Under the pieces are notes generated by a model. It searched no databases, was not told the origin of the DNA, and saw nothing but the letters and a program-made list of their open reading frames with translations. A program made the translations under genes and the position numbers. A DNA stretch of 36,359 nt, taken from positions 1 to 36,359 of the IMG/VR virus record IMGVR_UViG_3300030380_005538; one strand, written 5' to 3'. Positions 1 to 36,359 of this stretch are shown one piece after another. Source of the DNA: a virus. Numbering within the stretch: position 1 is the stretch's first letter; every line of letters starts with the position of its first letter.

Positions 1-1185
1 GCCACAAAGTTGGCTATTGCTAACAACTTGAGTGATCTCAATAATGCAGGAACAGCAAGAACGAATCTTGGTCTTGGAACTGCAGCAGTCAAAGACCACG
101 GAACTTCAAATGGTGATCTTGTTTTACTTGATGCGGTCGGTCTTCCTGCTGTCAATGGTTCTCAATTAACGAATGTCACCGGAACGGATGCTACAAAACT
201 CGCTATCGCTAGCAACTTGAGTGATCTTAATAGTTCATCAACAGCAAGAACGAATCTTGGTCTTGGTACAGCGGCAGTCAAAGACCACGGAACTTCAAAT
301 GGTAATCTTGTTTTACTTGATGCGGTTGGTCTTCCTGCTGTGGATGGATCCCAACTCACAGGGATTACATCAACGGATGCCACAAAGTTGGCTATTGCTA
401 ACAATCTAAGTGATCTTAACAATGCAACGACAGCAAGAACAAACCTTGGTCTTGGTACAGCGGCAGTCAAAGACCATGGGACAGCAAACGGTAACGTTGT
501 CTTGCTTGATGCGGTCGGTCTTCCTGCTGTCAATGGTTCCCAACTCACAGGACTTACAACCAATATTGTTGAAGACACAACCCCTCAACTTGGTGGCTCT
601 CTTGATGTCAATGGTCAAGACATCATAAGTGTTTCAAATGGTGATATTGAATTGGCTCCTGATGGTAATGGCAAAGTAAAAATCAAAGGAAATGCAACAA
701 GTGGCAGTGGTCAAATAGTGCTTAACTGTGAAAACAATAGCCATGGCATTACCCTAAAAGGCCCACCTCACAGCGCGGCCGCCTCTTATACTTTAACCTT
801 CCCTAATAATGATGGTAACGCCGACCAAGTTTTAAAAACAGATGGCAACGGTGCGCTAGACTGGGTAGATCAAAGCGGCGGTGGTGGTGGTGGTTTTACT
901 TATGATGGCTCAAAAGGTGCGGCGTCTTTTACAGCTGTATTGAGTTATCACTATGCAGTTAACACAAGCGGTGCTAGTGGAAATATTACAATGACTTTAC
1001 CGGCGGCGGCCAGCGGCGGTAGTGAGATTAGAATTAAATTACTAGATGCCACTCATAGTGTTATTGTAGCGCCCGCCACGGGTGAAAAGCTAGATACTAC
1101 AGTTAATGGAACCACTACTTTAAGTGTAGCTAATCAGTCTATTACATTAGTTGATAATGGTACTGATGGATGGGAGATAGTATAA
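1..1185 (+). CDS. Tail fibre protein, C-terminal part (5' end outside window)
   Basis: The reading frame is open from base 1, so the gene is truncated at its 5' side; 394 residues are present. Residues 9 to about 187 are three 63-residue repeats with the core NLSDLNNA-TARTNLGLGTAA and the end LPAVNGSQLT. A short segment (TPQLGGSLDVNG, then GDIELAPDGNGKVKIKG) and the phrase SYTLTFPNNDGNADQVLKTDGNG follow; these are typical of marine phage fibres. A glycine run (about residue 294) leads to a beta-rich C-terminal domain of about 95 residues. The protein would trimerise into a fibre for host attachment. The same repeats begin the incomplete gene at 35319-36359 in a compatible frame, so the two pieces are most likely one gene of about 740 residues or more. 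The repeat composition is clear; the receptor-binding role is inferred from family and position. Confidence 0.85.
   Translation, partial: ATKLAIANNLSDLNNAGTARTNLGLGTAAVKDHGTSNGDLVLLDAVGLPAVNGSQLTNVTGTDATKLAIASNLSDLNSSSTARTNLGLGTAAVKDHGTSNGNLVLLDAVGLPAVDGSQLTGITSTDATKLAIANNLSDLNNATTARTNLGLGTAAVKDHGTANGNVVLLDAVGLPAVNGSQLTGLTTNIVEDTTPQLGGSLDVNGQDIISVSNGDIELAPDGNGKVKIKGNATSGSGQIVLNCENNSHGITLKGPPHSAAASYTLTFPNNDGNADQVLKTDGNGALDWVDQSGGGGGGFTYDGSKGAASFTAVLSYHYAVNTSGASGNITMTLPAAASGGSEIRIKLLDATHSVIVAPATGEKLDTTVNGTTTLSVANQSITLVDNGTDGWEIV
25..561 (+). repeat. Three tandem 189-bp fibre repeats
   Basis: Units start at 25, 214 and 403, exactly 189 bp (63 codons) apart, and the third decays after about 561. 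Each encodes the NLSDLNN...LPAVNGSQLT unit. Long stretches are identical between copies and with the units at 35652-36359, which suggests recombination between units. Confidence 0.9.
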
Positions 1186-1818
1186 ATGAGTCATAATAAA
1201 ATAAAAGTAGCTGGGCAAGATCCTAGCTCAAGTGGTGACATAACACTAGAAATTAATAATCTAAGTGATGTGGATACTAGCGGCGTATCAAGTGGTGAAG
1301 TGCTTAAATATAACGGTAGCTCATGGGATACAGGCACAGCGCCGGCGGGTAGCCCACAATATATTTTAATCGGGCAAGGTGAAAGTTCTAATTATTCAAA
1401 TAGTACAGCTACTGGCTTAGCACAAGGCGATTCTCTGCAAATATATGATACTAATCCTTTAAATACTATTGCAGGTGCCTCACTTACAAGCACTAGCAAT
1501 TGGATTAGAGAAATTACTTTGCCAGCCGGTCAATATCAAGTCACTTGTCAGACGCGTATTGTTTTTTCTGCTAGTGGCTATTTATTATTTAATTTAGCCA
1601 AAACTTCTAACAATGATGAAATTTCAAATAGTGCGCTTATCGGTGATAATTCTACAAGTTATGCTTCTGGTGTGGCATCTACTTTGCAAAGCTATATGAA
1701 TCTATCTTCTAGTGAGACTTTTAAAATAAGATTTGCTCAGTCTTCAAATGCAGATAGCGTGGCAAACCAAGGAACTATACCGAGTGAGCATTCATTTTTA
1801 TTAATTGTGAAAGTGTAG
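1186..1818 (+). CDS. Putative C1q-like adhesin / fibre-tip protein A
   Basis: This 210-residue protein starts directly after the fibre stop codon. Its first 40 residues (MSHNKIKVAGQ, then SSGDITLEINNLSDVDTSGV) are nearly the same as those of the next gene. After a short linker it has a beta-rich domain of about 155 residues, with aromatic/hydrophobic strands such as WIREITLPAGQYQVTCQTRI and a terminal FLLIVKV. That resembles C1q/TNF-type jelly-roll domains found in phage receptor-binding proteins; this is a pattern judgement without a profile search. It probably attaches to the fibre through the shared N-terminus and binds a cell-surface ligand through the C-terminus. There is no clear ribosome-binding site, so it may be translationally coupled to the fibre gene. 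By eye, leucine codons TTA/CTA and AGC-GGC runs are commoner here than in the core genes. Confidence 0.6.
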   Translation: MSHNKIKVAGQDPSSSGDITLEINNLSDVDTSGVSSGEVLKYNGSSWDTGTAPAGSPQYILIGQGESSNYSNSTATGLAQGDSLQIYDTNPLNTIAGASLTSTSNWIREITLPAGQYQVTCQTRIVFSASGYLLFNLAKTSNNDEISNSALIGDNSTSYASGVASTLQSYMNLSSSETFKIRFAQSSNADSVANQGTIPSEHSFLLIVKV

Positions 1819-1934
1819 ATCATGAGCCATAACAAAATAAAAGTAGCCGGACAAAATGCCGGCTCAAGTGGTGACATAACACTAGAAATTAATAATCTAA
1901 GTGATGTGGATACTAGCGGCGTATCAAGTGGTGA
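1186..1934 (+). repeat. Duplicated 5' gene segment shared by the two adhesin genes
   Basis: 1186-1298 and 1822-1934 align over 113 bp with 8 mismatches, mostly silent. Within this, 1226-1298 and 1862-1934 are identical over 73 bp. The direct repeats sit 636 bp apart in the same reading position, so recombination between them would delete or swap one adhesin head while keeping the frame. Confidence 0.9.
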
Positions 1935-2469
1935 TATGCTTAGTTATACTGGTTCTAGCTTTGTTGCGGCGGGTAATGCAAACAGTGGCTTAAGCTTACA
2001 TGCGGGCATCTTCCAATATAGTGGCGGCTATGGTGCTGGCGGCTATTATTTTGGTGTGAATGATTATTCTATATTAAGAAAGCAAACTAATTCAGCTAGA
2101 TTATATTCGTCAACCGGAAATACAAATATTTTTAATAATGCGAGTAGTGGCAATAGTCCAGTTGGTACTTCGGCTTGGACTGAGTCTATTGATATACCTA
2201 CAGCTGGTACCTATTTGTGTATTGCCGGAACTCACTGTACAACAGGTACAAATGTAACATGGCAATGGGAGAACAATGCAGGCAATAAAGGCGCTAAAAC
2301 CTACGTTCAAAATAATAATAATTTTTATGGAGGACTAGTTGTTGCAGTGATGACAGCAACAACAAATGATATTTTTAGGATTGTAGTTACTGCAAAAAGT
2401 GGATCAATCAAAATTCCTGATCAAAAAGAACAATGGATGACGGGAATGACTATCATTAAATTAGGATAA
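1822..2469 (+). CDS. Putative C1q-like adhesin / fibre-tip protein B (paralogue)
   Basis: This 215-residue protein begins three bases after the previous stop. Residues 1-40 match adhesin A except for a few positions, and the underlying DNA includes a perfect 73-bp match. The remaining 175 residues are unrelated in sequence but again beta-rich, with segments like SIDIPTAGTYLCIAGTHC and a terminal MTIIKLG, typical of a C1q-like or similar jelly-roll fold. The layout of a shared anchor and divergent head suggests two alternative or co-displayed receptor-binding tips. The start codon lacks an obvious Shine-Dalgarno sequence, as in its neighbour. Function is inferred. Confidence 0.6.
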   Translation: MSHNKIKVAGQNAGSSGDITLEINNLSDVDTSGVSSGDMLSYTGSSFVAAGNANSGLSLHAGIFQYSGGYGAGGYYFGVNDYSILRKQTNSARLYSSTGNTNIFNNASSGNSPVGTSAWTESIDIPTAGTYLCIAGTHCTTGTNVTWQWENNAGNKGAKTYVQNNNNFYGGLVVAVMTATTNDIFRIVVTAKSGSIKIPDQKEQWMTGMTIIKLG

Positions 2470-2484
2470 ACAAAGGATTTTAAA

Positions 2485-2838
2485 ATGTGGATATCAGTTA
2501 AAACAAATCAAGACATTGTCAAAGGAGACGTATTATCATATGATAGTTCATCTCAATTGTGGACCAAAGCAAACTCCCTTTCCACGCCTTTAGGTGTGGC
2601 AAGAGATCAAGCACAATTATCAGAAGATGAAACTTACTATTTTGTTCAAATGCAAATGCAAGGACAAGTCGAAGCAAAATCAAGCCGCTTAATTCCTGAT
2701 GAGGGTGGTGAAATGAATGTTGAGAATGGTGCGGTTTTTGTTGATAACGGTGCGAATCATGCAGGCATCATCTGTCCTAATTTTATCAATGCGGCTCAAC
2801 GTCAAGCCGGTGAACTCGTAACGATTGTGATCAGATAA
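2485..2838 (+). CDS. Small beta-rich protein, possible structural/decoration protein
   Basis: The protein has 117 residues and is preceded by the ribosome-binding site AAAGGA with 7-base spacing. I do not recognise the family. The sequence is strand-rich (WISVKTNQDIVKGDVLSYDSSSQLW, then PLGVARDQAQ), with no signal peptide or membrane segment. The KGDVLSYDSS...LGVARD pattern is loosely like the small trimeric decoration protein at 19446-19832 (ITEFQIVSVN...CVGIAQRGA), so a virion-surface or fibre-associated role is plausible. It lies between adhesin genes and a membrane protein on the same strand, consistent with late expression. The functional call is tentative. Confidence 0.45.
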   Translation: MWISVKTNQDIVKGDVLSYDSSSQLWTKANSLSTPLGVARDQAQLSEDETYYFVQMQMQGQVEAKSSRLIPDEGGEMNVENGAVFVDNGANHAGIICPNFINAAQRQAGELVTIVIR

Positions 2839-3123
2839 ATGACAATAGACTCAGATACTTTATTTCAAATACTTGGATTGCTCGGTACCATTATCGGTGT
2901 GATTTGGTACATGAGCAACATTCTGAGTAAGATCAATCAAGACCTTTCAACTTCAGCACAATTGAACAGCGTGCAAGAGGAGAAGATCACAAAGATTGAT
3001 GAAGGTATGAACGCAAGAATCCAGACAAATTATGAGGCTTGCAAGGGTGGACGGATTGAAATATGGAGAGACTTAAATGAATTAAAACTTAAGGTTGCAA
3101 AGCTCGAAGCTAAGGATAAGTAA
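2839..3123 (+). CDS. Small membrane protein with coiled coil (holin/lysis-like)
   Basis: The protein has 94 residues and starts immediately after the previous stop (TAAATG). It has one N-terminal membrane segment (about residues 8-28, FQILGLLGTIIGVIWYMSNIL), then a charged helical tail of about 60 residues with heptad character (TKIDEGMNARIQ and LNELKLKVAKLEAKDK). This topology is common in phage holin-like or XhlA-like accessory lysis proteins. It is the same architecture as the 84-residue protein at 3909-4163, although the sequences differ. A weak hairpin overlaps its stop codon. Without a homologue in view, the lysis role is only a possibility. Confidence 0.5.
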   Translation: MTIDSDTLFQILGLLGTIIGVIWYMSNILSKINQDLSTSAQLNSVQEEKITKIDEGMNARIQTNYEACKGGRIEIWRDLNELKLKVAKLEAKDK

Positions 3124-3130
3124 ATCCTTA
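3111..3130. terminator. Weak hairpin between convergent genes
   Basis: Inverted arms TAAGGAT (3111-3117) and ATCCTTA (3124-3130) enclose a 6-base loop and are followed by only three T. It sits exactly where the rightward late genes meet the leftward pair ending at 3128. It could end transcription weakly; the short, AT-rich stem limits confidence. Confidence 0.35.
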
Positions 3131-3556
3131 TTTGATGATGCTGTATGTTGTTGCACCAATGGCAACCGATCCCAAACCTATGGCAACATATTTCCATGCT
3201 TTGGATTTATACTTTACAATCTTGAGATCTTGTCGTTTGTCTTCAAGTTCCAATTGTAATGTTTTAATCAAAGTCTTTTGATAGTCGGGAACACTGCCGC
3301 ATGTATCATGGCACACATCAAGTTGATGCTTGCAAATTGCAATACCATCATTGATGATTGCTTTGCACTCTCCATCATTTGACTCGATAATCCCCTTCAT
3401 CAATATCCAATCGCCAGGAGTCACAGCCATGAGATCCATACCAACTTGAGTATCAGCAGTAACAACAATCCCTTTGATTCGATGATTCTCATTCAAAGTA
3501 ATTTCAGTGAGAATTGAAGAGAATAACATCATGGGTGTAAGCAATAAGTGAATCAT
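3128..3556 (-). CDS. Exported protein with C-terminal membrane anchor, cysteine-containing (spanin-like?)
   Basis: The chosen start (MIHLLLTPMM) gives 142 residues. It has an ideal GGAGG six bases upstream and overlaps the stop of the preceding leftward gene as ATGA. The N-terminus looks like a signal peptide (IHLLLTPMMLFSSIL). A beta-rich domain follows, then four cysteines (ECKAI, and ICKHQLDVCHDTC), a helical segment of about 30 residues (TLIKTLQLELEDKRQDLK) and a C-terminal membrane helix (YVAIGLGSVAIGATTYSII). Signal sequence plus C-terminal anchor recalls a unimolecular spanin, but no lipobox cysteine is visible. It shares an LDVC-x3-C motif with its partner gene. It lies antisense to all flanking genes. 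Unknown function; an envelope or lysis role is inferred from topology. Confidence 0.5.
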   Translation of the reverse strand: MIHLLLTPMMLFSSILTEITLNENHRIKGIVVTADTQVGMDLMAVTPGDWILMKGIIESNDGECKAIINDGIAICKHQLDVCHDTCGSVPDYQKTLIKTLQLELEDKRQDLKIVKYKSKAWKYVAIGLGSVAIGATTYSIIK

Positions 3557-3885
3557 TTTGAACCTCCACATTTGAATTCATGCATTAACTTTTTATAGCT
3601 CTCAATTGCTTCACTGACTTGCTTTGTGCATATCGGTTTGCAGACATCAAGGTGACAAGATGCTTTGCATTGTGTGACAGCTTCAAGATTATCTTTTTGC
3701 ATCTCAATCAAATCCTTATGGCATTGATCCAACCAAGTTATTTCATCAGCACAAAGTTTCTCTTTGGGAATAAATCCAGCTTCAAGACCTGCTTGATAGG
3801 ATATATATGAAAGGGAACTCATCAATAAAATAATTGAGATGATGATTTTATCTGATATAAGTGATATTATTTTTTCATAGATCAT
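3553..3885 (-). CDS. Cysteine-rich protein with N-terminal membrane anchor (i-spanin-like?)
   Basis: The ATG at 3885 (MIYEKIISL) is preferred over an upstream TTG because GGAG lies six bases before it; this gives 110 residues. One membrane helix (about residues 12-34, DKIIISIILLMSSLSYISYQAG) is followed by a helical, probably periplasmic domain with seven cysteines (LCADE, QCHKD, CKASCHLDVCKPIC, FKCGG). The topology fits an inner-membrane spanin (Rz-like), where disulfide-linked dimers are known, but the cysteine count is unusually high. It is translationally coupled (ATGA) to the next leftward gene, and only 23 bp separate its start from the divergent gene at 3909. No database family is recognised. 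Confidence 0.5.
   Translation of the reverse strand: MIYEKIISLISDKIIISIILLMSSLSYISYQAGLEAGFIPKEKLCADEITWLDQCHKDLIEMQKDNLEAVTQCKASCHLDVCKPICTKQVSEAIESYKKLMHEFKCGGSK
3834..3861 (+). promoter_or_regulatory. Possible sigma70 promoter for 3909 gene and nrdJ
   Basis: TTGAGA (3834-3839), a 16-bp spacer and TATAAG (3856-3861) give 5/6 matches in each box. It lies inside the opposite-strand gene and would drive the 84-residue membrane protein and the RNR. The sequence match is modest. Confidence 0.4.
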
Positions 3886-3908
3886 TGGTTTCTCCAAAGG
3901 ATTTAATT

Positions 3909-4163
3909 ATGGATATTAGCTCAATCAATGCACTTGCTTCACTTGTTTCAATTGCTGGGGTGGTATTTGCATACCTCTCATTTTTAAAAGAGAAGTTGAA
4001 GTCAGCTGAAGACCTTGGGCAATTAAAACAAAAGGTTGTCACTCTTGAAGAGCAATCAAAAGTGAATGAAAACAGATTTCAAACAATTGAAAAAAAATTA
4101 GATAATATACAAGTAACACTTACAAGAATTGATACATCAGTAAAAAACTTATTAAAAGACTAA
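3909..4163 (+). CDS. Small membrane protein with coiled coil (holin-like)
   Basis: The start at 3909 (MDISSINAL) is chosen because AAAGGA lies seven bases upstream; the longer frame from 3861 has no such site. It encodes 84 residues: a membrane helix (about residues 6-25, INALASLVSIAGVVFAYLSFL) and a long charged coiled coil (KEKLKSAEDLGQLKQKVVTL through DTSVKNLLKD). The architecture matches the 94-residue protein at 2839-3123, so the two flank the antisense cysteine-rich pair. Holin-like or haemolysin XhlA-like accessory proteins have this makeup. It is followed by the RNR gene after 60 bp. Function unproven. Confidence 0.5.
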   Translation: MDISSINALASLVSIAGVVFAYLSFLKEKLKSAEDLGQLKQKVVTLEEQSKVNENRFQTIEKKLDNIQVTLTRIDTSVKNLLKD

Positions 4164-4223
4164 TTGCATCATCAAGATTCTTTTCATAAATTAATTGTTC
4201 ATCAATTGTGAAAAGGAAGACAA

Positions 4224-6233
4224 ATGCAAAATAAGATTTTGGGAGAGGTGAGCTTTGCGGCACAATATGCAAAGCCGGTTGAGGGGGGTCGTGAGTCATG
4301 GATTGATGCTGTGAATCGTGTTGAATCAATGCATCAAAACAAGTTCAAAGACTTGAATCTTGAGACAGAGATTCGAAGAGCATTTGATTTTGTACGTGAG
4401 AAGAGAGTCTTTGCAAGTCAAAGGTCAACTCAATTTGGTGGTCGAGCTATTGAACGAAATAACATGAGGATGTTCAATTGCACGTTCTCCCCATGTGATA
4501 GAATCAGATTCTTTGCTGAAGCCTTTTGGCTCCTCCTTTCAGGTTGTGGCACTGGATTTTCAATACGTCGCCAACATGTTTCAAAGTTGCCTCGTTTGAT
4601 CTCTGAGCAACATTGGAGAACACGACCAGTCAAGAAGTGCTTTATCTCTGACTCAATTGAAGGGTGGGCAAATGCTGCCTTAATGCTGATTGAATCATAT
4701 TGCCTCGATTCATATTATGATCTCGAGCATGACAAAGAGATTGATTTTAATTATTCATTGATCCGAAGAAAAGGTGCACCAATATCCTCGGGAGGTCGTG
4801 CACCTGGATACAAACCTTTGAAGATTGCACTTGAAAAGATTCGCTCTCGATTGAGAGACATGACTACAAGAGATGAGAAGTTCCATCCGATTGATTGCTT
4901 TGATATAGTCATGTACTTAAGCGAGGCCGTGTTGTCCGGTGGTGTGAGAAGATCTGCATCTATTGCAATCTTTGATGAGGATGATGAGGAGATGATTGAA
5001 TCAAAGAAGGGGGACTGGTGGAAGGATCACCCAGAACGAGCATATGCCAACATATCAGCAGGTATCAAGCTCGATGGCAATGAGCAACAATCAATTGTCA
5101 ATGACATTGTCGATGCCTCAAAACAATGGGGTGAACCTGGCGTTGCCTTCTTCAAGAGTGATGAACATGGAACAAACCCATGTGCTGAGATTGGCTTGCT
5201 CGGTCTGCTCATTCGTGATCAGTATGGTGATGTGATTGACCATGTAACGATTGACATGTTGGAGAACAAAGAGACATACATCAAAAAAGGATATTCATAT
5301 TTCAGTGGCTGGCAATCATGCAACCTCACTGAGATCAACATGGCAAAGAACAAGTCAGCAAAAGAATTCTTTGAGGCCTGCCAAGTTGCTTCCTTTATTG
5401 GAACTCTTCAAGCGGCCTATACTCGATCCGGTTACCTTGGGCACATCACTCAAAAGATCTTGAGGCGTGAGGCTCTTATCGGTGTGAGTATGACTGGAAT
5501 GTGTGAGAATGACATCTCATTTCATGCGGCTGTATTACGAGCAGGAGCACACATCATCAATAAAGAGAATCAACGGGTTGCAAAGATCCTTGGGATTAAC
5601 TCAGCATCAAGAACAACATGCATCAAGCCCAGCGGTAACACATCAACCATTGCAGGGGGAATCTCTTCAGGCATCCATCCACATCATGCAAAGAAGTACA
5701 TTCGACGCATGAGGATATCCAAGGTCAATCCAATATGGGATGAACTGATGAGCAAGGTTCCTCAAGCGTGCCATGATCACGATGAGAACACTGGTATCAT
5801 TTCATTTGCATGTCAAGCTCCCCTTGGAAGTGTTTCACGTGAAACATCTGACGCAATGACTCACCTTGAAAGAGTTAAGACAGTTTATGAGAATTGGGTT
5901 CTTCCTGGTAGCACTCAGACAAGAGTTGAAGGGTTGACTCATAATGTAAGTAATACTTGTACAGTGAAGGAAGATGAGTGGAATGATGTTGCCTCATTCA
6001 TTTGGGATCATCGAGAGTCATTGAGGGGGGTGGCACTGCTCGGATACGTCGCTGATCATTTATATGATATGGCACCTTATCAAACTGTCATCGATGGCCA
6101 TGATTCAGAAAAGACTTGGAATGATCTTGCTTCAATTGATTGGGAGGGGGTCAACTTATTTGTCGAGGGGGAAGGTGAGAATCCTGTTCTTGATCCTGCT
6201 TGCTCGGGTGGTGAATGTACTTTAAGTTTTTAA
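4224..6233 (+). CDS. nrdJ: Adenosylcobalamin-dependent (class II) ribonucleotide reductase
   Basis: The 669-residue monomeric-type enzyme reduces ribonucleotides to deoxyribonucleotides using a B12-generated radical. AAGGAAG precedes the ATG. Visible landmarks are the cysteine pair for the disulfide step (C86 in MFNCTF and C366 in WQSCNLTE), the specificity-loop motif GCGTGF (108-112), GGVRRSASI (239-247), the thiyl-radical finger NPCAE (C320, E322), the phosphate-binding PSGNTSTIAG, and a mobile C-terminal cysteine pair CSGGEC (C660, C665). This C-x4-C spacing equals that of the Lactobacillus RTPR tail. About 45 residues separate C320 from C366, more than in compact RTPRs. Length is normal for the family. 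Together with ThyX and dCMP deaminase it makes the phage self-sufficient in dNTP precursors; the host must supply cobalamin and a reductant. Confidence 0.93.
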   Translation: MQNKILGEVSFAAQYAKPVEGGRESWIDAVNRVESMHQNKFKDLNLETEIRRAFDFVREKRVFASQRSTQFGGRAIERNNMRMFNCTFSPCDRIRFFAEAFWLLLSGCGTGFSIRRQHVSKLPRLISEQHWRTRPVKKCFISDSIEGWANAALMLIESYCLDSYYDLEHDKEIDFNYSLIRRKGAPISSGGRAPGYKPLKIALEKIRSRLRDMTTRDEKFHPIDCFDIVMYLSEAVLSGGVRRSASIAIFDEDDEEMIESKKGDWWKDHPERAYANISAGIKLDGNEQQSIVNDIVDASKQWGEPGVAFFKSDEHGTNPCAEIGLLGLLIRDQYGDVIDHVTIDMLENKETYIKKGYSYFSGWQSCNLTEINMAKNKSAKEFFEACQVASFIGTLQAAYTRSGYLGHITQKILRREALIGVSMTGMCENDISFHAAVLRAGAHIINKENQRVAKILGINSASRTTCIKPSGNTSTIAGGISSGIHPHHAKKYIRRMRISKVNPIWDELMSKVPQACHDHDENTGIISFACQAPLGSVSRETSDAMTHLERVKTVYENWVLPGSTQTRVEGLTHNVSNTCTVKEDEWNDVASFIWDHRESLRGVALLGYVADHLYDMAPYQTVIDGHDSEKTWNDLASIDWEGVNLFVEGEGENPVLDPACSGGECTLSF

Positions 6234-6251
6234 GAACTCCACATACAAGAA

Positions 6252-6284
6252 AAGCACCCCAACCGACCAAAGTGAAAGGTGCTT
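6252..6284. terminator. Stem-loop downstream of nrdJ
   Basis: AAGCACC (6252-6258) pairs with GGTGCTT (6278-6284) around a 19-base loop, beginning 18 bp after the RNR stop. No long T tract follows, so it may be a weak terminator or an mRNA-stabilising 3' hairpin. It lies in the 167-bp gap between convergent genes, which otherwise holds only the dyad at 6291 and the tandem repeat at 6387. Confidence 0.4.
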
Positions 6285-6290
6285 CCTTGG

Positions 6291-6306
6291 CTGTGAAAGT
6301 TCACAG
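6291..6306. promoter_or_regulatory. Palindromic CTGT-N8-ACAG dyad
   Basis: CTGTGAAAGTTCACAG has 7-base inverted arms around AG. It matches the spacing of the E. coli LexA box (CTGT-N8-ACAG) and contains TGTGA/TCACA half-sites. Equally it can fold as a 6-bp stem with an AAGT loop directly after the hairpin at 6252. No promoter is evident next to it, so part of a bidirectional terminator is as likely as an operator. Confidence 0.35.
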
Positions 6307-6386
6307 GATATGTCTAATGTACAAGTATTAACAGAATAATATATGTGTGTAAATTAAAATATTGAAAGCTGACCACTTGATGATCT

Positions 6387-6430
6387 ACGATTTAACCGAT
6401 TTAGTTATACGATTTAACCGATTTAGTTAT
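6387..6430. repeat. Perfect 22-bp tandem duplication across a stop codon
   Basis: 6387-6408 and 6409-6430 are identical head-to-tail copies containing ACGATTTAACCGATTTAG. They span the 3' end of the leftward gene that stops at 6401. Because 22 is not a multiple of three, the duplication changes the terminal frame: a single copy would end the protein at ...SVKS, and the duplicated form ends ...SVKSYN. Confidence 0.95.
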
Positions 6431-6847
6431 AATGAATTTTGACTCTTTTAATGAATTAGCTATTTCTATTCCTTCTTTTTGAGTTACAAAAGAATAAAGT
6501 GGAAACTCTATTTTATCCATATGTTCGAAAAAAGAACAATCTATTAAAGTGCAAAAATAACGAGACATGTCTTTTGGTTGTTTTTTATTTGATTTGTTTA
6601 TACGCATCAACTTTTTAGATAGCTTATATGCTTTATCGCTTGCTAATATAATCAGTCCAGTTTGAATACGGTTCTCCATTAATTGTTTATGGTTTTCATT
6701 ATCATTAATAAGAACTTGATCAAGGGTTGTGTAAATTGGAACAATGCTTTTTTTTTTAGCTACATCAAGAACGGCCTCAGGAGTTCGTCCAGTCGCTGCA
6801 ATTTGAGGTGGTTCGTCTAAAGCTGTAAATGTTAAAAATACAAACAT
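6401..6847 (-). CDS. Unknown protein, 148 residues
   Basis: The start is supported by AAGGAA six bases upstream of ATG. I do not recognise the family. It is a soluble-looking, lysine-rich protein: N-terminal MFVFLTFTALDEPPQIAATG, a middle NENHKQLMENRIQTGLIILASD and a C-terminal helix-strand mix with two cysteines (YFCTLIDCSFF). A run of ten A on the coding strand (T at 6748-6757) encodes AKKKS and is a potential slippage site. A 22-bp tandem duplication covers its stop codon. It is the last gene of the leftward cluster that begins at 8297, and its base composition seems more AT-rich than that of its neighbours. It may be a recently acquired accessory gene; no function is proposed. Confidence 0.7.
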   Translation of the reverse strand: MFVFLTFTALDEPPQIAATGRTPEAVLDVAKKKSIVPIYTTLDQVLINDNENHKQLMENRIQTGLIILASDKAYKLSKKLMRINKSNKKQPKDMSRYFCTLIDCSFFEHMDKIEFPLYSFVTQKEGIEIANSLKESKFIITKSVKSYN

Positions 6848-6894
6848 AACAATTTCCTTATTGTTAATTTAAAAGTAAAGAATGTAAACGAGGA

Positions 6895-7455
6895 TTAAAC
6901 CTCTTGAGGTGGTCGAGTTCCTTCAGCACTTGCAAACATGATCTCATCTCTCAACTTCTCATCAGTGATCATATTTTCAGCGAGTTCATCAGGACTATAA
7001 GATTGTCCAATGATTTCGGGATATACAGCTCTCAATAATGCGGTCAAGCATCTCTTGTGCAGCATTGACTTTCTCATAGTTCTCCATGCACGTTGCTTCA
7101 ACAATCCACGCTTCTCAGCATCTTCAGCGGTGAAGGTCCAAGTGTGCTCAATATCAAAGTCAAGTTCATCTCGTCGCTTGGTGCCAATGATGCAACCATC
7201 CTCAGTCAATTCAATCACTCGAATGTATGCACAGATCTTCACGCCATCAGCGTCGGTATAACGTCGCACCACTCCACACATTGCATCAGCATTGAGAGCA
7301 GGCTTGCCACTGATCACATATGTATTCGCAAGAGTCACGGCAGGATTGTCTTTGAAGAGATGACCAAAGGTGAGGAATGCTTTAACATTATCATCAAAGT
7401 CATTCTTGTTTTTACTGAGGTTTTCAATTAAGTTAATAGTATCTTGATTCAACAT
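6895..7455 (-). CDS. RecT-like single-strand annealing protein (putative)
   Basis: The protein has 186 residues, and AGGAGA lies six bases before ATG. It resembles short RecT-family proteins: SGKPALNADAMCGVVRR near residues 49-65, an aromatic strand WTFTAEDAEKRGLL (about 105-118), then W-x7-KSMLHKRCLTALLRAVYPEIIG and the characteristic YSPDELAE near residue 158. RecT-type proteins anneal complementary strands and promote phage recombination and concatemer formation. No exonuclease partner is recognisable among the adjacent small genes. Expression is from the leftward early cluster under the divergent promoter region at 8298-8450. The family call rests on remembered motif order and should be tested by profile search. 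Confidence 0.55.
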   Translation of the reverse strand: MLNQDTINLIENLSKNKNDFDDNVKAFLTFGHLFKDNPAVTLANTYVISGKPALNADAMCGVVRRYTDADGVKICAYIRVIELTEDGCIIGTKRRDELDFDIEHTWTFTAEDAEKRGLLKQRAWRTMRKSMLHKRCLTALLRAVYPEIIGQSYSPDELAENMITDEKLRDEIMFASAEGTRPPQEV

Positions 7456-7494
7456 AGTTTTTCTCCTGTAATATTTAATTGTGTTGAGTCAGGT

Positions 7495-7866
7495 TTAATT
7501 ATAAATTGAGTTGAGCATCCAAGAAATCTGGTCTTGGCTTGCTCCTCTCACGTTTTCTTGATATACGACAACGAGCTTGGCAAAGTCTCGACCGTCCAGA
7601 CAAGTCATCTCAGCAGGGAACTCTCCACGCTGAAACATGATCTTATCTGCATCTTGCTCAATGATGTCTTTGGTGACTTTGCCTTGGTTTATAAGATATT
7701 GAATGTCTTCATCTTCACGCTCTTCAATACGTTTCATTGCCTCAAAGATTGCCAATGTAACATCATGATTGATGACTCGTGAATACTTGCTGATTTTGAT
7801 TGGTTGGTCTTCTTCCCACATGAAAAGAATTACAAAGATTAAGATTAAGATAATAGCGTATAGCAT
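7495..7866 (-). CDS. Small membrane-anchored protein, unknown
   Basis: The 123-residue protein has an N-terminal membrane helix (about residues 2-16, LYAIILILIFVILFMW) and a charged cytoplasmic-looking remainder with helices (AIFEAMKRIEEREDEDIQYLI and QDADKIMFQRGEF). A GAGGAG ribosome-binding site overlaps the end of the upstream gene, and the stop of that gene abuts this start (TAAATG), so the two are co-translated. No family recognised. Early expression with the HTH and RecT-like genes could point to host takeover or superinfection exclusion, but nothing in the sequence proves it. Confidence 0.65.
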   Translation of the reverse strand: MLYAIILILIFVILFMWEEDQPIKISKYSRVINHDVTLAIFEAMKRIEEREDEDIQYLINQGKVTKDIIEQDADKIMFQRGEFPAEMTCLDGRDFAKLVVVYQENVRGASQDQISWMLNSIYN

Positions 7867-8082
7867 TTAAAACTCCTCAATGAGTTGGTCGTTGTTGATA
7901 AGGTCCACAAGTTCACAATGATTTAATTCAAGTTCATTGCCCTGAGTACCTTGTAAAAAGTAAGAATGGATTTTGAATGGCGGTTGATTGAATGCATGAA
8001 CAACAGTCTCCTCCATCTCTTGAATGTGAAAGACTTCATCAGTATTGGGGTCAATGAATTGATCTCCTGCGTGAAAGTTCAT
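7867..8082 (-). CDS. Small unknown protein, 71 residues
   Basis: This acidic protein, N-terminal MNFHAGDQFIDPNTDEVFHI, looks like a small beta-barrel (SH3-like) followed by an acidic helix (NHCELVDLINNDQLIEEF). Its ATG overlaps the TGA of the HTH gene by four bases (ATGA), showing translational coupling. No catalytic motif is visible and the family is not recognised. Confidence 0.65.
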   Translation of the reverse strand: MNFHAGDQFIDPNTDEVFHIQEMEETVVHAFNQPPFKIHSYFLQGTQGNELELNHCELVDLINNDQLIEEF

Positions 8083-8297
8083 TGGTCTTCATCCTTTCTG
8101 AAGTCATTGAGAGTCAAGTGATATCCTGTCATGTCTGCAAGTGATGAAGAGATCTTAAGTGCTGTGCTCATTCTCATATTGCCTCTTAAATATATTGAAA
8201 GACTTGATTGATGAATATCCATGCGTCTTGCCAAATCTGCCAGGTTGTATCCTTCTTTGGCTAAGGCTGCTTTGATTCTGTTTTTTAATTTGCTCAT
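8079..8297 (-). CDS. Small helix-turn-helix (Xre/Cro-type) regulator
   Basis: The ATG at 8297 (MSKLKNRIKAAL) is chosen over the longer frame because GGAGG lies four bases upstream; it gives 72 residues. Residues 6-60 form a lambda-repressor-type HTH: LKNRIKAALAKEGYNLADLA with a recognition helix in HQSSLSIYLRG and a closing helix MSTALKISSSLADMTG. It lacks the C-terminal peptidase/dimerisation domain of CI-type repressors, so it is Cro-like in size. It is divergent from the replication initiator and probably binds the dyad TGACAAT-N6-ATTGTCA overlapping its own promoter. With no integrase in the window it is better seen as an early-gene switch than as a lysogeny repressor. Confidence 0.85.
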   Translation of the reverse strand: MSKLKNRIKAALAKEGYNLADLARRMDIHQSSLSIYLRGNMRMSTALKISSSLADMTGYHLTLNDFRKDEDQ

Positions 8298-8319
8298 GTT
8301 ACCTCCATGAATGTTTTTG

Positions 8320-8342
8320 CTTACATGATGTTTCTTACATGA
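8320..8342. repeat. Direct repeats CTTACATGA in the divergent promoter region
   Basis: CTTACATGA occurs at 8320-8328 and 8334-8342, 14 bp start to start. The copies flank the leftward -10 region and could be additional regulator half-sites. Confidence 0.5.
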
Positions 8343-8360
8343 CAATAAAAGCATTGTCAA
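8332..8360 (-). promoter_or_regulatory. Leftward early promoter
   Basis: On the minus strand TTGACA (8360-8355) and TAAGAA (8337-8332) are separated by 17 bp. The -35 is perfect and the -10 weak. It would transcribe the HTH, two small proteins, RecT-like and 148-residue genes. Confidence 0.55.
8340..8359. promoter_or_regulatory. Operator-like dyad TGACAAT-N6-ATTGTCA
   Basis: Perfect 7-bp inverted arms at 8340-8346 and 8353-8359 cover the leftward -35 and spacer. Binding here would block RNA polymerase, giving autoregulation by the adjacent HTH protein. The rightward -35 at 8389 has a similar TTTGACAA half-site. Confidence 0.6.
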
Positions 8361-8388
8361 ATAAAATTATAAAATAATATAAATCGGT

Positions 8389-8417
8389 TTGACAAAACAA
8401 CAAGTAATATATATAAA
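8389..8417 (+). promoter_or_regulatory. Rightward early promoter (strong sigma70-type)
   Basis: TTGACA (8389-8394), exactly 17 bp, then TATAAA (8412-8417) is nearly a consensus promoter. It is followed 33 bp later by the initiator gene with an AAAAGGAG ribosome-binding site. It is the best promoter match in the window. Confidence 0.8.
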
Positions 8418-8450
8418 AAGAATCATCCATTGTAAAAAAGGAGAAGTGCA

Positions 8451-9170
8451 ATGAATGAATTCGAAGTACAGTCACTTGTCATGGAAGCAAGAGATGTGAA
8501 GCCAGCAGACAAGTTCGTGATGATCTGCATCCTAAAAAATGTTGATTGGTCGAGTTGGAAAGGATCAGTCAGACTTTTATATATAAGCAAGAAGTATGAT
8601 GTGAAAAGAAAGACATTATACAGAATCATCCAGCGCTTGAAATCTCTTAATTGGATTAAGGTGAACACTCAATCAACTGAGACAACTATTGAAGTGAATC
8701 TTAAAACAATATTGAATCAAAAGAGCATGGTCAAAATGACACAGGGTCAAAATGACATGGTCAAAGTGACTCATGGTGATGGTCAGAATGACCCATTGGA
8801 GGTGGTCAAAGTGACCCATGGTGATGGTCAAAATGACCCACATAACAATAGTATCAATAATAATACAATAGATATCAATAAAGAACATCTTGAACTTGTG
8901 ACAAAAGAAGAAGCAATGAAATACACTGAGAACCAACAATTCAATGATCTAGCTCATATGTGTGATGATCGTGGCAAAGTTCCTCTTCATGTTCTCAAAG
9001 CACTACATCGAAGACTTGAGATTGAAAGACGTTGGGCACATCATAAGAAGACCATTGAAACAAATCCATTCAATCAAGCAAGAATCTTTGAAGCTTTCAA
9101 GAAAGCAGAGATCAGAGAAGACTTTGACATCTATCGTTCAAATGCACAGATCAAAAAGACATGGAGTTAA
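8451..9170 (+). CDS. Replication initiator, lambda O-like, with internal origin
   Basis: The 239-residue protein has GGAG seven bases before ATG. Residues 10 to about 85 look like a winged helix-turn-helix (ADKFVMICILKNVDWSSWKG then RKTLYRIIQRLKSLNWIKV). Residues 93-145 form a hydrophilic linker made of repeats (VKVTHGDGQNDP) ending in an Asn/Ile-rich stretch. Residues 150-239 are a helical C-terminal domain (HVLKALHRRLEIERRWAHHK). The linker-coding DNA is an iteron array followed by an AT-rich tract, exactly the layout of lambda O, where the N-terminal domain binds iterons and the C-terminal domain recruits the loader. The next gene is a DnaC-like ATPase (P-equivalent). The origin-binding role is inferred from architecture. 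Confidence 0.75.
   Translation: MNEFEVQSLVMEARDVKPADKFVMICILKNVDWSSWKGSVRLLYISKKYDVKRKTLYRIIQRLKSLNWIKVNTQSTETTIEVNLKTILNQKSMVKMTQGQNDMVKVTHGDGQNDPLEVVKVTHGDGQNDPHNNSINNNTIDINKEHLELVTKEEAMKYTENQQFNDLAHMCDDRGKVPLHVLKALHRRLEIERRWAHHKKTIETNPFNQARIFEAFKKAEIREDFDIYRSNAQIKKTWS
8729..8837 (+). repeat. Six iterons GGTCA(A/G)A(A/G)TGAC inside the initiator gene
   Basis: Copies start at 8729, 8745, 8759, 8781, 8804 and 8826. Each is a 12-bp near-palindrome, extended to GGTCA-N3-TGACC in the last three. The last three gaps of 22-23 bp approximate two helical turns. The blocks 8759-8795 and 8804-8840 are 37-bp direct repeats with two mismatches. Confidence 0.9.
8841..8880. other. AT-rich putative origin-unwinding element
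   Basis: Only 7 of 40 bases are G or C, immediately after the last iteron. In iteron origins such as lambda ori and many plasmids this is where the duplex first opens. It is in-frame coding sequence (NNSINNNTIDIN). Origin function is inferred. Confidence 0.6.
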
Positions 9171-9172
9171 TA

Positions 9173-10075
9173 ATGGAGCGCCTTGGTGATAGTCCTGAAC
9201 TAAAAAAGTTATTGAACTCACTTCAAGAGTTCATTCAAGATCCAAACAGAGAACCTTTACAATTCAAAGTGAATCAAGACTGGTCGAACTTCAACCCCGA
9301 CGAATATCATCTTTATGATCTCATCAAAGCAGGGAGCAATCGATGCCTTGCAGTCAATCAACCTCCATGTGGAAGTTGTGTTGAAGGGTATGAGTTCACA
9401 AGGGAGAACAGCGAACCCAATGCAATTCCTTGTCGTAATTGTGGAAAGCTCAAGAAGTCACTTAACTTATTATTGAGATCACAGCTTCCCAATGATGCTT
9501 TGAATGCTTCACTCTCAGAATATGAATTCGATAGTGCACTTCAAAAGAATGCATTTGATGAAATGATCTCATGGGATAGAATCAATAAGCCTCCATCATT
9601 CTTGATGCATGGAAGACCTGGCAATGGAAAGTCGAGTCTCTTATACATCATTGCAAAACATAAGACAGCCCAAGGATTCAGAGTTAAGTATGCTCATCAC
9701 TATCGAACCTTTGAGGCAGAGAAGAACTCATGGAATGACAACACATCAAAACCTCATCTTGATCAGTTCTTGAATGATGTCGAAGTTCTTTGTCTTGATG
9801 AATTCGGCGGCCTTGGTGGTGGTGTTCACAAATATTCTGATTGGTTCAAGAATACGACCATTGAGTTGATTGGATCAATATATGAAAAGTGGAAGTCTGG
9901 AAAGATGTCTGTCATCTTCACAACTAACATTCATCCATCCATGTTAAGAGATAAATTATTTGATGGTAATTATGCAGCTCTATCAAGAATGCAGGAGATG
10001 TTTCAACAACCGATTGAGATGACTGGACGAGATCGAAGAAGCCCATTGAATACATCATCAGTTTGGGGACAATGA
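9173..10075 (+). CDS. DnaC/IstB-like AAA+ helicase loader
   Basis: The start at 9173 is preferred because GGAG lies six bases upstream; it gives 300 residues (an upstream in-frame ATG at 9161 is possible). Two CxxC pairs (C66/C69 and C87/C90) may bind zinc in the N-terminal domain. The AAA+ core has Walker A HGRPGNGKSS (about 146-155), Walker B VLCLDEFGG (D209-E210) and a sensor-like VIFTTNIHPSML. The family loads the replicative DnaB helicase. The N-terminal zinc domain resembles the arrangement in DnaC-type phage loaders. It directly follows the O-like initiator, as P follows O in lambda. Its last 18 bases overlap the convergent dCMP deaminase gene. Confidence 0.85.
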   Translation: MERLGDSPELKKLLNSLQEFIQDPNREPLQFKVNQDWSNFNPDEYHLYDLIKAGSNRCLAVNQPPCGSCVEGYEFTRENSEPNAIPCRNCGKLKKSLNLLLRSQLPNDALNASLSEYEFDSALQKNAFDEMISWDRINKPPSFLMHGRPGNGKSSLLYIIAKHKTAQGFRVKYAHHYRTFEAEKNSWNDNTSKPHLDQFLNDVEVLCLDEFGGLGGGVHKYSDWFKNTTIELIGSIYEKWKSGKMSVIFTTNIHPSMLRDKLFDGNYAALSRMQEMFQQPIEMTGRDRRSPLNTSSVWGQ

Positions 10076-10507
10076 AGAAACCTTAATATTATTTGACTCA
10101 AGATACTTCACACCATCCAAAGAATATCCACTCGATGAAATAGCAACTGATTTAATGCCAGCATGATGAATCAACTTGGCACATGCAAGACAAGGAGGAA
10201 TACTGATGACAATAGTTGTTCCTTCAAGCCCAACACCTTTCCGAGCAGCATTTGCAATTGCATTGGCTTCAGCATGATGACATCCAACTTCAGTCCTTGT
10301 ACCTGATTCAATCTTCATAATATCTCGAGCACATTCATGATCATCACCACAAAGACTTGATGATGACTTTCGAGGAGGACCATTGAAGCCGGCACTTATC
10401 GGATTGTTGTTTCTGTCAATGATGAATGCTCCAACTTGAGCACGTGGACAAGGTGACATCGATGCAATTAATTGAGCATGCTTCAGCCAGTGACTTTCCC
10501 ACTTCAT
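10058..10507 (-). CDS. Deoxycytidylate (dCMP) deaminase
   Basis: The ATG at 10507 overlaps the ThyX stop codon as ATGA, giving 149 residues; a GTG at 10519 is a weaker alternative. The zinc site is clear: HAE (H78, E80) and PPCLACA (C106, C109). CPRAQVGAFIIDRNNNPISAGFNGPP (starting near residue 20) is the standard N-terminal strand region. C53 and H57 in LCGDDHE fit the extra zinc-site residues of phage dCMP deaminases. It converts dCMP to dUMP, the substrate of the ThyX encoded just upstream, so the two act in sequence. Length is typical. Confidence 0.92.
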   Translation of the reverse strand: MKWESHWLKHAQLIASMSPCPRAQVGAFIIDRNNNPISAGFNGPPRKSSSSLCGDDHECARDIMKIESGTRTEVGCHHAEANAIANAARKGVGLEGTTIVISIPPCLACAKLIHHAGIKSVAISSSGYSLDGVKYLESNNIKVSSLSPN

Positions 10508-11166
10508 GATTTGATACACACATCCAATATAAATTTCATATCCTCATCTCTTTCAAGAATCGCCTTAATTGCTTCAGCATAAAAAGTGATTTCAGCCTGT
10601 GCATTCTTGGCAAGTCTTAACTTTAAAAAGTGGATGAGTGCTTGAAGACTGCAAGTCCAATAACATTCTGAGAAGGTCGACAAGGGAAGAACAAACCGAG
10701 CCTGCTCACGACAAACCCCCATATCAATCAACTGATTGTAAACTGAATACTGATGTTGGATGCTCCACCTGTACAAGTCCATGGGGTCTTTCTGATCCTT
10801 CAATGGTCCTCCAGATCCTTGCTTAACATTCTTGATTGATGCTCTCCACTCATCAGGCTCATAAATCTCATAATCGAATTTCACATACCGTCCAGAAATC
10901 TCATTGAAGGTTGACCCAACTTGGTGCTTTTGCCATTGACGCAAAACAAAGATTGGAGCTTTAATGTGAAAGGTGAATGTGACATGTCTGAATGGTGATG
11001 TGTGCTGATGATTCCAAAGATATCGAATCAATCTCCTGTCATCTTCTGTCAGTTGACCTTCACGGCGTTTACCAAAGCTCACACGAGCAGCATTCACAAT
11101 TGAAACACTGTCTCCCATACTGTCAACCAATGTGACAAATCCCAGACTTTCTTTTTTTGTTTTCAT
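10504..11166 (-). CDS. thyX: Flavin-dependent thymidylate synthase
   Basis: The 220-residue enzyme methylates dUMP to dTMP using FAD, NADPH and methylene-tetrahydrofolate. HTSPFRH (55-61) and the signature RQWQKHQVGSTFNEISGRY (76-94) are visible, the latter ending in N88, E89, S91, R93 and Y94. The classic RHR triplet of the ThyX motif is KHQ here, a variant that I recall from other phage ThyX proteins. The C-terminal LQALIHFLKLRL and AQAEI are standard. The start has a weak ribosome-binding site. It is the first gene of a leftward pair with dCMP deaminase and divergent from the ribbon-helix-helix gene. Confidence 0.92.
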   Translation of the reverse strand: MKTKKESLGFVTLVDSMGDSVSIVNAARVSFGKRREGQLTEDDRRLIRYLWNHQHTSPFRHVTFTFHIKAPIFVLRQWQKHQVGSTFNEISGRYVKFDYEIYEPDEWRASIKNVKQGSGGPLKDQKDPMDLYRWSIQHQYSVYNQLIDMGVCREQARFVLPLSTFSECYWTCSLQALIHFLKLRLAKNAQAEITFYAEAIKAILERDEDMKFILDVCIKS

Positions 11167-11183
11167 AATAACTCACTTAGTCA

Positions 11184-11212
11184 TTGACTTAATACATGTG
11201 TTTTGTAACAAT
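11184..11212 (+). promoter_or_regulatory. Possible rightward promoter
   Basis: TTGACT (11184-11189), 17 bp, AACAAT (11207-11212) gives 5/6 and 4/6 matches in the 63-bp gap between thyX and the divergent ribbon-helix-helix gene. No convincing leftward promoter is visible in the same gap. Confidence 0.4.
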
Positions 11213-11229
11213 AACACAAAGGAGGAACA

Positions 11230-11487
11230 ATGAAAACACAATATACAATCAGTTTTGAACAAGAACAAGTTAAGTACATTCGAGAGCTTGCAAGAGGTCA
11301 ATATGTTTCATTCAGTGAAGCAGTCAGACAATTAATCTCAATTGCAATTGAAGCATATGAGGAGAAGTCTTTGCCAGTAAAGCAAAAGGTTGAGTTGATT
11401 GAGAAGCAGATTCAATCACTTGATGAACAAAAAAAACAACTCTCCTACCAGCGCGATTATTTAAAAGATAGAATTGAGGATCAATAA
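11230..11487 (+). CDS. Ribbon-helix-helix protein with C-terminal coiled coil
   Basis: The protein has 85 residues with a perfect AAAGGAGG five bases before ATG. Residues 1-45 match an Arc/CopG-type fold: a beta strand TQYTISFEQEQ, helix VKYIRELA, and helix SFSEAVRQLISIAIEAYEE. Residues 50-85 are a charged coiled coil (VELIEKQIQSLDEQKKQL). It probably binds DNA as a dimer and may regulate the following SSB/terminase operon or its own promoter. The last base of its stop codon is the first base of the SSB start (TAATG), so the genes are coupled. Confidence 0.75.
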   Translation: MKTQYTISFEQEQVKYIRELARGQYVSFSEAVRQLISIAIEAYEEKSLPVKQKVELIEKQIQSLDEQKKQLSYQRDYLKDRIEDQ

Positions 11488-12005
11488 TGGGATACAATCA
11501 CATTCATATTTGTGGCAATCTTGGAAGGGACCCCGAGGTCAAGACAACCCAAGCAGGCAAGACAATGGTTCGACTCAGTGTTGCAGTAACAAAGAGATAC
11601 AACAATCAAGATAATACTACATGGTTCAAAGTGGTGGCCTTTGGTGAACTTGCTGAAAGATGTGCTCGATCACTTGTCAAAGGATGTAAGCTCTCAGTTC
11701 ATGGGGAGATGGAAGCAAGGTCTTATCAACATAATGGTGAAAATCGTGTTGACTGGTCTGTCCTTATGCGTGGTGTAGAATTTCATACCCGTCCTGATCG
11801 CAACCAACAACCAAAGCATTCAACTGAATATAAACCATCTCCATCTCTTCAAGAGGTAAAAGCAGAATCAAAGAGAGTTGAAGTCCTGGACCCTTGGACT
11901 TGGGACAAAACAGAGACCCCTGCTCAAAGTGATTACAAGTGGGAAACAAACCCAAGTGAAGTGAATTCCTTTGTCAATCAACCATGGAGAAACAATCCAA
12001 AATGA
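11487..12005 (+). CDS. ssb: Single-stranded DNA-binding protein
   Basis: The 172-residue protein has an OB-fold at residues 1-110: NHIHICGNLGRDPEVKTTQAG, TTWFKVVAFGELAERCA and VHGEMEARSYQHNGE are standard SSB strands. The C-terminal 60 residues are a Pro/Ser/Lys-rich linker. The usual acidic tip (DDDIPF-like), used by host SSBs to recruit partners, is missing; the protein ends QPWRNNPK. This may make it a dedicated ssDNA coat that does not engage host SSB partners. It likely acts with the RecT-like protein and the replisome. It overlaps the small terminase gene. Confidence 0.93.
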   Translation: MGYNHIHICGNLGRDPEVKTTQAGKTMVRLSVAVTKRYNNQDNTTWFKVVAFGELAERCARSLVKGCKLSVHGEMEARSYQHNGENRVDWSVLMRGVEFHTRPDRNQQPKHSTEYKPSPSLQEVKAESKRVEVLDPWTWDKTETPAQSDYKWETNPSEVNSFVNQPWRNNPK

Positions 12006-12472
12006 GTAATAAAGACTTGACTGAATTCGGAAGGCGTGAAGCCATGAGTCATCAAAATGATACAAACAAGACACCGTCTTCGCGCGTGCGTGAGATTCAG
12101 CCATACAAATATTCTGAAGATGTCGCCATGATCATATGCACATACTTAAGAAAAGGATGCACCATTGAAGCCGCTTGTCAAGCTGCCAACATTGGGAGAG
12201 CAACCTATTATCGATGGATGGACGAGATACCCGAGTTCAAAGAGTTCGTCAATGCAACTGAGTCTGATGTGGAGGCAACCCTGCTTGATACCATCAGAGA
12301 GTTTGGAGACTGGAGAGCGGCCGCTTGGATCCTCGAAAGACGTTATCCTCAACGATGGGGAGTCAAGAGAGAGCTTGAGGTCAATGTAACAAAGCAGACT
12401 GGGACTGATGTGGTTCATGGAATGCTAGCAAATATTTTAAAACAAGAAAGCACTGACGATTCGAAGCCGTGA
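12002..12472 (+). CDS. terS: Terminase small subunit (putative)
   Basis: The ATG at 12002 overlaps the SSB stop as ATGA and gives 156 residues; starts at 11984 and 12044 are alternatives. A helix-turn-helix region (CTIEAACQAANIGRATYYRWMDEIPEFKEF in pieces, about residues 50-80) is followed by helices (SDVEATLLDTIREFGDWRAAAWILERRYPQRWG). The AAWILERRYPQRWG phrase is typical of phage small terminases that recognise the packaging site. It stands two genes before the large subunit, an arrangement broken only by the GHKL gene. A strong hairpin covers its stop codon. Confidence 0.8.
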   Translation: MSNKDLTEFGRREAMSHQNDTNKTPSSRVREIQPYKYSEDVAMIICTYLRKGCTIEAACQAANIGRATYYRWMDEIPEFKEFVNATESDVEATLLDTIREFGDWRAAAWILERRYPQRWGVKRELEVNVTKQTGTDVVHGMLANILKQESTDDSKP

Positions 12473-12489
12473 AGAGAATCGCCAGTGCT
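12449..12489. terminator. Strong stem-loop spanning the terS stop codon
   Basis: AGCACTG-A-CGATTC (12449-12462) pairs with GAATCG-C-CAGTGCT (12476-12489): 13 pairs with one A/C mismatch and a 13-base loop. No T tract follows on the plus strand, so an intrinsic terminator is doubtful. An mRNA processing/stability element or part of a packaging site next to terS are alternatives. Confidence 0.6.
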
Positions 12490-12519
12490 CAATTGTAATA
12501 TGTCAACAAGGAAGATAAT

Positions 12520-14478
12520 ATGAATATGAAGAGAAGTCAATTCACACCTATCAAAGATGATTCACCATCATCAACCATGATTCGATTTGGGCGACAAGTC
12601 GCACCAATGCAATTCTTGAGAGAAGCAATTCAGAACTCAATTGAAGCAGGTGCAACAAAGATCAAGATTGAACCTTGTCCAATGGCATTGCATGAGCACG
12701 CTGAGTTACCAGGTGGAATCAAAAGATTGTCCGTTCTTGATAATGGTGAAGGAATGAACGCAGATCAGTTGTTGAAATATATTAATAAATATAATTCATC
12801 ATCCAAGATCAGCGGTGGTCATCATGACAACTTTGGAATAGGTATCAAAGCAACTGCAGCCAACTTCAATCACTATGGTCTTGTGTTCATCTCATGGACA
12901 AGAGAGTCAGATGAAGGCAACATGATTTGGTTGTGCTATAACAAGAAGGCAAAACAATTTGGTGTCAGACATATTCCAGTATATGAAAAACAAGATGATG
13001 GAGAGTATGAACTGACATATAAGCAAGTTGTGTCTTTGAGCGAACTTGAAGCAACCTATGAAAATGAAGGAGGATTTGAAGGGGTTAAGTGGTGGAATGC
13101 TAATCAGAAACTTGCATACCAAACATGGAAAGTTAAAACAATCAAGAAGCATGGTACCATTGTTTATTTTTGTGGAATGCATTCGACAGACAATACTTGG
13201 TGCCGTGATGCTCGTGGCAAATCATTTGCGGAATGGTCTTATACACATTATCTTAATAAAAGATTTTATAATTTAGCCAATGTGTCGAGACATAGCACGA
13301 CTAGAACAAACGTTGACAGTAAGAAATCTTATGGCTTTGAGTATCATACTTATGCATTCGGATTTAAAAAAATTGATGAAAGTATGATTAATGGCTTTAA
13401 AGTCATTACACTATTTAATAAAAATAGCATAGAGAGAGGAGTCGGTAAAAAAAATAAGATGTATTCACATGTTGCGAGTGCTTTTGATATTTCATCATAC
13501 AACAATGGATTCATTGCAGTAAAATATAAGAATGAATTATACAATCTTGAAACAGGCAAACGAGCATCAAGACAATGGGGGATCATTGCTGATGAAGTCA
13601 TGAGTCAAGTAAAGATTATTGTTATTCCTCCTGAGTACGATCCTAAAACAAATTATGGAGTGTTCCCCAATGAAGGACGTGACACTCTCATGATTGAGGA
13701 TGGAAGCAAGGACCAAGAAACAAAGGTCTTAGACTTGAAGGAGATCAGAGAATATTATGTTGATAATATGCCTCAAGAAGTATCTGATGCAATCGACAAT
13801 GCTTTAAGAAAGAAGATGAACTTTAAACATTCAGATGAAGCGATATTCAAAAAGTATAAGTTCTTGTTTAAGTTGAGAGTAACTCGAGAACTTGAAGAGC
13901 AAATGGCAGCAGACAAAGAAGGAGAGGATCAGCTTGATTTAAGTCTTAATGGAGATAAGACCAAAGCGAAATCCAAAGACAAAAAAGATAAACCAGAGTT
14001 AAGCAAGAAGATGAAGGAGAAGCTCGATAAGTTAAATAAAGAGAGTCTTCAAAACAAAAAGAAAAAAGAACTTCTTGCAGGTGTCCTTTGGGAACCTTCC
14101 ACTAATGAAGAAGATTGTCGCTATATCGGTTATAATGGTTTCTCATATCCAATGACATCACTTGTCACAAGACTTGGAACAACAATCTTTTGCAATCCCA
14201 ATCATGACATCTTCAAGCAAATGCAACAATACTTTGTCAGCTTGTACAAGGGAGGAGATAAACGCAAGGAAACTATTATGCATGAGATTCAACATGTTGT
14301 TGAGCTTGATATTAAAGTTGCTCATGCTCATAAGATGGCATTTGTAAAACACTATCCACAGTTAAAAGTTGAGAATCAAATCACGAATGACGAGCTCATG
14401 GGACAAATACTTGGATATAATCTTTATACCAAAGTACAACAAGCATTGACTTCAAAAGGATTAAAACTAAAGAAATGA
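12520..14478 (+). CDS. GHKL (Hsp90/gyrase/MORC-type) ATPase with C-terminal HExxH motif
   Basis: The 652-residue protein has AAGGAAG before ATG. The N-terminal 120 residues carry all Bergerat-fold motifs: N-box REAIQNS (E35, N39), G1 LDNGEGM (D74, G76, G78) and G2 NFGIGIK (G106, G108, K110). A beta-rich transducer-like region follows to about residue 400, then a lysine-rich linker (about 475-515). The last 130 residues include MHEIQHVVE (H588, E589, H592), the HExxH signature of zinc metallopeptidases, with E residues downstream as possible third ligand. ATP-driven clamp proteins of this class act on DNA or proteins. The fusion partner and the position between the terminase subunits are odd; its start follows the hairpin and its end overlaps terL (ATGA). 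Function unknown. Confidence 0.8.
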   Translation: MNMKRSQFTPIKDDSPSSTMIRFGRQVAPMQFLREAIQNSIEAGATKIKIEPCPMALHEHAELPGGIKRLSVLDNGEGMNADQLLKYINKYNSSSKISGGHHDNFGIGIKATAANFNHYGLVFISWTRESDEGNMIWLCYNKKAKQFGVRHIPVYEKQDDGEYELTYKQVVSLSELEATYENEGGFEGVKWWNANQKLAYQTWKVKTIKKHGTIVYFCGMHSTDNTWCRDARGKSFAEWSYTHYLNKRFYNLANVSRHSTTRTNVDSKKSYGFEYHTYAFGFKKIDESMINGFKVITLFNKNSIERGVGKKNKMYSHVASAFDISSYNNGFIAVKYKNELYNLETGKRASRQWGIIADEVMSQVKIIVIPPEYDPKTNYGVFPNEGRDTLMIEDGSKDQETKVLDLKEIREYYVDNMPQEVSDAIDNALRKKMNFKHSDEAIFKKYKFLFKLRVTRELEEQMAADKEGEDQLDLSLNGDKTKAKSKDKKDKPELSKKMKEKLDKLNKESLQNKKKKELLAGVLWEPSTNEEDCRYIGYNGFSYPMTSLVTRLGTTIFCNPNHDIFKQMQQYFVSLYKGGDKRKETIMHEIQHVVELDIKVAHAHKMAFVKHYPQLKVENQITNDELMGQILGYNLYTKVQQALTSKGLKLKK

Positions 14479-15836
14479 TTAACATCAACCCCAACCCATT
14501 GCAGACTCAAATCCTTAAAGCGATCGGCAAACAAGACCGTGTTGTGGCTGCTCGATGTGGTTGGGGAAGTGGTAAGACTTCAGCCTTAGTCTTTTCAATG
14601 TTGCTCGTTTCAAAGTTACGACCTGGCACTTCATCACTCATGGTCACAGATACAACTCCACGCTATAACTCGGTATTGATGCCCGAGATTGAGAAGTGGT
14701 TGGTTCCTCTTGGATGGACTTACAATCACACAAATAAACTATGGACTGATACCGAGAACGGCTCAACCGTTTGGTGTCGCTCGTATTATCGACCAGGTAC
14801 AAGAGAAGCAACTCACAATCCTCTCGAGGGTTTGAATGTCACCAGTGGAGTATGCATGATTGATGAATGTCAGACTCTGACTTCTGAGGTAGCACACAAA
14901 GCACTTGGACGATTGAGGAGTGGACCATCTCCAATCATGATCCTCGTTGGTCTTCCTGTCATTGATGCATGGTGGGTGAAGTTAGCTGAGCAGGCTGAAT
15001 GTCAACCCTTGTTCTTCTCCTCATATGTTAACGAGGAGAACTTGAGTCAAGAATGGTTTGAGGCAACAAAGCTCCTTCCACCCGATGAGCGTGAAGCTAT
15101 GGTGATGAATAAACCAAAACCACCGAGCGGATTGGTGTATTCAGAATTCAATCATGAGAAGCATGTCATCGATGACTTTGTATATCATCCATCCATGACT
15201 GGACGAATTGCAATTGACTGGGGATTTAGAAAACCATCAGTCTTGATCATTGTATACGATGAGCAAAGAGAAGCCTCGATCATTGTTCACGAATTCAACC
15301 CCAAGGAAGTCACCATTGAGCAGCTCAGCTTGATGATCCTTGCTGTAGCATATCCTCGTTCATTGATGCCATCAGCACCATCCAAAAGGATTTGGCTTGA
15401 TACAGGTGTTGCAGATAAAGCAGGTAAAGCAAGGAGTGATCATACTGGCCTCTCTGCATTCAGAGTGATTCGCAAGCATCCCAATGAAGGAGGAATAGGA
15501 TTGCCAATGAGGTCAACCACTGATCCAGTCAGGACAGACATTCTCAACGGTGTCCAAAGATTGAAGAGAGCTTTCAACTCGGGCAAGTATCTGATCACTC
15601 GAGAGGTATGGGAGAAGGGGGAGCGGGCAAGCGGCAACTCAATCAGAAAGGCCTTGCTCTCATATGCATGGGATAAGAAAGAACAACCAAAGAAAGACGG
15701 CAGGGAAGATCCTCTTGATGCTTTAAGATATGATTGTATCTTTCATCATTGGACTGAGTCTGCTCGCAACTATCAACCCAAGAGCAAACCAAACCGAAAG
15801 GTTCGAGTTGGTTCATCAAGAAAGGTTAACTTCTAA
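14475..15836 (+). CDS. terL: Terminase large subunit
   Basis: The 453-residue packaging motor has an N-terminal ATPase with Walker A GWGSGKTS (29-36) and Walker B VCMIDE (126-131), followed by a coupling motif region at MILVGLP (155-161). The C-terminal RNase H-like nuclease has IAIDWG (D248) and the late acidic motif EDPLDALRYD. It packages DNA into the prohead and cuts concatemers. The length is slightly short but complete for siphophage enzymes. The start overlaps the GHKL stop codon (ATGA), so the two proteins are made in coupled fashion. Confidence 0.92.
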   Translation: MININPNPLQTQILKAIGKQDRVVAARCGWGSGKTSALVFSMLLVSKLRPGTSSLMVTDTTPRYNSVLMPEIEKWLVPLGWTYNHTNKLWTDTENGSTVWCRSYYRPGTREATHNPLEGLNVTSGVCMIDECQTLTSEVAHKALGRLRSGPSPIMILVGLPVIDAWWVKLAEQAECQPLFFSSYVNEENLSQEWFEATKLLPPDEREAMVMNKPKPPSGLVYSEFNHEKHVIDDFVYHPSMTGRIAIDWGFRKPSVLIIVYDEQREASIIVHEFNPKEVTIEQLSLMILAVAYPRSLMPSAPSKRIWLDTGVADKAGKARSDHTGLSAFRVIRKHPNEGGIGLPMRSTTDPVRTDILNGVQRLKRAFNSGKYLITREVWEKGERASGNSIRKALLSYAWDKKEQPKKDGREDPLDALRYDCIFHHWTESARNYQPKSKPNRKVRVGSSRKVNF

Positions 15837-16009
15837 TGAATGATATTGACAAAAAAGTAGTGCTTGATTTAAGCAGGGAGATGATCATCCAACCGGCTGA
15901 GATCTTTTCGAATGAAGAGTTTAAAGAGTCAGTGAAGCTCTTTGTTGAAATTATCCAAGCACTACTTCATGAAGATGATCATGAAGATGATCAAAAAGAT
16001 AACATTTGA
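15836..16009 (+). CDS. Small acidic protein, 57 residues
   Basis: This short open frame starts at the last base of the terL stop (TAATG) and ends 57 bp before the portal start codon. The translation begins MNDIDKKVVLDLSREMIIQP, continues with an amphipathic helix (EEFKESVKLFVEIIQALL) and ends in an acidic tail (HEDDHEDDQKDNI). The tail is encoded by 12-bp repeats (GATGATCATGAA). Translational coupling and filling of the gap support a real gene; AAGG lies about ten bases upstream. Family and function are not recognised. It could be a packaging accessory or chaperone. Confidence 0.55.
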   Translation: MNDIDKKVVLDLSREMIIQPAEIFSNEEFKESVKLFVEIIQALLHEDDHEDDQKDNI

Positions 16010-16034
16010 CAAATGATATGATCAAAATGATAAT
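16006..16034 (+). promoter_or_regulatory. Late promoter upstream of portal
   Basis: TTGACA (16006-16011), 17 bp, GATAAT (16029-16034) matches 6/6 and 5/6. It overlaps the end of the 57-residue ORF and should drive the head and tail genes. Confidence 0.65.
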
Positions 16035-16043
16035 ATACCCAAA

Positions 16044-16057
16044 GTGATTTGAATCAC
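16044..16057. promoter_or_regulatory. Dyad GTGATTTGAATCAC at the start of the head transcript
   Basis: 6-bp arms GTGATT/AATCAC around TG, lying about 10-20 bases after the -10 box. It has the GTGA-N6-TCAC form of CRP-family sites. Its position downstream of the promoter fits a repressor site better than an activator site. Confidence 0.4.
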
Positions 16058-16066
16058 GAGGGTATT

Positions 16067-17488
16067 ATGCATCAAGATGACAATGCACCAAAACATTTAA
16101 GGGCGAGATATCCACGCTTCAAAACTTTGGGTATTACAGGAACTCAATTATCCGGTGGTACCATATCGGGATATGAGCAAAACACTTCACTCACTGGACT
16201 CTCATGGGTCCGAGCAGCTGAAGAGATGCTGAGGACTGATCCCGTTGTTCGACGTTCTTGGCATATGTTAAGACAAACCTTGCTATCTGCAACATGGAGA
16301 TTTGAACCAGGCATTGAGAATGATCCTGTCTCTGAAGAGCTTGCACGATATGCAAATGAAGCCTATGGTTTTGATGGCCACTCAGGTCAAATGTCTGTCT
16401 CATGGGAAGAGCAACTCGGATATCTTTTCGAGTATGTTACTATCGGATATCGATACGCTGAAGAGATTTACAAAGTCGGGATCGATGAGAATGGAAGAAC
16501 AAAAGTCTTCTTAGATTATTATGCAGATCGAGAGCCATCAGCTCATAATGAATGGTTGAGCCGAGACGGTCAACATCTCGATGGAGTACTTCAAACCGTC
16601 GTTGGTGTTGGCAAGAATCCACAGCCGATACCAGCAAATAAAATCCTCCTTCTGACTTTGAATCGCACTGGTTCAAACTTTGAAGGTGTTGGAATGCTCC
16701 GGCCTGTTTGGTGGTGGTGGAAGACAAAGCAAAGAGTATCAAATATGATGTGTGTTGGTTTGGATCGTTGGGCAATCCCAACTCCCAAAGTGACAGTCGA
16801 CCGATCAGTTGCAGAGCTTCAAGGTTTAACTGATGGAGACATTGATGCAATGATTGACGATGCCGAAGCACAAGCTCAAGCGTTCCTCTCGACTGAGCAA
16901 TCATATCTCGTCGAGAATGCAGCCGTTAAGTTTGACTCATATTCAACAACTCCATATCTATATTCACAAGGTCCACTCGACATCATCAAAGAGTGTGACA
17001 ATCAAATCAGTCAAGCCTTCCTTGCTCAGTTTGCAAATCTCGGAATCAGTGACACCGGATCAAGATCAGTTGGTGAAGTCCATCTCTCTGTTTTCAGAAG
17101 ATCAGCCATCAACCTTTGTGATGTCATAGCTGGACAAGTCAGCGGACCAGGAAGACGAGGAGGGGGAACCATAGGCCGGTTGATTCGTTTCAACTATGGG
17201 GCTGTCGATCCTTCCAAGTTACCACGCTTGACTCATGCAGGTCTTGACACTGATGACTTGGCCAATAGCCTCGGCATGCTCGGACCTCTTGTTCAATTTG
17301 GACTCTTGACTCCTGATGATGAACTTGAGAGGGCAATCCGTGAAAGGTTGGGAGCTGGTGACCTTCCAGAAGATGCACAAAGATCAGCGATTGAAAGATC
17401 AGTCTCATCAAGTGCAACTGGTGGAAGTGCTTTACTTGCTGAACAACTGATCAGAGCAAGGAGGCGATATGGCAAAGAAGAGAACTAA
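16067..17488 (+). CDS. Portal protein (DUF935/Mu gp29-like)
   Basis: The ATG at 16067 (MHQDDNAPKHLRARYPRF) follows GAGG by five bases and gives 473 residues; a TTG at 16049 is less likely. The family pattern is visible in EEMLRTDPVVRRSWHMLRQT, then SWEEQLGYLFEYVTIGYRYAEEIY, a Trp-rich RPVWWWWKTKQRV and SQAFLAQFANLGISDTGSRS. The portal forms a dodecameric ring at one capsid vertex, through which DNA is packaged and to which the tail attaches. It follows the terminase genes as usual. Its 3' end overlaps the protease/scaffold gene by 20 bases. Confidence 0.85.
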   Translation: MHQDDNAPKHLRARYPRFKTLGITGTQLSGGTISGYEQNTSLTGLSWVRAAEEMLRTDPVVRRSWHMLRQTLLSATWRFEPGIENDPVSEELARYANEAYGFDGHSGQMSVSWEEQLGYLFEYVTIGYRYAEEIYKVGIDENGRTKVFLDYYADREPSAHNEWLSRDGQHLDGVLQTVVGVGKNPQPIPANKILLLTLNRTGSNFEGVGMLRPVWWWWKTKQRVSNMMCVGLDRWAIPTPKVTVDRSVAELQGLTDGDIDAMIDDAEAQAQAFLSTEQSYLVENAAVKFDSYSTTPYLYSQGPLDIIKECDNQISQAFLAQFANLGISDTGSRSVGEVHLSVFRRSAINLCDVIAGQVSGPGRRGGGTIGRLIRFNYGAVDPSKLPRLTHAGLDTDDLANSLGMLGPLVQFGLLTPDDELERAIRERLGAGDLPEDAQRSAIERSVSSSATGGSALLAEQLIRARRRYGKEEN

Positions 17489-19442
17489 AGCTCAAACCCC
17501 TGCCCCTCCCAAGGATAGAATCAAAGGATCCAAGAAGAACCCCAAGGGGTCAGCAAGTGGGTCACGAGGTTCAATCAAGATAAGCCCTGCCACAGAGAAG
17601 GCACTTGTCAACTTGCGTGATAAGCACAATGATAAATATAAATCTCAAGCCAAACGTGTTGACCTTGGGATGCTCAAAGCAGTGTACAGAAGAGGAGCAG
17701 GAGCATTCTCATCTTCTCACCGTCCCAATGTTAGCAGTCGAGAACAATGGGCACTTGCAAGAGTAAAAGCCTTCCTCAAGTTGGTTGGCACTGGTCAAAG
17801 AAAAAAAGCATATAACACTGATCTCGATCTTCTCCCCAAGGGTCATCCTCAAAAGAGTGACAAGAAGGCTGATAAGAAAAGCGAATCAATTTCACTTGCT
17901 CCAAAGAAGTATTCACACATCTCATTTGATCCACCAAAGCAAGCCCAAGAGAATGCAGAAAGAGCACTTAAGAAGAGAGCAGAGAAACCACCAAGTCAAA
18001 GGGGGATGACTCCCGTTGGTTTGGCTCGTGCTCGTGATCTTGCAAACGGTCGTGAGTTATCACCCGATACAGTCCGTCGAATGTTGGCATACTTCACAAG
18101 ACATGAAGTTGACAAGCAGGGTTCTACTTGGGACGAGTATGGGAAAGGCCGGCAAGCTTGGGACGGTTGGGGTGGTGATGCTGGCTTTGCCTTTGCAAGA
18201 AAGGTTGTTAAACAAATGAATGCAGCAGACAACAAGACAACATTGAGAGCTTATGGGGAAGCAATCCAACTTTCTGAATCAAGCTCTTATGAAGTACCTG
18301 AAGGATTGACAGTTGGCAAACCCTTCAAGACTCTGTCACTTGGTCAAGTCTCATCTCGGATGAGTGGTGATGCCATAGGTAAAGAGATTGATGAATCTTT
18401 GATCTCTGAACTAGTTCGAGTATTCAAAGAAAGACAGCAACATGATCCAGTCATTATCGATTGGCAACATGCAACTTCACCTTTTCAAAGTGGATCACCT
18501 GCACCACCCGAGTCAGGCACTGCACTTGGAATGATTGTGGATCTTGAAATGAAATCAGATGGACTTTATGCCGTGCCAGCTTATAACGAGCGAGGGCTTG
18601 AAGTTGTCAAGAATGCCGGCGGTGTCCTTTGGTCATCTCCCGAATATATTCATGGCGAGATCTTTTCTCGTGATGGTGGTGACAAGGTGGGAGATGCTCA
18701 ACTATTAGCAATCACACTGACACCACGACCAGCACAATCCCATAACAAAATTGATCGAATTACACTTTCAGAGGAGTCAATGATGGATGATCAAATCAAA
18801 GAATTAAAAGCAGCTTTAGAAGCAAAAGATGCAATGGTCAAAGAACTCGAAGCCAAGATCAAAGAGATGATGGATGACAAAGATTCATCACTCGTTGAAG
18901 AAGAAACAATGGCAGAAGAGGACGACAAAAAAGACCTTGCTGAAAAAGAAGACGATGAGAAAATGATGGAGAAAAAAGACGACGATGACAAGAAAGAGAA
19001 GATGGTAGAATATGAAGACAAGAGAAAGAAAATGTCTGAATCATTCCCTCAAGATGTTTCTTTGTTGAATGAAGTTGTTGCTCTTCGTGAGTCTGTCAAA
19101 AAGCTCGAAGCTGAAAATACTAAAATCAAATGTGAAGAGGCTGTCAGTTCTTTGTTGCGTGAGGGTAAGATCTCACCAGCTGAACAAGACATTGCTTCTA
19201 AAGCTTGGAACATTAAAGAACTGCAACCCGAGTTCTGGCAAATGTTCAGCGAAAGACAATCCAATTCAAGCGTTCCTTTGAATGAAGTTGGACATGGAGC
19301 AAGCGGACAAGAGATCAGTAAAAAGACTCTTGACCAAAAAGTGCGTGCTTTAGCTGAAGAGAAATCAATCAACTATAGTGATGCATTAAGTTTATTTAGA
19401 GAACAACAACCTGACTTTTATCGTCAAGCTTTCGGAGGTTAA
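17469..19442 (+). CDS. Prohead protease (Mu I-like) fused to scaffold, with extra N-terminal domains
   Basis: The 657-residue protein has AAGGAGG four bases before ATG. Residues 1-55 are basic. Residues about 55-125 (KRVDLGMLKAVYRRGAGAFS and WALARVKAFLKLV) look like the DUF5824-type domain of phage head operons. Residues about 175-255 (GMTPVGLARARDLANGRELS, YFTRHEVDKQG, GWGGDAGFAFA) are a second conserved phage domain. Residues about 285-430 resemble Mu I-type proteases (VIIDWQHAT, LWSSPEYI, QLLAITLTPRPA). From residue 438 a highly charged coiled coil forms a scaffold. An in-frame ribosome-binding site allows separate scaffold synthesis. The protease matures the prohead, and the scaffold shapes it. 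Confidence 0.75.
   Translation: MAKKRTKAQTPAPPKDRIKGSKKNPKGSASGSRGSIKISPATEKALVNLRDKHNDKYKSQAKRVDLGMLKAVYRRGAGAFSSSHRPNVSSREQWALARVKAFLKLVGTGQRKKAYNTDLDLLPKGHPQKSDKKADKKSESISLAPKKYSHISFDPPKQAQENAERALKKRAEKPPSQRGMTPVGLARARDLANGRELSPDTVRRMLAYFTRHEVDKQGSTWDEYGKGRQAWDGWGGDAGFAFARKVVKQMNAADNKTTLRAYGEAIQLSESSSYEVPEGLTVGKPFKTLSLGQVSSRMSGDAIGKEIDESLISELVRVFKERQQHDPVIIDWQHATSPFQSGSPAPPESGTALGMIVDLEMKSDGLYAVPAYNERGLEVVKNAGGVLWSSPEYIHGEIFSRDGGDKVGDAQLLAITLTPRPAQSHNKIDRITLSEESMMDDQIKELKAALEAKDAMVKELEAKIKEMMDDKDSSLVEEETMAEEDDKKDLAEKEDDEKMMEKKDDDDKKEKMVEYEDKRKKMSESFPQDVSLLNEVVALRESVKKLEAENTKIKCEEAVSSLLREGKISPAEQDIASKAWNIKELQPEFWQMFSERQSNSSVPLNEVGHGASGQEISKKTLDQKVRALAEEKSINYSDALSLFREQQPDFYRQAFGG
18771..18785 (+). 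promoter_or_regulatory. Internal ribosome-binding site and start for scaffold protein
   Basis: GAGGAG (18771-18776) precedes in-frame ATGs at 18780 and 18783; the second is six bases away, the optimal spacing. Translation from here gives about 219 residues covering only the coiled-coil scaffold, like lambda Nu3 nested in gene C. Confidence 0.65.
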
Positions 19443-19445
19443 CTC

Positions 19446-19832
19446 ATGGCTACTAATCAAATTATTCAATCATTCATTGCAGGTGGTACCATCACTGAAT
19501 TTCAAATTGTCAGTGTAAACGCACAAGGCAAAGTTGAAGTATCAACAAATGGCACTGATAAAAATTGTGTCGGTATCGCTCAAAGAGGCGCTTCAGCAGG
19601 TGATCCGGTTGACGTTGTGATCTCTGGAATTAGTCGAGCTATTGCAGGTGGTGCAATCACTGCAAGTACTGATCCACGTTTAAAGGCCACCACTGGCGGC
19701 GGTAAAGTTGAAACTGTGGCGGCTGGTGATTTTGCAGTTTGTCGCATGATTCCTAACATCAATCAAACCTCAGCGGTAAGCGGTGATCAAATCACTGTTC
19801 TATTCGTTGGTCCAACAATCGTACACGCTTAA
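19446..19832 (+). CDS. Capsid decoration protein (DUF2190-like)
   Basis: The 128-residue protein has GGAGG seven bases upstream. It is glycine/alanine-rich and beta-dominated, with CVGIAQRGASAGDPVDVVIS (about 39-58), ISRAIAGGAITASTD and a terminal TVLFVGPTIVHA. This is the standard pattern of small trimeric head-stabilising proteins that sit on the capsid next to the major capsid protein, and its position just before the capsid gene supports this. No unusual features. Confidence 0.75.
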   Translation: MATNQIIQSFIAGGTITEFQIVSVNAQGKVEVSTNGTDKNCVGIAQRGASAGDPVDVVISGISRAIAGGAITASTDPRLKATTGGGKVETVAAGDFAVCRMIPNINQTSAVSGDQITVLFVGPTIVHA

Positions 19833-19842
19833 GGAGTGACCC

Positions 19843-20847
19843 ATGGCTAGTTCATATAATAATATTCATCCAGTCGATCAGATTTTAACAAGTTTAGTCT
19901 CTGAGGTTGTGCCTTCAGACAGTCAGCTCATTGCAAATCAAATCTTTGAGAACGTAAAGATCCCTGAAAGAAGTGGTACTTTCTTACTTGAGAATAGTCG
20001 AAACTTCATGGGTGCTGGTGTTGGTCTAGATCTTGAACGTGCCCCTGGTGCAAGACGTGCAACCATTGGAAGCTTTGACAGAACATCCTTGACATTCAAA
20101 GCTAAAATCTTTTCTGCTGAAGATTCGATCGCAATGGAAGACATCATTGATTCCCAATATCCCGGCGGTGAAGAAGCTCGTATTATTCGCAAAGTTCGAC
20201 GTGTTATGATGCTTGCAAAAGAGAAGCGTGCTGCTGACTTAATGTTTGATACAGGCTCATTCTCAAATGATAGTTGTGCAAATGTTATGGGTGGCCAAGT
20301 TGACGCAGCTGGAACCGATGCTTTGACTGGTCTTGACAAATTAAAAGATCTTGTCTTTGCGGCGGCTCATGGTATTAACCCCGATACATTAATATTCGGT
20401 CGTGGTGTATTCCGTGCTTTAGCTCGTAATCCCGAGGTTCGTGGATATGCAGGAACAACAACCGCCGGTCTTGCAAGTGGTAACATGATCTTGACTGATG
20501 AAGCTACAAAACAAGTTTTACGTGACATCCTTGGAATCCCGAATGTGTATGTTGGTGAAGCTCGTCGTGAGACTGCTGTACCTGGTGCCACTTCAAGTGA
20601 AGCTCAGATTTGGAACACTGAAACAATCTTCTGTGGTATCATGAAGGGTGCTGATGCAATCGTGCAAAAGTCTGGTAATGTTAAAGGAATGCCTGTTGCC
20701 GCTTTGAACTTTGACTTTGGTGGAATGCAAGCCGGTCAATATGACAGTCTTGATGCAACTCGCCGTTATGTATATGCTGAAGAAGTACAACAATTCAAAG
20801 CAATTGATTCTACTTTAGGATACATTCTGACTGACTGCTTAGCATAA
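19843..20847 (+). CDS. Major capsid protein (HK97 fold)
   Basis: The 334-residue protein has AAGGAG six bases before ATG. It follows the decoration gene and is the expected size. Recognisable parts include IPERSGTFLLENSRNF (N-terminal arm to E-loop), EARIIRKVRRVMMLAKEKRA (long spine-like helix), FGRGVFRALARNPEVRGYA and VYVGEARRE (P/A domain). It forms the icosahedral shell, supported by the scaffold upstream. It lacks an obvious delta-domain, consistent with the separate scaffold. Confidence 0.88.
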   Translation: MASSYNNIHPVDQILTSLVSEVVPSDSQLIANQIFENVKIPERSGTFLLENSRNFMGAGVGLDLERAPGARRATIGSFDRTSLTFKAKIFSAEDSIAMEDIIDSQYPGGEEARIIRKVRRVMMLAKEKRAADLMFDTGSFSNDSCANVMGGQVDAAGTDALTGLDKLKDLVFAAAHGINPDTLIFGRGVFRALARNPEVRGYAGTTTAGLASGNMILTDEATKQVLRDILGIPNVYVGEARRETAVPGATSSEAQIWNTETIFCGIMKGADAIVQKSGNVKGMPVAALNFDFGGMQAGQYDSLDATRRYVYAEEVQQFKAIDSTLGYILTDCLA

Positions 20848-20854
20848 GGCTGAT

Positions 20855-21757
20855 ATGTGCGACAATCAAATCACACTACTTGCAGAAGAAGACGCTGATG
20901 AATTGGCGGTTCAAGATCTTGAGAAGCAACTCAAGAATCAGAGCGGTGATGTCGCACGAATTACGAGATCAAAGATCAATGAGTTAAAGACTCAAATCAA
21001 AGCAGAGAAATCAATGAAATCGGTTCTTGATAAATCAAGATCAAGATTTCTAAAAACACTTGAGACAGCAGTGACAGCAAGTAACCCCAATACAATCCTA
21101 TCTCTTGATAGAGATCAGTTGATTGACTTCATTATTAGAGGGGGGTTTGACTTGTCAATTGATGAGTTCATTGAACAAGCTGACTTAATAGCTCAAGCAG
21201 TAGAGAAGACAACAAGGATTGTTCAGCCCGACCTTGGGCTTGCACCAATTCAACAACAACTTGACATCATGCAAACCTCAGCGGTTGAAACATTATTTGA
21301 TGATGTGATCATTCCCAATGTTGCAAGTGGTGTCAAAGAGTCACTTGTTGCAATGACTGTTGATGTTCCAATGACTCAAGCCATCTCTTCACTTTCACAG
21401 AAGATGAAGTCAGCGACAGGACGACAGCTCACAGAAGTCAACACAAAGCTTTCAATGTATGGGCGAGGTGTTACGGCGGCAATGGCTGATGAGGCTGGCT
21501 TGAATCTATATTTATACACTGGTCCAATTGATGGAATCACAAGAGACTTTTGTCGTCCTCTTGTTGACAAGGTGGTGAGTGATTCTCAAATGAGGAAGCT
21601 CAACAATAGACAAGGCTTGCCAGTGAAGACCGCCGGCGGTGGGTACAATTGCCGACACTCATGGAGTCCAGTGAGTGAAGGATTCTTGAAGGCAGCAGGA
21701 CTCGACCGAGCAACCACCAAAGATATATCCAAAGCAAACGGAGGAGCAAAGAGATGA
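20855..21757 (+). CDS. Minor head / head morphogenesis protein (Mu F / SPP1 gp7-like)
   Basis: The 300-residue protein has a helical N-terminal two thirds and the characteristic C-terminal domain: LYTGPIDGITRDFCRPLVDK (about 226-245), LNNRQGLPV and GGGYNCRHSW (about 265-274). This domain is common to Mu gpF and SPP1 gp7 proteins, associated with the portal and early prohead assembly. Here it follows the capsid gene, where often it lies right after portal. The start has only a weak AAGG site. It overlaps the next gene by ATGA. Confidence 0.8.
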   Translation: MCDNQITLLAEEDADELAVQDLEKQLKNQSGDVARITRSKINELKTQIKAEKSMKSVLDKSRSRFLKTLETAVTASNPNTILSLDRDQLIDFIIRGGFDLSIDEFIEQADLIAQAVEKTTRIVQPDLGLAPIQQQLDIMQTSAVETLFDDVIIPNVASGVKESLVAMTVDVPMTQAISSLSQKMKSATGRQLTEVNTKLSMYGRGVTAAMADEAGLNLYLYTGPIDGITRDFCRPLVDKVVSDSQMRKLNNRQGLPVKTAGGGYNCRHSWSPVSEGFLKAAGLDRATTKDISKANGGAKR

Positions 21758-22707
21758 TAAGAAAACTCATGACAGGTCAAAATCATTTGTTCGAGTGGAA
21801 CTCTCCATCTCCTTTGAATGGCACTCCTTCGATCACCTTCAAAGTTGCCAGTGATATCACAACGAACTTGACTCACTCAAGATCAGACATATCAGTGACT
21901 GCCATTGGAAACGATAGAAGGACTTTGACAATTGCAAGTTCTGATTCTCTTGAAAGAGATCAAGTTTTTGCATTCCTGAAAACAAATGGAGATGCCTGGT
22001 ACTCAATCAAGATCGTTCGCATTGTTGGCACTACTGCCATCCTTGCCGAACCCTTACCACGTGAGATTGACTTGTCATCAAGTGCAACAATAGAGTTTGC
22101 AATGTGGTATGTGACAGCATCATCAGCCAATGTCACGGCGGTCAGTGGAACTTTCCAATACTTAGTTTCATATACTGCTGACCTTGGACAAAACAATCTA
22201 TCCAAGTTGGACAAGGGGGTGATCAAAGTTACTCCTCGACCTTTTGACACCGGCCTCGATCATGATACTTTTGTCAATCGCTTTGCTCCACTTGCTGACA
22301 TGATACCAAGAAGACAATCAGACTTTGCTCCACAAATCAAAGCATCATTGGATGAATTGTCTTTGATGTTAAGAGATCGATTGTCAACTTCCAATGTAAC
22401 AGAAGATGAGATCTTCAACGCTGAATCATTCCAGCTTTGTCATGCATATTGCACGGCGGCAAGAATCTATGAAATGAATCTTCAGCTTGATGCGTCGGAT
22501 GCCATGAGGTCAAGATGTATGGAGTTGATGGATTTAGCCTTGCGATCAGTTGACCTTGATCTTGATGGTGATGGAGTGATTGATGATGGTGAGATTGATC
22601 TTGAAAAGCAGGGTGGAAAGTCAACTGACTTTCGTGCAAGTTGGAAGTCTTACAACAAGACAGAGTATGACAAGGAATTCACGCCATCGAGATCGATGAG
22701 GCACTAA
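21754..22707 (+). CDS. Head-tail connector / adaptor protein with calcium-loop motif
   Basis: The protein has 317 residues. The N-terminal 145 residues are a beta-rich domain (FAFLKTNGDAWYSIKIVRIV, TIEFAMWYVT). The C-terminal part (about 165-265) is helical, with the arrangement of phage adaptor proteins: FAPLADMIP, LSLMLRDRL, CHAYCTAARIYEMNLQL. Residues 269-280 read DLDGDGVIDDGE, a complete 12-position EF-hand/dockerin-type calcium loop (D269, D271, D273, G274, I276, D277, E280). Location between minor head and tail-completion genes supports a connector role. The calcium loop may stabilise the neck. Family assignment is inferred from position and helices. Confidence 0.6.
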   Translation: MIRKLMTGQNHLFEWNSPSPLNGTPSITFKVASDITTNLTHSRSDISVTAIGNDRRTLTIASSDSLERDQVFAFLKTNGDAWYSIKIVRIVGTTAILAEPLPREIDLSSSATIEFAMWYVTASSANVTAVSGTFQYLVSYTADLGQNNLSKLDKGVIKVTPRPFDTGLDHDTFVNRFAPLADMIPRRQSDFAPQIKASLDELSLMLRDRLSTSNVTEDEIFNAESFQLCHAYCTAARIYEMNLQLDASDAMRSRCMELMDLALRSVDLDLDGDGVIDDGEIDLEKQGGKSTDFRASWKSYNKTEYDKEFTPSRSMRH

Positions 22708-23228
22708 TGTCAGTCAAGCTTAAGTTGAATCTTCCTCGAAGTGTATGGTCTGCCAAAGACACAAAGACAGTTGCATTAAATACCGTTGCAACTGTCAAGC
22801 GTCGGACGATGAAGGGCCTGTCATCCAATGGGGGGAAGTTCAAGAAGTACTCAACAAAACCAATGTATGTTGCTTTCAAAGGTGCTCGACTTAAGCCCAA
22901 GGGAGGGACAAGAGTTTCTCGCACAGGTAAGTCAATTTATTATGACGGCGGTTATAAGCAATATAAGAATGATTCGAGGAAGCGATCCGGAGGACAAGGG
23001 AAGACGGCTGAAGTTGATCTTGTGCTCAGTGGTCAACTCATGAATAACCTTGTTGTACTTGAGGCAACTGACACTCGTTTCAGAATTGGATTAACAAAAC
23101 ACGTTCGTCATTATGGGTATGAAGTCCACAAGGTCAGACCATTCATTGGATTGACTGACAGTGAAATTGATGTTTTGGTAAATGCCGTTGCTTTTGACAT
23201 CTCCAAGAAACTAGGGAGGAACACATGA
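22707..23228 (+). CDS. Head-tail joining / tail completion protein (HK97 gp10-like)
   Basis: The 173-residue protein starts in the previous stop (TAATG). It is very basic at the N-terminal half and has the pattern VDLVLSGQLMNNLVV, then RIGLTKHVRHYGYEVH and RPFIGLTDSEIDVL, typical of phage virion morphogenesis / gp10-like neck proteins. It would connect neck and tail tube. It overlaps the next gene (ATGA). Confidence 0.7.
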   Translation: MSVKLKLNLPRSVWSAKDTKTVALNTVATVKRRTMKGLSSNGGKFKKYSTKPMYVAFKGARLKPKGGTRVSRTGKSIYYDGGYKQYKNDSRKRSGGQGKTAEVDLVLSGQLMNNLVVLEATDTRFRIGLTKHVRHYGYEVHKVRPFIGLTDSEIDVLVNAVAFDISKKLGRNT

Positions 23229-23689
23229 GCCGAGGAATATTCAAAGCACTCACAAAGCTCAAAGAGATGATTGAGGCCATTGACCCAAAGACAGACATCC
23301 ACCAAGGGTTTGTCTGCATCAATGATGGAAGTGGTCTTGTGCCTCCATTGAATACAAGGTTTCAGAGTCAAAGGCAGTTTGCTTTTGAAATTGTTAGTCT
23401 TGCAATGGATGACGGCAGTGCTGGCTTGAGTGGAAGAAAACGAGTGACAGTTGAGATCCATGTGAGATATGCCGTTCCCAAAGAACAAGGCTTCAAGATT
23501 CGCATGATGACCGAGGATTCTGGAAAGTTGATTGATACAATCAAAGGTCCTCAATATGATTTTAATACAACAGGGATTGTCTCAGTGATACCATTGCAAT
23601 CAAGAGCTGAACTCATCACTGATGATGTTGGTGAGATTCTTGGTCACTTGCTGATCGTTCCTTTTGATCTGCTTTATTTGGAGGCATAA
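23225..23689 (+). CDS. Tail terminator-like protein
   Basis: The 154-residue protein lies in the canonical slot between the neck protein and tail tube protein. It has a helical N-terminus (FKALTKLKEMIEAI), alternating strands (RQFAFEIVSLAMD, RVTVEIHVRYAVPK), a helix (MTEDSGKLIDTI) and a closing strand (LLIVPFDLLYLEA). This is the alpha-beta order of tail terminators that cap the growing tail. The call depends mainly on position. Confidence 0.6.
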   Translation: MSRGIFKALTKLKEMIEAIDPKTDIHQGFVCINDGSGLVPPLNTRFQSQRQFAFEIVSLAMDDGSAGLSGRKRVTVEIHVRYAVPKEQGFKIRMMTEDSGKLIDTIKGPQYDFNTTGIVSVIPLQSRAELITDDVGEILGHLLIVPFDLLYLEA

Positions 23690-24991
23690 ATGAGTGTTAC
23701 ACATAGAAGTCTAGGCGTCGCAATTGAATCTTCTTTTGGTTCATTGTCAACCGTCAACAATTTACCCGATAACTCGGGATATTCTTATGTATCAATCCCA
23801 TGTGAAAGAGAACCTATCTTGATCTATGGTGATGTTGTTGCAAGTGAAAGAACTGACGCAAGAGATGGTTCTTACATGGTACCTCCCGAACCTGATACTG
23901 TGTTCAGTGGTGGCAACCGTGTTCGTCGTAGAACTGGACAAGTGAATCTTCGAGTTGACTTGACCACTATTGGAAGCAGTGCAGCGAATTACAATGCTAA
24001 CTATTTGGGCATGCTTTTAGGAGCTGGCTTCTTGACTAAGGTTGGAGGCGTTGCGAATGTTACCGCTTCAGGAGTAACAAATGTCAATAACTTTGCGGCG
24101 GCTGGATTTGCGGCGACTGACACAGGAACTTTGATTTCATCTATCATAAAAGGTGTTGTTGAATATAGTGCAATCACTGAAGTGAGTGGGACTGACATCA
24201 GCGTATCTCCTGCTTTCTCTGCACAATTCACAGGAACGCCGGACATCCGAGGAACTCAGACGTGGTATCCTGGCTCGAGAACTTTGACAGGAACAAGAAC
24301 CCATTCTTTAACCTTCCGTGTTGATGGCGTGAACTTCAGATCATATGCTTATGGATGTGTTCTTGAAAGTCTTGCTATTAGTTTAGACAATGGAAGATTG
24401 ATGGCTGACTTCACATATCAATCAGCATTAATCCAAGATGATCATGGAAATGCAGTTGGTCCAATCGAGCCAACTTACAATACAGGTGCTCCTCCTTTCT
24501 TCAGAAACTCTTATGTTGTGATCAGTGGTGGATCTCCATCATCATTAACAAATGCAACATCAGCTGATGAGCTTTCAAGAATCGCTGTCGATTGTGAAGA
24601 CTTCTCATTGACTGTCACAAATACATTGACTCCACTTGGGCATTCAGAATCAATCCTTGCAATGTCTGACATGGAAATCACTGATTTAAATGTTGAGCTC
24701 ACTTTGACTTTGTCGACTGTCAATACAACAATTGCAGAAGATTATTTCAACAGAACTGTTCGTCAAGTGTTAGTAGGTACAGGCCCCTCGGCTGATGGCC
24801 AAGGTTGTGCCATTATGATTCCAGCGGCTCAGCTTGCCAATGATCCATCCAAATATGATGTAAGTGGAAATGACATTGTTCGTCAGACTCTGACTTATAA
24901 TCAATCTCGATATGCTGGTGATGTCAATGGTGGAGCGGCTTATGAAGCAAATGCAGGATGCTCACCTTTTCGGATTGCACTTGGAGTATAA
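23690..24991 (+). CDS. Major tail (tube) protein
   Basis: The 433-residue protein has GGAGG five bases before ATG. It is rich in beta strands, Thr, Ser and Gly. It has the inner tube-protein pattern of two-stranded motifs: HSLTFRVDGVNFRSYAYGCV, LESLAISLDNGRLMADFTYQ and DFSLTVTNTLTPLG. It stands directly before the frameshifted tail chaperone genes and the tape measure, the universal position of the tube subunit. It is longer than average, possibly carrying an extra surface domain around residues 100-180. Confidence 0.75.
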   Translation: MSVTHRSLGVAIESSFGSLSTVNNLPDNSGYSYVSIPCEREPILIYGDVVASERTDARDGSYMVPPEPDTVFSGGNRVRRRTGQVNLRVDLTTIGSSAANYNANYLGMLLGAGFLTKVGGVANVTASGVTNVNNFAAAGFAATDTGTLISSIIKGVVEYSAITEVSGTDISVSPAFSAQFTGTPDIRGTQTWYPGSRTLTGTRTHSLTFRVDGVNFRSYAYGCVLESLAISLDNGRLMADFTYQSALIQDDHGNAVGPIEPTYNTGAPPFFRNSYVVISGGSPSSLTNATSADELSRIAVDCEDFSLTVTNTLTPLGHSESILAMSDMEITDLNVELTLTLSTVNTTIAEDYFNRTVRQVLVGTGPSADGQGCAIMIPAAQLANDPSKYDVSGNDIVRQTLTYNQSRYAGDVNGGAAYEANAGCSPFRIALGV

Positions 24992-24995
24992 TTAA

Positions 24996-25508
24996 ATGGC
25001 TATCAACTTTCTCACATCCACAGAATCAACCTTTGACGTGGTCGTCACTGCTGACAGCTCAGTGACTTGCAATGATGATCAACGTCGTAAGTATCTGAAT
25101 GAAGGTGACATGAATCATCTTGAGGATATGGGAAGTGATGCAACTATATTCACTCTTAAACCACTTGGACCAAGCGAACGAGAGCAAGCAGAGATTCGAG
25201 CAGGTGCATATACTCGGAGTGAGTTAGGCCGTTTGCTTTGGGTTGAAGCTCCAAATGATTTAAGAGACAAAGCAAGATGGCATCATGAACTCCCAATTGA
25301 TGAGCGTGAAGCATATGCCGATTATGAAGCATACATCTCAAGAGTATACATTGAAATGATTCGAGAGTCCCTTGTATCAATTAATGGAGAACCTGCAACG
25401 GTTGACATGATCCAAATGATCAGACCTGACTCCATGAGAATCACAACTATCACAGAATTAGTTCTCCACATTCAAAGAGTTTCTTTGACAGGTGACGCGG
25501 GAAAATAG
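24996..25508 (+). CDS. Tail assembly chaperone G
   Basis: This 170-residue product ends at a TAG just after the slippery site. It is mostly helical and acidic-polar (DQRRKYLNEGDMNHLEDMGS, ARWHHELPIDEREAYADYEA). GGAG lies nine bases before the start. Like lambda gpG it should bind the tape measure during tail assembly, with a minority of ribosomes making the longer GT form. Identification rests on the position between tube and tape measure and on the frameshift signal. Confidence 0.8.
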   Translation: MAINFLTSTESTFDVVVTADSSVTCNDDQRRKYLNEGDMNHLEDMGSDATIFTLKPLGPSEREQAEIRAGAYTRSELGRLLWVEAPNDLRDKARWHHELPIDEREAYADYEAYISRVYIEMIRESLVSINGEPATVDMIQMIRPDSMRITTITELVLHIQRVSLTGDAGK

Positions 25509-25918
25509 CTCTCAGCTCCTCCATATGGATTCCCTTCAGCAAGGGGAGGGGCTGGGATTGCTCACAATGTCAATCGAATAAAGACTTGAGAAGGAAGCGT
25601 GGAAATTGTGGTGGACCATTCAAAGCAGGTCTGCAACAAGCGCGAAAAGATGAGCATGGTTTGTATATGCCAGGATACCGAGTTGCCCCCAATTCCGGTG
25701 AAGCATACTCTGATCTTAAAATCAGATCTTGCCCCATTGCAGACATGAATCGAGTTGCTTCAATCATCACAAATTACAATCGAATCAAAACAGGATTGAT
25801 TGAAATGAAAGATATCTATCCTTCTCCAACATGTGCAATCATTGAAAGTCTTGAGATAATAGAATATAATCAAAATCAAATGATTGCACGTCAACACGAG
25901 CAACACATGAAGGAGTGA
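24996..25918 (+). CDS. Tail assembly chaperone GT, -1 frameshift product
   Basis: Ribosomes reading GCG-GGA-AAA-TAG slip back one base at GGGAAAA (25499-25505) and continue from 25505, so base 25505 is read twice. The fusion has about 307 residues: 170 from G plus 137 from the downstream frame. The T part has no ATG start with a ribosome-binding site (its first usable codon is TTG at 25586) and is open right from the slip site. It contains a CSQC-x12-C zinc-like motif (WDCSQCQSNKDLRRKRGNC) common in such T domains. It ends four bases before the tape measure start. Confidence 0.88.
25499..25554 (+). promoter_or_regulatory. -1 programmed frameshift site with downstream stem-loop
   Basis: The heptamer G-GGA-AAA fits the X-XXY-YYZ rule in the zero frame. 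Seven bases later the arm CAGCTCCTCC (25513-25522) pairs with GGAGGGGCTG (25545-25554), ten pairs with one G-T wobble. Inside the loop CCCTT-CAGC-AAGGG can form an alternative hairpin. Spacing and stability are ideal for frameshift stimulation. Confidence 0.88.
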
Positions 25919-25922
25919 TCCC

Positions 25923-28019
25923 ATGGCAAATGGTGGAACAATAGAGATTGATGTTGAGCTAACAGGAACCAAAGACATCAGAGAAGGATTCAGTGAGATA
26001 GGGAATGCAGGCAAAGCATTAAGTGAAACCATGGGGGCGACAAATGAGAAGCTCGGTGAAGGTCTTGCCGGCGTTGGTGAATCAGTCTTTGGGATTGTTG
26101 ATAGTTTTGGGGAGTTGAAAGCAGGGATTCAAAATGTTGGTCAAGTTGGAGCAAAGGGGTTGCTCGGTTTACTTGGTCCCCTTGGGATGGTTGCAACTGC
26201 TGGGTTTGCTTTATTTGAAACATTTAAAATGATAAGTGGAGCAGCTCAAGAAGCTGAAGAGAATCAATCAGCCATGGCAGCGGCGGCTAGTGATTTACAA
26301 AGCAAGCTAGAAGCACTTGCCGAAAAGGGGGTCATCCCTGCGACCAAGGAGATGAAAGCTTTTGCACTAATGAATTTACAGGCTCAATTTGCAAAAGAAA
26401 AACTTCAGTTTGCTCAAGAGAAATTATTTAAAAGTTTTACTAGATTGCATGATGCAACCGAAGAGCTAAGAAAAGCCACAGCAAATCAAAACAAAGTATT
26501 CAAAGAGCAGCATGATGATCTTGAAGCCATGTCGGATGCAACTCAGAGACTTGCAAAAGCTCAAAAGAATCTAGCAAAACAAAATCAAGCAGTCAGCAAG
26601 ACTTATGAAAAGTTTAGCACAGAGCAAAGAGAAGTATTAGAAGGTGAAGAAAAGGCCGAAAAAGTTTATAAAAAACTTGAAGAGAGGTCTGCTGAATTCT
26701 TACTTGGTAAAGTAAAAGAGAATGCAGAGAAGCTTAAAGGTTTAGTGCTGGCAGACTTAGAGACTAAGAAGTCAGAGGATCAATTCAAGCTCACATCAAT
26801 TCAAATTGAAGCAGACACAAAGAGAGCATTGATCCAAGCTGAAAGCAACAAAGAAAACGCTAAGGCTTTACTTGAACAGAATCAAAACCTCGAGCTTGCA
26901 ATTAAGCTTGTTGATGAGAAGAGGGTTGCTAACAGAAGGGAAGTCTTTGAGACTCAAAAAGCAATTGATGAAATCAATGAGAAAAGAAAAGCGGCATCAG
27001 AGAAGAGAAGCCAAGAAGCCCAAAGAATGGAAGCGGCAAGAATGGCACGACTTCAAAAAGAGAAACAAGCGGAACTTAGGAGGATGACTGAAGGAGCAAG
27101 AATCAGACAGCTCCAACTTGAAGCCGAGGAAGATTCAACATTAAAACAAATCCAACTTGCACGACATCGATTTGATACTGCCAAAAAACTCGCCGGTGCC
27201 AACTTGAATCAACAACTGATCGCAAGGCTATCCTTTGAGAATGAAGTCACAGCAATCAATCGACAAGCTGAACAACAAAGACTTCAAGAAGAGAAACAAA
27301 TTGAAGAGCAACGTCGATCCTTTGCACTTGAGACAAGAGAATTCAACATTCAACAAATAGAAGATGATACACAAAGAGAGCTGGCAGCCTTACAGCTCCA
27401 ATATGATGAACGCTTAAGAATGGCAAAAGACAATGAAGTTGAAACTAGAGAATTGCAAAGAAGACATACAATAGAAAGACTTAAAATTGTAAATAGTGAA
27501 ACTGATGAAATGAAATCAAAGTTCAAAGACATGTTTGCAGATATGGGCAAGGGATTTGCTGAGGCGGCCGTTGGTGCCATGCTCATGGGTGAGTCATTCA
27601 AGAATTCAACTTCACTTGTTCTTCAAGCCTTAGCAAAGCAAGCCGGCGTTGAATCACTCATGGAGACAGCAAAAGGAATTGCCGCTTTATTCATCAATCC
27701 AGCAGGAGCATCAAATCACTTTGCCGCCGCTGGTGCTTTTGGTGCCGCCGCCGTTGCGGCAGGTGCTGCCTCAAGTGCTCTCGGTGGTGGTGGCGGTGGT
27801 GGTTCCTTTGGTGGTGGTGGTGGTGGGGTGTCGCCAAGTGGATCTCCTCAAACCTCATCCATGGCCCAACGTGAAGAGGCGACGAGTTCAAGCATGGTCT
27901 TTAATGTTAACTTTTCGGGTGCTGTCGTGTATGATACAAAAAGAGCAGCCGAGCAAGCCCTTGCTGATCGTGTAACAAAAGTCATGAGATCAAACCGAAG
28001 AGGAGCACCAAGAGTATGA
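25923..28019 (+). CDS. Tape measure protein
   Basis: The 698-residue protein has AAGGAG seven bases upstream. It has an amphipathic N-terminus, a hydrophobic segment (about residues 78-100, KGLLGLLGPLGMVATAGFALF), long coiled coils through about residue 540 (many Glu/Lys/Gln heptads), a second hydrophobic stretch near 560-620 and a glycine-rich tail (GGGGGG runs). It sets tail length. At about 0.15 nm per residue the tail would be roughly 100 nm, a short-to-normal siphophage tail. Its stop overlaps the next gene (ATGA). Confidence 0.88.
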   Translation: MANGGTIEIDVELTGTKDIREGFSEIGNAGKALSETMGATNEKLGEGLAGVGESVFGIVDSFGELKAGIQNVGQVGAKGLLGLLGPLGMVATAGFALFETFKMISGAAQEAEENQSAMAAAASDLQSKLEALAEKGVIPATKEMKAFALMNLQAQFAKEKLQFAQEKLFKSFTRLHDATEELRKATANQNKVFKEQHDDLEAMSDATQRLAKAQKNLAKQNQAVSKTYEKFSTEQREVLEGEEKAEKVYKKLEERSAEFLLGKVKENAEKLKGLVLADLETKKSEDQFKLTSIQIEADTKRALIQAESNKENAKALLEQNQNLELAIKLVDEKRVANRREVFETQKAIDEINEKRKAASEKRSQEAQRMEAARMARLQKEKQAELRRMTEGARIRQLQLEAEEDSTLKQIQLARHRFDTAKKLAGANLNQQLIARLSFENEVTAINRQAEQQRLQEEKQIEEQRRSFALETREFNIQQIEDDTQRELAALQLQYDERLRMAKDNEVETRELQRRHTIERLKIVNSETDEMKSKFKDMFADMGKGFAEAAVGAMLMGESFKNSTSLVLQALAKQAGVESLMETAKGIAALFINPAGASNHFAAAGAFGAAAVAAGAASSALGGGGGGGSFGGGGGGVSPSGSPQTSSMAQREEATSSSMVFNVNFSGAVVYDTKRAAEQALADRVTKVMRSNRRGAPRV

Positions 28020-29236
28020 ATCCATCCCCTTCTCCTAACTTTGCTTTACTTGCAAGTACTGATCTATCTCAAATTAACAGCAAGCCTTTTAATCGTGGAG
28101 CGACGGCCATCAATGGCACTTGGTCGCACAATTATGAAGACATGATCAGCTTCTTGAATGGTCGAGGTATGGCCAACACTCACAATCTTCCTGACTTGCT
28201 TTTGCTGACATCAGCAGGAGGGGGAGGATTTGGAACTGATTGGCATATTGGAATCGATGCAAATGATAAGGTTGAGATCAGCTCCACTCATACATTCAAA
28301 ATAAAATATAATACAACCGGCGCTCCCGACTTTGCAACTGATGTCTTTGGCATTGGAACAACCTTTATCAACTACAGTGGATCAGCAACAATAGGATCTC
28401 CTTTGTTGGCTTACAAGGTGACATCACCAGGGGAATGGTTACGAGGTGAGATCATTGCATTCTCATACACCATCGAGCAAATTGGGGGTGCAGGTGCATT
28501 CAATTTTAATTTTATTGGTAATGCTCAAGATTTAATTGTTGCCTGTCGTGAGCGTGGGAATGGTGACATTGATGACCTTAACAGTGGAACGCTTGAAGGG
28601 GCTGATGTAACTGCAACGAGTGGTGATACTCGATGGTATATCAACAACGATGGTCATGTGGTCAACTCAAGTATTGGACTTACTGCATTGACTTGGAATG
28701 ACACAACACTCAGAGACTTCCTTGGATTCACAGGAAGCGAGACAGCATCCACAGTGAACGGATACAGTGTCTTAACTGCAACTCATCCATGTGAAGCCGT
28801 CCTTGTACCATCTCGACCATATCAACAAAACCATGTGAGCACCGAGAATGTAAGCCAATCACGTCGCAAGATTGGCGGAGGATATACAAGCAACTATGTT
28901 GGAACTTATGCCACGACTGTTCTTGGTTTTGATCTTGACGCTAATCTTGATCTTATAAACCTATATCAACACTTTATTCATAAGTTCATCAATCATGCAT
29001 CCAAGGGGGAGCGTGTAAACTTTTATCAAGTATGGGGAGACTCAAGACGTTCTTTGATATCATCTGATGTCAATGCCTCTCAGCCTGCTCATGACTTAGT
29101 ATTCACCAGCTCAAGAAATGGATTTGAAGGAAGGATCCGAGGTTGCATGATAACCACGGAATTCAACTTGATGTTCCCCAATAACATGAGGCGACGGGTT
29201 CCCGTGAACATGAGAATCGAGCACTTGAATGAGTAA
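28016..29236 (+). CDS. Distal tail structural protein, 406 residues
   Basis: Strand-rich protein with Gly/Ser/Thr composition and few charged helices, directly after the tape measure. The first half contains LLLTSAGGGGFGTDWHIGID and the last part RRRVPVNMRIEHLNE. No specific family is recognised. Its position is that of the distal tail or tail-tip proteins that link the tube to the baseplate. It overlaps the next gene by eight bases, part of a tightly packed tail-tip operon. Confidence 0.6.
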   Translation: MNPSPSPNFALLASTDLSQINSKPFNRGATAINGTWSHNYEDMISFLNGRGMANTHNLPDLLLLTSAGGGGFGTDWHIGIDANDKVEISSTHTFKIKYNTTGAPDFATDVFGIGTTFINYSGSATIGSPLLAYKVTSPGEWLRGEIIAFSYTIEQIGGAGAFNFNFIGNAQDLIVACRERGNGDIDDLNSGTLEGADVTATSGDTRWYINNDGHVVNSSIGLTALTWNDTTLRDFLGFTGSETASTVNGYSVLTATHPCEAVLVPSRPYQQNHVSTENVSQSRRKIGGGYTSNYVGTYATTVLGFDLDANLDLINLYQHFIHKFINHASKGERVNFYQVWGDSRRSLISSDVNASQPAHDLVFTSSRNGFEGRIRGCMITTEFNLMFPNNMRRRVPVNMRIEHLNE

Positions 29237-30350
29237 CTCGTATAATGCAACAACAATCCTTGCTGATCCTGCTTCAACCGTCGCAGGAAGACAGGTCACC
29301 TTCTCGACTCCTGAGAGGATGGCCAATGGGGTGAACTTTGCTTTTGCTACTGGCAATTGTGAAAATGTAATATCTCAAGCCTTTGCTGATCGTTGCTTCA
29401 TCACAAGTGCTTCCTCATATACTGAAATGGCAGAATGGAGAGTGCCTCTCGTTTCATTGGATCATGATGAGATTGAATACATTGTCAACTATCGAACACA
29501 TGGATCCGGATCAGGTTGCAACATCAGATTCACTTTGGATGTCAATGGAACAACTGTGACTTCAATCTTAGCACTTAGTTCAACAACAAATGCATTTGCA
29601 AATAACAATGGAGTGATTGTCTTTCCTGCTGGTAATCATTACTATGCAACTGTGACAATGGAAATTGAAACTGGATCGGGTGCAGAAGTGGAGATCTTCT
29701 CAGTCATGGCATATTTCAAAAGGATTGCTTCACCCATACCAGCAGGCCAAAAGAATCAATATAATGCATCATCTTTTGTGACTCCATTTGGAACCACTCG
29801 AGCGACTGTCAACAATGCATTCACATCTCGATTTGCTCACAACATGATTGATAATATTGGTGAGTTAAGAAAGCGGTTCAGAAGTCTTCTCAGTTGGTCG
29901 GGTGTATATAGTACAAGTTCAACACTCTATCCTAATGCGGAAGATGCTGCCTCAAGTCAAATATATATTGGGGTTGGTGATATCAATTCTCTTTTTGCTT
30001 ATCCATTGTTACCAAGTGGGTTTGAGAACTTAAGCTTTGATAAGTTAGAGCTTCATGTCAAAGCAATTGGAGATGTTGACTTCACATTCTTTGGTCAATC
30101 ATTGAGCATCAATCAAGCTAGTAGCACGACCATAGGATGGAGTGTATTTGACTTAGAGATTGACAGTGCACAGCTTTCAACCGTTGGAGATACCAGACTG
30201 CCATACTATCAAGCGACATTTGACGCAACAAATGAGAATCAAGATAACTTGGTATCACTTGCCAATGCAAGATCCCAAAGATATCCACCGGCTGCCAGTG
30301 GTACAGCCACGGCAAACACAATCATTGCATTGACGCTGATTGGAGTATGA
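29229..30350 (+). CDS. Tail-tip structural protein, 373 residues
   Basis: The start overlaps the previous stop, with a weak ribosome-binding site. The protein is beta-rich (VAGRQVTFSTPERMANGVNF, CNIRFTLDVNGTTVTS, YYATVTMEIETGSGAEVEIF), lacking membrane or catalytic features. I do not recognise the family. A galactose-binding-like or jelly-roll module is possible for residues 60-165. It belongs to the run of tail-tip genes between tape measure and hub. Confidence 0.6.
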   Translation: MSNSYNATTILADPASTVAGRQVTFSTPERMANGVNFAFATGNCENVISQAFADRCFITSASSYTEMAEWRVPLVSLDHDEIEYIVNYRTHGSGSGCNIRFTLDVNGTTVTSILALSSTTNAFANNNGVIVFPAGNHYYATVTMEIETGSGAEVEIFSVMAYFKRIASPIPAGQKNQYNASSFVTPFGTTRATVNNAFTSRFAHNMIDNIGELRKRFRSLLSWSGVYSTSSTLYPNAEDAASSQIYIGVGDINSLFAYPLLPSGFENLSFDKLELHVKAIGDVDFTFFGQSLSINQASSTTIGWSVFDLEIDSAQLSTVGDTRLPYYQATFDATNENQDNLVSLANARSQRYPPAASGTATANTIIALTLIGV

Positions 30351-30351
30351 C

Positions 30352-31056
30352 ATGCTAATCTCAACGGCTCTCAGCTTACTACCTCAAAAGTCTTCTTGTA
30401 ATAATGGTCAAGTGCTTTTTGGTTCAGCAGTATCATCAATGTCAAATGCATTGAATCAACTCAATTATGTTAAGTTCTTGAATCGCACAAATTACCCCAT
30501 CATGAGATCAACATTCTCATTTGCTCATGTGGTCAATGGTCGAGATTACATGAATACGAGGATTGCGGAATCTGATGGAAGGATTGCCAAAGGGTACACT
30601 GAGAGTCACAAGCTGATCTCTGCAACTCGCCTTGTGTCTGATTGGATCGGGATCATTGCACAATATGAAAGCGGCACGACTGGACAAGATGCAGGAAGCT
30701 CAGAGTTTTCTCCTGTGATCGATGTCGAGATTGGATTGCTCTTTGACTCGGGTTCGGGATATTCACAAGTTGCAGTTGTGGATCATGGTATTCGATTTAA
30801 TTCTGCTGATAGTATGTTGCTCACTTCAGAGACTTCCACACAATACTCGCAAAACTTCATGGTCGATTCCGGTTATATTATACCTTCAGCCGTTCCAACG
30901 AATGTGAGTCCTGAAGCTCCTCGCCCTTTATACATTCCCAATACAGTGGGATCATATCAAGCGAGAGGTGAAAGAATGGTTTTTAACATTTCATGTTCTG
31001 ATTGCAAGTTGAAGTCATTCACAACCTTTGATCTTTATCGAGCGGATTTATCATGA
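30352..31056 (+). CDS. Tail-tip structural protein, 234 residues
   Basis: The ATG at 30352 (MLISTALSLL) is preferred because GGAG lies six bases upstream; an in-frame TTG at 30340 has none. The protein is strand-rich with YPIMRSTFSFAHVVNGRDYM and VVDHGIRFNSADSMLL, and ends DCKLKSFTTFDLYRADLS. It overlaps the hub gene (ATGA). No family recognised; a tail-tip role is inferred from the operon. Confidence 0.6.
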   Translation: MLISTALSLLPQKSSCNNGQVLFGSAVSSMSNALNQLNYVKFLNRTNYPIMRSTFSFAHVVNGRDYMNTRIAESDGRIAKGYTESHKLISATRLVSDWIGIIAQYESGTTGQDAGSSEFSPVIDVEIGLLFDSGSGYSQVAVVDHGIRFNSADSMLLTSETSTQYSQNFMVDSGYIIPSAVPTNVSPEAPRPLYIPNTVGSYQARGERMVFNISCSDCKLKSFTTFDLYRADLS

Positions 31057-34000
31057 GCATAACAAGAGATGAAGGACGGCGTGTATTTGCGCTTGAGATT
31101 GCAGGTTTAAAATATCGATATCACTCAATCAATCCTCCTTCAAATAGTAATCTTGATTCAAATATCGTGAGTGGTATTGCATACAATGACACTCAAGCGA
31201 TTGTCTCAATTGGCTCCTTTAATAGTTCAATTGATCCCGTTGGTGGTGTTGCTGAGTATGGGGCTGTATCAATTGAGTTATCGATTCTCAAGAACAATCT
31301 TGAAAGTGATCCGGGTGTTGTCTTTGGTAGAATTGGCAAGAGATCAGATAATATCACAAGAGCTAATCTTGAAACCGACATCACCTTTAATTCTCTACCT
31401 CAAACAATCAATCTTGATTCTGATCTTTCTGGGTTGTCAGTTCCTCGACTGATGCACATAGGGGCAGAGACTTTCAAAGTCACAGCTTTCACAGCAACCA
31501 ATATGACAATCTCAAGCCGTGGCGTTGGTGGTAGTCAGTTTCAATCTCATAGGATCGATGCTCAAACCTCATCAATCCCATTTGTTGAAGATGAGATCAC
31601 AATCTTTAGAGGACGGCGTTGCAAGTTATATGTAGCTAGTCAAAGCTCAACCGGCGTTGTTGGTGCTTTCACTTGTGTGATTAATGGATTCATCGAGTCA
31701 TCCCCATATGTTGAAAATGGATCAACCATCAATCTTTCAATCATTCCTTTGACTGCTTTACTTGATACTGAATTGAGTGATCAAAAGGGGTCCTCTTCAT
31801 TCCTCCTTCAAGATCGGCATTACTTCTTCAAGAATAAGTCAAACGTCTTCGAGTTCGGTTCAGCATTTAGAAATGATTATATCCTTCAATTAACAAATGC
31901 AGTTCAGAACTCAAGCGACAATACAAAGACTGATGTTGATATCTTGTATCCTGGTATTCCACTTCAAGACATTTATGATGCTAGCTTGTCAAATGGTCAA
32001 GATGCTCAAGCTACCCTATGCCATCCACGTTACCCAATGATAATCACAACCACAGGATTGAAGATTTATCCTGTCGCCTTGGCATCAGTTGGGACTCCAG
32101 CAGTTCAAAGAATCACTGTGAGTCATGCAGTCACAGGATCAACGTCTCAAGCAGATCTCATTAATGCAGTGAATGACCCCATTGGAAATCTTGTTGCTAA
32201 GATTGAGAACAGGGGCGAGATAAAACGCTTTCAACTTGCAAGTGATTCCCTTCAAAGCTGGCCTGATGTCATCAACACAGCTCTCAATAATATTACAACG
32301 CATACTACTGTCGATGGTGCATTCAGCAACTTCAAGATTCGAGGTGATCAAGTTCGTGCTGTAACACTTTCAGATCATCGAGGATGGACCCCCCATGAAG
32401 GAAGGATCCATCTTTGGTACTCTTCAGCGTGGTATCGATCAAGCCCAAATTATCGATATGCATATTGGAGAAACGCAACCCAAGAAGTAAGAGCAAGGTT
32501 GTCCAACGGTCGACGGGTGTTCTATCCTCTAGACTGGTGGAATGATGGAAGTAAGCCCAACTATGCTGGAAATAGTACTCTTGTTAAAACTATTGAATTC
32601 CCCAATCAAAGATTGACCTCCTCATTTGCTGATGTGAACATCTCACCAGCATATAAGCAAGCCAATGAACCAGGCATCCTTTGCGAGAGTTCTTTGAACC
32701 TTCCAACCTCGGCAACTGCAAATGTGTTTTTTGGAATTCAAGTTGAAACATTTGATTATGCTGCAGGTAGGTCAAAGACTTTACACTTCCAAGCGACGCA
32801 TGAAGAAGCATTGTCAACCGGCTTCTTGATCCACTTAAGGCGATTCAGAGAAAACGAAAGACAAGGACACTTCGGAGACTGGAATGGTCAAGAGAGAACA
32901 ATTGTCAAACGTGGGGTCAATGAATACTTTGTTTCTCCTGGTGAGATGATGTTGAAAATCCTCCAAAGTGGGGGAGGTGGTAATAATGGAACTTATGACA
33001 CTCTTGGTTTCGGTTTGTCCATCCATGAGGATGATATAGACGTTGATTCATTCTTGAATAATGGGAGCCGTCAAATTGAATGGTTGAGCCGTGGATTCTC
33101 AGTAGATGATTTTAATCCTCGTGACTTCTTTGATTCTTTGCTCAAGTCCATTGGTTGCATTCTGATCATGAAGAGAAATGCTTCAGGTGTTCCAAAGATC
33201 ACGCTTGAATCATTGGGGACTGAGTTGGATCAATTTGTATCTGCAACAATAAACGCTGGCGATTGGCTGACAGATCCTTCTCCAACGTGGTCAATCTATG
33301 AAGACATAGTGACACAATGTGAGATCAATTATGATTGGGATAATGATCAGAATGAATTCTTGGAACATGTGATATTCAACAATCAAGAATCAATCAATCG
33401 ATATGGGGGAGAAAAAAGCAAAGTCACAATTGACCTTTATGGCCTTAATTCAATTGATGTTGGTTCGGGTGCAGGTGATGCTTTTAATTACTTTCTCCCA
33501 ATAGCATCAAGAGTATTCAATGTATTATCTGATCCAATGAGATTGTGGACTGGTTCAATTGGAACAGGTAAATCAATCTTTCTTGAAGTTGGATCATACG
33601 TCAAATGCTCGTCGCCTCATCTCAAAGACTTGGGTGATTCATATGGAGTCACTGACAAAATTGGTATGGTTAAATCAATCAATCAAGAACTTATGAGCGA
33701 AGGATGTGAGCTTGAGATTATTAGAACTGGAATCAGCGTTGTCAATTGGAACTCAACTTTGAAGGTGACTTTTGTTACATCGTCCACAGAACTCACAGTC
33801 TCAACAAATACTTTTAGCAGTGATGACACTTCTTTCTTTGCAGTGAATGACGTGGTTGACTTCCTACCATTTGGAAATGAAGACGGTGCAATCACAGGAT
33901 TGACAATTCAATCAATTGTTGGGGCCGTCGTAACATTCACGGCAGCTCATGGAGTGTCAACACTTGGAACACTTGAACCAACAACTTACAACAATGCATC

Positions 34001-34082
34001 AGCAGATCATAAGCAAGACGCTTACCTTGCGAGTGCTGCCGGTGTCCTTGGATCATCAGATAAAGCACAGGAGTACGCATGA
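31053..34082 (+). CDS. Central tail hub / tail-tip protein, 1009 residues
   Basis: This is the largest gene of the window. The N-terminal part (to about residue 260) has DITFNSLPQTINLD, ITIFRGRRCKLYVASQSSTG and FIESSPYVENGSTINLSIIP, reminiscent of siphophage baseplate hub proteins. The middle (about 430-660) contains aromatic-rich stretches (HLWYSSAWYRSSPNYRYAYW) that may form a carbohydrate- or receptor-facing insertion. The C-terminal 150 residues are strand-rich (LKVTFVTSSTELTVSTNTFS). Gene order (tape measure, tip proteins, large hub, lysis) matches siphophages where this protein closes the tube and contacts the host. Family call by position and size. Confidence 0.6.
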   Translation: MSITRDEGRRVFALEIAGLKYRYHSINPPSNSNLDSNIVSGIAYNDTQAIVSIGSFNSSIDPVGGVAEYGAVSIELSILKNNLESDPGVVFGRIGKRSDNITRANLETDITFNSLPQTINLDSDLSGLSVPRLMHIGAETFKVTAFTATNMTISSRGVGGSQFQSHRIDAQTSSIPFVEDEITIFRGRRCKLYVASQSSTGVVGAFTCVINGFIESSPYVENGSTINLSIIPLTALLDTELSDQKGSSSFLLQDRHYFFKNKSNVFEFGSAFRNDYILQLTNAVQNSSDNTKTDVDILYPGIPLQDIYDASLSNGQDAQATLCHPRYPMIITTTGLKIYPVALASVGTPAVQRITVSHAVTGSTSQADLINAVNDPIGNLVAKIENRGEIKRFQLASDSLQSWPDVINTALNNITTHTTVDGAFSNFKIRGDQVRAVTLSDHRGWTPHEGRIHLWYSSAWYRSSPNYRYAYWRNATQEVRARLSNGRRVFYPLDWWNDGSKPNYAGNSTLVKTIEFPNQRLTSSFADVNISPAYKQANEPGILCESSLNLPTSATANVFFGIQVETFDYAAGRSKTLHFQATHEEALSTGFLIHLRRFRENERQGHFGDWNGQERTIVKRGVNEYFVSPGEMMLKILQSGGGGNNGTYDTLGFGLSIHEDDIDVDSFLNNGSRQIEWLSRGFSVDDFNPRDFFDSLLKSIGCILIMKRNASGVPKITLESLGTELDQFVSATINAGDWLTDPSPTWSIYEDIVTQCEINYDWDNDQNEFLEHVIFNNQESINRYGGEKSKVTIDLYGLNSIDVGSGAGDAFNYFLPIASRVFNVLSDPMRLWTGSIGTGKSIFLEVGSYVKCSSPHLKDLGDSYGVTDKIGMVKSINQELMSEGCELEIIRTGISVVNWNSTLKVTFVTSSTELTVSTNTFSSDDTSFFAVNDVVDFLPFGNEDGAITGLTIQSIVGAVVTFTAAHGVSTLGTLEPTTYNNASADHKQDAYLASAAGVLGSSDKAQEYA

Positions 34083-34753
34083 CAACCAAAGCTGAATTGA
34101 TTAAAAAACTTGAAGACTATGAGCATCAGATCAGAAGACTGAAACGAGATGTCAATCATGCTCAACTTGATTTAAACCCTTTGCAGTATGTGGATCGATG
34201 CTTTGACCACGAATCAAAACAAACACATCATGTAAGAGAAGTTATTCAAAGAGCAAATGATGAATGGGAAAAAAATGTAACTGAACCTGGCCTTGGTGGT
34301 CATTCAGCACCGATCACTTTATACATTAAATCAAGAGATGGTATCGGATGGACTTGGGAGGATGATTATACAAAGAATGGTCAATTCGCTTGGTGTGGAG
34401 CTTTTGCGGCGTGGTGTTATACCAAAGTGAGATTTAATATTCGTCAAAAGATCTTCCCTTCATGCTATCGAATGTATAATGCATGGGGAGGCACATCAAG
34501 AAAAGTTGCAGAGATTGAAAAGGGTGACATTGTTGTGGTGTATACATCAGACCAAAAAACCCCAAGCTATGGGAATCACATTACCATTGCATTGAGTACT
34601 CCTGATGATGATGGTCACTTTGATACTATTGAAGGAAATGCAGTTGGTGCAGGTCCAGACCTCGACATCAGAGAGGGAGTGATCAAACGTAAAAGAAGCA
34701 TCTTTAATGTCGCCCATATATATCGCTTGAGAGATGAGGACTTTGATGAGTAA
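34079..34753 (+). CDS. Endolysin, CHAP-domain amidase/peptidase
   Basis: The 224-residue protein overlaps the hub gene (ATGA). Residues 1-60 are charged helices (MTTKAELIKKLEDYEHQIRR). The CHAP core contains the catalytic cysteine in AWCGAFAAWC (C106), the histidine in GNHITIAL (H167) and an acidic/amide residue in IEGN (E185/N187). It cleaves peptidoglycan peptide bonds at lysis. No signal peptide is visible, so it needs a holin, provided by the adjacent gene. An acidic tail (RLRDEDFDE) ends the protein. Confidence 0.8.
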   Translation: MTTKAELIKKLEDYEHQIRRLKRDVNHAQLDLNPLQYVDRCFDHESKQTHHVREVIQRANDEWEKNVTEPGLGGHSAPITLYIKSRDGIGWTWEDDYTKNGQFAWCGAFAAWCYTKVRFNIRQKIFPSCYRMYNAWGGTSRKVAEIEKGDIVVVYTSDQKTPSYGNHITIALSTPDDDGHFDTIEGNAVGAGPDLDIREGVIKRKRSIFNVAHIYRLRDEDFDE

Positions 34754-34937
34754 ATTAATTAAAGCTTTTGGAGGTCGTAAATCCTTCATGTTCCTTGTAA
34801 CATTGATCACAGTTTGCACACTGTCAGCATTTAACAAAGCATCAACTGAAGTCCTTGGGCTGATTGATACTTTGTATTTAGTCTATGCAGGTTCAAACGT
34901 CGTTGCAAAAAAGAAAGAGAAAACAAATGAGCAATAA
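34746..34937 (+). CDS. Putative holin, 63 residues
   Basis: The ATG at 34746 (MSKLIKAFGG) overlaps the endolysin stop; AGGA lies five bases upstream. It encodes a short basic N-terminus, a membrane helix (FMFLVTLITVCTLSAF, about 13-28), a second hydrophobic stretch (VLGLIDTLYLVYAGSNVV) and a charged C-terminal tail (KKKEKTNEQ). Two membrane segments with a charged tail next to an endolysin is the standard two-helix holin pattern. It overlaps the next gene's start. Confidence 0.65.
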   Translation: MSKLIKAFGGRKSFMFLVTLITVCTLSAFNKASTEVLGLIDTLYLVYAGSNVVAKKKEKTNEQ

Positions 34938-35316
34938 ACTATCAGTTCAAAATCCTATTTCAGCAGGTCAGATCATTGGGGCTTACAATGCCAGTGGTGT
35001 CAGTGATACAGATTGGCACTCTTTGACAAGTGCTGACTTTTATGATCCCACCACAGGCACACAAATCACAGCTTCTTTGAAGTTCGCCTTTGTCGGTGCT
35101 AACTCTTCAAATACTTCAAGTGTTTCTTTTATCAAGTTGCGAGCTGCGGCCGGTGCTGGTGATGGAATCGCTAACACTGATGGAGTTATCCCTTTGCTTT
35201 CATCTTACTCGATTGATAGTCAAGCTCTTGCATCTTCCAACATCACTAGCATTGCATACAAGAAAGCTGATTCATCAGATTCTTTCGTGTTGTACTGTGG
35301 ATTTAATCGAGGTTAA
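34927..35316 (+). CDS. Small structural protein, 129 residues
   Basis: The ATG at 34927 (MSNKLSVQNPISAG) is chosen because it starts in the holin stop region with a GAGA site upstream; the longer frame from 34885 lies inside the holin gene. The protein is Ser/Ala/Thr-rich and strand-rich (ASLKFAFVGANSSNTSSVSF, FVLYCGFNRG). No family is recognised. It sits between lysis and tail fibre genes, so a fibre-associated or virion-surface protein is likely. Confidence 0.6.
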   Translation: MSNKLSVQNPISAGQIIGAYNASGVSDTDWHSLTSADFYDPTTGTQITASLKFAFVGANSSNTSSVSFIKLRAAAGAGDGIANTDGVIPLLSSYSIDSQALASSNITSIAYKKADSSDSFVLYCGFNRG

Positions 35317-35318
35317 TT

Positions 35319-36359
35319 ATGAGTATTAAATTCGAATCATTCCGTGGAACTGGCGGCGGTGCTGTCACTGGTGGTCTTGTTTACAAAGGTACATTCAATG
35401 CGACTGCAGGCACTCCTAATTTAACAACATCAAAAAAGGGTGACTTTTACATCGTTGATCCTGGTGGAACTCTTGCAGGTGTTACGCTTAATGTTAGCGA
35501 TCACATTGTATTCCGCATTGATGCTTCAAATCCAATCACTTCAGCAATGTTTGATGTGATTGACAATACTGATGCTGTAGCCTCGGTAAATGGTCAAACG
35601 GGTGTTGTGTCATTGAGTGCCGCTAATGTTGGAGCTTTGGCAATAACATCAAATCTAAGTGATCTCAATAATGCAGGAACAGCAAGAACGAATCTTGGTC
35701 TTGGAACTGCAGCAGTCAAAGACCATGGGACAGCAAACGGTAACGTTGTCCTGCTTGATGCGGTTGGTCTTCCTGCTGTAGATGGATCACAGCTCACAGG
35801 AGTCACAGGAACAGATGCCACAAAGTTGGCTATTGCTAACAACTTGAGTGATCTTAACAATGCAACGACAGCAAGAACAAATCTTGGTCTTGGTACGGCG
35901 GCAACCAAAAGCACAGGAACAGCAAATGGAAATGTTGTCCTGCTTGATGCGGTTGGTCTTCCTGCTGTAGATGGTTCTCAATTAACGAATGTCACAGGAA
36001 CGGATGCCACAAAGTTGGCTATTGCTAACAACTTGAGTGATCTCAATAATGCAGGAACAGCAAGAACGAATCTTGGTCTTGGTACGGCGGCAACTAAAAG
36101 CACAGGAACAGCAAATGGAAATGTTGTCTTACTTGATGCGGTTGGTCTTCCTGCTGTAGATGGATCACAGCTCACAGGAGTCACAGGAACAGATGCCACA
36201 AAACTCGCTATTGCTAGCAACTTAAGTGATCTCAATAATGCAGTGACAGCAAGAACGAATCTTGGTCTTGGTACGGCGGCAACTCAAACTGTTGGCACGG
36301 GTGCAAATAATGTTGTTCAGCTTGATGGAACTTCGAAGCTCCCTGCTGTGGATGGATCC
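35319..36359 (+). CDS. Tail fibre protein, N-terminal part (3' end outside window)
   Basis: The gene starts two bases after the previous stop and stays open to the window edge: 347 codons. The first 110 residues form a virion-attachment domain (MSIKFESFRGTGGGAVTGGL, then KGDFYIVDPGG and DHIVFRIDASNP), ending in the phrase SVNGQTGVVSLSAANVGA, widespread in phage fibres. Four copies of the 63-residue NLSDLNN repeat follow; the last is divergent (TQTVGTGANNVVQLDGTSKL). The frame is exactly in phase with base 1 of the window. Joining the ends gives PAVDGS-ATKLAIA, nine residues (QLTGxTxTD) short of a full unit. Confidence 0.85.
   Translation, partial: MSIKFESFRGTGGGAVTGGLVYKGTFNATAGTPNLTTSKKGDFYIVDPGGTLAGVTLNVSDHIVFRIDASNPITSAMFDVIDNTDAVASVNGQTGVVSLSAANVGALAITSNLSDLNNAGTARTNLGLGTAAVKDHGTANGNVVLLDAVGLPAVDGSQLTGVTGTDATKLAIANNLSDLNNATTARTNLGLGTAATKSTGTANGNVVLLDAVGLPAVDGSQLTNVTGTDATKLAIANNLSDLNNAGTARTNLGLGTAATKSTGTANGNVVLLDAVGLPAVDGSQLTGVTGTDATKLAIASNLSDLNNAVTARTNLGLGTAATQTVGTGANNVVQLDGTSKLPAVDGS
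35652..36359 (+). repeat. Four tandem fibre repeats (189 bp)
   Basis: Units start at 35652, 35841, 36030 and 36219, exactly 189 bp apart. They match the units at 25, 214 and 403, for seven visible copies in all. The final one has one extra codon and is cut by the window end. Confidence 0.9.

What the first reader, a model, noticed from the sequence alone, without database searches (positions are those of the whole stretch)
12520..14478. GHKL ATPase with an HExxH metallopeptidase-like tail encoded between the terminase subunits
Seen: complete Bergerat N, G1 and G2 motifs, a lysine-rich linker and HEIQH at 588-592, in one 652-residue protein translationally coupled to terL. Known: GHKL ATPases (Hsp90, GyrB, MutL, MORC) are ATP-gated clamps, and HExxH is the zinc site of many peptidases. 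The combination and its location between terS and terL are not an arrangement I recognise. It could be a packaging/DNA-clamp factor, a chaperone-protease for capsid or host proteins, or a counter-defence enzyme. It is the best candidate for an undescribed system in this window.
Basis: partly seen in the sequence, partly recalled or inferred. Interest (0 to 1): 0.8.

Follow-up and report, generated by a model that had tools for sequence, protein, structure and literature searches.

The report
Phage GHKL ATPase with hypervariable patch
This optional gene between a phage's two packaging genes makes an ATP-driven molecular switch related to proteins found in some bacterial anti-virus gene clusters; one patch of it changes as fast as the phage's host-recognition fibre, suggesting an arms race, whereas the suspected protein-cutting site is a coincidence.

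Summary
The ORF (12520-14478, 652 aa), its GHKL motifs, its place between terS and terL, and the letters HEIQH are all real. The metallopeptidase reading fails: HExxH occurs at this place in only 2 of 21 family members; close relatives have NEIQQ or DEIQQ, and distant ones lack the Glu too.

The packaging reading is weak. The gene is optional cargo at a terS/terL hotspot: many phages with 89-98% identical TerL lack it, and three keep only a 7-codon stub fused to terL. A divergent phage homologue (27% identity) sits behind recT.

The protein belongs to an undescribed GHKL-S5-like family with intact catalytic residues. Sporadic bacterial members include some beside Gabija (gajAB), an E1-E2-JAB/patatin operon and a DRT reverse transcriptase. 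PADLOC has no model for it.

In two phage clades separately, amino-acid changes pile up in residues 195-211 and 234-325 (49-59% variable columns versus 4-8% elsewhere, p<=5e-5), resembling the tail fibre. Best reading: a phage conflict ATPase, RIIA/paraMORC-like in action but shown to be a member of neither, whose variable loops bind a fast-evolving partner. Direction (counter-defence or excluding rivals) is open.

The parts
11984..12472 (+). small terminase subunit (terS), left edge of the cargo site
   Evidence: PHROG 4102 E=2e-27, Pfam Sf6_terminase
12508..12514 (+). likely ribosome-binding site AAGGAAG of the GHKL gene
   Evidence: read from sequence
12520..14478 (+). GHKL-S5-like ATPase gene, 652 aa
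   Evidence: Pfam HATPase_c_3 E=3.9e-9
12619..12636 (+). N-box R34-E35-x3-N39 (ATP/Mg site)
   Evidence: R34 and N39 in all 21 family members, E35 in 20 (D in L186)
12739..12756 (+). G1 motif D74-N-G-E-G-M79
   Evidence: G76 and G78 in all 21; D74 is Asn in eight bacterial members, including the Gabija-linked ones
12829..12849 (+). glycine-rich loop N104-F-G-I-G-I-K110
   Evidence: N104, G106, G108, K110 in all 21
13102..13152 (+). hypervariable segment 1, residues 195-211
13219..13494 (+). hypervariable segment 2, residues 234-325, within the inferred S5/transducer region
   Evidence: 53-69% identity against 94-99% over most of the rest in close pairs; permutation p<=5e-5 in two clades
13657..13689 (+). 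S5-type motif G380-V-F-P-N-E-G-R387-D-T-L390 with candidate catalytic arginine
   Evidence: R387 in all 21 members; catalytic role inferred from GHKL-S5 families (PMC2292703)
13930..14079 (+). Lys-rich linker, residues about 471-520
   Evidence: sequence; poorly conserved
14080..14475 (+). C-terminal domain, residues 521-652, alignable with bacterial members, no known fold match
14281..14295 (+). HEIQH (588-592), chance HExxH in a long predicted helix
   Evidence: present only in window and L008
14475..15836 (+). large terminase subunit (terL), start overlaps GHKL stop (ATGA)
   Evidence: PHROG 2 E=2e-13

Best explanation
The gene encodes an optional phage conflict protein: a catalytically intact GHKL-S5-like ATPase of an undescribed, paraMORC-like family that some bacteria also carry, in part inside anti-phage defence neighbourhoods. 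Shown: intact ATP-site residues in every member, optional presence at a terS/terL cargo site, no conserved HExxH, and a sharply bounded hypervariable region between the GHKL domain and a conserved arginine. Inferred: like MutL, Hsp90, MORC or T4 RIIA it dimerises on ATP, and closure is coupled to its S5 (transducer) domain. There the hypervariable loops grip a partner that differs from host to host or rival to rival, and the C-terminal helical domain holds the dimer together or carries the output. I consider host-directed counter-defence (blocking or derailing a host defence complex, in RIIA fashion) somewhat more likely than action against competing phages, because the phage looks lytic and the diversification resembles that of its tail fibre.
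For: ATPase competence: R34, N39, E42, G76, G78, N104, G106, G108, K110 and R387 in all 21 members, E35 in 20 with Asp in one. Optional gene: of loci with TerL 89-98% identical to the window's, roughly nine carry it and roughly eighteen do not. L036, L039, L040, L053 and L054 have no gene of note between terS and terL, and L033, L030 and L055 keep only the first 7 codons fused to terL. Not tied to packaging: the divergent homologue L186 (27% identity) lies behind a recT gene. Bacterial members in defence neighbourhoods: GajA E=8e-221 and GajB E=3e-178 directly downstream on a plasmid, and the same pair on a second one; E1-E2 E=9e-74 with JAB, then patatin; DRT RT_UG13a E=4e-225. Diversification: HV dN 0.25 vs dS 0.21 where N-terminal dN is 0.01 vs dS 0.19 (L001 vs L008); permutation p<=5e-5 in each of two phage clades. 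In the window/L008 genome comparison it is among the four genes with the lowest local identity while its median stays at 0.975. [quoted passage not shown]
Against: The closest bacterial relatives in the tree (L209, L226) are solitary genes near tRNAs with no recognised defence neighbour; the Gabija, E1-E2 and DRT neighbours belong to a deeper sister clade. The Agrobacterium and Dinoroseobacter cases are one lineage (82-85% identical gajA/gajB), so independent kinds of defence neighbour number three, and only selected neighbours were scanned with no measured background rate. Structure prediction of the whole protein failed (pLDDT 34.5), so the surface position of the hypervariable loops, the S5 assignment and dimerisation are inferred. 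Recombination between divergent alleles may contribute, since dS is also raised in the HV segment in most pairs. No functional data.
Confidence: 0.55

Rival explanations
1. Anti-competitor protein: the phage carries a defence-type GHKL gene that excludes co-infecting phages, and the hypervariable loops recognise parts of rivals.
For: Bacterial homologues beside Gabija, E1-E2-JAB and DRT systems; exchangeable cargo at one site, reminiscent of P2/P4 antiviral hotspots (PMC9122126).
Against: No integrase or lysogeny gene was recognised among the window ORFs scanned, and ThyX, dCMP deaminase, RNR and a RecT-like protein suggest a lytic lifestyle, where exclusion genes are less expected. Closest bacterial relatives lack recognised defence neighbours.
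Confidence: 0.22
2. Packaging accessory: an ATP-gated DNA clamp or assembly factor acting with TerS/TerL.
For: Sits between terS and terL, with its stop overlapping the terL start; another common occupant of the site is an HNH protein, and HNH proteins next to terminases take part in packaging in some phages (own knowledge, not tested here).
Against: Missing from many phages with 89-98% identical TerL, some with no replacement gene; not found elsewhere in G001 (32.7 kb, TerL 96%); at another locus in L186; bacterial members examined have no phage context; a packaging factor facing a conserved TerL should not diversify at dN/dS about 1 in one patch.
Confidence: 0.12
3. Orphan ATPase or regulator with a housekeeping role in the phage (for example DNA repair with the recombination genes), the variable segment being a relaxed linker.
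For: MutL is the best sequence neighbour of the GHKL domain in PDB and NCBIfam; L186 sits behind recT.
Against: Fixed residues are interleaved with variable ones inside the segment (GFxY, GFKK, FKxIT, Y315, FD), which a relaxed linker would not keep; the gene is dispensable in close relatives.
Confidence: 0.09
4. Chaperone-protease: GHKL ATPase fused to an HExxH zinc peptidase.
For: HEIQH lies in a helix predicted at residues 579-611 (domain model).
Against: HExxH at this position only in window and L008 of 21 members; closest others are NEIQQ/DEIQQ, and the Glu is lost in L186 and in bacterial members. No peptidase hit by Pfam, PDB sequence or Foldseek search.
Confidence: 0.02

Closest known systems
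T4 RIIA and orthologues (phage GHKL, counter-exclusion; PMC7824862)
   Same: Phage-encoded, N-terminal GHKL of the same superfamily, an arginine motif after the GHKL domain in both by eye (SREAL / GRDTL), a highly variable part, similar length (725 aa).
   Different: Only GHKL-level similarity (blastp 31% over 87 aa; profile comparison 84-85% probability), no closer than to MutL; no riiB neighbour, whereas the eight other riiA genes with annotated names examined are each followed by riiB; variability lies in the S5-like region, not the C-terminus.
Prokaryotic MORC and paraMORC1-5 GHKL-S5 ATPases (PMC2292703)
   Same: GHKL plus inferred S5, C-terminal extension, sporadic distribution, some bacterial members in defence neighbourhoods.
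   Different: Lacks the MORC signature GhXhhpXXRhl at the S5 arginine; the arginine is one residue nearer the Gly. No fused nuclease found. Present in phages. paraMORC family models could not be tested.
VcSduA (GHKL plus Shedu nuclease, anti-phage; PMC12137116)
   Same: GHKL ATPase in a proven anti-phage protein; ATPase residue essential there.
   Different: No PD-(D/E)xK/DUF4263 domain detected here.
CapK (HTH-STAS-GHKL kinase upstream of immune operons; PMC13373217)
   Same: GHKL protein gene just upstream of diverse immune operons, as in the bacterial members L211, L212, L231.
   Different: GHKL is N-terminal here, no HTH-STAS or capS partner seen; an S5-type arginine instead of a serine-kinase layout.
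Gabija (GajAB)
   Same: Downstream neighbour of two bacterial family members.
   Different: The GHKL gene is not a Gabija component in PADLOC and most family members are not next to gajAB.

Membership tests
GHKL superfamily (HATPase_c_3) | N, G1 and glycine-rich motifs, profile score above cut-off | tested here: met
   Pfam PF13589 37.1 bits vs cut-off 25; motifs conserved in 21 members
GHKL-S5 ATPases (MutL/MORC/Hsp90 type) | S5/transducer domain with conserved basic residue | tested here: inconclusive
   R387 in all 21; fold not modelled with confidence
MORC proper | GhXhhpXXRhl motif in S5 domain | tested here: not met
   pattern absent at the S5 arginine in every member; definition from PMC2292703
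paraMORC1-5 | family-specific sequence profiles | not testable with these tools
   no models at hand; architecture alike only
paraMORC3 / Shedu (VcSduA) | C-terminal PD-(D/E)xK (DUF4263) nuclease | tested here: not met
   no such Pfam hit in P0001, L186, L209, L210
RIIA | full-length similarity to RIIA | tested here: not met
   similarity limited to GHKL region in blastp and A2 profile; A6 profile extends further only in a low-identity tail; no RIIA PHROG hit
RIIA | riiB gene directly downstream | tested here: not met
   terL is downstream; riiB follows riiA in annotated comparison phages
HExxH metallopeptidase (zincin) | conserved HExxH | tested here: not met
   2 of 21 members
HExxH metallopeptidase (zincin) | zincin fold | tested here: inconclusive
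   C-terminal model pLDDT 65.7 finds no peptidase, but no significant match of any kind
Terminase/packaging component | conserved presence with terS/terL | tested here: not met
   absent in many relatives with 89-98% identical TerL
Known anti-phage defence protein | PADLOC model match | tested here: not met
   no match for P0001, P0003, P0004, P0006
GHKL ATPase activity | ATP hydrolysis | not testable with these tools
   needs purified protein

The most novel reading that the evidence does not exclude
A new family of GHKL-S5 'grip' ATPases works on both sides of the phage-bacteria conflict: bacterial forms (often with a 76-residue partner protein) act as or with anti-phage systems, and phages have captured one and turned its S5 loops into a fast-diversifying binding surface, an adaptable ATP-driven counter-defence or exclusion device.
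Probability: 0.3. Interest if true: 0.75.

Novelty: new variant of a known kind. Interest (0 to 1): 0.55.

Why it matters
If right, it adds a second phage-borne GHKL conflict ATPase besides RIIA, whose mode of action has stayed obscure for decades. It also marks an exact stretch (residues 195-325) where the partner should bind, so the target could be found by pull-down and loop swaps. The bacterial branch points to an unlisted gene in Gabija, ubiquitin-like and DRT neighbourhoods.

Tried and rejected
HExxH peptidase: rejected by lack of conservation. RIIA membership: tested with ten RIIA proteins, GHKL-level similarity only and no riiB. DUF5929 hit: sub-threshold and in one of eight members, treated as noise. 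Diversity-generating retroelement: considered from the hypervariability; segment lengths differ by indels and no reverse transcriptase was recognised among the window ORFs scanned, but no template-repeat search was run. AlphaFold of the full protein: unusable. Foldseek of the C-terminal domain: no match at E<=0.001. tblastn against cultured phages: none for P0001, L186, L209 or L224. First genome-contig scan: no relative. CapK: different domain order.

Full report
OBSERVATION. The ORF at 12520-14478 is a real 652-residue gene between terS (11984-12472) and terL (14475-15836), with a 4-base ATGA overlap to terL. Pfam puts HATPase_c_3 on residues 33-116 at E=3.9e-9, above its curated cut-off. 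HEIQH is at 588-592. No cultured phage in the 50,697-record collection holds a relative by tblastn. IMG/VR gave nine relatives at 71-91% identity; those that cover the N-terminus have intact GHKL motifs.

HExxH. In the relatives the five letters read NEIQQ (L001, 90% identical overall) or DEIQQ (L002-L007, L009, partial L044); only L008 shares HEIQH. In the divergent phage homologue L186 the position reads ELIQD, and in bacterial members NIVKN, EIVLN, NDVQE, SSILR and others. So neither His nor the catalytic Glu is kept: HExxH at this site in 2 of 21 members. The segment lies in a long helix (residues 579-611) in both models. The C-terminal model (pLDDT 65.7) has no significant Foldseek match in BFVD or PDB.

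LOCATION. A TerL scan (80 loci) and a portal scan show that the terS/terL junction is a cargo site. Among loci with TerL 89-98% identical, roughly nine carry the GHKL gene and roughly eighteen do not. Some hold an HNH-plus-HTH ORF (Pfam HNH E=6e-6), others unrelated ORFs, and L036, L039, L040, L053 and L054 hold no gene of note. In L033, L030 and L055 terL is preceded by ATGAAT(A/G)TTAGGAGTAGTCA, a 7-codon stub of the GHKL start fused to the terL start; in L054 the ribosome-binding region that serves GHKL in L002 leads straight into terL. The gene is therefore gained and lost as a unit. Eighteen other long related contigs, including a 32.7-kb one with 96% identical TerL, have no copy elsewhere. 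Two (G010, G011) have a divergent, 659-aa homologue that is not at terS/terL but downstream of a recT gene; a third contig carries it too. This argues against a packaging component.

HYPERVARIABILITY. Within the phage family, changes concentrate in residues 195-211 and 234-325. In clade A (window, L001, L008) 49% of columns there vary against 4% elsewhere; in clade B (L002-L005, L007) 59% against 8%. A scan statistic exceeds all 20,000 column shuffles in both (p<=5e-5). In L001 vs L008, dN/dS is 0.25/0.21 in the larger segment but 0.01/0.19 in residues 1-194; in most other pairs dS in the segment is also raised, so recombination between alleles probably contributes. Fixed residues are interleaved (GFxY, GFKK, FKxIT, FD), so this is not a loose linker. 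Compared across the whole phage (window vs L008), the lowest 40-aa identity in this gene is 0.45 with a median of 0.975; only the replication initiator-like ORF 8451-9170, the tail-fibre-like ORF 10-1185 and the small ORF 11230-11487 drop lower. The bacterial pairs show only a mild excess in this region.

FAMILY. Adding L186 to the profile reached bacterial proteins: first two chromosomes of the class of a Rhodospirillaceae MAG (L194/L209, L195/L210), then plasmids, then 5 of 398 genomes of the phylum, 2 of 76 of the order and 6 of 385 of a class: rare and patchy. Members align over GHKL, the S5-like region and the C-terminal domain. R34, N39, E42, G76, G78, N104, G106, G108, K110 and R387 are universal; E35 is Asp once; D74 is Asn in eight bacterial members, including the Gabija-linked ones. 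PADLOC has no model for the family.

NEIGHBOURS. On the Agrobacterium plasmid the GHKL gene directly precedes gajA and gajB (E=8e-221 and 3e-178); on the Dinoroseobacter plasmid the same pair follows with a 461-aa unknown gene interposed. In L231 it is followed by an MBL-like gene, an E2-E1-JAB protein (E=9e-74) and a patatin. In L224 a DRT reverse transcriptase (RT_UG13a, E=4e-225) is the divergent neighbour. A 76-91-aa helical-looking protein with a GNLSN motif precedes GHKL in L211, L212, L231, L235, L223 and L224, with a match also before L227. Other members (L209, L226, L210, L214) look solitary; L209, L223, L224 and L226 lie within a few kilobases of tRNA genes. In the tree the phage proteins form one clade (100/99) nearest L209/L226, so the defence-linked members are a deeper sister group. 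The tree has long branches and its deep joins are unsure. The defence link is thus evidence about the family at large, and no background rate was measured.

HOW IT MAY WORK. Shown: ATP-site integrity, optional presence, localised diversification. Inferred from MutL, Hsp90, MORC and RIIA biology: ATP-driven dimer closure, the S5 arginine completing the active site, partner binding by the S5 surface, output through the C-terminal domain. RIIA is the nearest functional precedent in phages (PMC7824862: counter-defence, GHKL plus highly variable C-terminal domain), but membership fails (no riiB). MORC fails on its S5 signature (PMC2292703); Shedu/VcSduA fails on the nuclease (PMC12137116). I commit to a conflict ATPase at 0.55, with counter-defence slightly favoured over exclusion of rivals.

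LIMITS. Structure prediction failed for the full protein; only 21 members were at hand; family-library searches were exhausted before all neighbours could be scanned; hosts are unknown (one TerL relative at 62% lies in a Rhodospirillaceae MAG contig, which may be a co-binned phage).

Noticed in passing
L033:3894-4002, L030:599-703, L055 upstream of 4001: A 7-codon remnant of the GHKL start (MN(I/V)RSSQ) is fused to the terL ATG, a clean deletion scar.
   Followed up: partly
terS/terL junction in L035-L176: Cargo hotspot: HNH+HTH ORFs, T5orf172 (GIY-YIG-like) ORFs, and 300-440-aa ORFs that look like PD-(D/E)xK nucleases by eye (D...ExK) but have no convincing Pfam hit.
   Followed up: partly
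L211:7758-7988, L212:7760-7990, L231 about 8968-9213, L235:8469-8690, L223 and L224 upstream of GHKL: Conserved 76-91-aa protein with GNLSN motif directly upstream of bacterial GHKL genes; relatives on Priestia and Ensifer plasmids precede other large ORFs that by eye also look GHKL-like, near MutH/Sau3AI endonuclease or DNA methyltransferase genes.
   Followed up: partly
L212:9932-11317: 461-aa protein of unknown family between the GHKL gene and gajA, absent from the Agrobacterium locus.
   Followed up: no
window 8451-9170 and 11230-11487: Replication-initiator-like ORF and a small 85-aa ORF are only 58% and 53% identical to L008 while most genes are 95-99%.
   Followed up: no
window 4224-6233: Ribonucleotide reductase-like ORF (PHROG 367 E=2e-94) that Pfam barely recognises (E=0.0013, below cut-off).
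   Followed up: no
bacterial members L211, L212, L231, L223, L224, L227, L213, L225: G1 aspartate (D74 equivalent), normally the adenine contact in GHKL proteins, is Asn, so nucleotide use may differ.
   Followed up: no
L177 (PBDG01000001.1): Rhodospirillaceae MAG contig with TerL 62% identical over residues 4-428, a possible host hint or a co-binned phage.
   Followed up: no
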